From contig JAOTWB010000009.1 of NCBI GenBank assembly GCA_029863125.1, positions 1 through 64,000 of the forward strand: 64,000 nucleotides of DNA, given 5' to 3'. Under the pieces are notes generated by a model. It was not told where the DNA came from and ran no database searches. It saw only the letters and a list, made by a program, of their open reading frames with translations. The translations under genes were made by a program, and so were the position numbers. The stretch comes from Gammaproteobacteria bacterium (lineage in GTDB: Bacteria; Pseudomonadota; Gammaproteobacteria; Steroidobacterales; Woeseiaceae). Of this stretch, positions 1 to 64,000 are shown in pieces (positions within the stretch are counted from its first letter, which is position 1; each line of letters starts with the position of its first letter).

Positions 1-1122
1 CCGCGGCCGCTCGCGAAAGGATATCGGCTCACGCACGATCTCGCGGCGCTGTGTGCTGTTCCGCAACCTCTGCTCCCGGCGATCAATTCGCGTGACGCGA
101 TTCCCGGTGGATTCCGACTGCGGGCTGTGGTAGTGACGATTGCGGGTGACACGTCGCGTCGAAATGTAGTCGCGCCGGTCGTCACGGGGGCGCCAACGAT
201 CACCGCCATAGAAACGATTGACCGTGATGTTGGTGTTATTGCCCAGATAGGTCGTGTGGTGAATGATCCTGGTCGGACGGCGATACCACCAGCGGTCCCA
301 GTAAGAACGGCCGTAGTAAGGGTGTCCATAGTAGCTGTGATGAAACACGTTCAGGCTGTCGGAGTACCAGCCGATCGTAAACGCTGTCGTGACGCCCCAA
401 AAATATCCGCGGTCGAATACGTAGGCGGACGGGTACGGATAATAGTAAACCGGATACGGGCGCGGATAGTAGTAATAAACCGGACGCGGTTGATAAACGA
501 CTACGCGCTCAGGCTCATAGTAAGGCACATAGATGACGTCTTCTGCGACGGGTGTGATTTCAATGGTGCCCTCATTCCGCGCAACATTCTGGTAGGAGTC
601 GCTCTTGAGATTGCCCGCGGCATATGCCCGGTCGCGAAACACTTCGATCGCGCCGACCACGTCGGATTGCTGCGACACGACGGCCTCACCGAGACGCCAT
701 GTCCAATCAATGTCGTCGTTCAGTAGTTCGATGACCTCCGGATAATTAAGCAGCGCAACGACAGAATCGTCCCATTCGGGATCCGGTTCGAGAGAGGGGT
801 CAGTCTCGAGTGCCTCAAGGAAGCGGGCCGCGTCGACGATTTGCAGGGGGTAGGCGGCAGCCGGGAGGACGATCGCCAGCAGGTCATCCGGGTACAGCGC
901 TATGGGGCCGACCAGTTCCTCGAGTTCAGCGGCCGAGAGCAGCGGGATGTCTTCATTTCCGGTCGCCGGCGCTGAGTGTTGCTCTTCGAAGTCACCGATG
1001 ATTTTACCGTCATCATCCACCGGCACCTGCGCCAGTGCGGCTGCCGGCAGCAGGGCCAGCCACGCGAACGATGCGAGGGAGATTCTTGCCAATCCGTATC
1101 TGGCGGCGATTAGGTTCTTCAT
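1..1122 (-). CDS. DUF3300 family exported protein (3' end outside window)
   Basis: The reverse frame is open from the ATG at 1122 to base 1 (374 codons), so the gene continues past the window edge. It begins with a signal peptide (MKNLIAARYGL..., cleavage near ALAQ). The next segment carries the DUF3300 signature: a P-I-A-L-Y-P-D-D-L-L-A stretch around residues 75-85, a YPLQIVDAARF stretch, then VIYVPYYEPERVVVY. After that comes a tyrosine/proline/tryptophan-rich region and an Arg-rich tail. A GGGAGG ribosome site lies at 1127-1132, four bases before the start. DUF3300 proteins are exported and of unknown function. The family call is firm; no reaction can be assigned. Confidence 0.85.
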   Translation of the reverse strand, partial: MKNLIAARYGLARISLASFAWLALLPAAALAQVPVDDDGKIIGDFEEQHSAPATGNEDIPLLSAAELEELVGPIALYPDDLLAIVLPAAAYPLQIVDAARFLEALETDPSLEPDPEWDDSVVALLNYPEVIELLNDDIDWTWRLGEAVVSQQSDVVGAIEVFRDRAYAAGNLKSDSYQNVARNEGTIEITPVAEDVIYVPYYEPERVVVYQPRPVYYYYPRPYPVYYYPYPSAYVFDRGYFWGVTTAFTIGWYSDSLNVFHHSYYGHPYYGRSYWDRWWYRRPTRIIHHTTYLGNNTNITVNRFYGGDRWRPRDDRRDYISTRRVTRNRHYHSPQSESTGNRVTRIDRREQRLRNSTQRREIVREPISFRERPR

Positions 1123-1245
1123 GCGGCCTCCCGGTCCATAATATCTTGCGGACCTGTCCATGTTGAGGCTTATAGTAGCGCCGCCTAGCTGAACCCATGC
1201 TTAACCGCAATGGCCCTGAACACGTTGTTCAGCCATACTTTGCCG

Positions 1246-1725
1246 TCAGTCGTCGCTCCCGCCCGCCCAGGCGATGAATTTCCAGCCTTCGTCGGTGCGA
1301 ACCAGGACGTCGGTATACCGGCCATTGCTCGTCTCGATCTGACCGTCCTTATTCTTGTTCTTGTTGGCGCTCGTAAACATGTAGTGCGCTACGGCGACGT
1401 CACCGTGCACGACAATCGACAGGGGATACAATTCGTGTGCGACCATCTGGCTGATCTGATCGTTGAGACGGTCCCACATCTTTGTGGATGCCTTGCCCCG
1501 CGGCGACGGTGACTCATTGTTCCATCCGGAAAAGTCGTCCGTCAGCACTCGATCCATCCATTTATTGTCGCCTTTTTCCTCGGCAGCCCACTGTGCTTCG
1601 ATCTGCGCCCAGACGTCCGCCTGGTCGTTAACCGGATCGGCAGGCGTTGCCTGCGCCAGAACGCTGCCGGCGGCCAACAGGAAAACGCACGGCAAGACAG
1701 AATTGAATGCTGTAGAGATTCGCAT
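1246..1725 (-). CDS. Exported SnoaL-like/DUF4440 (NTF2-fold) protein
   Basis: This is a 159-residue protein. A clear signal peptide (residues 1-25, cleavage near VLAQA) supports the ATG at 1725 over an earlier in-frame start at 1779. The mature part has the NTF2-like pattern: a helix with W-A-A-E-E-K-G-D, a D-D-F-S-G-W turn, and late strands containing VAVAHYMF, GRYTDVLVR and GWKFIAW. DUF4440/SnoaL proteins are small cone-shaped domains, sometimes enzymatic and often without a known ligand. It is transcribed alone on the minus strand between the DUF3300 gene and a lipoprotein gene. The function is unknown. Confidence 0.7.
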   Translation of the reverse strand: MRISTAFNSVLPCVFLLAAGSVLAQATPADPVNDQADVWAQIEAQWAAEEKGDNKWMDRVLTDDFSGWNNESPSPRGKASTKMWDRLNDQISQMVAHELYPLSIVVHGDVAVAHYMFTSANKNKNKDGQIETSNGRYTDVLVRTDEGWKFIAWAGGSDD

Positions 1726-1805
1726 TACCGGTAACCCCCCGCGGTGATACCCAAACCAAAGTAGTGCGATTTTAGTCACATTTCGTCAGCACGACAAATG
1801 TAATT

Positions 1806-2402
1806 TCAGTCCGGATTGGCGAGCGTCAAAGCCACCAGCTGGGAAACGACAGGAGGCGACACCGCGGTTGTAATATCGTACTCGTAAAGCTCGCGAAGAT
1901 CGTTTTCCGACAGGTAATCGGGGTGATGTGCCTCAACAATAGTTGCATATTCGAAAACTTGTTCGTTTCTGACCAACAGCAGCTGATACACATGCATCGC
2001 GAGGCCGGTCGCACCGGCAAGACGCATGAGTTCGCCTATCGCTGTATTTTTCTGCGGAAGCAAAAGGCTGCCTAAGTGCATCGTCTGTTTGTGCAAATCC
2101 CATCCATGCGATCTGAAGATAGCGCCGATCGAGTTGCCGGCAAGTACTTTCGCGTGTTCTTCGCGGTAGCGATCGTCAAGATGGTCGGCAAATCTTACGA
2201 CGGCATAGGTCCGGCAGGTAGGGGCGCCATTTTCCAGGCTATACAGGCTGGACCGTCGCAGTCCGGCCTCGCTGGCAAGAACCTCGATACCGTAACTGCC
2301 GAATCGTTTTTCGATCCGCTCGCTGTTGAGCAGAACCGGCTCGGTCGCACAGGCGCTGAGCATCGCGGCGAGGACGGCTGGCGGGAAGGAAGTCACTTGC
2401 AT
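1806..2402 (-). CDS. Putative lipoprotein of unknown function
   Basis: The protein has 198 residues from the ATG at 2402. The N-terminus is a short signal ending in a good lipobox (L-S-A-C, Cys18), which fits export and lipid anchoring. The rest is soluble and of mixed charge, with a notable ERIEKRFGSYGIEVL segment soon after the anchor. The open frame continues upstream to 3290, but that part lies antisense to the alcohol dehydrogenase gene and is not credible coding sequence. There is no strong Shine-Dalgarno at 2402. The gene is divergent from the dehydrogenase with about 70 bases between. I do not recognise a characterised family. Confidence 0.6.
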   Translation of the reverse strand: MQVTSFPPAVLAAMLSACATEPVLLNSERIEKRFGSYGIEVLASEAGLRRSSLYSLENGAPTCRTYAVVRFADHLDDRYREEHAKVLAGNSIGAIFRSHGWDLHKQTMHLGSLLLPQKNTAIGELMRLAGATGLAMHVYQLLLVRNEQVFEYATIVEAHHPDYLSENDLRELYEYDITTAVSPPVVSQLVALTLANPD

Positions 2403-2471
2403 ACAGGCGATTAACTGCAAAAAGTGGGTGAACCATATACTGTGCGTAACTGGGCGTAAAGGAGTTGTGGA

Positions 2472-3491
2472 ATGCGTGCGATGGTCCTCGCAGCGGTCGC
2501 CGGACTTGATGAGAATCCAGAGCCACTTCAGCTTACTGAGCTCGCGCAGCCGACGCCGGGCAACGGCGAGGTTCTTGTCGAGATCTCCGTTTGTGGTGTG
2601 TGCCACACGGAGCTCGACGAAATCGAGGGGCGAACGCCGCCGACGCAGTTGCCGGTCGTGCCTGGCCACGAAATCGTCGGTCGTATCGCAGACCTTGGTC
2701 CAGGCTGCAGCCGGTTCAGCGTCGGGCAGCGCGTCGGCATTGGCTGGATCCATTCTTCGAGCGGCAGGGCTGACGAAAACCTCGACGCTGCATTCAGGGC
2801 GACAGGCCGAGACGTAAACGGCGGGTATGCGGAGTACGTCACGGCAGCGGAGACCTACGCTTATGAGATTCCCGAGATATTCAGCGACGCTGAAGCCGCC
2901 CCCCTGCTGTGCGCAGGCGGTGTCGGGTATCGCTCCCTGCGCCTGACGAATATCAGCGATGGGCAGGTGCTTGCTCTGACCGGATTCGGTGGTTCGGGGC
3001 ACCTGGTGCTGCAGCTGGCCAAGTATCTTTATCCAAGGGGCAAGGTGTTTGTCTTCGCGCGCAGCGAAACAGAGCGTGCTTTTGCGAGAGAACTCGGTGC
3101 AGACTGGGCGGGTGATATCGGGGAGAGTCCGCCGCAAGCACCGCACGCGATTATCGACACGACACCTGCCTGGAAGCCTGTTTTGGCGGCACTGAAACAG
3201 CTGCGTCCGGGTGGTCGCCTCGTCATCAATGCCATCCGCAAGGAGGACGCGGACCGGCAGCTGATGGCCGACATCAGCTACGAGGATCACCTGTGGATGG
3301 AAAAGGAATTAAAGTCGGTCGCCAACGTGACGCATCGCGATATTGAAGAGTTCCTGCCCATTGCGGCCGAAATACCGCTGCGCGTGGAGGTTCAGACGTA
3401 TACGCTCGAAAGGGCAAACCAGGCTTTGCATGACCTGCGGGCTGGGCATGTTCGCGGCGCCAAAGTGCTGGTAGTGTCGGAATTCTCTTGA
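2472..3491 (+). CDS. Zinc-type alcohol dehydrogenase (MDR family), lacking structural-zinc cysteines
   Basis: This is a 339-residue medium-chain dehydrogenase/reductase. The N-terminal GroES-like domain carries the catalytic zinc ligands: Cys44 in CGVCHTE, His66-Glu67 in PGHEIVG, and Cys147. The Rossmann domain has GFGGSGH at 171-177 for NAD(P) binding. It should oxidise an alcohol or reduce an aldehyde; the substrate cannot be read. In relatives of AdhA type, four cysteines around residues 93-110 bind a structural zinc. Here that loop (HSSSGRADENLDAAFRATG) keeps the framework but has no cysteine. The gene stands alone, divergent from the lipoprotein gene, and its end overlaps the untranslated leader of the next gene. 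Confidence 0.88.
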   Translation: MRAMVLAAVAGLDENPEPLQLTELAQPTPGNGEVLVEISVCGVCHTELDEIEGRTPPTQLPVVPGHEIVGRIADLGPGCSRFSVGQRVGIGWIHSSSGRADENLDAAFRATGRDVNGGYAEYVTAAETYAYEIPEIFSDAEAAPLLCAGGVGYRSLRLTNISDGQVLALTGFGGSGHLVLQLAKYLYPRGKVFVFARSETERAFARELGADWAGDIGESPPQAPHAIIDTTPAWKPVLAALKQLRPGGRLVINAIRKEDADRQLMADISYEDHLWMEKELKSVANVTHRDIEEFLPIAAEIPLRVEVQTYTLERANQALHDLRAGHVRGAKVLVVSEFS

Positions 3492-3553
3492 ATCCATCTG
3501 GGCCTGTTACGCATCTAACTATGAATAGATTTCAATTACCGGAGAGCCAACGC

Positions 3554-5308
3554 ATGCGGAAACTAAGCCAATCCTTGCTCGTCTTCGCCATTATGAGCAC
3601 CGGCGCCGTCGGCGCCGAGGACGCAGGCTGGGTCGAAAAAAGCAACCAGCACGCCGAGATCGTTCTCGATGTACTTGCCAAATTCAGTCCGGAAGGTGCC
3701 GGCAGTCTCGGCGTCGACGGGCTCGATGAAGAAATACTTGACCTTGGCCCGGGTATTTATGAACGTGCCATTGCCGAGTCGGAGCGAGTGCTTGCCGAAC
3801 TCAAGCGCAGGCTGGACAACGAATCGAACGGCAAAGTTCGGCAGGACCTCGGTATCTTGGTCAATGCCGTAAATGACAACATTCGGTCTTCAAAACTCAA
3901 CCGTGAGCTGCTGCTTCCTTATTACAATATTTCACAAACCGTTTTCTACGGCGTGCGCGGCCTGATTGACCCGCAGATTCCGCGTGAGCGATATCCCGCG
4001 GCTGTGATCCGAATCCAGAAATACGCGGGTCTCGCCGATGGCTACACGCCACTGGTCGCGCTCGCGAAAGACCGCACACGTGAACGCTTCGACACGGCAG
4101 GCCTGGTTGGGCCTTATCGCGGTGAAGTGGAACAGGACCTGGAGCGCGCCGAGACTTTCGTGACCGGCATCGAGGAGCTGCTGGCCGGAACCGATCTCGA
4201 CGGTTGGGAGGAAAGCTACTCGACGCTCGCCGCACAATTGCGCGCGTACAACGATTGGGTTCGCGCCGAAATATTGCCCCGGGCGCGGGACGACTATCGA
4301 CTTCCCGCTGCGCTGTACGAGGACGCCTTGCGAAACTGGGGCGTCGACTCATCGCCCCTGGCTCTTATCGAGCAGGCTACCAAGGGCTACATGGATATTC
4401 GCAATGAAATGGAATCGCTTGCGCCGCTGGTCGCCGCGGAAAAAGGCTATGACACAAAAGACTTCCGCAAGGTCATCGGGTTGTTGAAACGCGACGGTGC
4501 GATCGACGGCGACAAACTGCTGGATCACTACCATGCGGTACTGCGGGATATCGAAGAGACTATCGTTCGCGAGCAGATCGTCACGCTGCCGGAACGTGAC
4601 GCCGGCATCCGTATCGCGTCGGCCGCGGAAACAGCGGCGCAACCGGCGCCCCACCTGGACGTTCCGCGTCTGCTCGGCAATACCGGGGAGTATCCGTCGT
4701 TCGTGATCCCGCTGCTGGTACAGAACGATGACGGCAGCTGGCAGCAAACGGACGATACCTACGAGGCCGGTGCCTGGACGCTGACGGCGCACGAGGCTCG
4801 GCCGGGTCATGAAATGCAGTTTTCGAGCATTATTGAATCAGGTGTATCGATCGCTCGCGCAATATTTGCATTCAACAGCGCCAACGTCGAAGGATGGGGC
4901 CTGTATGCCGAAGCCATCGTGCGACCGTACCTGCCGCTCGAGGGTCAGTTGATCAGTCTGCAATATCGCTTGATGCGCGCGGCGCGTATGTTTCTCGATC
5001 CCATGCTCAACCTGGGTTTGATCACGCCGGAAGAAGCCAAGAGCCTGATCGTAAACGATATTTCAATCGGCGACGCGTGGGCACAGAACGAAGTGGAACG
5101 CTATACCTATCGGATGCCCGGTCAGGCGACGGCCTACTACTATGGCTACAGCAAGATGCAGGCGCTGCGCGCGCAGACGGAGCTGAAGTTACGCGATCGG
5201 TTCGACCAGAAGGCGTATCACGACTTTATCCTGGCACAGGGTATGTTGCCGCCGGATATCCTCAAGCAAGCCGTGATGAACGAGTTTGTGCCGAGCCAGC
5301 AGGACTAA
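3554..5308 (+). CDS. DUF885 family exported metallopeptidase-like protein
   Basis: This 584-residue protein starts at the ATG at 3554. That start has a GGAGAG ribosome site eight bases upstream and begins a signal peptide ending near VGAEDA; an earlier in-frame start at 3488 has neither. The DUF885 hallmark HEARPGHE lies at residues 413-420, and a second acidic residue sits in NVEGWGLYAE (Glu446). Together these resemble the zinc-binding arrangement of gluzincin-like peptidases. The C-terminal part has the usual YRMPGQATAYYYGY stretch. DUF885 members are thought to be peptidases, often periplasmic or lipoprotein. The substrate is unknown. No partner is obvious next to it. Confidence 0.82.
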   Translation: MRKLSQSLLVFAIMSTGAVGAEDAGWVEKSNQHAEIVLDVLAKFSPEGAGSLGVDGLDEEILDLGPGIYERAIAESERVLAELKRRLDNESNGKVRQDLGILVNAVNDNIRSSKLNRELLLPYYNISQTVFYGVRGLIDPQIPRERYPAAVIRIQKYAGLADGYTPLVALAKDRTRERFDTAGLVGPYRGEVEQDLERAETFVTGIEELLAGTDLDGWEESYSTLAAQLRAYNDWVRAEILPRARDDYRLPAALYEDALRNWGVDSSPLALIEQATKGYMDIRNEMESLAPLVAAEKGYDTKDFRKVIGLLKRDGAIDGDKLLDHYHAVLRDIEETIVREQIVTLPERDAGIRIASAAETAAQPAPHLDVPRLLGNTGEYPSFVIPLLVQNDDGSWQQTDDTYEAGAWTLTAHEARPGHEMQFSSIIESGVSIARAIFAFNSANVEGWGLYAEAIVRPYLPLEGQLISLQYRLMRAARMFLDPMLNLGLITPEEAKSLIVNDISIGDAWAQNEVERYTYRMPGQATAYYYGYSKMQALRAQTELKLRDRFDQKAYHDFILAQGMLPPDILKQAVMNEFVPSQQD

Positions 5309-5347
5309 GAAGTTATACTGCGATTTCCCAACGAGCCGGGAAACGGC

Positions 5348-5659
5348 ATGTCTCATAATGTTGCCTGTTATCGCTGCGGCGCCTCGCTTGGCGCGCTGTC
5401 GCTGCCGTTTTCTCGGCGGGATCAATGCCCGGGCTGCAGCGCAGATCTGCATGTCTGTAAAATGTGCGTGTATTTCGATCCCGCTGTGCCACGGCAATGT
5501 CGCGAAGATGGTGCAGAGGACGTTACGGAAAAGGAGCGCGTGAACTTTTGCGACTGGTTCAAGCCGTCGGAATCCGCGTTCGACCCGAAATGGAAATCCG
5601 ACGCGGACGCTGCGCGAGATAATCTTGCTGCTTTGTTTGGCGATACCGATGACAATTAG
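5348..5659 (+). CDS. Small zinc-ribbon protein of unknown function
   Basis: This 103-residue protein has three closely spaced cysteine pairs near its N-terminus: CYRC, CPGC and CKMC. A further C-x-E and an FCDWFKP segment follow. This is the pattern of a rubredoxin-like or zinc-ribbon fold that binds one or two zinc ions. The C-terminal 35 residues are acidic and probably disordered. It overlaps the next gene by 11 bases, so the two are probably translationally coupled. I recognise it as a conserved gammaproteobacterial hypothetical but know of no assigned role. Confidence 0.7.
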   Translation: MSHNVACYRCGASLGALSLPFSRRDQCPGCSADLHVCKMCVYFDPAVPRQCREDGAEDVTEKERVNFCDWFKPSESAFDPKWKSDADAARDNLAALFGDTDDN

Positions 5660-6725
5660 CCGCAGACGGTTCCTGGCGCTCGCCGGAGCGGCCGTGACCG
5701 TTCCTCAGATTTCGGCGTGTAGCGGTGTCGAGAAGGTTGCTGTGGCAAATGTTCCGCGCAGCCCGTTCGGCGCAGACTCGACGGCTGAGGAGGTGACAGA
5801 AGGTGTCGACCTCGCCGGCAAGCTTGCGGTCGTAACCGGCTGCACGTCCGGGATCGGTTTCGAGACCATGCGCGTACTGGCGAAACGCGGTGCCCATGTT
5901 GTCGGCACCAGCCGCTCGCTCGAAAAGGCCGAAGCGGCCTGCGGCCGCGTAACGGGCGTCACGACGGCTGTGCAGCTTGAACTATCGAGTTTCGATTCCG
6001 TCGTCGCGTGCGCGGAGTCGATACGTTCACAGAAATCCCCGATCGATATCCTCGTTTGCAACGCCGGCTATCGGGGCGGCGGCAATGAACGCCAGCTCGT
6101 CAATGGCATCGAAAAGCACTTCGTTGTGAACCACCTCGGTCATTTCGTGCTGGTCAATCGCTTGCTGGAGCGCCTGTTGCCGGCTCGGCAGGGACGAATC
6201 GTGGTTGTCGCCAGCCGCGCCGCTTATCGCGGGGCACCGGCCGGAGGCATCGGCTTCGATGATCTTGGCATGGCGCGCAGCTACAGTGATTCGGCGGCCT
6301 ACGGTCAGTCCAAGCTGGCCAATGTCCTGTTTTCGCTGCAGCTGGCCGAGATGCTGCGCGGCACCCGGATAACATGCAATTCGCTGCATCCGGGCGTCAT
6401 CAATACGGACATCGACCGCAACCTCAACCCGCTGACGCGTTTCGGTTTCGAACTGCTGACAAAACTAAGCGGCAAGACCATAGAAGAAGGCGCCGCGACA
6501 AGTTGCTACGTGGCAAGCAGTGACCTGCTGCGATCTACCAGCGGCCATTATTTCGAAGACTGTAATGCGGTTACCATACGGGGAACAGGCCACATGCATG
6601 ACAAGGCCATGGCCGAAAAACTCATGCTCGTCTCCGAGGAACTGACGGCAGAATACCTGGTCGAATGGCGGCGACCGGAATGGAGTGAACTCGACGACGA
6701 CCTGCAGAACCAGACGGACGGATAG
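5649..6725 (+). CDS. Tat-exported SDR-family oxidoreductase, probable lipoprotein
   Basis: The start at 5649 gives a 358-residue protein with a twin-arginine signal (SRRRFLALAG) followed by a lipobox I-S-A-C at residues 21-24. The enzyme would therefore be exported folded, with its cofactor, and lipid anchored. The body is a classical short-chain dehydrogenase: TGCTSGIG at 63-70 binds NAD(P), NAG at 138-140, and the catalytic Ser/Tyr/Lys include Y218-G-Q-S-K222. Its closest look-alikes are retinol-dehydrogenase/WW-oxidoreductase type SDRs. It overlaps the zinc-ribbon gene upstream and shares one base with queC (TAGTG), so the run looks like one transcript. The substrate is unknown. Confidence 0.82.
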   Translation: MTISRRRFLALAGAAVTVPQISACSGVEKVAVANVPRSPFGADSTAEEVTEGVDLAGKLAVVTGCTSGIGFETMRVLAKRGAHVVGTSRSLEKAEAACGRVTGVTTAVQLELSSFDSVVACAESIRSQKSPIDILVCNAGYRGGGNERQLVNGIEKHFVVNHLGHFVLVNRLLERLLPARQGRIVVVASRAAYRGAPAGGIGFDDLGMARSYSDSAAYGQSKLANVLFSLQLAEMLRGTRITCNSLHPGVINTDIDRNLNPLTRFGFELLTKLSGKTIEEGAATSCYVASSDLLRSTSGHYFEDCNAVTIRGTGHMHDKAMAEKLMLVSEELTAEYLVEWRRPEWSELDDDLQNQTDG

Positions 6726-7417
6726 TGGCAAATAGTCAGACAACAAGCGATGAAATGGCGCTGGTTGTGCTGTCCGGGGGGCAGGATTCGACGACCTGCC
6801 TGTACTGGGCGATTGACCGATTCGGGGCAGCAAATGTCTCGACCATTTCATTCGACTATGGCCAACGCCATAAAATCGAATTGGAGTGCGCGGCTCGCAT
6901 TGCGAAGCACGCTTCGGTCAGCAATGCGTGCCTGCCCATCAATACGTTTGCATCCCTGGGCGGTGACGCGCTGACCGACAGGCGTATCGCTGTCGATAGC
7001 CAGATCTCCGCTCAAGGCGGCCTGCCGAATACATTCGTGCCCGGGCGAAACCTCGTGTTCCTGACGTTGGCAGCCGCCTACGCTTACCAGCGCGGGATCG
7101 ATCACCTCGTGACGGGTGTCGCCCAGACGGACTACAGCGGCTATCCGGATTGTCGCGAGGGGACGATCCGTGCGCTGCAGCAAACGCTGCGGGCCGGCAT
7201 GGAAAGCACTGTTAGCATTCACACGCCGTTGATGCATTTGTCGAAGAAAGAAACGGTTGAATTGGCCGTGCAGCTTGGCGCTCTTCCTGCTTTGGCCCTT
7301 ACGCACACTTGTTATAACGGAAAGCGTCCGCCCTGCGGTGAATGTCCTGCATGCGAACTGCGGGCCAAGGGCTTTGCCGAAGCGGGAATAGAAGATCCGC
7401 TGCTGAAAACGCAATGA
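6725..7417 (+). CDS. queC: 7-cyano-7-deazaguanine synthase QueC
   Basis: QueC converts 7-carboxy-7-deazaguanine to preQ0 using ATP and ammonia, on the way to queuosine in tRNA. The 230-residue protein has the PP-loop LSGGQDST at 16-23 and the C-terminal zinc site formed by Cys196, 204, 207 and 210 (in CYNGKRPPCGECPAC). Both are diagnostic. Translation starts at GTG, sharing one base with the TAG stop of the SDR gene. Its own stop overlaps the queE start in an ATGA arrangement. The length is normal for the family. Confidence 0.97.
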   Translation: MANSQTTSDEMALVVLSGGQDSTTCLYWAIDRFGAANVSTISFDYGQRHKIELECAARIAKHASVSNACLPINTFASLGGDALTDRRIAVDSQISAQGGLPNTFVPGRNLVFLTLAAAYAYQRGIDHLVTGVAQTDYSGYPDCREGTIRALQQTLRAGMESTVSIHTPLMHLSKKETVELAVQLGALPALALTHTCYNGKRPPCGECPACELRAKGFAEAGIEDPLLKTQ

Positions 7418-8058
7418 CGTATTCGGTGAAGGAAATCTATTACACCTTGCAGGGCGAGGGTGCACAGGCTGGTCGCCCGGCCGTGTTCCTTCGTTTTGCG
7501 GGCTGTAATCTCTGGTCGGGCCGGGAGGCGCACCGCGCAGAAGCCGTATGCCGGTTTTGTGACACGGACTTTGTCGGTACGGACGGGCCGGGAGGCGGCA
7601 AATTCGAGACGGCCGGTGAGCTCGCGGCGGCCGTTCGACGTGCGTGGCCGCAAGCGGCATCATCCCCAACGCCGTACGTGGTCTGCACAGGCGGCGAACC
7701 GCTGCTGCAGCTGGACGATACGTTAATCGATGCGCTGCATAGCGCGGGTTTCGAGATCGGCGTCGAGAGCAACGGCACCTTGGTCGCGCCTGCCGGCGTC
7801 GACTGGCTGTGCATCAGCCCAAAAGGCCGTGCGCCTGTGCTGCAGACCTCGGGCGACGAGCTGAAACTCGTTTATCCGCAGGTAGAACCAGAGGCGCAGC
7901 CTGATTCGTTCGCGCACATGAGTTTCCGTCATTTCTTCCTGCAGCCGCTCGATAGTCCGGAACGCGAAGCGAATACACGGCATGCGATTGACTACTGTCT
8001 GCGGCATCCTCAGTGGAAGCTGAGTTTGCAGACGCACAAGATCATCGGGATTGAGTAG
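7414..8058 (+). CDS. queE: 7-carboxy-7-deazaguanine synthase QueE
   Basis: QueE is a radical SAM enzyme that rearranges 6-carboxytetrahydropterin to 7-carboxy-7-deazaguanine, the step before QueC. The protein has 214 residues from the ATG at 7414, which overlaps the queC stop by four bases. Upstream in-frame starts lie inside queC and are not needed. The iron-sulfur motif is the longer C-x14-C-x2-C form, spanning CNLW...CRFCDTDF, rather than the standard CxxxCxxC. TGGEPLL is the usual SAM-binding GGEP motif. queD is not adjacent. Confidence 0.96.
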   Translation: MTYSVKEIYYTLQGEGAQAGRPAVFLRFAGCNLWSGREAHRAEAVCRFCDTDFVGTDGPGGGKFETAGELAAAVRRAWPQAASSPTPYVVCTGGEPLLQLDDTLIDALHSAGFEIGVESNGTLVAPAGVDWLCISPKGRAPVLQTSGDELKLVYPQVEPEAQPDSFAHMSFRHFFLQPLDSPEREANTRHAIDYCLRHPQWKLSLQTHKIIGIE

Positions 8059-8060
8059 GT

Positions 8061-8462
8061 ATGAATCATCGAATCGGCCGCGTCATGTTCGCTCTAGTAG
8101 TAGGGCTTGCAGCGGCGGTTCTTTCGTACAAATGGATTACCGACCCGAATCCTCGTATGCAGCGGGCCCGCGAAGAGCAGGTCGTGCAGATTGCGCGTTC
8201 GCGGCTTGCGGCGAAGCTTGAATCTGATTCGCTCGAGATCGTCGATCCCCTGGCCCCCGATCGCAAAGTCGGCAAGGTTTATGTCTTTGCCCAAGCGCCT
8301 GGCTGGGCGGTGTCGGGCTACTACCGGCGCAACGAGGAGGATCGCTGGCACCCGTATCTAATACTCCTGAGTAAGAAACTCGAGCTGCATCGGCTGAAAG
8401 TCCAGGATGAGACCCTTGCGCTGCGGGCCGCTGCCGATCCAACGCTCGAAATCATTCAATGA
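8061..8462 (+). CDS. Membrane-anchored hypothetical protein
   Basis: The protein has 133 residues. A single N-terminal hydrophobic segment at about residues 6-23 would act as an uncleaved anchor or signal. The remainder is a small, charged, probably periplasmic domain with GKVYVFAQAPGWAVSGYYRR as its most distinctive segment. It begins two bases after the queE stop, so it is likely co-transcribed with queC-queE. I do not recognise a characterised family. Confidence 0.65.
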   Translation: MNHRIGRVMFALVVGLAAAVLSYKWITDPNPRMQRAREEQVVQIARSRLAAKLESDSLEIVDPLAPDRKVGKVYVFAQAPGWAVSGYYRRNEEDRWHPYLILLSKKLELHRLKVQDETLALRAAADPTLEIIQ

Positions 8463-8576
8463 TCAAAGAATGAGTGTTGCCACCCAGCCGATCGTGACTA
8501 AGAGGCTGGCTGCGTAGCCAAGGCCGAGGATTATCGTTGCAGGATCAAGTTCGGGTCTTTGTTCTTCGTAGGTCAT
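8463..8576 (-). CDS. Possible 37-residue single-pass membrane protein
   Basis: A short reverse frame from the ATG at 8576 encodes a polar N-terminus (MTYEEQRPELD) followed by one hydrophobic helix running to the C-terminus. The organisation is typical of small regulatory membrane proteins. The frame is open further upstream to 8645, but that part looks non-coding. It ends exactly against the stop of the convergent plus-strand gene. No homologue comes to mind, so the call rests only on the protein-like composition and the purine-rich leader. Confidence 0.4.
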   Translation of the reverse strand: MTYEEQRPELDPATIILGLGYAASLLVTIGWVATLIL

Positions 8577-8719
8577 TTTCTCAGTCCCCTGGTTGATTGG
8601 GTGAGATTGAATCGTCGCCGAACACGACTCGAATGACATGAGCATGCCCTGATGCTTAGCTGACCATTACGTGATTCGTGCCCCCAGAACAACGGAATCG
8701 TGGCTAAGCCATTGAAAAA

Positions 8720-9565
8720 TCACTTTTCTGCAATAGCTTCTGCTTCCAGAGCCTGATGTTCTTCCTGGCGCCACTCGAACACGTTGAGCTCGATAAAAAC
8801 GAAGGCGACGAGCCACAGGAAGGCATCCCAGAAGTCGACGAAGTCACCTTTCAGGCCCCAGTAGATGGCTGCCAGGAGCAGCAGGGAATACAGCACGAAC
8901 TTGGCTATCGTGCTTAGGCGGAGCGCCAGTCCTTCGAATCGGTCTTTTTCCTGCAGGCGCACGTCGGTCTCGAGCAACATCACGACGAGCAGCCAGACTC
9001 CGGCGTTGATAACGTCTACCCAGGCGAGGTAGCGAATGTTCGTCAGTCCCTCGGCATCAACGACGGCCATCATGTCTCTGAACCGGTAAAAAACTGACGC
9101 GTCAGAAACGGCGGCACAATTGGCGGCGGTCAGTTCCACATACTCATCCAGAGTCACGGCCCAGGACCACCGATCGGCCAGCAGCGCGCAAACGTCTGTA
9201 ACGCCTGGAAGCATCGTTGTTTCATAGTGAAACGTCAGGTTCGCGATATACCCGTAAAACGCATACACAATAAATGCGTAACACAATACGCGCAGGCCAT
9301 GCAGGTTCCGGGTAACGCCTTTCGTAAACTGCTCATCATCAAGTACATAGGTTTCCAGCTCGAACATGAGCAGCAGGACGACCCAGGCCGCCGTGTCGAT
9401 CGTGGCCGAGTATGCCTCGATGAGGTCGGTGAAATCGATGCCGTTGGCAAACTGCAGCGCGGCCGCCGACGATTCCTCGGCGTAGAACCAGTAGATATTC
9501 ATCACCAACAGCACGTAGACCGTGTACTTGAAGGCCTGGAACAACCGGCTCCTGTTAATCGTCAA
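8720..9565 (-). CDS. Multi-pass membrane protein with a repeated helix motif
   Basis: The protein has 281 residues. Hydrophobic segments lie at about 12-28, 58-70, 92-110, 187-200, 222-238 and 247-262. Three of them share a pattern in which a Trp-initiated hydrophobic stretch ends in Glu plus a small acidic/polar cluster: WVVLLLMFELET at 61-72, WLLVVMLLETDV at 191-202 and WLVAFVFIELNV at 251-262. A large loop at about 111-180 is rich in Asp and has two Cys. The two halves may descend from a duplication. No family is recognised and no function can be given. It is transcribed alone, minus strand, next to fic. Confidence 0.7.
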   Translation of the reverse strand: MTINRSRLFQAFKYTVYVLLVMNIYWFYAEESSAAALQFANGIDFTDLIEAYSATIDTAAWVVLLLMFELETYVLDDEQFTKGVTRNLHGLRVLCYAFIVYAFYGYIANLTFHYETTMLPGVTDVCALLADRWSWAVTLDEYVELTAANCAAVSDASVFYRFRDMMAVVDAEGLTNIRYLAWVDVINAGVWLLVVMLLETDVRLQEKDRFEGLALRLSTIAKFVLYSLLLLAAIYWGLKGDFVDFWDAFLWLVAFVFIELNVFEWRQEEHQALEAEAIAEK

Positions 9566-9646
9566 AATATTACTCCGAGGACTGGTCGATCGATTCTATG
9601 ACTCGAGAAACGCGAATGGCAATCGACGCGGGCAGGTTAATCCGTT

Positions 9647-10801
9647 CTAGCCACTATCCTGAGATCGTCTGTTGCGTTTGTCGTCGCCTTCGGAATAATA
9701 AACCCAGACGTTTTCCTCGCCGGTTAGTAGCTCGATGTATTTGGGGTGCACGAAAATATTCTCTCGCCCGGATTTGACTTCCCGAAGCACGCCGATTTCG
9801 CACAGCCGTTTCAGGTACATGGACGCCGTTTGTCGTTTCGCGATTCCGGCATCGACGAGATTACCTATGCGACAGTAAGGTTGTCGGAACAGGAGTTCGA
9901 CGAATTCCCGGGAATAGATCTTCGGTAGCTGTGTCTGGACGTACTTAGCCGTGTGATCCATGAGTTCGCGGATCGACTTGATCTTGTCGGTGGTCCATGT
10001 ACAGGTTTCTTCGACACCCTCGAGCACAAACATGATCCACGCGGCCCAGTCCTGGTCCGTCGTAACCTTTTGCAATAATCGGTAGTACGCGGCTTTGTTC
10101 TGGATGATGTAGCGGCTCAGGTAAAGAATCGGTGAGTCGAGTAGTCCGAGCTGCACCAGAAAAAGGATATTCAGAATGCGGCCTGTACGGCCGTTGCCGT
10201 CGGCGAACGGGTGGATCGCTTCGAACTGGTAGTGCTGAACCGCCATGCGGACGAGCGGATCGAATTCGGTGCTTCGATGCATGAACTCCGCCCAGTTATC
10301 CAGTTTCCGAATCAGCAGCTTTTGGCCGACCGGGGGCGTGTAAACAACCTCTCCCGACAGGCGACTTTTCAGCGTCGTGCCGGTTTCCGCACGAATGTCG
10401 AGCTCCATTCCCTTTACCGTGCTGCAAATCTGTATCGCCATGTCGGTAGTCAGCATGCCGCGCTGAACCATCTTGGTGCCCTCATAGAGGGCTGTGCGGT
10501 AGCGCAAGGCCTCCTTGGTCGCGGCGTCGGCGCGGTCTTCGGCAATATCGGCGAATTCGAACAGTTTGTCGGTGGTCGTGACGATGTTCTCGATCTCCGA
10601 GCTCGCCCTGGCTTCGAGCAACGGCAGGGCGTTGACCAGTACCGCGGAATTCGGAATGAGCTCGGCCGCCTGCTTCAGCTCCGCCAGGGACACGCGGGCG
10701 TTGATGCAGCGTTTCAGTATGGCTGTCGATTCAATACGATCCGCAGGCGGGGGCAGCTCCGGGAGCTCGTTGTAGGGCAAAGATGGATTAAAATCAGTCA
10801 C
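9647..10801 (-). CDS. Fic family protein with inhibitory N-terminal motif and C-terminal winged helix
   Basis: This is a 384-residue Fic protein. The catalytic motif HPFADGNGRTGR lies at 197-208, matching the consensus for AMP transfer to a target hydroxyl. Near the N-terminus, S67-S-E-I-E71-N72 fits the (S/T)xxxE(G/N) inhibitory helix, so the enzyme is probably class II, self-inhibited and possibly also a deAMPylase. The last 90 residues (IGNLVDAGIAKRQTASMYL and following) look like a winged helix, which suggests DNA binding. The promoter side of the gene holds an array of inverted repeats, so autoregulation is likely. The cellular target is unknown. Confidence 0.9.
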   Translation of the reverse strand: MTDFNPSLPYNELPELPPPADRIESTAILKRCINARVSLAELKQAAELIPNSAVLVNALPLLEARASSEIENIVTTTDKLFEFADIAEDRADAATKEALRYRTALYEGTKMVQRGMLTTDMAIQICSTVKGMELDIRAETGTTLKSRLSGEVVYTPPVGQKLLIRKLDNWAEFMHRSTEFDPLVRMAVQHYQFEAIHPFADGNGRTGRILNILFLVQLGLLDSPILYLSRYIIQNKAAYYRLLQKVTTDQDWAAWIMFVLEGVEETCTWTTDKIKSIRELMDHTAKYVQTQLPKIYSREFVELLFRQPYCRIGNLVDAGIAKRQTASMYLKRLCEIGVLREVKSGRENIFVHPKYIELLTGEENVWVYYSEGDDKRNRRSQDSG

Positions 10802-10840
10802 TTATAACTAATCTCGCTGCTGGGCTTCCTGGCGATGAAA

Positions 10841-10986
10841 TCGACATATCGCTAGAATATGTCGAAATAAAAGCATTTTATCGACATATTTTCGCCGTGT
10901 GTCGATGGCGTCGACCTCTTTCCATAATATGTCGAAATTCCGATTATTTTTCGACAGGATTGCAGTATAGGTCGATTGGATCGACA
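10841..10986. promoter_or_regulatory. Cluster of inverted TCGACATAT/ATATGTCGA sites between fic and fhs
   Basis: TCGACATAT occurs at 10841-10849 and 10881-10889, and its complement ATATGTCGA at 10857-10865 and 10927-10935. Weaker copies follow: TCGACA at 10951-10956, GTCGA/TCGAC arms at 10901-10915 and GTCGAT-TGG-ATCGAC at 10971-10985. Two of the pairs have the same 15-base spacing (10865 to 10881 and 10935 to 10951). The cluster covers the common upstream region of the divergent fic and fhs genes and is more AT-rich than its surroundings. It is best read as a multi-site operator. The Fic winged helix is the obvious candidate binder. Confidence 0.6.
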
Positions 10987-11055
10987 CGTTCGTGATCCAG
11001 GTATCACTACGCAGGCAGGGCCGCTGCATAGGGACAATCCACGACCCCCGGACAG

Positions 11056-11070
11056 CCCCCCGCAGGGGGG
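11056..11070 (+). promoter_or_regulatory. GC hairpin in the presumed fhs leader
   Basis: CCCCCC at 11056-11061 and GGGGGG at 11065-11070 are separated by three bases and followed by TTTGCTAT. The hairpin would be very stable. It sits 51 bases before the fhs start with no plus-strand gene upstream for it to terminate. It could be a leader attenuator or simply a structured 5' end. The T-run is too short to call a strong terminator. Confidence 0.35.
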
Positions 11071-11121
11071 TTTGCTATAGAATTCGCAGCGACCCGGATA
11101 GCGTAGCCAAGAGGACGAACT

Positions 11122-12798
11122 GTGACCGTAAAAAGCGACATTGAAATTGCCCGGTCGGCGAAAGTCAGGCCGATCCAGGAGATCGCCAGGAAGATTGGCA
11201 TTCCGGCAGACGCGCTCATCCCCTACGGTCATGATAAAGCGAAAATCAGCGCAAATTTCATTAACGCACAGAGCCAGTCTCAGGATGGAAAACTGGTCCT
11301 GGTTACAGCGGTATCACCGACGCCGGCGGGTGAGGGCAAGACGACGACGACTGTCGGTCTGGGGGATGCGCTCAACAAGCTCGGCAAGAATGCGATCATA
11401 TGCCTCCGCGAGCCGAGTCTCGGCCCCTGTTTCGGCATGAAAGGCGGCGCCGCCGGCGGCGGCTATGCCCAGGTTGTTCCGATGGCCGACATCAACCTGC
11501 ACTTCACCGGCGACTTTCACGCGATTGGTGCCGCCAACAACCTTCTGGCCGCGATGATCGATAACCATATGCATTGGGACAACGAGCTGGATATCGATCC
11601 CCGGCGCGTTACCTGGCGGCGCGTGGTAGACATGAACGACCGGGTACTCAGATCCATAACCTCCGGTCTCGGCGGGTATCACAATGGCGTTGTTCGCGAA
11701 GCGGGATTCGACATTACAGTCGCATCGGAAATCATGGCGATTTTTTGCCTGGCGACGGACCTCAAGGACCTGGAAAACAGGTTGGGTAATATTGTGCTCG
11801 GTTACACCCGCGTCAACGAGCCGGTTACTGTTCGGGAGCTCAACGCACAGGGAGCCATGACGGCGCTGCTGCGCGACGCCTTCCAGCCAAATCTCGTACA
11901 GACCATGGAGAACAATCCCGCGCTGATGCACGGTGGCCCGTTCGCAAACATTGCGCACGGCTGCAATTCTGTCATCGCGACAACGACGGCTTTAAAACTT
12001 GCCGATTACGTGGTGACGGAAGCTGGATTCGGCGCCGACCTCGGCGCCGAGAAATTCTTTAACATCAAGTGCCGCAAAGCACGCCTTTCGCCCGACGCCG
12101 TCGTGCTGGTTGCAACAATCAAGGCACTCAAGATGCAGGGCGGTGTGGCGAAGACGGACCTCGCCGCCGAAAACGCCGAAGCACTGCAAATTGGCTGCAA
12201 AAACCTCGCGCGTCATATTCGCAACCTCGGCAAGTTTGGCGTTCCGATAACGGTCGCTGTCAATCGCTACACGGCCGATACCGATGCGGAAATTCAGATT
12301 GTTCACGATTTTTGCGGCAAGTACGGCGTGCGTGCCATCATCTGCACCCATTGGGCGGACGGTGGTGCCGGTGCCGTCGAACTGGCCGAGCACGTCTCTG
12401 AGCTTTGCGAAAGCGCTGCTGCGCAGTTTCGCACGCTGTACGACGACGACCAGTCGCTGTGGGACAAGACCGCCACGATCGCGAAGGAAATCTATGGCGC
12501 CGACGACATCATCGCGGACAAGAAAGTGCGTGCGGAGTTTGCGAGACTGCAGAGCGAAGGTCGGGGCAGGTACCCGATCTGTATGGCCAAGACGCAGTTC
12601 AGTTTTTCGACCGACCCGAACCTTTTGGGTGCGCCGTCCGGGCACCACGTGCCGATTCGGGAAATCAGGCTTGCCGCCGGCGCCGAATTCCTGGTCGTGG
12701 TGTGCGGTGAGATCATGACGATGCCGGGATTGCCGCGAGTCCCGGCCGCGAACGCCATTCGCGTCAACGACCAGGGCCAAATCGAAGGGCTGTTCTAA
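11122..12798 (+). CDS. fhs: Formate-tetrahydrofolate ligase
   Basis: Fhs joins formate to tetrahydrofolate with ATP, giving 10-formyl-THF for purine and one-carbon metabolism. The 558-residue protein has the family P-loop [14 protein letters not shown] at 67-80 and characteristic segments such as [31 protein letters not shown] and [13 protein letters not shown]. The length is normal. It starts at GTG with GAGGA at 11111-11115 as ribosome site. It is a single-gene unit, divergent from fic, and is preceded by the repeat cluster and GC hairpin. Confidence 0.97.
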
Positions 12799-12839
12799 TG
12801 AAGCCGCTGGGTCCGAGGCAATACGGGCTCAATGTCGCT

Positions 12840-13094
12840 TCATGATTCACTTTCGATGAGACGGTGGCTATCGCTCGCCGCCAACTGGCAGCCGTAGACG
12901 TCCTTTAGCCTTTCTATGACTGCCCGTGTTTCCGACGAGAAGGGCGACTTGCCTTCGAAGGCATGCAGAACGATGCCCTCGAGCAGGTCACCAAGAGTCA
13001 GGTCGGTGTATTCGGCAAGACCCTTGAGTACTTTGAGCAAAGAGGATTCGATGCGCACACCGGTTTGCGTGCGTTTTACTAGCGTTGTTGGCAT
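12840..13094 (-). CDS. Small ribbon-helix-helix-like protein
   Basis: The protein has 84 residues. The N-terminal TLVKRTQTGVRIESSLLKVLKGLAE pattern, a basic strand followed by two helices, resembles a ribbon-helix-helix DNA-binding fold. The C-terminal half (EGKSPFSSETRAVIERLKDVYG) recurs in small conserved hypotheticals of this shape. No toxin gene adjoins it, so it is not an evident antitoxin. An inverted repeat just upstream (13116-13137) may be its operator. The DNA-binding role is inference from pattern only. Confidence 0.6.
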   Translation of the reverse strand: MPTTLVKRTQTGVRIESSLLKVLKGLAEYTDLTLGDLLEGIVLHAFEGKSPFSSETRAVIERLKDVYGCQLAASDSHRLIESES

Positions 13095-13115
13095 GATGGA
13101 GCACCTCGTTTAGGT

Positions 13116-13137
13116 GTTACCATATTACCAAGGTAAC
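13116..13137. promoter_or_regulatory. Inverted repeat GTTACC...GGTAAC, probable operator
   Basis: GTTACC at 13116-13121 and GGTAAC at 13132-13137 form a perfect 6-base inverted repeat with a 10-base AT-rich spacer. The spacer contains a second TTACCA in direct orientation. It lies between the divergent RHH-like gene (start 13094) and the TPR regulator (start 13178), where an operator for either would be expected. Confidence 0.45.
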
Positions 13138-13177
13138 ATATGCGTATCAAGCCCGGTTTCCGGATACAGTCGACTTC

Positions 13178-15064
13178 ATGCTGACGAAAGAAGATCTCTT
13201 CGAGGGATTCACGATAGGGGAGTGGGAGGTCTTGCCCGGGCACGGCGTCCTGCGCCGGGGAAAACAGGAAGAGCGCCCGGAACCCAAGGTCTTTGAGGTC
13301 CTGATCTCGCTGGCGCGTCGCGACGGCAACCTGGTGACTCGTGACGATCTTGTCAACGACGTTTGGGGTGGTCGTCCGACCAGCGACGAGCCCATTAATC
13401 GATGCCTGTCGCAGCTGCGCGGCCATCTCGACGATCGGCACCGCCCGCACCAGTACATCGAGACATTGCAGCGGCGGGGCTACCGCCTCATGAAGCCGGT
13501 CAAAAGGCACAAGCCACCTGGAAAATCGCCAGCGGAAATTCCACGGCGGTCGAGCGCGGGCCTGCGTCTGTGGAAAGTTGTCGCGGGGGTGATGGCATTG
13601 GGCTTCGTGGCAACCATTGCCCTGACGATGCGATCGATCGATTCAAATTCCGGTATCCACTCGATAGCCCTGTTGCCTATCGACAATTTAAGCGGCGATC
13701 CCGGCAATCAGTTTATAGTCGATGGGGTCAAGGACGTCCTTGCACGGCGACTTTCGGAAATCCCGGAACTTGCGATCAAGAATACGCGCGTTCGTTACGA
13801 CGAGGAGCCATCGCGAATAGCCAAACGGCTCGATGTGGACAGCGTATTGTCGGGCACGGTGCAGCTCGAGGGTTCAACCCTAAAAGTCACGTACCTTCTC
13901 ACCAGGGGCGATGACAATGTCACGATCGGATCCGGCGAGGTCGAGGGCGACCTGGAAGGAATATTTGCGCTGCAGGAGCGGCTGGCCGTAGCCGTACGCA
14001 GTGAGCTGATTGGATCCGCACAGCAGCTGCCGCAGACCAAAGCCTATACCCCGAATTCCGACGCGTACAACCGGTACATGCGCGGCATGTACGCGCTAGA
14101 GCATCGGGGTGAGGCGGACAACCTTGAGAGAGCAATTGCACTGTTCCAGGAATCGGTGGGACTGGATGAAAACTTCGGACCGGCGTACCTGTCGCTGGCC
14201 ACAGCTTATGCGTTGCTGCCGTACTATCGTGATTTGCCCGTTGAAGAAACAGACCGCGCCGCCATACAGACGGTTGAGAAAGGTATGGCCGTTGACAGCA
14301 GTATCGGCGACGCTGCCGGCGCCATTTACGGTTCGGCCCTGCATCAGCAAAAGAAATGGTCGGAATCGGAGGCTGCCTATCGTCGCGCAATTTCAGCCAG
14401 GGTTGTAGATTCGACCGCGTTCAACTGGTACTCGCGCATGCTTGCCAGCGTGGGCCGTCTCGACGATGCGCTCGCGCAGGCGCTCGCCGCCGAGGCAATC
14501 GACCCCGACAACGGTGTCATCAACAGCCGGGTCGCGATTGCGCATACTTGGCTGGGGAATTCGGAACAGGCGTACGACTATTTTCGGCGGGCGGAGAGCC
14601 TCGGTGCGACAGGCCTGACCGAGCAGGTCCTCCCTTACGTGCTGCTGCTCGTCCGGGACAGACGCGTTCAGGAGGCGGAGCAGATGGCAATGACGGCCGT
14701 TAGCGCGGCGGGCGCCAGTACGGACTGGATAGAACCTGTTTTCGCGGCCTTTACGGATCGCGCGCTGCGGGGGAGGGCGCTGCAGGCCCTGGATCAGGCG
14801 TCGGGCGAGGGCACACTCGTGCCGGACGCCGAGGTAACCGCGCGAGTTATCCTTGGTGATATCGACGGCGCGCTGGCCGTGGCGCGCCGGCTGGAAGAAC
14901 CGGGCGAAATTTTCGCGATGGACCTGCTGTTTACGCCAGAATTTCAACCCCTGCGTCAGCATCCGGAATTCATGCCGTTGCTGGAGCGGCTGGGGGTTGT
15001 CGACTACTGGCAGAACACCGGCTGCACGTTCGACGGACAGAAAGCGACCTGTAAACGGAATTAA
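13178..15064 (+). CDS. CadC-like membrane transcription regulator with TPR domain
   Basis: The 628-residue protein has a winged-helix domain of the OmpR/PhoB C-terminal type at about residues 10-106 (ending in the hallmark HQYIETLQRRGYRL). One membrane helix follows at about 131-151. Then comes a TolB-like/FlgO-type segment (SIALLPIDNLSGD at 162-174) and several TPR helices to about 590. It would sense something in the periplasm and regulate DNA directly, as CadC and ToxR do. The targets are not visible; the nearby inverted repeat at 13116-13137 could be one. It converges on arfB with a four-base overlap. Confidence 0.85.
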   Translation: MLTKEDLFEGFTIGEWEVLPGHGVLRRGKQEERPEPKVFEVLISLARRDGNLVTRDDLVNDVWGGRPTSDEPINRCLSQLRGHLDDRHRPHQYIETLQRRGYRLMKPVKRHKPPGKSPAEIPRRSSAGLRLWKVVAGVMALGFVATIALTMRSIDSNSGIHSIALLPIDNLSGDPGNQFIVDGVKDVLARRLSEIPELAIKNTRVRYDEEPSRIAKRLDVDSVLSGTVQLEGSTLKVTYLLTRGDDNVTIGSGEVEGDLEGIFALQERLAVAVRSELIGSAQQLPQTKAYTPNSDAYNRYMRGMYALEHRGEADNLERAIALFQESVGLDENFGPAYLSLATAYALLPYYRDLPVEETDRAAIQTVEKGMAVDSSIGDAAGAIYGSALHQQKKWSESEAAYRRAISARVVDSTAFNWYSRMLASVGRLDDALAQALAAEAIDPDNGVINSRVAIAHTWLGNSEQAYDYFRRAESLGATGLTEQVLPYVLLLVRDRRVQEAEQMAMTAVSAAGASTDWIEPVFAAFTDRALRGRALQALDQASGEGTLVPDAEVTARVILGDIDGALAVARRLEEPGEIFAMDLLFTPEFQPLRQHPEFMPLLERLGVVDYWQNTGCTFDGQKATCKRN

Positions 15065-15486
15065 TCGTCGATCACCTTGCCACGCGCTTTCTTGATCGCG
15101 CTGCGGCGACTCTTGGCGTCCAGTCTTTTTTGTTTCACTTTCTTGCCGGGCCTTGTCGGGATACGCGGTTTGCGTTTTTCCATCGAATCGCGCAACAGAT
15201 CGGCAAGCCGTCGAAGTGCATCCTGTCGGTTGCGATCCTGGCTGCGGTATTGCTGTGATTTGATAATCAGTACGCCATCCGAATTGATACGTTGATCATT
15301 CAGTGCGAGTAGTTTCTTTTTCAGTCTCTGCGGCAGTGCCGCGCTGCTGCGGATATCGAAGCGCAGATGAATAGCGGTCGCGACCTTGTTGACGTTTTGT
15401 CCTCCCGCGCCCTGAGCACGGACCGCCGTCATGTCGATTTCCGACAGAGGGATGCTGAGCTCGTGTGATATATCGAGAACGTCCAC
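15061..15486 (-). CDS. arfB: Alternative ribosome-rescue factor ArfB (peptidyl-tRNA hydrolase)
   Basis: ArfB enters the A site of ribosomes stalled on broken mRNA and hydrolyses peptidyl-tRNA. With a GTG start at 15486 the protein has 141 residues. It carries the catalytic GGQ at 28-30 in AVRAQGAGGQNVNK, and a basic C-terminal tail rich in Lys/Arg that in the family sits in the mRNA channel. The open frame extends to 15585, but residues before VDVLDISHEL have no counterpart in E. coli ArfB (YaeJ). No strong ribosome site marks the GTG, so the exact start is uncertain. Confidence 0.9.
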   Translation of the reverse strand: MDVLDISHELSIPLSEIDMTAVRAQGAGGQNVNKVATAIHLRFDIRSSAALPQRLKKKLLALNDQRINSDGVLIIKSQQYRSQDRNRQDALRRLADLLRDSMEKRKPRIPTRPGKKVKQKRLDAKSRRSAIKKARGKVIDD

Positions 15487-15563
15487 GACACTGCCATTGT
15501 AGCGCGGCGCACCGGCAACGAATATGTGAGAATGCGCAATTCGCCGGCTGGATTGGCAGCCCA

Positions 15564-16769
15564 ATGCACGTTCGTAATCTCGCAATTCTCGTTGTTTGCC
15601 AGCTGATTTCGGCGACGGGCTCGATCGTAATGGTGACGCTTGGTGGCATCATCGGCTCAACGCTGAGTACGAACAAGGCGCTCGCGACCCTGCCGCTTTC
15701 GATGATGGTTGTCGCAATCGCTGCGACTACCGTTCCGGCAACTATGCTGATGCGCAGGTTGGGGCGACGCCGGGGATTTGCAATGTCCTCCGTTTGCGCG
15801 GCAACCGCCGTGCTGGTTGCAGTCGTTGCACTCAAGCAATCCAGTTTCCTGTTGTTCATCATTGCGGCGATGATGTTTGGCGTGAATATGGCGTTTACGC
15901 AGCAGTACCGCTACGCGGCGGCCGAGAGTGTGCCGCCCAGATACGTGGCACGTGCCGTATCTTTCGTCTTGATCGGCTCGATCGGCGGTGCGTTCATTGG
16001 GCCGGCGCTGGCCACCGCGGGCCAGTCGTGGTTCGTATCGACTCCTTATACCGGCACCATGTTTGCGCTCAGCGCGCTGTTTGTCCTGCAGGCAGGCCTG
16101 TTTATGTTCATGGAGGCAACGTCGGAAGGCGCCGGGCACGACGAGCCGCGCGAGCAGCGACCATTGGGTGAGATTGTCCGCCAGCCGGTCTTCATTGTCG
16201 CTGTCCTTGGTGGCACGGTCGGCTACGGCCTGATGACACTCATCATGACGGCGACGCCGCTAAGTATGCACATCAATGATGGCTACTCTATTGAACAGAC
16301 AGCGTCAGTGATACGCGCGCACGTATTGGGTATGTACGTGCCATCGCTGGTAGCCGGCTTTCTTATTGAAAAAGTGGGTGTCACTCGCCTGATGTTGGTC
16401 GGCGCGTTCGGTCTGCTGGCGACATCGATCATCGGACTGCAGGGACACAGCGTCATGCACTACTGGTGGGCCCTCGTGATGCTTGGAGTCGGCTGGAATT
16501 TTCTCTTTGTAGGCGGCACCACGCTGCTTACCTATACCTATTCCATGAAAGAACGATTTCGCGCGCAGGCCGTCAATGAATTCCTCGTGTTCGGAGTATC
16601 GGCGACGGCTTCTTTGCTTGCGGGTACCGTCATGCATTACTTCGGCTGGAGCACGCTGATGCTGATTCCGATTCCGATCCTGATCGCGATCTGCATTGCG
16701 CTGGTGCTTGTGCGCAAGGATCCATTGCTGAGCCACAGGGCCGCTGCAGCCGCGTCACGCCAGCAGTAG
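15564..16769 (+). CDS. Major facilitator superfamily transporter
   Basis: The protein has 401 residues with about 12 hydrophobic helices in two halves of six and no large soluble domain. MRRLGRRRGFAMSS corresponds to the conserved basic loop between helices 2 and 3 of MFS carriers. The ATG at 15564 begins directly before the first helix; the upstream open frame overlaps arfB on the other strand and lacks membrane character. The conserved residues seen do not allow substrate assignment. It ends against a convergent outer-membrane protein gene. Confidence 0.85.
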   Translation: MHVRNLAILVVCQLISATGSIVMVTLGGIIGSTLSTNKALATLPLSMMVVAIAATTVPATMLMRRLGRRRGFAMSSVCAATAVLVAVVALKQSSFLLFIIAAMMFGVNMAFTQQYRYAAAESVPPRYVARAVSFVLIGSIGGAFIGPALATAGQSWFVSTPYTGTMFALSALFVLQAGLFMFMEATSEGAGHDEPREQRPLGEIVRQPVFIVAVLGGTVGYGLMTLIMTATPLSMHINDGYSIEQTASVIRAHVLGMYVPSLVAGFLIEKVGVTRLMLVGAFGLLATSIIGLQGHSVMHYWWALVMLGVGWNFLFVGGTTLLTYTYSMKERFRAQAVNEFLVFGVSATASLLAGTVMHYFGWSTLMLIPIPILIAICIALVLVRKDPLLSHRAAAAASRQQ

Positions 16770-16776
16770 GCGAGAC

Positions 16777-16797
16777 GCCCGGATCGGATTGCCGGGC
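16777..16797. terminator. Possible bidirectional hairpin between convergent genes
   Basis: GCCCGG at 16777-16782 and CCGGGC at 16792-16797 can pair, in the 45-base gap between the convergent MFS and outer-membrane protein genes. The position suits a terminator. There is no T-run on either side, so the call is weak. Confidence 0.35.
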
Positions 16798-16814
16798 CTT
16801 GGCTCTAAAGTGGC

Positions 16815-17474
16815 CTAGAAGTTATAGATAAACGCGACGGAAACAACGGGCCAGGCTTTGAAGTCGCTCATTTCATCTTCAAGTTCCACGCGCTCGGCCT
16901 CGAGTGCGTCCTGGAAGACCTGGGAACCTGCCGCAAATCCGTCTGCTTCAAGGCTGACCGACGGGTCGCCCTGCCAGAGCACGCCGAAATCGAAATTCAG
17001 TCCTACCTTGCCGAGAATTTCGAAGTCGTATCCGACGCCGAGATAAGGTGACGTGCTGTCGAATGAAGTGACGCTTTGCAGGGACCCGACGTCAGCGGGG
17101 CTGAAAGTGCTGCCGCCGATATCGAAATTCGCGCCGCCGGTATCCTTGCTCGCCATGCGAAATTCGTTGCCGTTGGAAAACGCACCGGCGGTCACCCGGA
17201 ACGGACTCAGGGGAAACCGGAAATTACCGGTGGCGTAAAAGGTATCCAGTGCGAACGTTGCATCATAGTTGATGCCGGCCTGTGAGCCGTCGTCGTCGTA
17301 GTCGAAACTGTTGGCGCCGACGCGCACGTCAAGCCATGGCAACATGCTCCAGCGTCCTTCGACACCGAGCCCAAGCGTGCCCGCCTTGAGACCAATGCCA
17401 AAATCGGCGCTGGCAGTACCGAAGGCGGCCAAAGCGAATATGGCGAGCGTCGCTTTTATAAAGGTGGTTTTCAT
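16815..17474 (-). CDS. Outer-membrane beta-barrel protein
   Basis: The 219-residue protein starts at the ATG at 17474, preceded by a GGAG-type ribosome site. It has a signal peptide ending FGTASA. The mature chain alternates polar and hydrophobic residues in short strands (FGIGLKAGTLGLGVEGRW, PWLDVRVGANSF, YLGVGYDF) and ends in a C-terminal phenylalanine (FIYNF), the outer-membrane assembly signal. The size suggests an 8- to 10-stranded barrel. No ligand is apparent. It is divergent from the microcin-like gene, with a CRP-like site between them. Confidence 0.75.
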   Translation of the reverse strand: MKTTFIKATLAIFALAAFGTASADFGIGLKAGTLGLGVEGRWSMLPWLDVRVGANSFDYDDDGSQAGINYDATFALDTFYATGNFRFPLSPFRVTAGAFSNGNEFRMASKDTGGANFDIGGSTFSPADVGSLQSVTSFDSTSPYLGVGYDFEILGKVGLNFDFGVLWQGDPSVSLEADGFAAGSQVFQDALEAERVELEDEMSDFKAWPVVSVAFIYNF

Positions 17475-17534
17475 CGTGACTCCAGCCCTCAAGAACTAAC
17501 AGAGCCAAGCCTATATGGGTGTCTCGGACCTGAC

Positions 17535-17550
17535 TGTGCGATGCATCACA
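17535..17550. promoter_or_regulatory. CRP-like binding site
   Basis: TGTGC-GATGCA-TCACA matches the CRP consensus TGTGA-N6-TCACA at nine of ten positions. It lies 61 bases upstream of the outer-membrane protein start and about 140 bases upstream of the double-glycine peptide gene, in the gap between these divergent genes. Whether it acts on either gene is inference. Confidence 0.35.
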
Positions 17551-17690
17551 GCTCCGTGAATCCTGCCGATTTATGTCAAATCTGCCTGGTCTGCCGGGTT
17601 TTGTGGGCGGCCCACGTGTTTCGGCAGGGTTAGTTTGGAAGTGCGCAGGAAGCGCGGCATTAAACAGGCATTCAAATAAGGAGATTGAAA

Positions 17691-17882
17691 ATGCGTGAGT
17701 TAACGATGAGCGAAATCGACTTTGTTTCAGGTGGCGCCGATGAATGTACATCCGAGGACGACGGCAATGAGTACGCCGGCGTCAAGGACCCGGAGTCCGT
17801 CGGCAATGACCTGATCAGCATGTATGAAGGCGTTGTGGAGGCGGCTTCCCACATTATCGAACGTGTCGCAAACGCTTTGTGA
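17691..17882 (+). CDS. Microcin-like peptide with double-glycine leader
   Basis: The gene encodes 63 residues with a strong ribosome site (AAGGAG at 17678-17683). The first 15 residues, MRELTMSEIDFVSGG, match the double-glycine leaders of class II microcins; microcin V has MRTLTLNELDSVSGG. Such leaders are cut after GG by C39-peptidase ABC transporters during export. The predicted 48-residue product starts ADEC and is strongly acidic (12 Asp/Glu against 2 Lys/Arg), with one cysteine. That is unlike typical cationic bacteriocins. A terminator hairpin follows at once, then a CPBP protease gene on the other strand. No C39 transporter lies in the window. It may be a toxin, a signal or another exported peptide. 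Confidence 0.72.
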   Translation: MRELTMSEIDFVSGGADECTSEDDGNEYAGVKDPESVGNDLISMYEGVVEAASHIIERVANAL

Positions 17883-17887
17883 CGCGT

Positions 17888-18715
17888 TCAGTGCCGCGGC
17901 GTTGCTGCGTCGCGGCACTTTCTCGTGTTGACGGTCAGGGTGACGATCGAGATCGAGGCGAATAGCAGGATGGACGTGGCCACGATGCCGGTCCGCAAAA
18001 GCGGCAGTTCGGATACGGGTGGGTTCCAGATGCCGTGCAGGCAGCGCCAGTCGATCTGGATAAGGCCGTTGATCGTCGCATGAGTAATCAACGATGGCCA
18101 AAGGGTTCCGGAGTTCCAGTACTGGATGCCGAAGATGACGCCCGCTAGAAACGTGAAGAGCCAGCTCGACGGCGGATGAAAGACAGCAAAAACGCCGGCC
18201 GAAGCAGCAATTGCAATAAACGGCCCGTGCCGTTGCATCGCCGACTGCACGTACGCGCGATGGCTCAGCTCTTCAAAGATCGGCACCAGGACGGCCATGA
18301 CCAGGAAGCCGAGTACCATGACGCTGGCCGGCGGGCATTGGAACGAAAACAGGGGTCCTACTACCGCCCGAGGGTTGTCGTTCTGAAATACGCCGAATGC
18401 GATGCCGGCAACGAGTGCCGCCCACCACAGAACCCTGACAAGGAAGCCGATAGCGACGGCACGCCAGACGATCGATAGCGACAGGTCTCTCGGCCGAAAC
18501 TGCCGGACCAGAAACGCCCTGTCCTCGTAGAAAATCGGCAGTGCCAATAACAGGAAGATCGGGGGGAAGACGAGGTAGGAGAGGTCGGCTGCGTATTCCC
18601 GCTGCAGTCCGTCTTCCAGCAATCTCATCTGCAGCCAGGATCGCCCGAACAGAGCGGCTGTGACAGCTGCCATGACGGCGAACGCATACTTCGTAGCGGG
18701 ACGTTTGGATTGCAT
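17888..18715 (-). CDS. CPBP family intramembrane metalloprotease
   Basis: This is a 275-residue multi-pass membrane protein of the CPBP (Rce1/CAAX-protease-related) family. The three catalytic motifs are present: EELSHR with Glu148-Glu149, FAVFH with His180, and HATIN with His212 and Asn216. The glutamate should activate water for intramembrane cleavage. Known family members process prenylated proteins in eukaryotes. In bacteria some act in bacteriocin maturation or self-immunity. It converges on the double-glycine peptide gene with five bases between stops, so a role in processing or immunity to that peptide is plausible but unproven. Confidence 0.88.
   Translation of the reverse strand: MQSKRPATKYAFAVMAAVTAALFGRSWLQMRLLEDGLQREYAADLSYLVFPPIFLLLALPIFYEDRAFLVRQFRPRDLSLSIVWRAVAIGFLVRVLWWAALVAGIAFGVFQNDNPRAVVGPLFSFQCPPASVMVLGFLVMAVLVPIFEELSHRAYVQSAMQRHGPFIAIAASAGVFAVFHPPSSWLFTFLAGVIFGIQYWNSGTLWPSLITHATINGLIQIDWRCLHGIWNPPVSELPLLRTGIVATSILLFASISIVTLTVNTRKCRDAATPRH
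17890..17919 (+). terminator. Strong hairpin after the double-glycine peptide gene
   Basis: AGTGCCGCGGCG at 17890-17901 pairs with CGTCGCGGCACT at 17908-17919 through a 12-bp stem (one G-T pair) with a six-base loop, followed by TTTCT. It begins eight bases after the peptide stop. It also overlaps the last codons of the convergent CPBP gene, so it may stop transcription from both sides. Confidence 0.6.
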
Positions 18716-18793
18716 TTGCAGCTATCGTAGCTGCGGCATGGTTCGCGTCCGTTCAGTAAAACAGGGTGATTTCGGGAGAAATGCCCGCCGCAT

Positions 18794-20011
18794 TCAGAGG
18801 CCCGGAATGTTCGTGATGGTCGGTTCGACCATCTTGTCGCGGCCCCACTTCAGAAATATGGCCGCACGCGCGTCCGGATCGACGTTTACCCTATCGAGAT
18901 CACCCCGGACATGCGGCAACGCCATGAGGCGCTTGTCCATGACGTAAAACCAAAGCCATGGGATGTAGGCCAGGACGTACATGCCGAAGTATCCGTTGGG
19001 CAGCGACGGCAGGTCCTCAAAATGCCGCAAGGACTGGTAGCGCCGCTGCGGATTGGCATGGTGATCGGAATGTCGTTCGAGGTGGAACAACACGAGGTTG
19101 CTCAATATGTGGTTGCTGTTCCACGAGTGATGCGGCTGGCAGCGTTCGTACCGGCCCCGGACGTCCCGCTCTCGCAGTAAGCCATAGTGCTCGACGTAAT
19201 TGGCGCTGGTGAGCTGCCAGTAAGCGAACAGGTTGTGGATCAGCAGGAACGGAATGACCGTCCAGCCGAACAGTAAGATCAGCGATACGCTGAGGACCAC
19301 GGTCAAAGCGTAGGACTGCAGGATCGCGTTACTTCGGTGCCAGACGGATTTGCCGCGCAGCTCCAGCCGTTCCTTTTCTATTTGCCACGCCCTCTGAAAC
19401 GCGGAGGGAATTTCGCGTCGCGCGAACCTGTAAATGCTCTCGCCCATACGTGCGCTCGCCGGATCGGCCGGCGTGGACACGTCTCTGTGGTGCCCGCGGT
19501 TATGTTCGATCGTGAAATGGCCGTAGGCCGGGATCGCAAGCACGATTTTAGCCAGGAGCTTTTCGAACCTGGAGTTCTTGTGGCCGAGTTCATGCGCGGT
19601 GTTTATCGCGAGCCCGGACGTCAGGCCCGCAAAAATCGCGATCAGGACAAATGCCCACCAGCTGATCGACATGGTGGCGGCGTACCAGACGCATCCGATC
19701 AGCGCCAGGAGATGCAGTGGCACGACCAAATACGTCAACCGGCGATAATACGGGTCTTGATCGAGCTGAATGACCACTTCCTCGGGCGGATTGTTGCGGT
19801 CTTCGCCGATCGCCCAATCGAGCAACGGCGCAAAAATGTAGTTGATGGCGAACGGCAACAAGAACCACAGCTCGTTACCCGTTTTGAAATGCAACCAGAT
19901 TGCAACGAACGGTTGCAGCGGATACACGACCGAAAAAAGCCACAACCAGCGTTTGCGATCAACGTAATCGATCGCCTCGCCGTTGGGTAACACCGCGGAA
20001 TAGCTTTTCAT
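18794..20011 (-). CDS. alkB: Alkane 1-monooxygenase (AlkB)
   Basis: AlkB is a membrane di-iron enzyme that hydroxylates the terminal carbon of medium-chain alkanes using rubredoxin electrons. The 405-residue protein has all the histidine motifs: HELGH at 140-144, EHNRGHH at 169-175, NYVEHYG at 271-277 and LERHSDHH at 311-318. Hydrophobic segments lie before and between them. The length is typical. No rubredoxin or rubredoxin reductase gene is adjacent, so electron donors must be encoded elsewhere. The gene is transcribed alone. NYVEHYGL and the spacing favour a true alkane hydroxylase over xylene monooxygenase. Confidence 0.94.
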   Translation of the reverse strand: MKSYSAVLPNGEAIDYVDRKRWLWLFSVVYPLQPFVAIWLHFKTGNELWFLLPFAINYIFAPLLDWAIGEDRNNPPEEVVIQLDQDPYYRRLTYLVVPLHLLALIGCVWYAATMSISWWAFVLIAIFAGLTSGLAINTAHELGHKNSRFEKLLAKIVLAIPAYGHFTIEHNRGHHRDVSTPADPASARMGESIYRFARREIPSAFQRAWQIEKERLELRGKSVWHRSNAILQSYALTVVLSVSLILLFGWTVIPFLLIHNLFAYWQLTSANYVEHYGLLRERDVRGRYERCQPHHSWNSNHILSNLVLFHLERHSDHHANPQRRYQSLRHFEDLPSLPNGYFGMYVLAYIPWLWFYVMDKRLMALPHVRGDLDRVNVDPDARAAIFLKWGRDKMVEPTITNIPGL

Positions 20012-20292
20012 CGCTCTTTCAATCCCCGTTATCGTACGGTCAACGGAATTATCGCGCCGATTCTAACATCATCCGACGCCCGGATCCGGCGCACCGCCCT
20101 GAAAGCAGCTCAGGTTCTACATAATAAGCTCGCGGGAGCGCAAGAGAGAAGAATACTGAGGCTCGCGGGCAAACTTTTTCGCCACTGGCGCCGATTTTGT
20201 TCTATATTGGCTGCAAGCTTGGTCTGGAAGTCTGGCGTTGCCAACGGACCTTTGACACCAGGCAATAAATAGAAGAAATAGGGGGCACAGGC

Positions 20293-20748
20293 ATCAGCAC
20301 CGTCATTACAGACTCGCGTGCCGACGAGGATCGACGTCATTTCAGCTGGCGGACCGTTCTTTACGGCTTTGCTCTGTCGCGGCGCCATGCGCACAGGCGT
20401 GAGTCCGATAATGAAGTAATATTTATTGACCGACATCATCCCTGGTTGTTCTTCCTCGCTGTCGGAACCATGCTCCTTTCTTGCGCTGATGCGTTCCTCA
20501 CGATGCTGCTGATCGAGCGGGGCATGATCGAGGCCAACCCCGTCATGCAGGCTGCGATGACCCGAAGCATCGAGTTTTTTATCGGCACCAAGCTTGCGCT
20601 GACGGCGTTAGGTATTTTTGTTCTCGTGTATCTTGCCAAATCGCATTTTCTGAATCGATTCAGGACGGGGCTGTTTCTCACGGCTTTTTTCAGCGCATAC
20701 GCCTGCCTGGTCTGCTACGAATTGGTCAACCTTTTTCAGCTGCTGTAG
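20293..20748 (+). CDS. DUF5658 family membrane protein, apparent ATC start
   Basis: The frame is open from 20269 to the stop at 20748. A protein of about 151 residues matches what I know of DUF5658: a charged N-terminus with DRRHFSWRTVLYGFALSRR, then HHPWLFFLAVGTMLLSCADAFLT and three membrane helices. There is no ATG, GTG or TTG before 20446, which would remove the conserved N-terminal third. The best start is ATC at 20293 (I-S-T-V-I-T-D), seven bases after a GGGGG ribosome-like run; ATT at 20305 is an alternative. No function is known for the family. Confidence 0.65.
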   Translation: MSTVITDSRADEDRRHFSWRTVLYGFALSRRHAHRRESDNEVIFIDRHHPWLFFLAVGTMLLSCADAFLTMLLIERGMIEANPVMQAAMTRSIEFFIGTKLALTALGIFVLVYLAKSHFLNRFRTGLFLTAFFSAYACLVCYELVNLFQLL

Positions 20749-20752
20749 CGCC

Positions 20753-20767
20753 GGGAATTAAATTCCC
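20753..20767. promoter_or_regulatory. Perfect palindrome upstream of sucA
   Basis: GGGAATTAAATTCCC is a perfect palindrome around one central base. It lies four bases after the DUF5658 stop and about 100 bases before sucA. It could be an operator for the suc operon or a short stem ending the DUF5658 transcript. No T-run follows. Confidence 0.35.
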
Positions 20768-20865
20768 TACCGAGGGAGCTTGGGATAGAATACCGGCCCT
20801 TCTTGATCAGCGCCCGCGGGTCCACTTGACCCCTGCGTCTGGATGTTGCGTAATCCTCTGAAATT

Positions 20866-23745
20866 ATGAGTAATTCCCTGAAGGAACAGCTAGCGTCGAC
20901 CCCGTTATTTGGTGGCAACGCAAGTGCCGTCGAAAGGCTCTATGAGCAGTACCTCGAGAACCCGGATTCCGTCGCCGACGGGTGGCGGGAATATTTCGAG
21001 GCGCTGGGTGATCCGGATGCCGAAATCGTGCATTCGGCGATTCGTGAAGAACTGCTGGCGGAGGCCCGCACCGGACGCAAAGCGGGACTCGTGTCGGCGC
21101 GCCGGCCCGGAAAAGCGGCGCCGTCTGGCGAAAAACAGGCGGCCGTATCGCGCCTCATACAGGTTTACAGTCTTCGCGGTCACCAGGTAGCGGATATCGA
21201 CCCGCTCGGGTTGATGGATCGACGCATGCCGGGGGTGCTCAAGTCGGACTATCTCGGGCTGACCGAAGCCGACATGGATACCGAGTTCTTTACCGGCGGC
21301 CTTGCTGGGACCGGCGACGACCGCATGACGCTACGCGATATTCTGTCGCTGCTGAAAAAACTCTACTGCGGGAAAATCGGTGTCGAAATCGCGCATATTT
21401 CGCGGGCGCGGGAACGACTGTGGCTCCGCAAGCGTTTCGAGCGGGGCATGGCGTCCGGTACGCTGACCGACGAAGAGCGGCTCTGGATCCTGGAGCATCT
21501 GACCAGCGCGGAGGGCATCGAGCGCTATCTCCATACGCGCTACGTCGGGCAAAAGCGCTTCTCGCTCGAGGGCGGTGAGAGCCTTATTCCGTTGCTCGAC
21601 GATCTCATCCAGCAAGGCGGCGCGTCCGGCATCCGGGAAATCGTCATTGGTATGGCGCACCGCGGCCGTATCAACGTTCTCGTCAATATCCTGGGCAAGT
21701 CGCCCGAGGAACTGTTCGACGAATTCGAGGGCAAGCACGATCCGGCGGAGCAGAGGGGTTCCGGCGACGTTAAGTACCACAAGGGCTTCTCCGCCGACAT
21801 GAAGACGCCAGGCGGTAACGTGCATATTGCACTGGCATTCAATCCCTCTCATCTCGAGATTGTCAATCCCGTTGTTGAAGGCTCGGTGCGGGCACGGCAG
21901 CAGCGGCGCGGTGACACCGAAAGGCAGGAGGTCCTGCCGGTGCTGATCCACGGTGACGCCGCGTTCGCCGGGCAGGGTGTTGTCCCGGAAACCTTCCAAA
22001 TGTCACAAACGAACGGCTTCCGCACCGGCGGTACCGTGCACATCGTCGTCAACAATCAGATCGGCTTCACGACCAGCCGTCCGTCCGACGCCCGATCGAC
22101 CGAGTACTGCAGCGATGTCGCGAAAATGATCGAGGCACCGATCTTTCACGTTAACGGCGATGACCCCGAGGCAGTCATTTTCGTAACGCGGCTTGCCTTG
22201 CAGTATCGCGAGAAATTCAAGAAAGACGTCGTCATCGACCTGGTCTGTTACCGGCGGCACGGACACAACGAGGCGGACGAGCCCGCAGCGACGCAGCCGA
22301 TCATGTACAGCCGGATTCGTGAGCACAAGACGACCCGCGAGCTGTATGCGAAGCGGTTGGAAGAGCAAAAGGTCATTTCCGCGACGACGGCGACCGAGCT
22401 GCAGGACAGCTATCGCGATCGTCTCGATCGTGGTGAGCCGGTGCCGAAGTCTGCCCTCGGTATGATCGGTGATGCGTATACCGTGGACTGGAGGCCGTAC
22501 CTGAATACCGAGTGGGATGCCCCTGTCGATACCACGATTAGCCCGAAAACCGTTGCTCGCCTCGGCAAACTGATTACGGCGATTCCGCCGGATCTGCGCC
22601 CGCACGGCCGCGTACAGCGCATCATGGACGATCGGGTGCGAATGGCGAACGGTGAAGTGGACATGGACTGGGGATTTGCCGAGACGATGGCCTATGCCTC
22701 ACTGCTTGTCGACGGTCACAGTATTCGGCTGGTCGGCCAGGACAGCGGTCGTGGCACGTTTTTTCATCGCCATGCCGTGCTTCACAACCAGCTTAATAAT
22801 CGCGAATACGCACCGTTGGCAAATGTTGTCGACAGGCCCGAAGCGTTTCGCGTTATTGATTCATTATTATCGGAAGAAGCAGTACTCGGATTCGAATATG
22901 GCTACGCAAGTACCGAGCCGAACACGCTGGTCATCTGGGAAGGCCAGTTCGGCGACTTTGTCAACGGTGCACAGGTTGTCATAGACCAGTTCATAAGCTC
23001 AGGTGAGGCGAAATGGGGACGTTTATGCGGACTGACCATGTTTCTACCGCATGGATACGAAGGGCAAGGGCCCGAGCATTCGTCGGCACGACTGGAACGC
23101 TTCCTGCAGCTGTGTGCCGAACATAATATCCAGGTCTGCGTTCCGTCGACGCCGGCGCAGATGTTTCACATGCTCAGGCGCCAGCAGGTACGCGCGTTTC
23201 GCAAGCCACTGATTGTGATGACCCCGAAGAGCTTGCTGCGACACAAGATGTCGGTATCGGCATTGACTGACTTGTCGAACGGAAGTTTCGAACTGATCAT
23301 TCCCGAAACAAAAGTGGTGGCGACGAAAAAGACGCGACGCCTCGTATTGTGCAGCGGAAAAGTATATTTCGACTTGCTGGAGGCACGCGAAGCACACGGG
23401 ATCAACGATATTGGGATCGCTAGAATAGAGCAGTTGTATCCGTTTCCGATCTCGCAATATGCCGACATTGTCGAGCAATATGGGCACGTTAAGGAAGTCA
23501 TCTGGTGCCAGGAAGAGCCGCTCAATCAGGGCGCGTGGTACCAGATCAAGCATCGCCTGCAGGAGCCCCTGAAGAAGCACCAACAGCTTTATTATGCGGG
23601 CAGGCCTGGTGCGGCGGCGCCGGCCTCCGGCATCTTCAAAATCCATTTGCAGCAACAGCAGGCATTGGTCGAAGCTGCGCTCGACATTAAGAGCGAAGCG
23701 AGCAAAGTGGTCAAGCCTGAAAAAACAAAACGGAAAACAACATGA
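20866..23745 (+). CDS. sucA: 2-oxoglutarate dehydrogenase E1 component
   Basis: SucA is the thiamine-diphosphate-dependent E1 that decarboxylates 2-oxoglutarate and passes the succinyl group to the SucB lipoyl arm in the TCA cycle. The 959-residue protein has the usual order. First is an N-terminal E2-binding helix ([12 protein letters not shown]). Then come the [13 protein letters not shown] segment and the thiamine site around [15 protein letters not shown] and [12 protein letters not shown]-terminal transketolase-like half includes [17 protein letters not shown]. It is slightly longer than E. coli SucA. Its stop overlaps the sucB start by four bases (ATGA). Confidence 0.97.
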
Positions 23746-24959
23746 CGATCGAGATCAAGGTGCCCCCGTTGCCGGAATCTGTGACCGATGCAACGCTGGT
23801 TGGCTGGCACAAAAAAGTGGGCGATTCCGTTACGCGCGATGAGAACCTGGTGGACCTCGAAACCGACAAAGTTGTTCTCGAAGTTCCTGCTCCGACGTCA
23901 GGAACGATCATCAAGATTATTGCAGAGGACGGGGCCACGGTTAAGGCGGGCGACCTGCTGGCTATGCTGGAAGAAGGGGAGGCGACCGTTGCAGCGGCGC
24001 CGGCTGCTGAAACAGCCGAAGAAGAACCGGCCGAGCCGGAGGCAACAGAGGCCAAAGGCGCCGTCAAAACCAGCCCGGCCGTGCGTCGCCTGCTTGAAGA
24101 ACACGATCTAGATGCAACCATGGTGACGGGGACCGGAAAAGACGGGCGTCTGACCAAGGCGGACGTAATGGCATTCCTCAAGACGGGTGACAGTGGCGAT
24201 GTCACTCCGGGGGATCCGGCGCCGGCCGTGGTCGACGATAGCGTCACCGTAGGGCTTGCAAGAAAAGACCAGCGAGTGCCCATGACTCGCCTCCGTGCTC
24301 GAATCGCAGAGCGATTGGTCGAAGCGCAGCACACTGCTGCAATGTTGACTACGTTTAACGAAGTGGACCTTACAGAGGTCATGGCGCTACGCGCAAAATA
24401 CCGTGACACCTTCGAGAAGACACACGGCGTGCGGCTTGGCTTCATGTCGTTTTTCGCCAAGGCATCGGTTGAGGCGCTCAAACGGTTCCCGGTGGTGAAT
24501 GCGTCTGTCGAAGGCACCGACATCGTCTACCACAATTATTACGACATCGGAATTGCCGTCTCGAGCGAGCGGGGTCTCATGGTGCCTGTCATTCGGGACG
24601 TTGACCAGATGAGTTTTGCGGAGTTCGAAAAAACGCTAAATGACCTGGCGAAAAAGGCCCAGGACGGCAAGATCAGCATGGAAGACCTAACCGGTGGCAC
24701 GTTTACCATTTCGAACGGCGGTATCTTCGGTTCCATGATGTCGACACCGATCCTGAACCAGCCGCAAAGCGCTATCCTCGGCATGCACAACATTCAGCAA
24801 CGGGCGATGGTCATCGACGGAGAGATCGTCGCCCGGCCCATGATGTACCTTGCACTTACCTACGACCATCGAATTGTCGACGGCAAGGACTCTGTGCAAT
24901 TTCTCGTCGCTATCAAGGAGCAACTGGAAGACCCGGGCCGCCAGTTGCTGCAGGTTTGA
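23742..24959 (+). CDS. sucB: Dihydrolipoyl succinyltransferase E2
   Basis: SucB forms the core of the 2-oxoglutarate dehydrogenase complex and transfers succinyl groups to CoA. The 405-residue protein has one lipoyl domain with the modified lysine Lys43 in [10 protein letters not shown], an Ala/Glu/Pro linker, an E3-binding domain at about 109-147 and the acyltransferase domain. The catalytic His376 and Asp380 lie in DHRIVDG. It is translationally coupled to sucA and followed by lpd after 31 bases. The ending [11 protein letters not shown] is typical of SucB rather than AceF. Confidence 0.97.
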
Positions 24960-24990
24960 ACGATTCTCGCCCACAGGATCAGTAGGACAA

Positions 24991-26418
24991 ATGAGCAGAA
25001 GTTACGATGTCGTAGTTATCGGTGGCGGCCCGGCGGGCTATATTGCGGCGATCAGAGCGGCGCAGCATGGCCTGACGGCAGCGTGCATTGATGAGTGGAA
25101 AAACAAGGATGGCAAGAACGCCTTCGGTGGAACCTGTCTGAATGCCGGGTGTATTCCGTCCAAAGCACTGCTCGAGTCGTCGGAGTTATATCACCGCGCG
25201 CAGCACGAATTTAAGAAACACGGCATCGAGACCGGTGAGGTCAGCATGGATATCGGGACAATGCAAAAGCGTCGCGCGAGCATTGTTCGGCAGCTGACGG
25301 GCGGCATCGCGGGCCTGTTCAAGGCCAATAAGGTCGAAGGTCTCGTCGGGCATGGCAAGCTCTTGGCCGGCAAGAAAGTCGAGTTCACACCTGTATCGGG
25401 CGATGTCGAGGTTATCGATGCGCAGCACGTCATTCTGGCATCCGGGTCGTCGCCGATTGATCTCCGTATTGCGCCCTTTGACGGCGATAAAATCATTGAT
25501 TCCTGGGACGCCCTCGAGTTGGAGGCCGTGCCGCCGCGGCTCGGTGTCGTGGGTGCTGGCGTAATCGGGCTTGAACTTGGCAGCGTTTGGGCGAGGCTGG
25601 GTTCAAAAGTGACGATACTGGAAGCGATGGATGATTTTTTGTTCATGGCCGACCGAGACGTCGCCAAAGTCGCCCTGCAGGACTTCGGTAAACAGGGCCT
25701 CGATATCAAGCTCGGCGCAAAAGTGGCCAAGGGTACGGCAGGGGAAAAAGGGGTGAAGGTCGAATACGCGGACAAGGATGGCACGCATTCGCTGGATGTC
25801 GACAAACTGATCGTCGCCGTCGGGCGCCGACCGCACACGGATAACCTGTTCGCCGATGACGCCGGCATCCAGTTGGATGAACGCGGATTCATCGTGGTTG
25901 ACGATGAGTGCCGCACGCGGGTGAAAGGTGTCTACGCCGTAGGTGACTGTGTGCGTGGACCCATGCTCGCCCACAAGGGCTCGGAAGAAGGAGTCATGGT
26001 GGCTGACCTGATTGCCGGCGAAATCGCGGAAATGAACTACGACGTTATTCCATCCGTACTCTACACGAGTCCGGAGATTGCGTGGACCGGCAAGACCGAG
26101 GATGAAGTGAAAGCCAGCGGGCAGCCCTACAAGACAGGCTCTTTTCCGTTCATGGCCAGTGGTCGTGCCAAAGCGATGGAGCAGACGTCCGGCATGGTCA
26201 AGATCATCTCGTCAAAGGACGACGACGAGATCCTGGGTGTTCACATCGTTGGGCCGATGGCCGGAGAGCTGATCGCCGAAGCTGTTCTGGCGCTCGAGTT
26301 CTCTGCCAGCACTGAGGATCTGCAGCGCACTATTCATGCGCATCCAAGCCTGGCTGAGGCCGTGCATGAAGCGGCGCTGGCCGTGGACAAAAGGGCGCTC
26401 AATTTCCCGAATAGATAA
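24991..26418 (+). CDS. lpd: Dihydrolipoyl dehydrogenase E3
   Basis: Lpd reoxidises the lipoyl arm of SucB (and of other 2-oxoacid complexes) with FAD and NAD+. The 475-residue protein starts at the ATG at 24991 behind AGGAC; a longer upstream frame lies within sucB. It has the FAD motif GGGPAG at 11-16, the redox pair Cys49/Cys54 in GGTCLNAGCIP, the NAD Rossmann motif GAGVIGLELGSVW, and the C-terminal His-Pro...Glu active-site segment HAHPSLAEAVHEA. It completes the sucA-sucB-lpd operon. Confidence 0.97.
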   Translation: MSRSYDVVVIGGGPAGYIAAIRAAQHGLTAACIDEWKNKDGKNAFGGTCLNAGCIPSKALLESSELYHRAQHEFKKHGIETGEVSMDIGTMQKRRASIVRQLTGGIAGLFKANKVEGLVGHGKLLAGKKVEFTPVSGDVEVIDAQHVILASGSSPIDLRIAPFDGDKIIDSWDALELEAVPPRLGVVGAGVIGLELGSVWARLGSKVTILEAMDDFLFMADRDVAKVALQDFGKQGLDIKLGAKVAKGTAGEKGVKVEYADKDGTHSLDVDKLIVAVGRRPHTDNLFADDAGIQLDERGFIVVDDECRTRVKGVYAVGDCVRGPMLAHKGSEEGVMVADLIAGEIAEMNYDVIPSVLYTSPEIAWTGKTEDEVKASGQPYKTGSFPFMASGRAKAMEQTSGMVKIISSKDDDEILGVHIVGPMAGELIAEAVLALEFSASTEDLQRTIHAHPSLAEAVHEAALAVDKRALNFPNR

Positions 26419-26436
26419 GCGACTGCTCCGTCAGCT

Positions 26437-27903
26437 TTATTCCCAAAAACTCGCGTTCTTGATGCCCAGCTCCCTGGGATTGAAGGTGTACACGGTTACT
26501 CCGGCGTTGCGCTGCCTCTCGTAATCCTTTAGGGCTTTTAGCGCCGGGCTGCCCATCAGGAAAAGGATCAATATACCAACGATGTTCAGCCAGGCCATGA
26601 TGCCAACGCCAACGTCGCCAAGCGCCCAGGCCAGATCGGCGGAGCGAATCGTCCCGTAGAACACCGATGTCATTAACGCAAGCTTCAGAATAACGATCTC
26701 GCCGGGAAATCGAATAGTGCGCCGTATGTAGGCAACGTTCGTTTCCGCAATGTAGTAGTACGCGAGCAAGGTTGTGAAGGCGAAGAAAAACAGCGCGATC
26801 GCAACAAACGTCTTGCCGAAACCGCCGAGGACACTTTCGAGGGCATACTGCGTGAATGCCGGGCTGTTGGCCTGGATTTCCGTTCCCAGGATTCCGCCGC
26901 TGACCACGACATCAACGTTCGATACGTAGTACTGATTGGTTATGAGAATCATGAACGCTGTTGCAGAACAAACGAAGAGCGTGTCGACGTAGACAGAGAA
27001 TGCCTGCACGAGGCCTTGTTGTGCCGGATGTTCAACTTCCGACGCGGCAGCCGCATGTGGGCCGGTTCCCTGGCCGGCCTCGTTCGAATAGACGCCACGT
27101 TTTACGCCCCATCCGATGGCAGCGCCGACACCGGCCATGGGCGTGAATGCATCCGCGAATATCAATGCGACGATGTCGGGCAGCTGGCCGATGTGCAAAA
27201 TGATAATCCCCAGCGCCATGACTATGTAGCCGAGCGCCATGAACGGCACCACAATCTGCGTGAAGTGGGCGATTCGCTTGACGCCACCGAAGATGATGAA
27301 TCCGAGGACCGAAACAACAATAACCGCTGTCGTAATTTTCGTCGCGCTGATGCTATCGCCAAGAAAATCGACAATGGTTTCGCCACCGAAAGCCAGTTCC
27401 GCAGCGTTGCCGATGCTGTTTGATTGCACGCCCGGAAGCAAAAGTCCCGTCGCGACGATCGTCGTTATAGCGAAAATCCACGCATACCACTTCTGGCCCA
27501 TCGCTTTCTCGATATAGTAAGCCGGACCGCCACGATACTGTCCGTCGTCGTCTTCTTTGTAGATTTGGCCTAGGGCTGACTCGATGTAAGCCGTAGAGGC
27601 ACCAAGGAACGCAACTACCCACATCCAGAATACGGCGCCGGGGCCGCCAAAACCGATGGCCGCAGCGACACCCGCGATGTTGCCTGTGCCTACGCGACCC
27701 GAAAGGGATACCGACAGGGCCTGGAACGACGAGATACCGCGGTCGGATTCTTTGCTCGAGAACAGCAGACGAATCATTTCTTTGAACAGGCGTACCTGCA
27801 CGAAGCGCGTGAGGATTGAAAAGAACAGCCCCGCGCCGAGGCACAATGAAATCAGAGCATTGCTCCAAATGATCGAGTTAAGCCAGTCAACGATCTGTTG
27901 CAT
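26437..27903 (-). CDS. Sodium:alanine symporter family (AGCS) transporter
   Basis: The 488-residue protein starts at the ATG at 27903, behind GAGGGGA. It has about 11 hydrophobic helices. The diagnostic AGCS segments are SGRVGTGNIAGVAAAIGFGGPGAVFWMW, recognisable by its G-x-G-N core near residues 70-75, and GVKRGVYSNEAGQGTGPHAAA. Members couple sodium import to alanine or glycine uptake; the exact amino acid cannot be read here. The gene is divergent from nfeD with about 90 bases between. Its end is close to the convergent lpd stop. Confidence 0.92.
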   Translation of the reverse strand: MQQIVDWLNSIIWSNALISLCLGAGLFFSILTRFVQVRLFKEMIRLLFSSKESDRGISSFQALSVSLSGRVGTGNIAGVAAAIGFGGPGAVFWMWVVAFLGASTAYIESALGQIYKEDDDGQYRGGPAYYIEKAMGQKWYAWIFAITTIVATGLLLPGVQSNSIGNAAELAFGGETIVDFLGDSISATKITTAVIVVSVLGFIIFGGVKRIAHFTQIVVPFMALGYIVMALGIIILHIGQLPDIVALIFADAFTPMAGVGAAIGWGVKRGVYSNEAGQGTGPHAAAASEVEHPAQQGLVQAFSVYVDTLFVCSATAFMILITNQYYVSNVDVVVSGGILGTEIQANSPAFTQYALESVLGGFGKTFVAIALFFFAFTTLLAYYYIAETNVAYIRRTIRFPGEIVILKLALMTSVFYGTIRSADLAWALGDVGVGIMAWLNIVGILILFLMGSPALKALKDYERQRNAGVTVYTFNPRELGIKNASFWE

Positions 27904-27994
27904 GCCGTTCCCCTCGTTATTTTTCGCCGGCGGCGCAGTGGATAGTAACCGAATTCGCGATATAGTGGGCGTCTGCAAGCAATGGAGCGGAACG

Positions 27995-28426
27995 ATGACC
28001 TGGTGGGGCTGGATGATTCTCGGCGCGGTGATTTTGGGTGCGGAACTATTTGCAATCGATGCGCAGTTCTATCTGCTTTTCGTGGGTATATCCGCCGTAC
28101 TCGTTGGTTTGGCCGGGCTGCTCGGCATCACAATGCCGGAATGGGGGCAGTGGCTGGCTTTTGCGGTGCTGTCGCTGGTCTCCTTTTTTACATTCCGAAA
28201 AAGCCTGTATGAGAAGATTCGCGGTGGCGCCGTTGGATTTCGGGAGACGTTGTCCGGCAACTCGGTTGACGTACCTGAGCGACTCGAGCCGGGCGCGGAA
28301 GTCCGCCTGGAATATCGTGGCACCAAATGGACTGTTCGCAATGTCGGCGAAGCGCCGATACCCGCCGGCGCACGCGCGACGATAGTCGCGGTCGACGGTC
28401 TGACTTTACGCATCGAAGCACAATAG
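27995..28426 (+). CDS. NfeD family membrane protein
   Basis: The protein has 143 residues from the ATG at 27995, with GGAGCGG just upstream. Two or three hydrophobic helices at the N-terminus (WWGWMILGAVILGAELFAID and following) lead to a C-terminal OB-fold domain with the NfeD pattern (ERLEPGAEVRLEYRGTKWTVR and a final VDGLTLRIEA). Short NfeD proteins partner with stomatin-like membrane proteins, and the next gene, 18 bases on, encodes one. Partnership with it is therefore likely. Confidence 0.88.
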   Translation: MTWWGWMILGAVILGAELFAIDAQFYLLFVGISAVLVGLAGLLGITMPEWGQWLAFAVLSLVSFFTFRKSLYEKIRGGAVGFRETLSGNSVDVPERLEPGAEVRLEYRGTKWTVRNVGEAPIPAGARATIVAVDGLTLRIEAQ

Positions 28427-28444
28427 AAATCATAGGACGTAGTT

Positions 28445-29380
28445 ATGGACTCGCTTATTGTCTCACTGGCGATCGCAATTGTTGCGATCATCATCCTGCT
28501 CAAGACGGCCGTGGTCGTGCCACAGCAAAACGCGTATGTGGTCGAGCGCCTCGGTAAATACAGCAAGACGCTCAATGCCGGGTTTCACATTCTCATTCCG
28601 TTTCTTGAGCGAATCGCCTACAAACATACGCTCAAGGAGCAGGCGGCCGATATCGCCGAGCAAGTTTGTATAACAAAAGACAATGTCCAGGTCGGCGTTG
28701 ATGGCGTCCTGTACATGCAGGTGCTGGATCCGGGACGTGCTTCGTATGGAATAGGAGACTATATGTTCGCAATCTCGCAGCTGGCACAAACGACCTTGCG
28801 TAGCGAAATCGGCAAGATCGACCTGGACCGGACCTTCGAAGAACGTGGCACCATCAATCAGAATGTCGTCGCCGAGCTCGACAAAGCGAGCGATCCATGG
28901 GGTGTCAAGGTGCTTCGGTACGAGATCAAGAATATTAATCCGCCTCGTGACGTTCTAAGTGCGATGGAAAAACAAATGCGCGCAGAACGCGAAAAGCGTG
29001 CGGTTATCCTGACATCGGAAGGCGTGCGTGACGCAAAGATTAACGAGGCAGAGGGCGAGAAACAGCGCGTCATCAAGGAGTCGGAGGCTGTAAAAATGCA
29101 GCAGATAAACGAGGCTCAGGGTGAAGCCGAAGCAATCCTCGCGGTGGCGACCGCAACGGCGGAGGGTTTGCGCAGGGTTGCAAATGCGGTCATTGATCAA
29201 GGTGGTCCGGAAGCAATGCAACTGCGCATTGCCGAGCAGTACATCAACGAGTTTGGGAAGCTGGCGAAAACCGGCAATACGTTTGTCGTGCCCGCTAACC
29301 TGGGTGATCTGACTTCGATGATGGCGCTTGCCACGGACATCGTCAAAGGCAAGCAGCAGGTGAGCGGAGCTACGCAATAG
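28445..29380 (+). CDS. Stomatin/paraslipin-type SPFH protein
   Basis: The 311-residue protein has one N-terminal membrane helix (residues 3-20) and then an SPFH/band-7 domain (VVPQQNAYVVERLGKY...GVLYMQVLDP...). A long coiled coil follows (KQMRAEREKRAVI...QGEAEAILAVA). It ends in a C-terminal segment of the QmcA/paraslipin type. Such proteins oligomerise in the inner membrane and influence membrane microdomains and proteases. The upstream NfeD gene is the standard partner. The length and order of parts match E. coli QmcA. Confidence 0.92.
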   Translation: MDSLIVSLAIAIVAIIILLKTAVVVPQQNAYVVERLGKYSKTLNAGFHILIPFLERIAYKHTLKEQAADIAEQVCITKDNVQVGVDGVLYMQVLDPGRASYGIGDYMFAISQLAQTTLRSEIGKIDLDRTFEERGTINQNVVAELDKASDPWGVKVLRYEIKNINPPRDVLSAMEKQMRAEREKRAVILTSEGVRDAKINEAEGEKQRVIKESEAVKMQQINEAQGEAEAILAVATATAEGLRRVANAVIDQGGPEAMQLRIAEQYINEFGKLAKTGNTFVVPANLGDLTSMMALATDIVKGKQQVSGATQ

Positions 29381-29445
29381 CGGAAGCCGGCGCTCCCAAT
29401 GTCACGGAGATCGAATCGATAGGCGCAGTGCTACGGTATGTCGCG

Positions 29446-29706
29446 ATGGCACGTCGAATTAAGTTTGTATTTCTGATCACATTTTTTGTCGCCGCAAGTT
29501 GTTCATCGAGGCCGACGTTAGAGGAACTCGAGGATGAAGCGAATGTTAGCGGCGATTGGACGGCGGTCGAGCGGCGCGAGGAGTTGATCAAGGAGCGCCT
29601 TGAGAAGTCGGGGCCAGGGTGCCCGGGCCCCTTCATCAAGAAATGTTTTGAACAGCAGACGGGCATCGAGTGTTATTGTCTGCCCAAGATCGATGACAGT
29701 CGTTGA
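29446..29706 (+). CDS. Small putative lipoprotein
   Basis: The ATG at 29446 gives 86 residues; a GTG at 29428 would add six. The signal helix KFVFLITFFVAA ends in a lipobox A-A-S-C. The mature part is charged (EELEDEANVSGDW, RREELIKERLEKS) and ends with five cysteines or cysteine-like positions in GPGCPGPFIKKCFEQQTG and IECYCLP, so disulfides are likely in the periplasm. It follows the stomatin gene by about 65 bases. No function is recognised. Confidence 0.6.
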   Translation: MARRIKFVFLITFFVAASCSSRPTLEELEDEANVSGDWTAVERREELIKERLEKSGPGCPGPFIKKCFEQQTGIECYCLPKIDDSR

Positions 29707-29803
29707 ATGCCAATCATTCTGATGGCTGCCTTTTGCACAACTTCCGGCCGCTAGCTGTTCTTCATTGCGGTATATTTTGGCTTTTGGCAAGGATCGTCGC
29801 CTC

Positions 29804-30550
29804 GTGAAAAAAATCTGGCTCGCATGCAGCTTGCTGCTCAGTTCGTCGAAGGCATGGTCTCAGCAATTGCCGGACTTCGAAGTACAAACGACTGAGTTGA
29901 TGGTACAAGGTTGGACTGGCTTCACTGACTACGAATTCCTGGTCAATTCGTTCCTGACGCTGACGCTGGCCACAATACTTGGCGCAATCATCGCTTACCA
30001 TCCCCGGTTTACGAGATCGGCGGACACGCTGGAGGAGCTGGAAGCACCGAAGGTCTTCATCCTGTATGCCGTTATCGGGGCCCTCATCGGCATCATGGTT
30101 GTCAAGTACGGCCTGGTTATCGGATTCGTGCTTTTCGGCATTGGGGGATTGATTCGTTTTCGCACCGTGCTGCGTTCGGCCCACCTTACCGGCAATGTCA
30201 TATTCGTCACACTGATAGGTCTCTCGAGCGGCCTGGAATTGCCGCATGTTGCAGTATTGGCGACTGCTTTCGGCTTTGTTTTGATCTACATACTCCACGC
30301 CCGCGTAACCTATCGTATCGACGTCAGGGCCCTCCCGCGTGCGGTAATCGCCGAGGCGGCGCTGGCGTACAGGGCACTGCTGGAGGAGCAGGGCTGTCGG
30401 ATCATCAATGAGAAAAAAAATCCTGCGAAAGAGAGAGTTGCATTCATTTTTCGTGCCTCTCCGGATATTTCGCGAAGCCAGTTGGCGGAGGTCCTCGACA
30501 CACAGATAGACTCCTCTTTGAAGGGCTCCCTGGACTGGGAGATCGATTAA
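29804..30550 (+). CDS. Multi-pass membrane protein resembling the DUF4956/MgtC-type fold, with small cytoplasmic domain
   Basis: The GTG at 29804 gives 248 residues, starting with a cleavable signal (KKIWLACSLLL...KAWSQ). Helices lie at about 47-65, 84-100, 102-118, 130-143 and 147-165. A conserved-looking FGIGGLIRFRTV motif at 111-122 recalls the R-F-R-T motif of DUF4956 proteins, which often sit near polyphosphate (VTC-like) genes. No VTC gene is here. The C-terminal 80 residues form a soluble alpha/beta domain. The family link is my pattern judgement, not certain. The DUF2505 gene follows after about 50 bases. Confidence 0.6.
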   Translation: MKKIWLACSLLLSSSKAWSQQLPDFEVQTTELMVQGWTGFTDYEFLVNSFLTLTLATILGAIIAYHPRFTRSADTLEELEAPKVFILYAVIGALIGIMVVKYGLVIGFVLFGIGGLIRFRTVLRSAHLTGNVIFVTLIGLSSGLELPHVAVLATAFGFVLIYILHARVTYRIDVRALPRAVIAEAALAYRALLEEQGCRIINEKKNPAKERVAFIFRASPDISRSQLAEVLDTQIDSSLKGSLDWEID

Positions 30551-30601
30551 TGTTCGGCGACCGCGACCGGGCGGCGGGGTCGCCGGGATCGTGGCAACCA
30601 G

Positions 30602-31093
30602 ATGAAGATCAACGCAAATCACAGCTATTCGCACGACACAATCGCCGTGTACGCCATGTTTACCGACGCGACGGAGATCAAGGCAAAACAAAGAGCACTA
30701 GGCGCCCGGAAAATTCGTGTGTTGGATTGCGAAAAAGATTCTGATGGCGCAATCGTCAGGTTCGTGCGTGAATTGCCCGCCGACGTCCCCGGTATTCTGT
30801 CTCGATTCCTGCAGCCATGGAACAGCGTGGAGCAGTCGGAACGGTGGCACAGCCTGAACGGCGGAGTATTTCAGGCCGATCTTACCGTCGACATTGCGAA
30901 TGTACCGGTTACCGTTGGCGGTACGCTCAGGCTCAAACCGGCAGACGATGGCTGCGTCAATCAGGTGCGCCTGGTCATCGACTGCAGTCTTGTATTCGTC
31001 GGCAAGACGCTGGCTAAGTTTGTTGCTGCAGACTGCAAGCGTCTTATCGCCGCCGAGTACAAATACATCAGCAGTCGGCTGGCCGCCGTCTGA
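30602..31093 (+). CDS. DUF2505 (SRPBCC-fold) protein
   Basis: The 163-residue protein begins MKINANHSYSHDTIAVYAMFTD, the usual opening of DUF2505, a START/Bet v1-like domain with a central hydrophobic cavity. Later segments also fit: GGVFQADLTVDIANVPVTVGGTLRLKP and the terminal LAKFVAADCKRLIAAEYKY helix. Members are cytoplasmic with unknown ligands. It is probably co-transcribed with the membrane protein upstream. A degraded second SRPBCC gene lies 180 bases downstream. Confidence 0.78.
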   Translation: MKINANHSYSHDTIAVYAMFTDATEIKAKQRALGARKIRVLDCEKDSDGAIVRFVRELPADVPGILSRFLQPWNSVEQSERWHSLNGGVFQADLTVDIANVPVTVGGTLRLKPADDGCVNQVRLVIDCSLVFVGKTLAKFVAADCKRLIAAEYKYISSRLAAV

Positions 31094-31270
31094 CACGAAC
31101 AGCGAAGCGACAGGTCAGGAAATTCGTTGCATAAAGAAGTGTGAATGACGACGAAGAGAAACACGGTACGTCATCACGCGAGTTCAAGTTCAAATGCGCG
31201 ACCGGCGGTCGCTCAAATGATTCAAACCTTAATCATTCTTCTATGGTTGCCGTTAAGTAGGTGAAATTTC

Positions 31271-31596
31271 CTGAAAGTCCTAGAGATTTTCTTGAGAAAA
31301 GCGGCCACGCTGGCGGTCTTGTACGTGGTCGGGGGCATGCTGCTGCCGTCCGAGCAGCACGTCGAGCGCAGCATCGTCGTCAATACCGATCCGGCCGAGG
31401 TATTCTCACTGGTCAATGACTATCGCGAGTTCAACAAATGGTCGCCGTGGGCGACGGTGGCACCCGGCTGACCTGGGCGTTCGACGCTAACTTCGACAAT
31501 ATGCCTGGCCACTACATGGGCCTGATGGTGGACAAATGGGTCGGTAGCGATTACGAGCGTGGGTTGGAGCGTTTCAAGGCGCTGGCAGAAAGCTGA
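31271..31596 (+). pseudogene. Broken SRPBCC family gene (internal deletion and frameshift)
   Basis: In one frame, 31271 to the stop near 31472 encodes a membrane anchor followed by SEQHVERSIVVNTDPAEVF and a segment ending FNKWSPWA, the start of a polyketide-cyclase/SRPBCC domain. In another frame, up to the stop at 31594-31596, the sequence encodes DGGTRLTWAFDAN, then HYMGLMVDKWVGSDYERG and KALAES, the end of the same domain. About 80 central residues are missing and the frame changes at the junction. No ATG is present at the 5' end; CTG at 31271 or TTG at 31292 mark the likely original region. The 31094-31270 gap holds no convincing gene. Confidence 0.7.
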
Positions 31597-31682
31597 GTCG
31601 CATCAGCCCGGATCGATCGGGTTCGCTTCACGTCACGACTGCCGCAGCGGATCGTTATTCAGCGCTTTTCGGTCGAATTTGA

Positions 31683-33815
31683 TCAGCTTTTTCGCCTGAC
31701 CGACACGACGTTGGAAATCTGCTCGAGTCGCGTGATTGCCGTACTCAGCGTTGGCAGATCACTGATTTCAATGCTGATATCCATGACCACCTGCATGGAT
31801 TTCTTGTCGGTGTGGCTCTTCAAATCGATGACGTTGGCATGATCGTCGGCGAGCACCGACGTAATGTCCCGGATCAGCCCGCTGCGATCAAAAGCATGCA
31901 GCGTGAGATCGACCGGGTAAGCGCCCGCATCCTGCTGACCCCAGCCGATTTCGACGATGCGTTCCGGATAGCGGCGATTCAGTCCGAGGAAATTGCCGCA
32001 GTCCTGGCGGTGGATGCTGACGCCACGGCCCTGGGTGATGTAGCCGACGATCGGCTCGGGCGGCACGGGACGGCAGCAGCGGGCGAAATTGCTCATCAGG
32101 TCACCGATCCCGCTGACCGCGACGGCATCGGGTTTGCCGCCTTTTTGTTTGGATGGGCGCCGGGAACGAATGCGGTCGGGCAATTCGGTGCCGCGGAGAT
32201 GCTGCAATGCCGTTGCGATCGAGGCCGACGTCAGGTCACCCGCGCCCAGCGACACACAAAGCGTATCGGTGTCCTTGAGTTTCAGCTGTTTCGCGATGGT
32301 GTCCGTCGCCACGTCGCGAACGCCAAGACGCGCAAGCTCACGATCGAGTATTTCGCGGCCCTGGCGCTGATGCTGGTCGCGGTCCTGCTGACGAAACCAG
32401 CTCCGAACCTTGGCGCGCGTTCTTGCGCCCGCCAGGTAGCCTAGTTTAGGGCTCAGCCAGTCGCGGCTGGGCTTGGACTGCCGGCCTGTAATGATCTCGA
32501 CCTGGTCGCCACTCTGAACGCGGTAGGTAAGGGGAACGATACGTCCATTTACTTTTGCGCCGCGGCAGCGGTGTCCTACCTGGGTGTGCACGTGATACGC
32601 AAAGTCCAGCGGCGTAGCACCGGCGGGCAATTCCACGACGTCACCCTTTGGACTCACGGCATACACACGATCCTCGAAGAAATGTTCCCGAATCTGATCG
32701 ATGAGGTCGGCGTCGTCGTCGGTTGGCTCGAGCAGCTGCCGCAAGAACTGGATCTTCTGGTCGAAAGCCGCTGGCGCACCGCCGCCCTCCTTGTATCGCC
32801 AGTGCGCCGCGACACCGAGTTCCGCATGGCGATGCATTTCATGAGTGCGAATCTGCACCTCGAGGGTCTTTCCCTCGGGGCCGAGGACCGCGGTGTGCAG
32901 TGACTGGTAGTTGTTTTCTTTCGGATTGGCAATGTAGTCGTCAAACTCACCCGGAATATAGGACCACAGGTTATGCACCACGCCGAGCGCGGCGTAGCAC
33001 GCGCCAACGTCGTTGACCAGGATCCGTACGGCGCGAATGTCGTACAGCGACTCCATGCCGCGGTCCTTGCGCTGCATCTTGCGCCAGATGGAGTAGATGT
33101 GTTTCGGGCGTCCCGAAATTGTCGCTTCGATCCCTTGCTCGCTAAGCTCTCGCTTCAGCGTGTCCTGCACATCGTCGAGGAAGCCCTCACGTTCGGTGCG
33201 CTTTTCCTTGAGCGCGCGCGCAATGTCGAGGTAGATATCGGGCTCGAGGTAGCGGAAGGCAAAATCTTCGAGCTCCCATTTGAGTTGCCAGACTCCGAGC
33301 CGGTTGGCGAGCGAGGCATAGATTTCGCGCGCTTCGAGAGCCAAGGCCTGTTGGACTTCCCGCGGGGCCTTTTTTGCCTGGCGGAGTCGAAACAGCTGTT
33401 CGGCGATGCGCACCAGCACGAGCCGTACGTCGGAAACGACGGCGAGCAGCATCTTTCGCAGCGCCTCGGACTGCTGCACGGCCAGTGCCTCGCCCGGCTG
33501 CCATTTGTCCGGCAACGAGAACTGGTTAAGCTGTTCAAGACCTATAACAAATCGAGATATATCACTTAATGGCTTGTTTTGTAACGAGTTATGTGTAAGA
33601 AGATCTTCCCGGTATAGCGGGTACACATGTACCGCCGCAATGAGTTCCTGCGGCAGCCCCAGCGGGGCAACAATCTCGGCAATTTGACGGCCCTCGTCGA
33701 TGGCGGCCTGCAGCCGGTCCTGCTCCGGCAGACTGTCGAGAAAGCTCTGCACGGCGCCGACGACGTCATCCGTGCCATTGCTTGCGTTGATATTGTCGAC
33801 GTCTGTCGCGGCCAT
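31683..33815 (-). CDS. relA: GTP pyrophosphokinase RelA (ppGpp synthetase I)
   Basis: RelA makes (p)ppGpp on ribosomes stalled by uncharged tRNA. The 710-residue protein has the RSH order. The N-terminal pseudo-hydrolase domain lacks the HD metal site (the region reads [12 protein letters not shown]). Then come the synthetase domain ([40 protein letters not shown]), a TGS domain ([24 protein letters not shown]), a zinc-finger/RIS region with RCCRPVPPE, and a terminal ACT domain. Loss of the HD motif marks it as RelA rather than SpoT. It is transcribed alone on the minus strand, divergent from yebC. Confidence 0.96.
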
Positions 33816-33898
33816 TCGGGGGAAGTCTCAGGTGTGCCTGTTGCGGTAATACCCGTTATCATACGCGCAGTTTCGTTGGGCACGAAAAGCAGGGCAGC

Positions 33899-34654
33899 AT
33901 GGCAGGTCACAGCAAATGGGCGAATATCCAGCATCGCAAGGGTGCCCAGGATAAGAAGCGCGGCAAGCTATTTACGAAGTTGATTCGTGAGATCACGATT
34001 GCAGCGAAGATGGGCGGCAGCGATCTGGACGCCAATCCCAGGCTGCGCCTCGCTGTCGACAAAGCCAAGTCGCAGAGCATGCCCAAGGACAATATCGAGC
34101 GAGCCATCAAACGGGGCGCGGGCGAAACGGAGGGCGCCGACTACCAGGAGATCAGCTACGAAGGCTACGGACCAGGAGGGACGGCGGTCATGGTGCACTG
34201 CCTGACGGACAACAAGAATCGGACGGTCGCCGACGTGCGCCACGCGTTCACCAAGTTCGGCGGCAACCTCGGCGCCGACGGGTCCGTCAATTATCTGTTC
34301 AACCAGGTGGGGCAGCTGATGTTCCCGGCAGGCAGTGATGAAAATGCCGTCATGGAAGCGGCGATAGAGGCAGGAGCCGAAGACGTCATTGTCGATGCGG
34401 ATGGATCGATCGAGGTTCTGACCGAACCCGGCGAGTTCGAGACAGTGCGTGACGCGGTGCGCAAAGCCGGTCTAAATGCCGAGAGCGCCGAGGTGACAAT
34501 GCGCGCATCGACCAATGCGACACTCGACGTCAAGGAGGCAGGATCAATGGTAAAGATGCTCGAAATGCTCGAGGATCTCGATGATGTGCAGGACGTCTAC
34601 AGCAACGCCGATATCAGTGAAGATGTCCTGGCACAGCTCGAAGAAAGCAGTTGA
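33899..34654 (+). CDS. yebC: YebC/PmpR family regulator
   Basis: The 251-residue protein begins [18 protein letters not shown] and carries [19 protein letters not shown] and [10 protein letters not shown], which are universally conserved in this family. YebC proteins have been described as transcription regulators; more recent work links the family to translation of proline-rich stretches. The gene heads the yebC-ruvC-ruvA-ruvB cluster, the standard gammaproteobacterial order, and its stop overlaps the ruvC start by four bases (TTGA). Confidence 0.96.
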
Positions 34655-35172
34655 CCGACAGGCAACGCATACTCGGTATCGACCCGGGCTCGCGCCTGAC
34701 CGGCTTCGGCGTGCTCGACTTCCGCGGCGACACGCCGGCCTACGTGGCTAGCGGAACGGTAGCGAGTGTGGACGGGGGTTTTGCGGACCGGCTGCGGCAG
34801 ATCTTCGACTCGGTCAGCGGAATCGTTCTCGAGTACCAGCCCGACATCGTCGTGGTTGAGAGCGTATTCATGCACAAGAACGCCAGCAGCGCCCTGAAAC
34901 TCGGTCACGCCCGCTCGGCAGCAATATGCGCCACATTCGAGCACGACGTCGAAGTGTTCGAATATGCGCCGCGCGAAATCAAGCAAGCGGTCGTTGGCAC
35001 TGGAGCCGCAACCAAGGAGCAGGTCCAACACATGGTCGTGTCGATTCTGAAGCTCGGCGGTACGCCGGCGCCCGACGCCGCCGACGCGCTCGCAGCGGCC
35101 CTGTGTCACGGTAACCAGCGGCGCATGCGCGTGCAACTCGGCGGCGGCAGCGCGATTGCGAGTCGACGATGA
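34651..35172 (+). CDS. ruvC: Holliday junction endonuclease RuvC
   Basis: RuvC cuts Holliday junctions held by RuvAB. The 173-residue protein has the RNase-H-like active site: Asp11 in [12 protein letters not shown], Glu70 in VVVESVF, and Asp142 and Asp145 in APDAADALA. These equal Asp7, Glu66, Asp138 and Asp141 of E. coli. It starts at TTG, overlapping the yebC stop, and its own stop overlaps the ruvA ATG (ATGA), so the row is translationally coupled. Confidence 0.97.
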
Positions 35173-35759
35173 TCGGGTCCCTGCGCGGACGATTGCTATC
35201 CAAACAGGCGCCGCAGGTCGTCATTGAGTGCAACGGCGTTGGCTACGAGGTCGAGACACCGATGTCCACGTTTCTCGACCTGCCTGCGATTGGCACTGAC
35301 CTGTCGCTGCATACACACCTCGTGGTTCGCGAGGACGCGCAGATCCTTTACGGATTTGCCACCGATGAGGAACGATCGCTGTTCCGAACGCTCCTCAAAG
35401 TGAATCGTGTTGGTGCAAAAATGGCGTTGGGCATTCTGTCCACGATGACCGCCGGCGATTTTCGACGCTGCGTCGAGTACGAAGATACGACGACACTTTC
35501 CAAGATCCCCGGCGTCGGCAAGAAGACGGCTGAGAGACTGATCGTGGAAATGCGCGACCGCATCGGCAAAGTCGTGACGACGGCGGCCGGTGCTGTACCG
35601 CTGGCCGGGCAGGCCAGCGCACGGAGCGAAGCCTTCGACGCCCTCGTAGCGCTGGGGTACAAAGCGAACGAGGTCAACAAGCTGATCAGCAAGCTGAATA
35701 CCGAAGATAAGTCTGCCGAAGACATCATTCGGCATGCGTTGAAACAGGCGGCCGGATAA
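35169..35759 (+). CDS. ruvA: Holliday junction DNA helicase subunit RuvA
   Basis: RuvA tetramers bind the four-way junction and load RuvB. The 196-residue protein has the N-terminal OB domain ([22 protein letters not shown]), the double helix-hairpin-helix region (LLKVNRVGAKMALGIL and LSKIPGVGKKTAERL), and a C-terminal RuvB-contact domain (DALVALGYKANEVNKLI). It is coupled to ruvC by a four-base overlap, and its TAA stop abuts the ruvB ATG with no gap. Confidence 0.97.
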   Translation: MIGSLRGRLLSKQAPQVVIECNGVGYEVETPMSTFLDLPAIGTDLSLHTHLVVREDAQILYGFATDEERSLFRTLLKVNRVGAKMALGILSTMTAGDFRRCVEYEDTTTLSKIPGVGKKTAERLIVEMRDRIGKVVTTAAGAVPLAGQASARSEAFDALVALGYKANEVNKLISKLNTEDKSAEDIIRHALKQAAG

Positions 35760-36806
35760 ATGGCGGGTATAGAACACGATCGCCTGAGCAGCGCCGAGCC
35801 TGCGCCTGAGGATAGAGCGTTTGATCGCGCCATACGTCCAAAAACGCTCAATGACTTCGGCGGGCAGCCCGGCGTAAAGCAGCAGATGGAGATATTCATC
35901 GAGGCCGCCCGGCGACGGGGCGAAGCGCTGGATCACGTCCTGATTTTCGGGCCTCCCGGACTCGGCAAGACGACGCTCGCTCATATTGTCGCCAACGAGA
36001 TGGGCGTGAACCTGCGCCACACGTCGGGGCCCGTACTTGAACGCCCAGGCGACCTGGCAGCGCTGCTGACCAACCTGGAGCCCAATGACGTATTGTTTAT
36101 TGATGAAATCCATCGGCTGAGCCCGGTTGTCGAGGAAGTGCTATACCCGGCTATGGAGGATTTTCAGCTCGACATCATGATCGGCGAGGGGCCGGCCGCA
36201 CGTTCCATCAAACTCGACGTGCCGCCGTTCACGCTGGTCGGAGCAACCACCCGCGCAGGACTGCTGACGTCGCCCCTGCGCGACCGCTTCGGCATCGTGC
36301 AACGGCTCGAGTTTTACTCGAGCACCGATCTCGAGAGCATCGTGCGCCGTTCGGCCCACATTCTGAATCTGCCCATCGAAGACAAGGGCGCAACGGCAAT
36401 CGCCACGCGATCGCGGGGCACGCCGCGCATTGCCAACCGCCTGCTGCGCAGGGTGCGCGATTTTGCCGAAGTCGAAGGCGATGGAGTCGTGACTGGCGAG
36501 GCGGCTGAAGGCGCGATGAATGTGCTGCAGGTCGATCCGCACGGTTTTGACGCGATGGACCGGCGCTTGCTGCAAACCATCATCGAGAAATTCGACGGTG
36601 GCCCGGTCGGTATCGAAAGTCTTGCGGCGGCTATCGGTGAGGAGCGCGGGAATATTGAAGATGTCGTTGAGCCCTTCCTGATTCAGCAGGGCTTCATGAT
36701 GCGAACCGCGAGAGGCCGCGTAGTGACCAGGAATGCTTACCTGCATTTCGGGCTGACGCCACCGCCGGCGTCAGCCAACGAGGAGCTGCCGTTTGACGTC
36801 ACGTGA
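35760..36806 (+). CDS. ruvB: Holliday junction branch migration ATPase RuvB
   Basis: RuvB is the AAA+ motor of branch migration. The 348-residue protein has Walker A ([13 protein letters not shown]), Walker B (LFIDEIHRL), sensor 1 ([11 protein letters not shown]) and the arginine finger region (PLRDRFG). A C-terminal winged helix for DNA contact carries RTARGRVVT. It starts directly after the ruvA stop. Its last 14 bases overlap the ybgC gene in another frame. Confidence 0.98.
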
Positions 36807-37215
36807 CGACAAACCCTTCCAGTGGCCGGTCCGCGTTTATTACGAGGACACCGACGCGCAGGGGGTCGTGTATTACGCCAACTACTTTCGATTCTTGGAG
36901 CGTGCGCGCACCGAATGGCTGCGCTCGCTCGGTGTCGATATGGTGTCGCTGATGGACGACGAGCGCCGTATCTTCGTTGTTGCCGAAGTGCAGGTTCGAT
37001 TCGCCGCTCCTGCTCGATTGAGCGACCACTTGATCGTGACCGCGCGGCTCACAAACCTGACTCGCGTTTCGTTTGATATCGAACAAAAAATCTATCGAGG
37101 CAGCCTCGAGGGTGAATTACTTATCGACGGCACGGTCAAAGCGGCGTATTTGGATGCCGATACGATGCGGCCGAAACGAATACCAACGTCCTTATTCGGG
37201 GAACAGAGATCATGA
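36793..37215 (+). CDS. ybgC: Acyl-CoA thioesterase YbgC (Tol-Pal associated)
   Basis: YbgC is a hotdog-fold thioesterase acting on acyl-CoA or acyl-ACP, always found with tol-pal genes. The 140-residue protein has the catalytic stretch [28 protein letters not shown] around residues 14-42, in which the [12 protein letters not shown] core is diagnostic (active Asp in the first half). It starts at TTG within the end of ruvB. Its stop overlaps the tolQ start by four bases. Confidence 0.94.
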
Positions 37216-37898
37216 CTGGAGATATGTCCGTAATCGGGCTCTTGCTGGAAGCGAGCATGCCGGTGCAGGTGGTGATATTGCTGCTGATCATAGCGTCGCT
37301 CGTGTCCTGGACCATTATTTTTACGAAGCGTCGCCTGCTTAACCGCACTACGGACGCGTCCGATGAATTTGAGGCGGCGTTCTGGTCGGGCGGCGACATG
37401 AATACGCTTTACAGCAGCGCGACGCGAGCTAAAGGCGGCAGTCTCGGGATGTCCAGCATCTTCGAGGCCGGCTTCCGGGAGTTCAATCGCGCGCTGCAGG
37501 CCGGCGGCAGCAGCACGGACAAGATTGTTGACGAGTGCCGTCGCGCCATGCGCGTGGCGCAGATGCGCGAAGTCGATCGCCTCGAGCAAAGCCTCGCGAC
37601 GCTCGCGACCATCGGCTCCACGAGCCCTTATGTCGGCCTTTTCGGCACCGTCTGGGGAATCATGGTTGCCTTTATTGAGATCGGCAACCAGCAGACGGCA
37701 ACGCTGGCGGTCGTTGCGCCGCCGATCGCCGAAGCGCTGATCGCGACGGCCATGGGCCTGTTCGCCGCAATTCCGGCCGTCATTGCCTACAACCGCTACG
37801 CGGACAAAGTGGTGCGTCTCGAATACCGCTACGACGGATTCTCGGAAGAGTTCGCGAGCATCCTGCAGCGGCACGCTCGCGCCAAACAGGGAGCCTGA
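37212..37898 (+). CDS. tolQ: Tol-Pal motor protein TolQ
   Basis: TolQ is the inner-membrane channel scaffold of the proton-driven Tol motor that constricts the outer membrane at division. The 228-residue protein has three membrane helices, at about 15-37, 135-155 and 165-188, with a cytoplasmic loop between the first two. The conserved LATIGSTSPYVGLFGTVWGIM segment marks the start of helix 2. The length matches E. coli TolQ. tolR begins two bases after the stop. Confidence 0.96.
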   Translation: MTGDMSVIGLLLEASMPVQVVILLLIIASLVSWTIIFTKRRLLNRTTDASDEFEAAFWSGGDMNTLYSSATRAKGGSLGMSSIFEAGFREFNRALQAGGSSTDKIVDECRRAMRVAQMREVDRLEQSLATLATIGSTSPYVGLFGTVWGIMVAFIEIGNQQTATLAVVAPPIAEALIATAMGLFAAIPAVIAYNRYADKVVRLEYRYDGFSEEFASILQRHARAKQGA

Positions 37899-37899
37899 G

Positions 37900-38343
37900 A
37901 TGCCTGCTTCGCTGAAAAAGCGCAAACTGATGAACGAGATCAACGTCGTGCCGTATATCGACGTCATGCTCGTGCTGCTGATCATCTTCATGGTCACGGC
38001 ACCGCTGCTGACGCAAGGCATCGAGGTCAAATTGCCTAAAGCTAATGCCGAGCCCATCGAGTCGGTGCCCGACCACGACCCGCTGGTCCTGAGCGTGGAT
38101 GCCGAGGGCAACCTCTACATCAACGCGGGTGACGATGAAGACAAACCGTCTTCGGGCAGGAAGATCGTCACGATCGTGTCTGTTGTCCTCGGGGAAAAGC
38201 CGAAAACGCCGGTGTTCGTCAAAGCAGACCGTGCCGTGCCGTATGGCAACATCGTCGGCGCCATGGTGCTGCTGCAGCAAGCCGGCGCCAATAACATCGG
38301 CTTCGTCACCGATCCGCTGGATACCTACCCGATCCCGGAGTGA
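37900..38343 (+). CDS. tolR: Tol-Pal motor protein TolR
   Basis: TolR forms the ion-responsive stator partner of TolQ. The ATG at 37900 gives 147 residues; an upstream in-frame start lies inside tolQ. The MNEINVVPYIDVMLVLLIIFM segment holds the proton-carrying Asp in the single membrane helix. The periplasmic ExbD/TolR domain follows (VFVKADRAVPYGNIVGAMVLLQQAG). The stop overlaps the GTG start of tolA. Confidence 0.96.
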   Translation: MPASLKKRKLMNEINVVPYIDVMLVLLIIFMVTAPLLTQGIEVKLPKANAEPIESVPDHDPLVLSVDAEGNLYINAGDDEDKPSSGRKIVTIVSVVLGEKPKTPVFVKADRAVPYGNIVGAMVLLQQAGANNIGFVTDPLDTYPIPE

Positions 38344-39191
38344 TCGACCGCGTGTTTCGCGATTCATACAACATCATCCCGGCCAGCCTGGCTGTGCTAC
38401 TGCACCTGCTGATCCTCGGTTCCATGATCGTGGCCTATGACCTGGCGCGGCCGACGCCATTCACGCCACTGGCCGTGCGGGCGACGCTCGTTACCGAGAT
38501 TCCGGAAGTCGCGCCGCGCAGAGTCGTTGCGCCCGAGCCCGTCGTGGAAGAACCCGCGCCTGAACCCGAACCGATCGTGGAAGAACCCGAACCGGAACCG
38601 GACAATAGCGAGGAGCTGCGGCGCCAGGCGGAGGAAGAAAAGCGCCGGCTCGATGCGCTGCTCGAGCAGGAACGGCTGGAGAAGATTCGTCAGCAGGAAG
38701 AGGCGGACCGCAAGCGAAGGGAGCAGGAAGAGGCAGAGCGCAAGAAACGCGAGGAAGAGGAAAAGGAGAGGAAGCGCATCGAGGCCGAGAAAAAGCGCGA
38801 GGAAGATATCCGGCGGCAGCGTGAGGAAAACGAGCGGCTGCGGCGCGAATTGGAGGCGGAACAACGCCAGGACGAGATCGAAGCGGAATCGGATCGGCTC
38901 GCGGCCATCGATTCGGGCCAGCTGGCGGTGTACCAGGCGATGATTCAGCAGAAGATCTACCGCCACTGGAAGGTGCCCGCCAGCGCCCAGGATGATCTGT
39001 TCTGCTCGGTTCGGGTGCGCCAGGCGCGCGGCGGCGATGTGCTTGGTGTATCTTTCGTGCGCTGTAACGGCGATGAAGCCGTCAAGCGCTCCATCGAGGC
39101 GGCTATTTTGCGGTCTTCGCCGTTGCCGGACCCGCCGGAACCGAATCTGTTCGACCCCAACATATTGTTAAACTTGACCAAACAGCAATAG
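38340..39191 (+). CDS. tolA: Tol-Pal bridging protein TolA
   Basis: TolA spans the periplasm from TolQR to TolB/Pal. The 283-residue protein starts at GTG. It has an N-terminal membrane helix at about 14-34, then a Pro/Glu-rich stretch, then a highly charged Glu/Lys/Arg helix from about 90 to 185 (domain II). The C-terminal domain III includes YQAMIQQKIYRHWKVP and a final SPLPDPPEPNLFDP. Domain II is shorter than in E. coli and uses Arg/Glu rather than Ala/Lys. The next gene is tolB. Confidence 0.93.
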   Translation: MIDRVFRDSYNIIPASLAVLLHLLILGSMIVAYDLARPTPFTPLAVRATLVTEIPEVAPRRVVAPEPVVEEPAPEPEPIVEEPEPEPDNSEELRRQAEEEKRRLDALLEQERLEKIRQQEEADRKRREQEEAERKKREEEEKERKRIEAEKKREEDIRRQREENERLRRELEAEQRQDEIEAESDRLAAIDSGQLAVYQAMIQQKIYRHWKVPASAQDDLFCSVRVRQARGGDVLGVSFVRCNGDEAVKRSIEAAILRSSPLPDPPEPNLFDPNILLNLTKQQ

Positions 39192-39219
39192 GTCAGAAAC
39201 AAAAAGCAAAGAGGACATT

Positions 39220-40518
39220 GTGCGGAATAAACTCAAACTCAGTCTGGCCATCCTGGTTTTGGCGGCCGGAAGCAGCAACGCGGAGCTCGTCATCGACGTC
39301 CAGGGTGTTGCCCAGCCCACACCGGTGGCGATCGTGCCGTTCGGTTGGCAGGGCAGCGGAGTCGAAATGCCGCTCGACGTCGCCGCCGTGATCACGAGCG
39401 ACCTCAGGCGCAGCGGGCGATTCGAGCCCATTCCCGAGAGCAAGATGCTGCAGAAGCCGACCAGCGGGGCCGATGTCGATTTCAAGGACTGGAGCTTCGT
39501 GGGCGTCGAGGCCGTTGTCGTAGGCAGCGTTGTTCAAACCGGCGAAAATGCTTACACCCTGCAGTTCCAGCTGTTCGACGTCTTCGGTCGGAAACAGCTC
39601 GTCGGCTATCGAATGCCGACCAGCCGCGGCACGATGCGCGAGGCCGCGCACAGGGCAGCTGACATGATTTACGAGAAGCTGACTGGGATCAAAGGCGTCT
39701 TCGGTACCAAGGTCGCTTACATCACGGCCGCACAGCAGGGGCAGAAGCGCCTCTATTCCCTGGTTGTTTCCGATCAGGACGGCGAGAACGAACACACGAT
39801 CATGGAGAGCAACGACCCGATCATGTCGCCCGCATGGTCGCCGGACAGCCGGCAGCTGGCCTACGTATCATTCGAAGGGAACAGGTCTTCGATATTCGTG
39901 CAGACGCTCAGGACCGGTAACCGATTCAAGGTCTCGAGCAAGCCCGGCATCAACGGGGCGCCGTCATTTTCGCCCGACGGGCGCAAGCTCGTGGTGACGC
40001 TCGGCGGGACCGAGGGCAACCTCGACATCTACACGCTGGATATCACGTCCCGTCAGCTGCAGCAGCTGACGACGCACCGGGCGATTGATACCGAAGGAAC
40101 GTGGTCACCGGACGGCCGCTACATCTATTTCACGTCGGACCGGGCAGGGGGGCCACAGATCTACCGGATCCCTGCGACGGGCGGCACACCCGAGCGCATC
40201 ACCTTCGAGGGGAGTTATAATGCGCGACCGCGCCTGTCGCCGGACGGTACGCGGCTGGCCGTGGTGCACAACGATCGCGGCAACTACCGGGTCGCGGTGA
40301 TGAACCTGGCCCGCAAGGACATATTGATCGTGTCGGGCGGCCAGCAGGATGAAAGCCCGAGTTTCGCACCCAATAGCGATATCCTGATTTATGCAACGCG
40401 GCAGGGCGGAAACGGCGTGCTGGAAACGGTTTCGGCCGACGGTCTTATTCGACAAAAAATGGCCTCGGGGCGCGGCGACGTCAGGGAACCGGTCTGGTCG
40501 CCGTTCCCGCGGTTCTAG
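39220..40518 (+). CDS. tolB: Tol-Pal periplasmic protein TolB
   Basis: TolB is the soluble periplasmic partner that shuttles between Pal and TolA. The 432-residue protein starts at GTG with GAGGA at 39211-39215. It has a signal peptide to about residue 21 (SSNA-E). An N-terminal domain (VPFGWQGSG, DLRRSGRFEPI) precedes a six-bladed beta-propeller with repeated WSPDSRQLAY/FSPDGRKLV/WSPDGRYIYF motifs. The length is that of E. coli TolB. Confidence 0.97.
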   Translation: MRNKLKLSLAILVLAAGSSNAELVIDVQGVAQPTPVAIVPFGWQGSGVEMPLDVAAVITSDLRRSGRFEPIPESKMLQKPTSGADVDFKDWSFVGVEAVVVGSVVQTGENAYTLQFQLFDVFGRKQLVGYRMPTSRGTMREAAHRAADMIYEKLTGIKGVFGTKVAYITAAQQGQKRLYSLVVSDQDGENEHTIMESNDPIMSPAWSPDSRQLAYVSFEGNRSSIFVQTLRTGNRFKVSSKPGINGAPSFSPDGRKLVVTLGGTEGNLDIYTLDITSRQLQQLTTHRAIDTEGTWSPDGRYIYFTSDRAGGPQIYRIPATGGTPERITFEGSYNARPRLSPDGTRLAVVHNDRGNYRVAVMNLARKDILIVSGGQQDESPSFAPNSDILIYATRQGGNGVLETVSADGLIRQKMASGRGDVREPVWSPFPRF

Positions 40519-40534
40519 ACAAGATATTTTGGAT

Positions 40535-40547
40535 TAAGTAGTACTTA
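40535..40547. promoter_or_regulatory. AT-rich tolB-pal gap with a palindrome
   Basis: TAAGTA-G-TACTTA is an inverted repeat in the 89-base gap between tolB and pal. The gap (40519-40607) is much more AT-rich than the genes around it, as a promoter region would be. A separate pal promoter here is likely, as an internal promoter is in other species. I cannot fix -35/-10 positions. Confidence 0.35.
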
Positions 40548-40607
40548 TTACTTATTGTTTTTACTCTATTTTCTTCGCAATAGAAGATCGTAAACAAGGA
40601 CCTGAAG

Positions 40608-41123
40608 ATGTCTTATTTGAAATTGCTTACTGTTGGCCTCACGGCCGCTTTCCTGGCCGGCTGCTCCCAGCCCACGATTCCGGACCCCGAGCCGTCTGAC
40701 ACGACGTACGGTGACAGTGGGGCGTCGACTGACGCCATGGGCGACGGCGACCTGGGCGCCGGCGAGTATATTGAGGATCCGTCCGCCGGCGAGCTGGGCA
40801 TGGTTATTTATTTCGACTTTGATTCGTCCGAGGTGCGGCCGCAGGACCAGGACCTCGTATCCCGCCACGCGCTGCAGCTTGGCGAGAACACGCGCCTCAG
40901 GGTTCGCCTCGAAGGCCACGCCGACGAACGCGGTTCGCGAGAATACAATATCGGTCTCGGCGAGCGCCGCTCACAGGCGGTGCGGCAGCTGCTGATGATC
41001 CAGGGTGTGTCCGCATCGCAGATCTCCACGGTAAGCTTCGGCGAAGAAAGGCCGGCCGCGTTCGGCAGCTCCGAAATGGACTATGCGCAGAATCGCCGCG
41101 TCGAGATCCGGTACACCAACTAG
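40608..41123 (+). CDS. pal: Peptidoglycan-associated lipoprotein Pal
   Basis: Pal anchors the outer membrane to peptidoglycan and is moved by TolB/TolA. The 171-residue protein has a lipobox L-A-G-C with Cys19 as the lipidated residue. A short acidic linker follows, then an OmpA-like domain with the diaminopimelate-binding signature (LRVRLEGHADERGSREYNIGLGERR) and the terminal NRRVEIRY. cpoB starts four bases after the stop. Confidence 0.97.
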   Translation: MSYLKLLTVGLTAAFLAGCSQPTIPDPEPSDTTYGDSGASTDAMGDGDLGAGEYIEDPSAGELGMVIYFDFDSSEVRPQDQDLVSRHALQLGENTRLRVRLEGHADERGSREYNIGLGERRSQAVRQLLMIQGVSASQISTVSFGEERPAAFGSSEMDYAQNRRVEIRYTN

Positions 41124-41126
41124 TCT

Positions 41127-41903
41127 ATGGCGATGCAGACAAAAATGTTACTGCTGTCGGTGCCAGTACTGACAGCCCTTGGTGGATGCGAGCTGCTGCA
41201 GCCCGCTGACGATCCGGTGCTCGTGAAACTCGAGGAACTGGACCGACGCATGCAGGCTATCGAGCGCGTCATGCAAAACCAGAGCCTGGCAAACCTGACG
41301 CAGCAGGTCGGCGCCATGGAACGGCAAAACGACGAAATGGCGGGCCGCCTGGAAACACTGGAGCACGGCTCGGAAACAACCGCAGATCGACAGCGGCAGC
41401 TGTATGCCGATCTCGATGCGCGCATTCAGGCGCTGGAGACCGCGCTGCGCTCACGCAATGCGGTCAGTGTCATGGAGGGCGGAAACCTGCCCCCCGGACA
41501 GCTGCCGTTGCCCGGGGGCTCGGATCGCGACAACTACCAGGCCGCGTTCGAGTTGCTCAAGCAACAGCGCTACGAACCGGCCGCGATGGCGTTCAAGCAG
41601 TTCCTGGTCGCGTATCCGGACAGCGAACTCGCGGACAACGCCCAGTACTGGCTGGCGGAGTCGTTCTACGTGACGCAGAGATTCGATGAAGCACTTGCCG
41701 CTTTCGAGACTGTCATCAACGATTTTCCGCAGTCGCGTAAAGTGCCGGACGCACTTCTGAAAATCGGATACTGCAATTACGAACTCAAACGCTGGAATGC
41801 GGCCCGCGATTCACTGCATCGCGTGCAGGCCGACTACCCCGAGACAACGGCCGCGCGGCTGGCCGGGCAGCGGCTGAAGCGCATGGGGGAAGAAGGCGTA
41901 TAA
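41127..41903 (+). CDS. cpoB: Cell division coordinator CpoB (YbgF)
   Basis: CpoB is a periplasmic protein that links the Tol machine to septal peptidoglycan synthesis. The 258-residue protein has a signal (MLLLSVPVLTALGGCELL, with a possible lipobox G-G-C). A coiled coil at about 30-105 gives trimerisation. The C-terminal TPR domain (YQAAFELLKQQRYEPAAMAF, YWLAESFYVTQRFDEALAAF, KIGYCNYELKRW) has three to four repeats. It is last in the tol-pal operon and is followed by tRNA-Lys. Confidence 0.93.
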   Translation: MAMQTKMLLLSVPVLTALGGCELLQPADDPVLVKLEELDRRMQAIERVMQNQSLANLTQQVGAMERQNDEMAGRLETLEHGSETTADRQRQLYADLDARIQALETALRSRNAVSVMEGGNLPPGQLPLPGGSDRDNYQAAFELLKQQRYEPAAMAFKQFLVAYPDSELADNAQYWLAESFYVTQRFDEALAAFETVINDFPQSRKVPDALLKIGYCNYELKRWNAARDSLHRVQADYPETTAARLAGQRLKRMGEEGV

Positions 41904-42006
41904 ATCCGCGTGGAAACCTGTCCGGACGGCGCTTGTCATTTGAAGCGTATCCGGTATCATGCCGCCGGAATTCCGGTGGCATCCCCGCCATCGCGAGGTT
42001 CCGACA

Positions 42007-42081
42007 GGGGCGTTAGCTCAGAGGTAGAGCATTCGGCTTTTAACCGACTGGTCGTAGGTTCGATCCCTACACGCCCCACCA
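42007..42081 (+). tRNA. tRNA-Lys (anticodon TTT)
   Basis: The 75-base cloverleaf has acceptor arms GGGGCGT/ACGCCCC, D-arm with AGCTCAGAGGTAGAGC, anticodon loop CTTTTAA with TTT at 42039-42041, T-arm GTAGG-TTCGATC-CCTAC, and an encoded CCA at 42079-42081. The D-loop is one base shorter than in E. coli tRNA-Lys. The base pair at the bottom of the anticodon stem (42032/42048) is T opposite C, a mismatch where relatives have G-T. It lies between cpoB and thrA. Confidence 0.95.
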
Positions 42082-42165
42082 CTTCATTGATTTCATCTAA
42101 AACAGGCGACGGCGCCGGCAAGTGCCGTTATCATTCACCGTTTTCTTCACAGGGCCTTCTGTAAA

Positions 42166-44643
42166 GTGGCGGCGAATCGCTGGAAAATCCACAAGTTCGG
42201 TGGCAGCAGCCTGGCTGATGCGGACTGCTTTCGTCGAGTCGCCGGTCTTCTTATAAAGCTCTCCGATACGCGAATCGGTGTGGTTGTCTCGGCCATGGCC
42301 GGCATGACCGATGCGCTGATCAACCTGGCGCTACTCGCGGAGCGGGACGATCAAAGCTTCATCGATGAACTGCATGCAATCGGCGAACGCTACTCGATAA
42401 CGGCGCGCGCGCTCCTGGGCGCCGAACGGCAGGTGTCCGTTCTGGATGCCTGGAGCCGGGATGCCGATGATATTACGGACGTCCTGAAAGCCATCGCGCT
42501 GGTCAAATCGGCGCCGCAACGCAGCAGGGACGTCGTTGCGGGCTATGGCGAAATCTGGTCGGCGAGCTTACTGGCTGCCTACCTCGAGCAGGAATCGCCC
42601 GAGCGCGGTGGAACCTGGGTGGATGCCCGAGACATCATCACGGTGCATCAGACCGAACTTGGGCCCTCGGTCCTTTGGGAAATTTCGCGAAAGAAATTCG
42701 CCGATATCGTGCCGGAGGATTTTGCCGGCATCGCTGTCATTACCGGGTTCATCGCGACCGACGAAGACGGACTGCAGACGACGCTCGGACGCAACGGCAG
42801 CGATTATTCGGCCTCAATTTTCGCGGCACTGAGCAAGGCATCCGAACTCAGCATCTGGACGGACGTTGACGGTGTCATGAGCGCCGATCCGAGCCGCGTG
42901 CCGGAGGCACAGGTTATTGATCAGCTCACGTACAACGAGGCGATGGAGCTCGCCTATTTCGGGGCCAGTGTGATCCATCCCCAGACCCTAGGGCCCGCCA
43001 TCGACGGCGACATTCCGATTGTCATCCGCAACAGCCACAATCCGTCGCACCCGGGCAGCCGTATCGGCAAACATACGCAGCTTGTCGAGAACATCAAGGG
43101 AATCACGGCGATTGGCGGCATGGCCCTCGTCAATCTCGAGGGGGCGGGCATGATAGGTGTCCCCGGCACGGCCGATCGGCTTTTTGCGGCGCTGAAGAAC
43201 GCCGGCGTGTCGGTTACGCTGATTTCGCAGGCCAGCTCCGAGCATTCGATTTGCATCGCGGTGCCCGACGCCGTCGCGGAACGGGCACGCAAGGTAATCA
43301 CGGCAGCGTTTGCCGAGGAACTCGAAAACGGCCAGATCCAAAGCGTCGAGGTGACCAATGGGCAGAGCATCGTCGCAGTCGTGGGTGACGGCATGGCGGG
43401 GACGCCCGGCATCGCGGCGCGGTTCTTCGGCACCCTGGGTCGCGCGGGGATCAATGTTCGCGCTATCGCGCAGGGTTCTTCGGAAAGAAATATCTCCGCC
43501 GTGGTCGATTCCGAAGATGCGACCAAGGCGCTGCGCGCCGCGCACTCGGGCTTTTATCTGTCAGCCAAGACGCTGTCGATTGGCCTGATCGGCCCGGGCA
43601 CGGTCGGCACCTGTTTGTTGCGGCAGCTCGAGAAGCAGGCCCGGCGACTCCACGATGAATTCAATCTGGATCTTCGCGTGCGCGCTATCGCTCGCTCGCA
43701 AACGATGCTGCTTGGCGATCGCAGTATCGACCTGTCGCGATGGCAGGAAGACCTGGCCGAAAACGGCATCGATTGCGACCTCGACAAGCTGGAGGCACAC
43801 ATCAATCCCGATCACCTGCCGCATGCGGTCATCATAGACTGCACGGCGAGTGAACACATTGCCGGCAAATACGCCGGCTGGCTGGAACGTGGCATACATA
43901 TCATCACACCGAACAAGAAAGCGTTCAGCGGTCCATTCGAGGACTACGTTGCACTGCGTGACAGCGCCGCACACGGTAACTCGCACTGTTTTTATGAAAC
44001 GACTGTGGGTGCCGCCTTGCCTATCATTACGACATTGCGTGACCTGATCGATACCGGCGACGAGGTTCACCAGGTGCAGGGCATTTTCTCGGGAACGCTC
44101 GCGTATCTCTTTAACGTTTACGATGGGACGACGCCGTTTTCCGAGATCGTTCGAAGCGCGCGCAGCATTGGTTACACTGAACCCGATCCTCGTGACGATT
44201 TGTCCGGCATGGATGTAGCGCGCAAGCTGACCATCCTGGCGCGTGAGCTCGGACAGACCATCGAGATCGGAGATTTTCCGGTGCAGAACCTGGTGCCAAC
44301 GCAGCTTCGCGAATGCAGCATCGACGAATTTCTGGAGCGCCTTGCCGAGGTCGATGCAGAGATTAATGCGCTCTATGAATCGGCCCGGAAAGAAGGTGAG
44401 AATTTGCGCTACGTGGCTCGCCTTGACGTCAACGGAAGGGCGACCGTTGGTTTGGCCGCCGTCGATTCCGATCATGCATTCAGCAATATCAACCTGACCG
44501 ACAACATCGTGCAGTTCGAGACCGACCGTTATTCCGAAAACCCGCTCGTTGTACAGGGGCCCGGCGCTGGTCCGGAAGTGACGGCCGGCGGAGTCTTCGG
44601 CGACCTGCTGCGGCTGGCCCAGTATCTGAGCGCAGGAGCTTGA
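42166..44643 (+). CDS. thrA: Bifunctional aspartokinase/homoserine dehydrogenase
   Basis: ThrA catalyses the first and third steps from aspartate to threonine. The 825-residue protein has the aspartokinase domain first (HKFGGSSLAD at 9-18, then GRNGSDYSASIFAAL), two regulatory ACT domains at about 315-460, and the homoserine dehydrogenase domain from about 468. The NAD(P) motif GLIGPGTVG is near residue 475, with TPNKKAFSG and GIFSGTLAYLFN further on. It starts at GTG. I see no threonine/isoleucine-rich leader peptide in the 84 bases after the tRNA, so classical attenuation is not evident. It overlaps nothing but is one base from thrB. Confidence 0.96.
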   Translation: MAANRWKIHKFGGSSLADADCFRRVAGLLIKLSDTRIGVVVSAMAGMTDALINLALLAERDDQSFIDELHAIGERYSITARALLGAERQVSVLDAWSRDADDITDVLKAIALVKSAPQRSRDVVAGYGEIWSASLLAAYLEQESPERGGTWVDARDIITVHQTELGPSVLWEISRKKFADIVPEDFAGIAVITGFIATDEDGLQTTLGRNGSDYSASIFAALSKASELSIWTDVDGVMSADPSRVPEAQVIDQLTYNEAMELAYFGASVIHPQTLGPAIDGDIPIVIRNSHNPSHPGSRIGKHTQLVENIKGITAIGGMALVNLEGAGMIGVPGTADRLFAALKNAGVSVTLISQASSEHSICIAVPDAVAERARKVITAAFAEELENGQIQSVEVTNGQSIVAVVGDGMAGTPGIAARFFGTLGRAGINVRAIAQGSSERNISAVVDSEDATKALRAAHSGFYLSAKTLSIGLIGPGTVGTCLLRQLEKQARRLHDEFNLDLRVRAIARSQTMLLGDRSIDLSRWQEDLAENGIDCDLDKLEAHINPDHLPHAVIIDCTASEHIAGKYAGWLERGIHIITPNKKAFSGPFEDYVALRDSAAHGNSHCFYETTVGAALPIITTLRDLIDTGDEVHQVQGIFSGTLAYLFNVYDGTTPFSEIVRSARSIGYTEPDPRDDLSGMDVARKLTILARELGQTIEIGDFPVQNLVPTQLRECSIDEFLERLAEVDAEINALYESARKEGENLRYVARLDVNGRATVGLAAVDSDHAFSNINLTDNIVQFETDRYSENPLVVQGPGAGPEVTAGGVFGDLLRLAQYLSAGA

Positions 44644-44644
44644 C

Positions 44645-45586
44645 GTGACTGAAACCATCAGCGCTTTTGCGCCGGCGTCGATCGGCAACGTCGCGGTCGG
44701 ATTCGACATGTTGGGGCTGGCACTCACCAACGTCGGCGACCGGGTCCAGGCGCGAAAGACAGGCGGCAAGGGTGTCGCCCTCGCCGAGGTACGGGGACTC
44801 GACGGTGAAATTCATCCCTATCTCTCCAACGATTCCAGGGAAAACACGGCGTCAATCGCCGCCCAGGCGCTGTGGGACGATCACGGCGACAACGGCGGTG
44901 TCGAACTGAAAGTCCACAAGGGCGTGCCTCTGCAGTCCGGCATGGGCAGTTCGGCCGCGTCAGCGGTTGCGGCAGTGGTCGCGGTCAATGCCTTGCTCGA
45001 TACGCCGCTCCCTGTCGAGGCCCTGCTTGCATACGCGCTCGAGGGTGAAAAATATGCGAGCGGCGGCCTGCACGCCGACAACGTGGCGCCGAGTCTGATA
45101 GGCGGACTCGTCCTCTGCCCGCGGGTCTTGTTGCCGGAGATCGTGAGGCTGCCGGTCCCTGAAGGCGTCAGTGCCGTTCTGCTGCATCCGGATCTGCAGG
45201 TGAATACGGCCCATGCGCGCCGCCGGTTGGCGAAGAGTTACTCGATGGCGCAATGGCTGGAACAGCAGGGCCTGCTCGCAGGATTTATCGCGGCCTGCGC
45301 CGCGAGCGACATCGCATTGATCCGGAAAACGCTGCGCGACGTCGTCATCGAGCCGCAGCGCTCGGACGCAGTCCCTTGTTTTGGCGCCGTTACCGAGGCC
45401 GCCCGACGTTCCGGTGCGCTGGGCTGCAGTTTGTCCGGCAGTGGACCGAGCATGTTCGCACTGTGCGCGGACAACGACGCCCGGAACGTCGCGAGCGCCA
45501 TGGAGCAAGCCTGTCGGCAACAGGGAATCGGCTGCCAGTCCTGGGTCAGTCCGATGACTGCTCCGGGCGCGCGCATCGAGGATTGA
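44645..45586 (+). CDS. thrB: Homoserine kinase
   Basis: ThrB phosphorylates homoserine for ThrC. The 313-residue GHMP kinase has FAPASIGNVAVGFD at the N-terminus, the ATP-binding PLQSGMGSSAAS at 95-106, and the C-terminal GCSLSGSGPSMFAL motif. It starts at GTG, one base after the thrA stop, and is followed by thrC two bases after its own stop. The length and motifs match the E. coli type rather than the choline-kinase-like ThrB of other proteobacteria. Confidence 0.97.
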   Translation: MTETISAFAPASIGNVAVGFDMLGLALTNVGDRVQARKTGGKGVALAEVRGLDGEIHPYLSNDSRENTASIAAQALWDDHGDNGGVELKVHKGVPLQSGMGSSAASAVAAVVAVNALLDTPLPVEALLAYALEGEKYASGGLHADNVAPSLIGGLVLCPRVLLPEIVRLPVPEGVSAVLLHPDLQVNTAHARRRLAKSYSMAQWLEQQGLLAGFIAACAASDIALIRKTLRDVVIEPQRSDAVPCFGAVTEAARRSGALGCSLSGSGPSMFALCADNDARNVASAMEQACRQQGIGCQSWVSPMTAPGARIED

Positions 45587-45588
45587 GA

Positions 45589-46890
45589 ATGCAGTTTTTC
45601 AGCACCCGCGGCGACGGGCCGGTCAGTCTCGATGAGGCGATGCGCAAGGGTATTGCGGACGATGGCGGTTTGTTCATGCCACAGCAGCTGCCTTCCTTTG
45701 ACGCCGCCGATTTTGACGACGCCGATTCCATACCGCGGGTTGCCGAGGTTCTGCTGCGACCGTTTTTCGTTGGCTCGTCCCTCGAGGACCAACTCGAAGC
45801 CATTCTCGCGGAGACGTTCAGTTTCCCGATTCCGGCAACGCCATTGCCGTCAGGTGGCCGCGAGCTCGCTTTGCTGGAGCTATATCACGGCCCGACAGCG
45901 GCGTTCAAGGACGTCGGTGCGGGTTTTTTGGCAGCCTGCCTGTCGCGCCTTGAAAGCCGAAAGGACTCGCCGCTGACGATTCTGGTCGCAACTTCGGGGG
46001 ACACCGGGGGAGCGGTTGCTGCCGCATTCGACGCGCGAGCGGGCATGCGTGTCGTCGTGTTGTTCCCGGACGGCCGCGTTTCCGATCGCCAGGCACACCA
46101 GTTGAGTTGCTGGAGCGACAATGTGGTGTCGCTGAAAGTTCAGGGCTCGTTCGACGATTGCCAGGCGCTGGTCAAGGCGGCGATGGCAGATCCCGGATTA
46201 TCTTCCATGCACCGCTTCAGTTCGGCAAACAGCATTAATATCGGCCGGCTGTTGCCGCAATGCACCTATTACGCGGACGCGAGCCTCCGCCATTACCGGC
46301 GTACCGGCAACAAGCCCGGGTTCATTATTCCATCGGGGAATCTCGGCAACGCGTTCGCCTGCATCATGGCGCGCGAGATGAATTTGCCAATAGGGCCGAT
46401 CATCCTCGCGACGAATGCCAACCGCACGATTGCGGACTACTTCGAGACGCTCGAATGGTTGCCGCGCGCCAGTCTGCGAACGCTTGCATCCGCAATGGAC
46501 GTCGGTGATCCAAGCAACATGGAGCGTTTGCGCAAGCTCGTCGGCGACGCCGTTGTGCTTCGTGAACGGCTCGGCGTTCTGTCGGTCAGCGATGCCGAGA
46601 TCGAGGCATCGATCCGCCGGGACTTCAAAGACTTCGGTTTCGCCACCTGCCCGCATACGGCGACGGCAACGCATACCTGGCGTCAGCTGGATGAGGACCT
46701 GGCAGCTGCGCACGACTGGATCCTGGTCGGCACGGCGCATCCGGCCAAGTTCGAGACGATCGTGGAGCCGGTTATTGGCGAAATCGTGCCGCTGCCGCCG
46801 GAGCTCGAGGAGATACTGGCCCGGCCCGCCCATGCGATCACGATAAAGCCCGATCTCGAGTCGCTTGCGGCTGCTATTGGCGGCGCTTAG
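45589..46890 (+). CDS. thrC: Threonine synthase
   Basis: ThrC converts O-phosphohomoserine to threonine with pyridoxal phosphate. The ATG at 45589 gives 433 residues; a longer open frame lies across thrB and is not used. The N-terminal MQFFSTRGDGPVSLDEAMRKGIADDGGLFMP is typical, with the GLF-P core marking the family. The PLP lysine is Lys107 in GPTAAFKDVG, and the phosphate-binding region reads ATSGDTGGAVAAAF. It completes the thrABC operon. Confidence 0.97.
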   Translation: MQFFSTRGDGPVSLDEAMRKGIADDGGLFMPQQLPSFDAADFDDADSIPRVAEVLLRPFFVGSSLEDQLEAILAETFSFPIPATPLPSGGRELALLELYHGPTAAFKDVGAGFLAACLSRLESRKDSPLTILVATSGDTGGAVAAAFDARAGMRVVVLFPDGRVSDRQAHQLSCWSDNVVSLKVQGSFDDCQALVKAAMADPGLSSMHRFSSANSINIGRLLPQCTYYADASLRHYRRTGNKPGFIIPSGNLGNAFACIMAREMNLPIGPIILATNANRTIADYFETLEWLPRASLRTLASAMDVGDPSNMERLRKLVGDAVVLRERLGVLSVSDAEIEASIRRDFKDFGFATCPHTATATHTWRQLDEDLAAAHDWILVGTAHPAKFETIVEPVIGEIVPLPPELEEILARPAHAITIKPDLESLAAAIGGA

Positions 46891-46919
46891 GATAAGCCGA
46901 TCCCGAGAACTGGATTCTG

Positions 46920-47501
46920 ATGCCGGATTTCTTCCAACTCGATTCAAGACCCTGGCTGTTACCGCTACTTGCCGTGGCAATCCTGCTGCTCATCTGGCTG
47001 GCCTATCGGGTTATCCGTCGCAGGAAAAATTCGTTGCGGCGAGCGTTCAACGAAATCAGTTTTGAGCGCATCGAGGGTCTCATAATCCCGAGCGCCGACG
47101 AGGGGGAAATCCAGATCGACCAGCTTTTGCTGACTTCTCAAGGGCTTTTGATTGTCGACATCAAGGATGTGCAGGGCACGGTGTTCGGCAGCGACAAGAT
47201 GCAGGACTGGACCGTTATCGGCGACGAACGACGCTACACGTTTTCGAACCCGCAGCCCATGCTCTACGATCGCATTGCCGCCGTTCGACAAGTTGTTCGC
47301 CAGATTCCAGTGGCAGGACGTATACTTTTTCTCGACGGTGCGGAATTTACCAAGGGCGTGCCCGGGCTCGTATGCACACTGGAGGATCTCGTCGAGGAGT
47401 TTGGTGAACCCGACAAGAAGGCCGCCAAGTTCAAGATCGAGGCGTTCAGGCCTCACTGGGAACTCATAAAAAAGGCAGCTATCAGCGCGGACAGCGGCTA
47501 G
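46920..47501 (+). CDS. Membrane-anchored NERD domain protein
   Basis: The 193-residue protein has a hydrophobic helix at about 12-32, a basic stop-transfer (RRRKNSLRR), then a domain of NERD (nuclease-related) shape with IPSADEGEIQIDQLLLTSQGLLIVDIKD. The D-x-L-L...G-L-L-I-V-D-I-K-D core resembles the Mg-binding strands of restriction-like nucleases. Nuclease activity of NERD proteins is mostly predicted. It starts 29 bases after thrC and may be read with it. It converges on tatD with a four-base overlap. Confidence 0.75.
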   Translation: MPDFFQLDSRPWLLPLLAVAILLLIWLAYRVIRRRKNSLRRAFNEISFERIEGLIIPSADEGEIQIDQLLLTSQGLLIVDIKDVQGTVFGSDKMQDWTVIGDERRYTFSNPQPMLYDRIAAVRQVVRQIPVAGRILFLDGAEFTKGVPGLVCTLEDLVEEFGEPDKKAAKFKIEAFRPHWELIKKAAISADSG

Positions 47502-48298
47502 CTCTCCGGCAAGTTGAAAAAACGAACGGCGTTGCGGGTCGTAATGTGGGCAACGTGGTCAACGCTCTGGCCGCGCGCTTTGGCAACGGTTTTCAGCACC
47601 TCTGTCAGGTAGGCCGGCTCATTGCGCCGGCTTGCGGGTTTGGGGCGGATGGTTCGTGGCAGCAGGTAAGGGGCATCGGTTTCGAGCAGCAGCTGATCGT
47701 CGGGGATTACTCCAATGATATCGTGCAGGTGCCGGCCACGACGCTCGTCGCAGATCCAGCCGGTGATACCGATATACAGGCCCATCGCAAGGTATTCGTG
47801 CAGCGACTCGCCTTCGCCAGTAAAACAATGCGCAACGGCCCGCGACAGTTTCGGGAGAGCCGGTTCCAGAACTTCGACGAAGTCGTCGTGTGCGTCACGT
47901 TGATGCAGGAAGACCGGCAGGCCGCAGTCTTTGGCAATGTCGAGCTGCCGGCGGAATGCATCGAGCTGCGCCTCGCGGGGCGAGAAATTCCTGAAATAGT
48001 CCAGCCCGCATTCGCCGACAGCGACGACAACGCCTTTCTTGGCCAGGCCGCGAATCAATGCATCGCTCTCGTCGCTGAAGTCGGTGGCATGGTGGGGGTG
48101 CACGCCTGCTGTCGAGTACAGCACTCCGGGTTTCGATTCGGCGAGCGCGGCCGCTTTGACGTTGCTGTCGTCGCTGCTGCCCGTCACGATGATCCTGGTA
48201 ATGCCCGCGTCCGCTGCACGCTGCATTATTTCATCTCGATCATCATCGAAACTGTCGTGCGCGAGGTTGGCGCCAATATCAATCAGTGAGTAGTTCAT
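47498..48298 (-). CDS. TatD family metal-dependent hydrolase
   Basis: The 266-residue TIM-barrel protein has the TatD signature segments: LIDIGANLAHDSF (where E. coli TatD has D-I-G-V-N-L), AGVHPHHA, AVGECGLDYFRNFSP, PVFLHQRDAHDD, AHCFTGEG and ETDAPYLLPR. TatD-type enzymes are 3'-5' exonucleases/deoxyribonucleases acting in DNA repair. The A-N-L start resembles TatD itself more than YcfH or YjjV. It lies next to the ABC-2 permease gene with 14 bases between, on the same strand. Confidence 0.9.
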   Translation of the reverse strand: MNYSLIDIGANLAHDSFDDDRDEIMQRAADAGITRIIVTGSSDDSNVKAAALAESKPGVLYSTAGVHPHHATDFSDESDALIRGLAKKGVVVAVGECGLDYFRNFSPREAQLDAFRRQLDIAKDCGLPVFLHQRDAHDDFVEVLEPALPKLSRAVAHCFTGEGESLHEYLAMGLYIGITGWICDERRGRHLHDIIGVIPDDQLLLETDAPYLLPRTIRPKPASRRNEPAYLTEVLKTVAKARGQSVDHVAHITTRNAVRFFNLPES

Positions 48299-48312
48299 CG
48301 TATTTCACTCGG

Positions 48313-49335
48313 CTAGAAGGGGCCCCACCGAAAGACTCGCGCGCCTATGCCTATGAAAACCGCGCTCAGAGCCGTTAGGGCCCCGAGACTGGGTGCTACC
48401 TCGGCGAGCGTTGCCCCGTCGAGCATCACCGAGCGCGCGGCATCGAGAACGTGCGTCAGCGGAAATACCTTGGCCAGGTTCTGCAAAAACGGTCCGGCAC
48501 CCTCCAGTGAAAACCAGACGCCTGACAACAGCATCATCGGCCAGTTAACCATGTTCAGGAGCCCGCCGGCGAGTTCTTCGCTGGTTACCCTTGCAGAAAT
48601 AACAAGACCCAGCGAGACCATGGAAATCGCGCCGACGATTGCCACCAGGAATAGTGTGAAATAGCTGCCTTCCATGCGGGTGTCGAGAATTATGTGTGTT
48701 GCCGTGAAAACGACCACGGTAATGCCCGTAATCAAGACCATTCGCGACGCCACCTGCGCGGAAATGAATTCGAATGAGGAAAGCGGCGTTGCGCGGAGCC
48801 GTTTAAGAAAACCGTTCTTGCGATAGCGAACGACGACATAGCCAACGCCGAACATGCAGCTGAACATCATGTTCATACCAAGAATACCGGGGAGAACCCA
48901 GTCCGCGTAGCGAATCGCATCACCCGTGATTTTTTCCTTTTCGATCCTCGCCGGTGTATTCGAATCCGACTGCAGCAGCGCGAGCTCGACGAAATGACCT
49001 TTCGCTGAATCGGGATTGACCCAATAGCGCGGCGCGTCGCCGAATTCGACCAGCAGATCGAGCTGATGCCTCGAGATCTTTATCAGCGCGTCATCTTTGT
49101 CGCGGATCGGCACGAAACGGATGTAGCGCATTTCCAAAAACGGATGCTGTTCTTCGACGATTGCTTCGCCGTCCTGTAGTACGCCGACCGTGTATGCGTT
49201 TCGGTCTCCGCCCAGCGTGAACGACAGTCCGAATATGAGTATGACGGGCAGCAGCATGTTCCACGCAAATGAGGCTTTGTCGCGAAGAAATTCGCGGTTG
49301 CGCCCCTGGAAGATTGCGTAAATGCGCCCGAACAT
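48313..49335 (-). CDS. ABC-2 type transporter permease
   Basis: The 340-residue protein has one N-terminal helix (FAWNMLLPVILIFGLSFTLGG), a large periplasmic domain of about 120 residues, then five or six helices. A G-V-G-Y-V-V-V-R-Y-R-K-N-G segment near residue 165 is typical of ABC-2 exporters. It pairs with the ATPase gene four bases upstream in the operon. The exporter type resembles YhhJ/YbhS/R relatives or drug/antibiotic exporters. The substrate is unknown. Confidence 0.88.
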   Translation of the reverse strand: MFGRIYAIFQGRNREFLRDKASFAWNMLLPVILIFGLSFTLGGDRNAYTVGVLQDGEAIVEEQHPFLEMRYIRFVPIRDKDDALIKISRHQLDLLVEFGDAPRYWVNPDSAKGHFVELALLQSDSNTPARIEKEKITGDAIRYADWVLPGILGMNMMFSCMFGVGYVVVRYRKNGFLKRLRATPLSSFEFISAQVASRMVLITGITVVVFTATHIILDTRMEGSYFTLFLVAIVGAISMVSLGLVISARVTSEELAGGLLNMVNWPMMLLSGVWFSLEGAGPFLQNLAKVFPLTHVLDAARSVMLDGATLAEVAPSLGALTALSAVFIGIGARVFRWGPF

Positions 49336-49339
49336 AGTC

Positions 49340-50227
<888 letters not shown>

Positions 50228-50324
50228 CACCAAGGTTACCGGACCTCGGCAGGGGCAGCTACCTTGCAACCAAACGGCGATTCGCGGTATCTAAGTTATG
50301 AGAACCGGAATAGGGGTGCAGAAC

Positions 50325-51050
50325 ATGTCCAGAACTGTCACGAAGACGGCATTTACAGTTGGCCTGTTGATCATGCTGCTGGCGGTGCCGGCGCTGGGAG
50401 CGACGGTCAACAAGAGCATCAAGATCGAGGCCGACAGTGAAGTAGACGGTGCGACATCGGTTAATGGCAGCATTTCCGTTGGTGAGAATGCTGTTGTAAC
50501 CGGCAACGTGAAGACGGTCAACGGCACGATTCGCGTTGATAGAGGTGCGTCGATTGAAGCAGCATCCACGGTGAACGGTGGAGTCAGGCTCGCGGCCGGA
50601 GTACAGAGTGAGAGCCTAAACACGGTGAACGGCTCGATCAAGGTCGGTGAAAGCGCGTCGATAGGTGGCGAAATAAAGGCGGTTAACGGGCGCATCACGG
50701 TTGAGAAAGATAGCAGCGTCGCAGGCGATGTCAGCAACGTGAACGGCCAGATCGAGCTGGCCGGAACTGAAGTTGGCGGAAACCTCAAGACCGTCAATGG
50801 CGACATCGAGCTTGCCGACGCGTCGGTCGTAAAAGGCGACCTGATCGTCGAAAAAAGCAGCGGCTGGGGCTGGGGCAAGTCCAAGCGCCGCAAGCCGCGC
50901 ATCGTCATCGGTCCGGGTTCGCGAGTCGAGGGCAAGATCGTTCTCGAACGAGAGGTCGAGTTGTTCATCAGCGCCACCGCGGAGGTGGGAGGCGTCGAGG
51001 GCGAGATGAGCATGGAGGATGCGGTTCGCTTCAGCGGCAGTCGCCCGTAG
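50325..51050 (+). CDS. Exported VNG-repeat beta-solenoid protein
   Basis: The ATG at 50325 (GGGG about nine bases upstream) gives 241 residues. A signal peptide ends ALGATV. The mature part is built of a repeat of about 20 residues with a VNG core followed by a short beta-strand (SVNGSISVGENAVVTG, TVNGTIRVDRGASI, AVNGRITVEKDSSV, TVNGDIELADAS), seven copies in all. It would fold as a right-handed beta-solenoid resembling bactofilin, but exported. After the repeats comes a WGWGKSKRRKPR linker and a final strand pair. No function is known. It is divergent from the ABC-2 exporter and 34 bases from the YgjP-like gene. Confidence 0.7.
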   Translation: MSRTVTKTAFTVGLLIMLLAVPALGATVNKSIKIEADSEVDGATSVNGSISVGENAVVTGNVKTVNGTIRVDRGASIEAASTVNGGVRLAAGVQSESLNTVNGSIKVGESASIGGEIKAVNGRITVEKDSSVAGDVSNVNGQIELAGTEVGGNLKTVNGDIELADASVVKGDLIVEKSSGWGWGKSKRRKPRIVIGPGSRVEGKIVLEREVELFISATAEVGGVEGEMSMEDAVRFSGSRP

Positions 51051-51084
51051 AGACAGGGCCGCAGAAAACAGTAGAATAGGCGGC

Positions 51085-51840
51085 GTGCAAAGCGCCGCAA
51101 TTCAATTGCCCTTGTTCTCAGAGGTCGATGAGCCCGACACCATGTCGGGCTTTTCCGTGCGTGAGAGTGGCCGTGCCCGCCACCTGTCGATCAAAGTATT
51201 TCCTCGCGGACGTGTGGAAGTGGTGGTGCCGCGGCGGACGCGGCCGGCCGAGGTTCGCGAGTTCGTGGAAGCCCATCGGGAGTGGATTCGAAAAGCCAGG
51301 GCTGCTTATGCAGCCGAACATCCGCCCGAGCCTTTCGCCTTGCCGGATCTCGTGAGGCTTAACGGCATAGAACGAAAGTACTCTGTCCGCTACGAGCCCG
51401 AGCAAGGTGTCGCGAGCGTGAAGTATAGGACTCGCGGCAGTGCCGTGGTGCTGTCTGGCGGCACGAGCAATGAAATGCTCTGCGTCAAGGCGCTGAAACG
51501 CTGGTTGACCAGCCTGGCGAAGCGCGAATACGCGCCGCGTTTGCGGGCCCTGTCCGGTCTGACCGGAAATTCCTTCAAGAAAATGCACGTGCGAGGCCAG
51601 CGAACCTGCTGGGGGAGCCATTCGAGTTCCGGCACAATCTCGCTGAACTACTGCCTGCTGTTCCTCGATCCGTTACACCTGCGCTACGTGATGATCCACG
51701 AACTTTGTCATGCCAGGCACATGAATCATTCCAGGCGCTTCTGGAACCTGGTCGCTCGCTTCGAGCCGAACTACCGGCAGCTGGACAAAGACCTCAACGG
51801 CAGCTGGAAGCGAATACCGACGTGGGTTGGAATCTACTAG
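51085..51840 (+). CDS. YgjP-like/DUF45 metallopeptidase domain protein
   Basis: The GTG at 51085 gives 251 residues and keeps the typical opening (IQLPLFSE...FSVRESGRARHLSIKVFPRG). The zinc motif HELCH lies at about 205-209 (His205, Glu206, His209) with the third ligand likely in NHSRRFW. CWGSHSSSGTISLNY before it is the family signature (YgjP, WLM-related). Members are predicted zinc metallopeptidases of unknown target. An ATG at 51142 is a shorter alternative start. It lies downstream of the VNG-repeat gene on the same strand. Confidence 0.85.
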   Translation: MQSAAIQLPLFSEVDEPDTMSGFSVRESGRARHLSIKVFPRGRVEVVVPRRTRPAEVREFVEAHREWIRKARAAYAAEHPPEPFALPDLVRLNGIERKYSVRYEPEQGVASVKYRTRGSAVVLSGGTSNEMLCVKALKRWLTSLAKREYAPRLRALSGLTGNSFKKMHVRGQRTCWGSHSSSGTISLNYCLLFLDPLHLRYVMIHELCHARHMNHSRRFWNLVARFEPNYRQLDKDLNGSWKRIPTWVGIY

Positions 51841-51928
51841 CGGATTCCCGAATCGCTATTGACTCAAAAGCGCGCCGGGAATGAACTCATCAGCACGTTT
51901 GTATTCGAATTAGTCAAAGGAAAACACC

Positions 51929-53275
51929 ATGCGTCTCTCGGTCATGCTCGCCGTCGCAGTGCTGCTGCTCACGGGGTCCAACACTACCCAGGCACAGGAA
52001 TCGGAAATCGAAATACTGCGAGCCGCAGTAGAGGAACTGCGCACCGACTACGACGCTCGCATAGCCGAACTGGAAAGGAGGCTGGCTGTCGCCGAGCAAA
52101 ATGCAATGCAGGCCCAATACGCCACTCAGTATGAAGGGGAGACGCAAACCGGTGTTTTGACGGACACTTCCGGACGCGCTGCATTCAATCCCGCTATCGG
52201 CGTTATTTTTCAGGGTCAGGCCTGGCATGTCAGCAGGAATCCGGAGGACTACGCCATACAGGGTTTTCCGTTTGGGGGTGAAGCCGGGCCAATCGACGAA
52301 GGACTGAGTATCGGAGAGACCGAGCTTATTCTCAATGCAAACGTCGACGACAAGTTTTCAGCATGGTTGACCGCAGCCCTGGCTCTGGAGGACGGAGAGG
52401 GCGTCGTGGAAATCGAGGAGGCGTGGGTCGAGGCAACGGCACTTCCGGCCGGGCTCGGTGCAAAATTCGGTCGCTTCTTCTCGGGGATCGGCTATCTGAA
52501 CAGCAGGCATTCTCATACCTGGGACTTCGCGGATCAGCCGTTGCCGTACCAGCTTTTCCTGGGCGAGCAGTATCTCGATAACGGCATCCAGGTGCGCTGG
52601 CTGGCGCCGACCGATCTTTACATGGAATTCGGCGGAGAGTGGCTGCAAGGCGGCCGCTACCCGGCCGGAGGAAATGCAGACTCGGGGTTCGGCAGCTACA
52701 GCCTGTTCGCCAATTTCGGCGGCGATGTCGGCAGCAATAGCAGCTGGCTGGCCGGTTTTTCGTACCTGGACAGCACTGCCATCGATCGTCCATCGGGTGA
52801 CGAAGACGACCCGCTCATATTCAACGGAGATTCGGAGCTCACAAGCGCGCACTTCGTCTGGAAGTGGTCGCCTGACGGTAACTGGAAGCAAAAGAACTTC
52901 ATATTTCAATCGGAGCTGTTCCGGCGTCGTGAAGACGGCGACTACGCGTTGCCGGGCGGCGCGCCTCTGCTTTACGATGTCGATCAGACGGGCTGGTACG
53001 CACAGGCGGTTTACCAGCCGATTCCGCGCTGGCGTTTCGGCGGACGAGTTGACGGTTTGTCCACGGACAACCCCGGCGCATTGTTCGACGGCACAGCCGT
53101 CGCCGCGCCATCGAGTGACCCGAGGCGCTACAGCATCATGGCGGATTGGTCCAACAGCGAATTCAGTCGATTGCGCCTGCAGCTCACCCGAGACGAGGCA
53201 GGCCCGTTGGACGACACGCAGTGGGGTCTGCAATACATACACAGCATTGGCGCCCACGGCGCTCACGCGTTCTAG
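51929..53275 (+). CDS. Porin-like outer-membrane protein, probably for zinc uptake
   Basis: The 448-residue protein has a signal peptide (cleavage near TQAQES), a coiled coil at about 26-60 (EIEILRAAVEELRTDYDARIAELERR in pattern), and a long beta-rich region (strands such as LSIGETELILNANVDD, WLTAALALEDGEG). The end is aromatic and histidine-containing (GAHGAHAF). The arrangement coiled coil plus barrel resembles OprO/OprP-like porins or zinc-linked channels. Its stop abuts the start region of znuA, so it belongs to the zinc operon. Zinc as substrate is inferred from context only. Confidence 0.7.
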   Translation: MRLSVMLAVAVLLLTGSNTTQAQESEIEILRAAVEELRTDYDARIAELERRLAVAEQNAMQAQYATQYEGETQTGVLTDTSGRAAFNPAIGVIFQGQAWHVSRNPEDYAIQGFPFGGEAGPIDEGLSIGETELILNANVDDKFSAWLTAALALEDGEGVVEIEEAWVEATALPAGLGAKFGRFFSGIGYLNSRHSHTWDFADQPLPYQLFLGEQYLDNGIQVRWLAPTDLYMEFGGEWLQGGRYPAGGNADSGFGSYSLFANFGGDVGSNSSWLAGFSYLDSTAIDRPSGDEDDPLIFNGDSELTSAHFVWKWSPDGNWKQKNFIFQSELFRRREDGDYALPGGAPLLYDVDQTGWYAQAVYQPIPRWRFGGRVDGLSTDNPGALFDGTAVAAPSSDPRRYSIMADWSNSEFSRLRLQLTRDEAGPLDDTQWGLQYIHSIGAHGAHAF

Positions 53276-53284
53276 GTGCGCGCG

Positions 53285-54187
53285 ATGACAAAAACCGTGT
53301 ACCTGTTGCTGCTGGCGCTGATACCCGTTACGGCGACGGCAGAACTAGATGTTTTCGCCTGCGAACCCGAATGGGCTGCGCTGGCGGGAGAAATCGGCGG
53401 GCCACGTGCCAGGACCTTCAGTGCGACGACGGCGCTGCAGGATCCGCACTACATCCAGGCACGACCGAGCCTGATCGCCAAGGTTCGCAGGGCCGACCTC
53501 GTGATCTGCAGCGGCGCCCAGTTGGAAATCGGCTGGCTGCCCGCGCTGCTGCAGAAAGCGAACAACCGCAAGGTGCTGCCGGGATCGCGCGGTTACTTGG
53601 AAGCGAGCAGCTACGTTGTGCGGCTCGCTGCAACGGGCAATGTCGATCGCGCACAGGGTGACATTCATCCCGAGGGCAATCCGCACATCCAGACCAACCC
53701 GCACAATATTGCCGCCGTTGCCAGGGCGCTTGGCGAACGCATGCAGTCGCTGGATCCTGACAACGCGGCGAGCTACGAAGCGGGACTGGCGGACTTCCTC
53801 GGGCGATGGCAAGACGCGATCGAGGATTGGGAGGCGAGGGCCGAAACGCTGCGCGGTGCAAAAGCGATCACTCACCACAAGTCCTGGGTGTACCTGGAGC
53901 GCTGGCTCGGTATCGAAGAAGTCGCGAACCTCGAGGCCGTCCCCGGGCTGCCGCCAACGGCAACGCACTTGAGCAGATTGACGAAGCAGTTCGCCGGTGG
54001 CGGTGCCGACTTCATTATTCGTTCACCGTACCAGGATGCAAGGCCCTCAGAGTGGCTCTCCGAAAAGGTCGGTATTGCGGCGATCGTCTTGCCGCTGACC
54101 GTCGGTGGTACCGAGCAGGCGCAGGACCTGTTCTCTTTGTTTGACGATATTATCGAGCGCCTCCTCAAGGCTCACCTTCATGAATGA
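53285..54187 (+). CDS. znuA: Zinc ABC transporter substrate-binding protein ZnuA
   Basis: The ATG at 53285 gives 300 residues; GTG at 53276 is an alternative. A signal peptide (ending TATAELD) is followed by a cluster A-I binding protein. The metal ligands should include His in DPHYIQ, the His-rich GDIHPEGNPHIQTNPHN loop and His in AITHHKSWVY, with a late acidic ligand. The long His-rich loop of E. coli ZnuA is only partly present. It lies between the porin and znuB genes, with overlapping ends. Zinc is the most likely metal, manganese less so. Confidence 0.85.
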   Translation: MTKTVYLLLLALIPVTATAELDVFACEPEWAALAGEIGGPRARTFSATTALQDPHYIQARPSLIAKVRRADLVICSGAQLEIGWLPALLQKANNRKVLPGSRGYLEASSYVVRLAATGNVDRAQGDIHPEGNPHIQTNPHNIAAVARALGERMQSLDPDNAASYEAGLADFLGRWQDAIEDWEARAETLRGAKAITHHKSWVYLERWLGIEEVANLEAVPGLPPTATHLSRLTKQFAGGGADFIIRSPYQDARPSEWLSEKVGIAAIVLPLTVGGTEQAQDLFSLFDDIIERLLKAHLHE

Positions 54188-54944
54188 GATTTTTGACTGG
54201 ACAATTGTGGGGCCCGCATTACTCGCTGGAATCATCGTACTGAGTACCCACGTCCCGCTCGGCCAGGAAGTGCTCAAGCGTGGCATCATCTTCATCGATC
54301 TTGCGATCGCCCAGGTAGCCGGCCTTGGTGTCATTGCCGCTCACGCGATGGACTGGGATCCGGAAGGCATGCAGGTGCAGGTTGCCGCCGTCAGTGCCGC
54401 GCTGATCGTTGCGATCGGACTCAACTGGACCGAGAAGCGGTGGCCGAAAATCCAGGAGCCGCTGATCGGTATCGTGTTCATCCTCGCGGCGACCGGCGGC
54501 ATACTGCTGCTGGCCGGCAATCCTCACGGCAGCGAGCATCTCAAGGAACTGCTGGTCGGCCAGATACTGTGGCAAACCTGGTCGTCCCTGCTGCCGATTG
54601 CGGCACTCTACGCGGTTGTGCTGGCACTGTGGCTGACGCTGCAGGCTCGACTCGGCGCGTTAATCTTCTACCTGCTTTTTGCGGTCGCGGTAACGGCGTC
54701 GGTGCAGATTGTCGGCATCTACCTGGTGTTCGCAAGCCTGATCATTCCAGCCCTGGCCACGACAGGAATCCGCAAGGGCAACCGGCTTTTTGTAGGCTAT
54801 GCGATTGGCGCCATCTCGTATTTCATCGGCATCACGGGATCGGTGCTGCTGGACCTGCCGACGGGCGCCGTAATCGTCTGGAGCATGGCGGCCGTTGCAC
54901 TACTGGCGGGGTTTTTAATTTCCGACAAAAGTGCTGCCCGCTAG
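54180..54944 (+). CDS. znuB: Zinc ABC transporter permease ZnuB
   Basis: The ATG at 54180 overlaps the end of znuA by eight bases and gives 254 residues. The protein has eight or nine hydrophobic helices of the ABC-3 family. The conserved FIDLAIAQVAGLGV and GIYLVFASLIIPALA segments (the coupling region) are present. No ATPase gene (znuC) follows; the next gene is a convergent DUF2333 gene. The ATPase must be encoded elsewhere or shared. Confidence 0.88.
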   Translation: MNEIFDWTIVGPALLAGIIVLSTHVPLGQEVLKRGIIFIDLAIAQVAGLGVIAAHAMDWDPEGMQVQVAAVSAALIVAIGLNWTEKRWPKIQEPLIGIVFILAATGGILLLAGNPHGSEHLKELLVGQILWQTWSSLLPIAALYAVVLALWLTLQARLGALIFYLLFAVAVTASVQIVGIYLVFASLIIPALATTGIRKGNRLFVGYAIGAISYFIGITGSVLLDLPTGAVIVWSMAAVALLAGFLISDKSAAR

Positions 54945-55936
54945 CCCTGATCCAGTAACTCGCGAAGATTGATGACGGCCGCATTGGCTCGGGCCAGGTA
55001 GTTCGCCATGACCAGCGAATGATTGGCGAACAGACCGTAGCCGCCGCCGTTCAGGACCAGCGGTGAGCGCAGCGGATCGAGGCTTGCTTCCAGTTCCCGG
55101 ATGATTTGCCGCACACTGACCGCGGCGTTCTTGTCCTCCAGCACATGCGCAAAATCGAATTCGGCGGCGCGAAAAAAGTGCACCAACGCCCATGCGGTGC
55201 CGCGGGCCTCGAAAAAGATGTCATCGACTTTGAACCAGGACGTACGAACATTCACGGTATCCGGCTGTGCGCCCGCCGCTTCCGCCGCCGGCTCGCCGGC
55301 CAGGTCGTCATTGATCCGACTGACGGCGACGCTGTCCCCCAGTCGCCGCGTCAGGCTGCCGAGGCGTTTTTCCACCTGTGAGAGCCACTCCCGGAGATTA
55401 TCGGCGCGTGCGAAAAAATGCGTCTCGGGATTGCCGGCCGCGAGGCGCTCGCGGTATTTTGTAAAGCCTTTGATGGCATCGCGATACTCGGATTCGGTAG
55501 CCGGGAGAATCCAGGAATCGTTGTCGAAAAAGAACCTCGGTTCGGCGGCAGCGACATTCGGGTCTTCTTTCGACTGGGACTGGCTGCGGCTGTAGTCGTT
55601 ACGAATTACGCGAGCGAGGTCACGCACCTGCTGCAAGACCCCGTATTCCCAGTTCGGGATATTGTCGAGAAAAACGTTGGGCAGAATCTTGTCGTTGGTC
55701 AGATAGCCGCCGGGTTTTTTCAGCAGGGTGTCGGCGACACGAATCAGTGTATCGGTGGTTGAGAAGCCGACAACGGCGGACTCGGATTCCGCCTGGCGAT
55801 TGACCCAGAAGACGTCGGGTTCACGGGAGAACCAGAAGCCGAACACGAACATGATGAGAAGAAAAACGCCGAGTGACCAGCTGCCGATTCTCGTCCATCT
55901 TTGGGTTGCCAGTATGCTTTCGGCTGATTGTTTCAT
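54941..55936 (-). CDS. DUF2333 family membrane-anchored protein
   Basis: The 331-residue protein has one N-terminal membrane helix (residues 19-37) and a long periplasmic domain. Its closing motif SLVMANYLARANAAVINLRELL and the early YLTNDKILPNVFLDNIPNWEYGVLQQVRD stretch (with the I-P-N-W-E-Y-G core) are typical of DUF2333. The family is widespread in gammaproteobacteria and uncharacterised. It converges on znuB with a four-base overlap. cobB lies upstream on the same strand, 28 bases away. Confidence 0.85.
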   Translation of the reverse strand: MKQSAESILATQRWTRIGSWSLGVFLLIMFVFGFWFSREPDVFWVNRQAESESAVVGFSTTDTLIRVADTLLKKPGGYLTNDKILPNVFLDNIPNWEYGVLQQVRDLARVIRNDYSRSQSQSKEDPNVAAAEPRFFFDNDSWILPATESEYRDAIKGFTKYRERLAAGNPETHFFARADNLREWLSQVEKRLGSLTRRLGDSVAVSRINDDLAGEPAAEAAGAQPDTVNVRTSWFKVDDIFFEARGTAWALVHFFRAAEFDFAHVLEDKNAAVSVRQIIRELEASLDPLRSPLVLNGGGYGLFANHSLVMANYLARANAAVINLRELLDQG

Positions 55937-55964
55937 CGCGTTCTTCTCCGGCGCAGCGTAAGCC

Positions 55965-56743
55965 TCAGTTGAGCAGCGATTCTACCAGTTCCGGCAGGGC
56001 AACTCCGGCGTTGGCGGCTATCGCGAAATCGTAGTTTCCGGAATTCAGTGTGGGATTCGGATTTATTTCGGCAACGATCGCTCCATTTTCTCTCGCGATG
56101 TCCACCAGGCCGGCGGCCGGATAGACCAGTGATGAAGTGCCAACCGACAGGAACACGCTGCAGTCGGCGGCCGCTGCGAACGATTCATTGAGTGCAGTCT
56201 CGGCTATCGCTTCGCCAAACCAGACGACACCGGGGCGCAGATGCGCGCCGCAGTTCGGGCAGACGGGCACTTCCGCCCGCTGATCGTGGACGATCACACA
56301 GCCTTCGGCATGGCAGCGATCATCGAACAAATTACCGTGGAATTCGATGACACCGTGACTGCCGGCTCGTTGGTGCAGGCCGTCTACGTTCTGCGTCACC
56401 AGCGTCAACCGTGGCACAAGCTCGGCGAGCTTTGCGAGCGCAAGGTGACCCGGGTTGGGATCGGCCTTTGCAACCAGGTCCCGGCGCCAGCGATACCAGC
56501 GCCACAGTAGCTCGGGATCTTCTTCGAAGGCTTCCGGTGTCGCGAGCTGATGGGGGTCGTATTTAGCCCACAAACCCTGTTGGGCGTCGCGAAAGGTCGG
56601 GACGCCGCTCTCGGCCGAGATGCCGGCGCCGGTCAGCACGCAAACGTGTTGCGCAGTCCGCAGCGCTGCAGCCAAATCTGAGAAACCGGGTTCGAACCGA
56701 GGTTTCACGGCGGAAACCCTGGTTGGACCCCGTTTATTGTCAT

Positions 56744-56747
<4 letters not shown>
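55965..56747 (-). CDS. cobB: Sirtuin-type NAD-dependent deacylase
   Basis: The 260-residue protein has [15 protein letters not shown] at 40-54 and [11 protein letters not shown] at 119-129 for NAD, the catalytic His137 in FHGN, and four zinc cysteines (145, 150, 163, 166). Tyr85 and Arg88 in WYRWRR correspond to the Tyr/Arg pair of class III sirtuins, so desuccinylase and demalonylase activity is likely alongside deacetylation. It starts at GTG, overlapping the acnA stop by four bases. This pairing suggests it acts on TCA enzymes, perhaps aconitase; that is inference. Confidence 0.9.
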
Positions 56748-59407
<2,660 letters not shown>

Positions 59408-59494
59408 TGTCTTATTCTCCGGAATTGTCAGATTGTACACAGCGGCCAGGCGGCCATGGGGTTGCGCATTATAACGAAACGCCAAGCCCTGCGC

Positions 59495-60598
59495 TTATCC
59501 ACTTCTGTCGATGACGGCGCCCCCGAGGCACTGCTCGCCGTCGTAAAATACGACAAACTGGCCGGGCGCGACGGCTTTTTGGGCCGAATCGAACCGCACT
59601 TCGAGCGCCGTTTCGTCGAGCGCTGTCACGACACAGTCCTGGTCGGCCTGTCGATAACGAATCTTGGCTTTGCACTTCAAGTTGTTGTCGAGGCCGGCGG
59701 GCGGCGACCCGATCCAGCCTGCGTCGGCCGCAACCAGCCAGTTGCTGAACAGGAGATCGTGTTCGCCCTGTGCGACGATCAGCGTATTGCTCCCGACGTC
59801 CTTGCCCACGACATACCACGGCTCCTCGCCGCGATCATTACGGCCACCGATGCCAAGCCCCTGACGCTGTCCCAACGTGTAATACATCAAGCCCTGGTGG
59901 GTGCCGATGTCTTCGCCGTCGGGTGTTTTCATCGGGCCGGGATTAGCCGGCAAATAGGTGCTGAGAAAATCACGAAACGGTCTTTCGCCAATGAAGCAAA
60001 TCCCGGTGCTGTCTTTCTTGTTGTGAATCGACAGCCCCGACTCACGTGCGATTCGGCGCACGTCGGCTTTCTGCAGATCACCGAGCGGGAATACCGTTTC
60101 GGCGAGTGCCTCTGCGCTGACGGCGTGCAAAAAATAGCTCTGATCCTTGTTCTTGTCCGCGCCTTTGAACAGCGCGCCGTGGCCATTCACGATTCCCGAC
60201 CGGGCGTAGTGTCCGGTCGCCAGAAAATCGCCACCGATGCGTTTCGCATAGTCGCGGAAAACGCCGAACTTGATCTCGCGATTGCAAAGTACGTCGGGAT
60301 TAGGCGTGCGCCCTTTACGATACTCATCAAGGAAGTACTCGAACACCTGGTCGCGGTATTGCCGCGCGAAGTTCGCGTGATGCAGCGGAATATCCAGTTC
60401 CTCGCATACGGCGCGCGCATCCTGCAGATCGGCGGCGGCGGTGCAGTAGCCGTCGTCGTCCTCCCAGTTGGTCATGTGCAGCGCGTGCACGTCGGCGCCG
60501 GCTTCCTTGAGGAGAATCGCGGCGACCGCAGAGTCGACGCCGCCTGACAGTCCGAGGATGACTCGCTTGTTTGCAGCGCGTTCGAGAGAATTTGTCAT
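59495..60598 (-). CDS. mnmA: tRNA-specific 2-thiouridylase MnmA
   Basis: MnmA puts the 2-thio group on U34 of tRNA-Lys, -Glu and -Gln. The 367-residue protein has the PP-loop LSGGVDSA at 17-24, the catalytic cysteine Cys105 in [12 protein letters not shown], and the second, persulfide-forming Cys201 in [10 protein letters not shown]. The length is normal. It is on the minus strand with an SDR gene 18 bases upstream and a nudJ-type gene beyond, recalling the E. coli nudJ-mnmA order with an SDR gene inserted. Confidence 0.97.
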
Positions 60599-60616
60599 TA
60601 AAGAGTTACGTTTGGA

Positions 60617-61372
60617 TTACCAGGTGCTGCCGAGCGCCACGCGGATCGCCTCTCCGTTAACCCCGCTGGATTCCTCGGACGCGAGAAACGCGATCACCTC
60701 GGCAACCTCCCGGGACGTCACCACGCGGCCGGCGGGATACAACGCCGCCCGTTCTGCCCACACCTGTTCCGTCGGGATACCACGATCCTTTGACTCCTGG
60801 AGCGCCGAACGTTCTGCCATTTCTGTCTGCACCCAGCCGGGTAAGACAGCATTCGATGTAACGCCAAAAGAGCCACCGTCCTGTGCGACTGAACGCATCA
60901 GCCCTAGCAGCCCGTGTTTTGAGCTGGTGTAAGCGCTACCGGCGTGCTCTGCGACCAGGCCGGCAGTAGAGCTCGTAAACACGACGCGGCCATAGCCGCG
61001 CTCGGTCATTCCCTGCAGCACAAGCCGCGAAAGATAAAAGGGCCCGTCGAGGTTGACGCGCATCGTCTCGCGCCATATGTCCGGGTCTTGTTCCCAGATG
61101 ACGCGCTCATGCGCCGAACCGATACCGTGATTGCAAACAAGAATCTCGACCGGGCCCAGGCGTTTCTCGACGTCTCGGACCGCATCCGCACAGCCCTCGG
61201 GAGTTCCAAGGTCGGCGACCGAATAGGCCAGCCCGACGTCTTCGAGTTCCCCTCGACCGCGGGCGACGCACATCACACGGGCGCCGCGCGCGGCCAGGAG
61301 CTCGGCCGTCGAACGTCCAATGCCCCGGCTTCCGCCTGTAACGAGCGCGACGCGCCCTTCGACTCCGGCCAT
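60617..61372 (-). CDS. SDR-family oxidoreductase (3-oxoacyl-ACP reductase-like)
   Basis: The 251-residue protein has the classical SDR motifs: TGGSRGIG at 12-19, NHG at about 99-101 (where NAG is usual), catalytic Ser and Y-T-S-S-K in SAYTSSKHG, and PGWVQTEM after it. It resembles FabG-like reductases of unknown substrate. The gene starts 33 bases after a likely -10 element and a 16-base palindrome. It lies between mnmA and the nudJ gene on the same strand. N-H-G in place of N-A-G is a modest deviation. Confidence 0.85.
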   Translation of the reverse strand: MAGVEGRVALVTGGSRGIGRSTAELLAARGARVMCVARGRGELEDVGLAYSVADLGTPEGCADAVRDVEKRLGPVEILVCNHGIGSAHERVIWEQDPDIWRETMRVNLDGPFYLSRLVLQGMTERGYGRVVFTSSTAGLVAEHAGSAYTSSKHGLLGLMRSVAQDGGSFGVTSNAVLPGWVQTEMAERSALQESKDRGIPTEQVWAERAALYPAGRVVTSREVAEVIAFLASEESSGVNGEAIRVALGSTW

Positions 61373-61404
61373 ACTGCCGATCCTCCCGGTCCGAATATCG
61401 CGTC

Positions 61405-61432
61405 AGTATAACGTCGGCTTTCGATCGAAAGC
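61405..61432 (-). promoter_or_regulatory. Promoter with perfect palindrome upstream of the SDR gene
   Basis: GCTTTCGATCGAAAGC at 61417-61432 is a perfect 16-base palindrome. On the minus strand it is followed by TATACT (61405-61410), a good -10 hexamer, 33 bases before the SDR start. The palindrome covers the spacer and -35 region, where a repressor would block RNA polymerase. No regulator gene is adjacent. Confidence 0.45.
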
Positions 61433-61517
61433 ATTCGCATTGCGTCGAGATCAACGGGTACCACATTCGGATCATGCCCGACGACAGCGCGGAGAATAGC
61501 AGCGGAAAGGCGCCTGA

Positions 61518-62009
61518 TCAGACCAGATCGGCCTTGGCGATCACCCGATCGACGTTGTGTTGCAGCGGCAGCATGCCCGTGAGAAGTTCATCCGATTGAC
61601 GGCTGCCGGACACGTAGTCATGAACGCAACGCAGCACGGCGGGAGAACGCAGCCTCGTTTGGCGCTCGACAATTTCCTCAAGCGTAAGCCAGTGGCGTCC
61701 GATGATGCCCTCATCGAGTTCGCGCTCCTCGTCGCAGCGCAAGAACCGCCCGGCATAAGTGATGCGCAGAAACTGTTGCCGGGTCTGCGGGTGAATCCAC
61801 AGGTACACGCCGACAAGTTCTTCGCACGCAATGTCACAAGCCGTTTCTTCGCGGGTTTCGCGGATTACGGCCTGTTCGGGCGATTCGTCGGCCTCGATGT
61901 GTCCGCCGGGCTGACTGAATATGTGACGACCGGACGCATACTCTTCGACGAACAGGAATCGTCCTTCACGCTCTACGACAGCCGCAACTGTCAGATCGGT
62001 TACGTGCAT
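61518..62009 (-). CDS. nudJ: Nudix hydrolase, NudJ-like
   Basis: The 163-residue protein has the full Nudix box at 36-58 (GHIEADESPEQAVIRETREE and two further residues in pattern), which binds magnesium. MHVTDLTVAAVVEREGRFLFVEE is a typical NudJ opening, with the V-A-A-V-V-E-R-E-G-R-F-L core. E. coli NudJ hydrolyses thiamine pyrophosphate precursors and nucleoside di-/triphosphates. Its place near mnmA and purB supports the orthology, although an SDR gene intervenes. The exact substrate is inferred. Confidence 0.82.
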   Translation of the reverse strand: MHVTDLTVAAVVEREGRFLFVEEYASGRHIFSQPGGHIEADESPEQAVIRETREETACDIACEELVGVYLWIHPQTRQQFLRITYAGRFLRCDEERELDEGIIGRHWLTLEEIVERQTRLRSPAVLRCVHDYVSGSRQSDELLTGMLPLQHNVDRVIAKADLV

Positions 62010-62015
62010 CGGTTC

Positions 62016-62513
62016 TTATATGCCGAGTTGGCGAAATTCCATTTCGACTTCACTGGCTGACCAGATTTCGTCGAACATTTTGCTGTAAAGTTTAGCCACG
62101 GCGGGTTCATGCGTATCCGCAATACCTTCCCAGCGGCTTGCCTGGAGCCGGTAAACCAGGGCGGTCTCGTCGGCAATACAGAATGCTTCGGCGTGCGTGC
62201 GCAGATCTTCGCGTACGTGGCGAAACTCGATGTAGGTATTCAGGCGTCGACCGAGATGCACGAAATTATTGCCATTCTTGACGGCGCGGGACGGGTCCGC
62301 AATCAACACACGAATGCGCGCGTAGGTTTGCGACAGCACGAGTTTCTTTATGATTTCCAGGAACTCGGAATTGTCGTAAATACCCGGCTCGAGGTCATGC
62401 GTGAAAATCGAAACTCTCCGCGAGGCTTCTCTCACCACTTCAATGGCGGCTTGACGCATTTCTTCCCGGGTCGAGATTACCCAGCGCTTGCCGTTTCGCT
62501 TTGCCTGTTCCAT
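62016..62513 (-). CDS. Phospholipase-D-like domain protein of unknown function
   Basis: The 165-residue protein contains SIFTHDLEPGIYDNSEFLEIIKKL-type strands and helices and RIRVLIADPSRAVKNGNNFVHLGRRL, a pattern that recalls half of a PLD nuclease fold (H-L-G-R-R in place of HxK). I think it belongs to a conserved gammaproteobacterial domain of unknown function found near nudJ-like genes. A catalytic HKD motif is absent, so enzymatic activity is doubtful. It lies six bases from the nudJ start and is probably co-transcribed. Confidence 0.6.
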   Translation of the reverse strand: MEQAKRNGKRWVISTREEMRQAAIEVVREASRRVSIFTHDLEPGIYDNSEFLEIIKKLVLSQTYARIRVLIADPSRAVKNGNNFVHLGRRLNTYIEFRHVREDLRTHAEAFCIADETALVYRLQASRWEGIADTHEPAVAKLYSKMFDEIWSASEVEMEFRQLGI

Positions 62514-62673
62514 AGACGATCCATATTACCGGCGAGCGAGACTTGAACTTGCCAACTGCGTCACGTTTTGGCGCATGTTTCCCGGTTGAAAATCATTCGC
62601 ATCCCTCGTCATTCGGGCATTTCAGGCGGCCTGCGCCAATAATCCCAGCCCGATTTTTCTTTACATATGGTCA

Positions 62674-63717
62674 TCAAAGCTCAGGAACTTCGAATGCGCC
62701 GTGGTCCAGCAGCCAGCGGAGGCATTTTTCGCTGAATGCGGCCGCCAGCGCGGCATCCAGGCGGCGCCGGCGGCAGAGGGCAGCGATGCTTCGGCGCTCG
62801 TCACCCTCGAGCGGCCGGGCGATGCCATTCAGATAGAGCGTCTCGTCGTCGTAAGCGAGTCGCGCCATGCCGTGCAACCGAAGTTTTCCGAGGACAGCGG
62901 GCGTAACCAGCAGGGCCGTTATCTCATCCTGCCCCGGTGCCAGCGGCTGCAGCCACGGCTTGAGTTCGGTGACGGAGCAACCGAGCCTGTTCGCGTGCCT
63001 GCCTGCGCGATCGTGTGCGGCGGACGAGAGGTAGCCGGGCTGGACTTCTTCGAGCCGCAGGTCGGGGTCGGCATAGTAAGGCGGGGCGCGCATGCCGATG
63101 GAATAGGTGATGCATGCTCTTTTTGCCGTTCCCCAATGCGCGACGCCGGGCGGCAGATAAAGCACATCACCCTGCCGCGCAACGTGACATTCACTGCCGC
63201 TAAATTCCTGCAGAAGTACGAGGTCATCGCTGGCCAAAGTATCCTCCGGCATGTCTTGGGTTGATATCCGCCACTCCCGGACGCCAATGCCCTGACACAG
63301 GAAGACGTCGTAATTGTCGCGATGGGGACCAACGCCACCGCCCGGAGCAGCAAAGCTGATCATCAGGTCGTCGATGCGCCAGTCGGGAATAAACGGGACG
63401 TGTCGAAACAATCTTCGCATTGCCGGCAGGTGCTTTTCGACGTCGTGAACGAGGAGGGTCCAGTCGCGTCTCGGCAGCGCCTCAAGTGAATCCACGTCGA
63501 ACGGGCCCGTTTCGACGCGGTATCGCATTCGATCGCGCGAGCGATCCGTGAAGACAATGCGCGACTCAACGTCGTCGAGCGTGGCGAGCCACGCCAGTTC
63601 GTTGCGCGTCAGCGCGGGCCGCATGGCAGGGATCGCCTGCGGCATGAGAAGTGGTTTCTTCTGCCAGTAACGGGCAAGAAATGTCTCGGCCGTCAGGTTC
63701 CCGGGAAACATCAGCAC
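62674..63717 (-). CDS. roxA: Cupin-type ribosomal oxygenase (RoxA/YcfD-like)
   Basis: YcfD/RoxA hydroxylates an arginine of ribosomal protein uL16 with Fe(II) and 2-oxoglutarate. The 347-residue protein has the JmjC-type iron site: His132 and Asp134 in GPHRDNYDVF and His194 in PPGVAHWG. PDWRIDDLMISFAAPGGG before it and the C-terminal winged-helix-like dimer region are as in the family. An ATG six bases later is an alternative start. It lies 11 bases from the purB stop, same strand, as in E. coli relatives where such genes flank purB-type clusters. Confidence 0.9.
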   Translation of the reverse strand: MLMFPGNLTAETFLARYWQKKPLLMPQAIPAMRPALTRNELAWLATLDDVESRIVFTDRSRDRMRYRVETGPFDVDSLEALPRRDWTLLVHDVEKHLPAMRRLFRHVPFIPDWRIDDLMISFAAPGGGVGPHRDNYDVFLCQGIGVREWRISTQDMPEDTLASDDLVLLQEFSGSECHVARQGDVLYLPPGVAHWGTAKRACITYSIGMRAPPYYADPDLRLEEVQPGYLSSAAHDRAGRHANRLGCSVTELKPWLQPLAPGQDEITALLVTPAVLGKLRLHGMARLAYDDETLYLNGIARPLEGDERRSIAALCRRRRLDAALAAAFSEKCLRWLLDHGAFEVPEL

Positions 63718-63728
63718 CGCCGGCTTGC

Positions 63729-64000
63729 TCAGATATCGCCGGCCTGTTTGGCGGCGAGCCCAATGTAGGTTTCGGGTGTGAGCTCCAGAAGCCTCTGCTT
63801 TTCGCCGGCGGGAATATCGAGCGTATCGATGAACTTGACGAGCAGCTCCCTGGTGACCGCCTGGCCGCGAGTCAGTACCTTGAGTTTCTCGTAGGGCTCC
63901 GGGATGCCGTAACGGCGCATGACGGTCTGCACCGCCTCTGCAAGAACTTCCCAGGCGCCGGCAACGTCAGCGTGTATCGCCTCACGGTTAACCTGCAGTT
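63729..64000 (-). CDS. purB: Adenylosuccinate lyase, C-terminal part (5' end outside window)
   Basis: The reverse frame is open from the window end to the stop at 63729 (90 residues). It reads L-Q-V-N-R-E-A-I-H-A-D, then WEVLAEAVQTVMRRYG and PEPYEKLKVLTRG, which is the C-terminus of PurB of the E. coli type. PurB acts twice in purine synthesis, on SAICAR and on adenylosuccinate. The internal ATG at 63932 is not the start. The rest of the gene lies beyond base 64000. Confidence 0.93.
   Translation of the reverse strand, partial: LQVNREAIHADVAGAWEVLAEAVQTVMRRYGIPEPYEKLKVLTRGQAVTRELLVKFIDTLDIPAGEKQRLLELTPETYIGLAAKQAGDI

Follow-up and report, generated by a model that had tools for sequence, protein, structure and literature searches.

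The fic gene and the repeats upstream of it

The window, i.e., the whole stretch of 64,000 nucleotides that has been analysed, carries on its minus strand a fic gene (9647-10801) encoding a protein adenylyltransferase of 384 amino acids, which has been assigned to the SoFic type by Pfam, NCBIfam, PADLOC and PDB comparisons. Three Pfam domains (Fic_N, Fic and SoFic-like_C) score over their cutoffs, and the protein matches the NCBIfam equivalog NF046030 with 583.8 bits (cutoff 550), PADLOC SoFic with 395 bits and the SoFic chains in the PDB, including 3eqx, with E ∼1e-140. Fic proteins are characterized by the Fic motif HxFx(D/E)GNGRxxR, and the N-terminal inhibitory motif has the form (S/T)xxxE(G/N). 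In the window protein the two are present as HPFADGNGRTGR and SSEIEN, and both have been found invariant in 10 aligned sequences, save one variable residue of HPFADGNGRTGR. The C-terminal winged helix ascribed to the protein in the initial annotation is borne out by the SoFic-like_C domain, in which the recognition-helix stretch GIAKRQTASMYLK is located. By family, the product is a SoFic-type AMPylator of the phage-defence kind, with predicted activity. Downstream of fic, a membrane-like protein of 281 amino acids (8720-9565, minus strand) shows no Pfam or NCBIfam match, and 35 of the 65 orthologous loci have a relative that begins 1.1-1.3 kb past the fic start. The fhs gene (11122-12798) is divergent from fic and is followed by an 84-residue protein (12840-13094, minus strand) of no matching family, a similar one being seen by eye beside fhs in locus L192. 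Between the repeats described below and fhs, a strong GC hairpin, CCCCCCGCAGGGGGG then TTTGCTATAGAAT (11056-11070, plus strand), has been classified as terminator-like by a scan.

Upstream of fic, an array of inverted half-sites with the consensus TCGACAYRT (10830-10986, minus strand) runs from a -10-like box nearly to the fic start codon, covering promoter and leader on a lattice of 19, 21, 19 and 11 bp with a superperiod of 70 bp. The exact nine-base forms TCGACATAT and ATATGTCGA occur at 10841, 10857 (minus strand), 10881 and 10927 (minus strand), i.e., within 10841-10935, and at no other place in the 64 kb. When one mismatch at most is allowed, 17 matches have been counted window-wide vs 10.2 expected, so that the clustering and spacing are remarkable rather than the total number. 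Seven exact TCGACA/TGTCGA hexamers fall into 10841-10986, and elsewhere in the window no stretch of 170 bp holds more than three. Two weaker half-sites, TCGACC at 10970-10975 and GGTCGA at 10911-10916 (minus-strand reading), lie where the lattice predicts them. Read on the minus strand and marked '>' for TCGACA and '<' for TGTCGA, the half-sites start at -185<, -174> (TCGACC), -155<, -134>, -115< (GGTCGA), -104>, -85<, -64> and -45< relative to the GTG start, with steps of 19, 21, 19, 11, 19, 21 and 19 bp from -174 onward.

The palindrome closest to the fic start, TCGACATAT-N7-ATATGTCGA (10841-10865), is followed outward by TCGACA-N13-TGTCGA (10881-10905) and by two palindromes with one weak arm each, at 10911-10935 (TCGACC...TGTCGA on the plus strand) and at 10951-10975, the latter including the -10-like box. 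The half-site at 10981-10986 (minus strand) is the right half of a further upstream palindrome, whose left half is absent in the window and present in some relatives, e.g., in L011; at the other end, a one-mismatch site at 10830-10835 is the final member. Divergent half-sites are separated by AT-rich spacers of 15 bp at 10866-10880 and 10936-10950. What had been described initially, namely at least four nine-base half-sites in 146 bases, several weaker ones and two identical 15-base spacings, is therefore correct and understated, as the order of 19, 21, 19 and 11 bp had been missed.

The -10-like hexamer of the presumed fic promoter, TATACT (10964-10969, minus strand), is overlapped by the inverted repeats. 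A sigma-70 consensus scan of 10600-11200 has returned no promoter, and a good -35 element is absent at TATACT, so that the box owes its assignment to conservation, being present in 63 of 65 orthologous loci.

Conservation of the lattice and its half-site variants

For the comparison, fic genes have been grouped by Fic protein identity into A (≥65%), B (50-64%) and C (<50%), with limits of our own choice. Group A comprises the window and 64 relatives, i.e., 65 distinct loci with 67-100% protein identity after removal of duplicate upstream regions; loci with less than 330 bp upstream (L027, L030, L033, L163, L171, L173) and one with an unmatched N-terminus (L132) have been dropped before counting, and L040 and L041 duplicate L031 and L032. 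In line with a check that had been proposed, the upstream regions have been compared, and the array has been found in all 65 loci with shared lattice spacing and a mean of 9.45 exact half-sites per 330 bp (range 6-18). Control flank windows (n = 706) contain 0.375 on average, with six windows holding at least three (maximum 7), some of which may be array beyond the 330 bp, and mononucleotide shuffles (n = 3250) contain 0.139 (maximum 3). Convergent neighbours are spaced by 19 bp in 189 of 205 cases and divergent neighbours by 21 bp in 147 and by 11 bp in 63 of 230, and the distances between half-sites of the same orientation peak at 30, 40, 70, 100, 110 and 140 bp.

Between species, identity amounts to 88% in the two half-sites free to vary and to 45% in the spacers, as determined for the 59 of 65 loci fitting the anchor pattern (6 did not fit); the half-site value rises to 92% if the half-site required by the pattern is counted. 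At the free positions, TCGACA is exact in 58 and TGTCGA in 29 of these 59 loci. The lattice spacing has thus been maintained while the intervening DNA has diverged. In 58 of the 63 loci with TATACT, the distance from its first base to that of the next TGTCGA is exactly 13 bp, and a median of 8 exact half-sites lie between TATACT and the start codon. The most extended case in the group, the Woeseiaceae-type locus L109, consists of 4.6 copies of a 70-bp unit with 90% matches and reaches 18 half-sites per 330 bp.

At the genome level, the paired motif is confined to this locus at up to three mismatches in its own draft genome (2.49 Mb, 74% complete), which answers the search for further copies that had been called for. 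In a survey of this genome and 59 relatives, 26 relatives carry a near fic orthologue, two of them ending at a contig end without upstream DNA, and the pattern of three half-sites occurs in all 24 relatives with near orthologue and upstream DNA as well as in the own genome. It also occurs in 6 of 33 relatives without near orthologue, giving 31 of 60 genomes overall; among those six, G055 alone combines the N15 and N5 spacings, G024, G029 and G033 show the N5 spacing alone, and the others are off lattice. The reversed control pattern occurs once in the whole set. Among 398 genomes drawn from the phylum, including the own one, five are positive, namely the own genome, G416 (with a fic at 56% identity), G280 (an orphan) and two off lattice. 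Lattice-like orphan arrays have been located in L193 (2763-2819) and L194 (2584-2619), near which tblastn has given no convincing fic remnant (best E 0.47). The L193 array sits upstream of two genes resembling hipB and hipA. In genome G002, the end of contig 26 (L192) bears a second array of the fic type, and the terminal bases there match fic residues 1-11.

Outside group A, at least three TCGACA half-sites have been found in 14 of the 19 group B loci. Judged by eye, the arrays of L136, L138, L145 and L150 are compact, with TTGAC(A/G) as -35-like and a -10-like hexamer placed in two palindromes 5 bp apart immediately before the start codon, and fic genes on alphaproteobacterial plasmids follow the same lattice order, often with one weak arm. 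On four such plasmids (L196, L197, L200, L205), fic and a recombinase gene have 4 bp in common, and repC is next in three of the four. Of 5426 complete E. coli genomes, 278 carry a fic gene 60-80% DNA-identical to that of Cedecea. The Fic of E. coli SE15 scores 799.7 bits against the solved chain PDB 9vjc, which is, we presume, EcSofic, in an alignment spanning 358 of 358 residues. By TRF, the region upstream of SE15 fic holds 7.4 copies of a 70-bp unit with 73% matches, ending 70 bp before the start codon, and TGTCGA stands opposite TAAACA across 15 bp. Strain AVS0456 encodes the identical protein (WP_001104341.1) and is shorter between the same genes than SE15 by 140 bp, exactly two units; among 40 E. 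coli records listed, the span here is 661 rather than 801 bases in three.

None of the 26 group C loci has three or more TCGACA half-sites, and the exact inverted pair TGTnnn-N15-nnnACA has been found in nine of them (eight with TGTATA, one with TGTTAA), against an average of 0.02 over 200 mononucleotide shuffles. Near the start of five distant Fic genes (L038, L039, L040, L041, L156), other palindromic words are repeated by eye, among them TAGTAAA, GCGATCGC, CTAAG-AAGGA and GGCAG.

Under the assumption of an ACA core and lattice spacings, a half-site has been assigned to 114 of 125 fic genes, leaving 11 without one. TCGACA is used by 92 genes, 88 of which show the helix x(I/V/L)A(K/Q/R)RQ(T/A/S)AS; 65 of the 92 belong to group A and are hence closely related. 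TATACA is assigned to 12 genes, all with V(S/A/T)R(L/I/M)TA, TTAACA or CTAACA to five, all with V(S/T)RQTA, GCGACA to four, three of them with IAQRQAAS, and TAAACA to one. This last gene, L135, is an exception with its helix IAKRQTASK, as are E. coli and Cedecea with hybrid TCGACA/TAAACA arrays and VAKRQTAS, L209 (IAQRQAAS with TCGACA), L199 (IAKRQAAS with GCGACA), L153, which is scored TCGACA even though CCATAT sites are visible, and L154, in which no array has been seen next to IAKRQTAS. In these raw counts, to which shared ancestry may contribute, the half-site type appears to track the Fic recognition helix largely. The most economical reading would be that the winged helix reads the half-site and that a fixed protein geometry sets the gap of 15 bp.

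Proposed autorepression and known Fic regulators

Based on the conservation of the lattice, the shared N15 geometry and the half-site that largely follows the helix, binding and repression of the fic promoter by Fic itself are very probable, and the array would be a multi-site operator of the adjacent SoFic-type gene, occupied by Fic dimers. A Fic protein binding its own promoter had been suggested initially; the suggestion has gained comparative evidence, with the lattice in 65/65 loci and the association of helix and half-site, from which we infer the binding itself. Mechanistically, Fic dimers would contact inverted half-sites via their C-terminal winged helices, and the divergent TGTCGA-N15-TCGACA pair is the most likely basic dimer site. 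Such dimers could pack side by side over the -10 box and the leader and would then shut off fic transcription cooperatively. The purpose might be to hold a leaky, self-toxic AMPylator at a very low level until infection or stress disturbs the complex. Counting against autorepression are the promoter of the window, at which no -35 is recognisable, the diverged Fic genes, of which just 9/26 have the exact N15 pair, the lattice-like arrays of L193 and L194, for which a fic is not detectable, and, as regards the link of helix and half-site, the exceptions listed above and the close kinship of the 65 group A genes among the 92 that use TCGACA.

Autorepression by a Fic protein is already known, and what would be new is that the phage-defence family of SoFic has multiple operators arranged in a phased array. 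The nearest case found in the open-licence PMC literature, which has yielded no report of an operator array at SoFic-type genes, is CccR of Yersinia pseudotuberculosis, which likewise has been described to combine a Fic domain with a C-terminal DNA-binding domain (PMC9755527). CccR has been shown experimentally to be an autorepressor with inverted repeats near the -35 and -10 elements of its own gene, whereas binding in the window is predicted. Its operator has been reported to differ in half-site sequence and to consist of a single inverted pair of 10 bp, spaced by 26 bp, in contrast to the N13/N15/N5 spacings and the 70-bp lattice seen here, and a single palindrome with a 26-bp spacer is absent from the window array. 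Furthermore, CccR is described as a secreted effector with a reported identity of 29% at 45% coverage to SO_4266 (PMC9755527).

SoFic and EcSofic (3eqx, 3zcn, 9vjc; PMC12249575) belong to the same family by the NCBIfam equivalog and PADLOC, and an E. coli member of the family shares the lattice with the window array. EcSofic has been reported to be self-toxic when leaky, with a toxicity that needs the dimer and the C-terminal domain and is countered by the 47-residue AS1 protein; an operator array or DNA binding is not described in the pertinent passages of that paper (PMC12249575). In the corresponding passages of a 2023 paper, DNA binding of SoFic is given as not demonstrated, and our literature search has found neither a reported DNA target for the winged-helix tail of SoFic-type proteins nor binding or expression data for them. 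CbFic2 of Coxiella burnetii has been described as a class II Fic with a C-terminal HTH whose activity is altered by DNA binding; it acts on a host histone, and random DNA has been used, with no specific site reported in the parts of the paper concerned (PMC10628234). The arrangement also resembles the autoregulators of AbiE and Xre-type toxin-antitoxin systems as generally described, in which a toxin locus is repressed via inverted operators. There, however, an antitoxin or partner binds, whereas in the window the enzyme itself carries the DNA-binding domain.

The 2025 EcSofic paper treats it as an open question how phage-defence toxins of the SoFic type are silenced and triggered (PMC12249575). 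The array supplies the exact target DNA with its geometry, length variants in E. coli and natural variants of specificity, which makes the role of the Fic tail directly testable, and the array family as a whole provides naturally occurring pairs of recognition helix and half-site.

Alternative readings of the array

In addition to an operator, the array may serve as a DNA store that holds many Fic dimers inactive, from which host DNA damage or loss of the complex during infection would free the toxin; we consider this rather unlikely. More sites are present than a repressor seems to need, as exemplified by the 18 half-sites per 330 bp in L109 and the 7.4 units of 70 bp in E. coli, and the array length may differ by whole units. 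In EcSofic, contact between the C-terminal domain and the AMPylase has been reported to control toxicity, with the trigger stated as open (PMC12249575), and the Coxiella Fic is described as stimulated by DNA, with a proposed switch from AMPylation to deAMPylation (PMC10628234). Taken together, the surplus of half-sites, the expansion in complete units and the link between tail and catalysis would be compatible with inactive toxin being stored on the array. On the other hand, the toxic and regulatory activities of CccR have been reported as independent (PMC9755527), the DNA effect in Coxiella has been obtained with random DNA (PMC10628234), and a measured effect of DNA on any SoFic has not been found in the literature. 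A more specific version, which we likewise regard as doubtful, would make the array a DNA antitoxin, on which Fic dimers that repress their own gene are stored while inactive or deAMPylating, with the stored dose set by how many 70-bp units there are, until a phage attacks host DNA or transcription and thereby sets the toxin free. If true, it would account both for the tolerance of a defence toxin encoded by one gene and for its triggering.

It is very improbable that another regulator binds the array, as might be read from the arrays of L193 and L194 that fit the lattice without a detectable fic. Across families, changes of the half-site accompany the recognition helix of Fic itself, the array decays upon loss of fic, and the same array accompanies fic in E. 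coli as well as on plasmids of alphaproteobacteria, despite different neighbours.

Even less probable is a control of fhs by the array, which had been put forward initially as a tie between AMP transfer and folate metabolism and which has not withstood the comparison. The gene is divergent from fic and within 600 bp of it in the window and in 22 of the 65 group A loci in all, about 1.5-1.9 kb off in eight, and not found in 35 (upstream DNA reaches 1.4 kb or more in 27 of these and falls short of it in 8). The array is nonetheless present in the 43 loci where no adjacent fhs has been detected, the upstream DNA being short in 8, so that it goes with fic regardless of fhs adjacency, and the -10-like box and the lattice are positioned by the fic start. 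When 10 fhs loci from 12 same-genus genomes without a near fic have been searched over 638-1497 bp upstream of fhs, none has shown a lattice pair, and an fhs operator or folate regulator site has been rejected on this ground. In six of these 10 loci, the downstream neighbour of fic (8720-9565 in the window) still stands beside fhs. Upstream of fhs in L217 (genome G001), a fic pseudogene with fragments of residues 1-30 and 299-320 has kept two half-sites 30 bp apart, and L213 has kept a single relic half-site; judging from these remains, the array disappears along with fic.

That the palindromes form RNA hairpins of the fic leader for attenuation or translation control is scarcely credible. The -10-like box precedes most of the window array, which would therefore be transcribed, but no excess of Watson-Crick pairing between the arms has been observed at 13 inner positions of 198 N13 and 163 N15 palindromes, and the reading has been rejected by this test, in which 11 of the 13 positions are below the shuffled mean and the lowest P is 0.34, with the fixed half-site letters lying outside it. 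Rfam finds only a tRNA in the window (at 42007), and the E. coli array is mostly far upstream of the start codon, the promoter position there being not mapped.

A plain tandem repeat, the regular spacing of which would result from recent duplication, has a probability close to nil. Some arrays do grow by 70-bp duplication, as in L109 (4.6 copies at 90%) and E. coli, yet the half-sites and their spacing hold where the spacers are 44% (N15) and the palindrome interiors 42% (N13) identical inside one locus and the spacers 45% between species.
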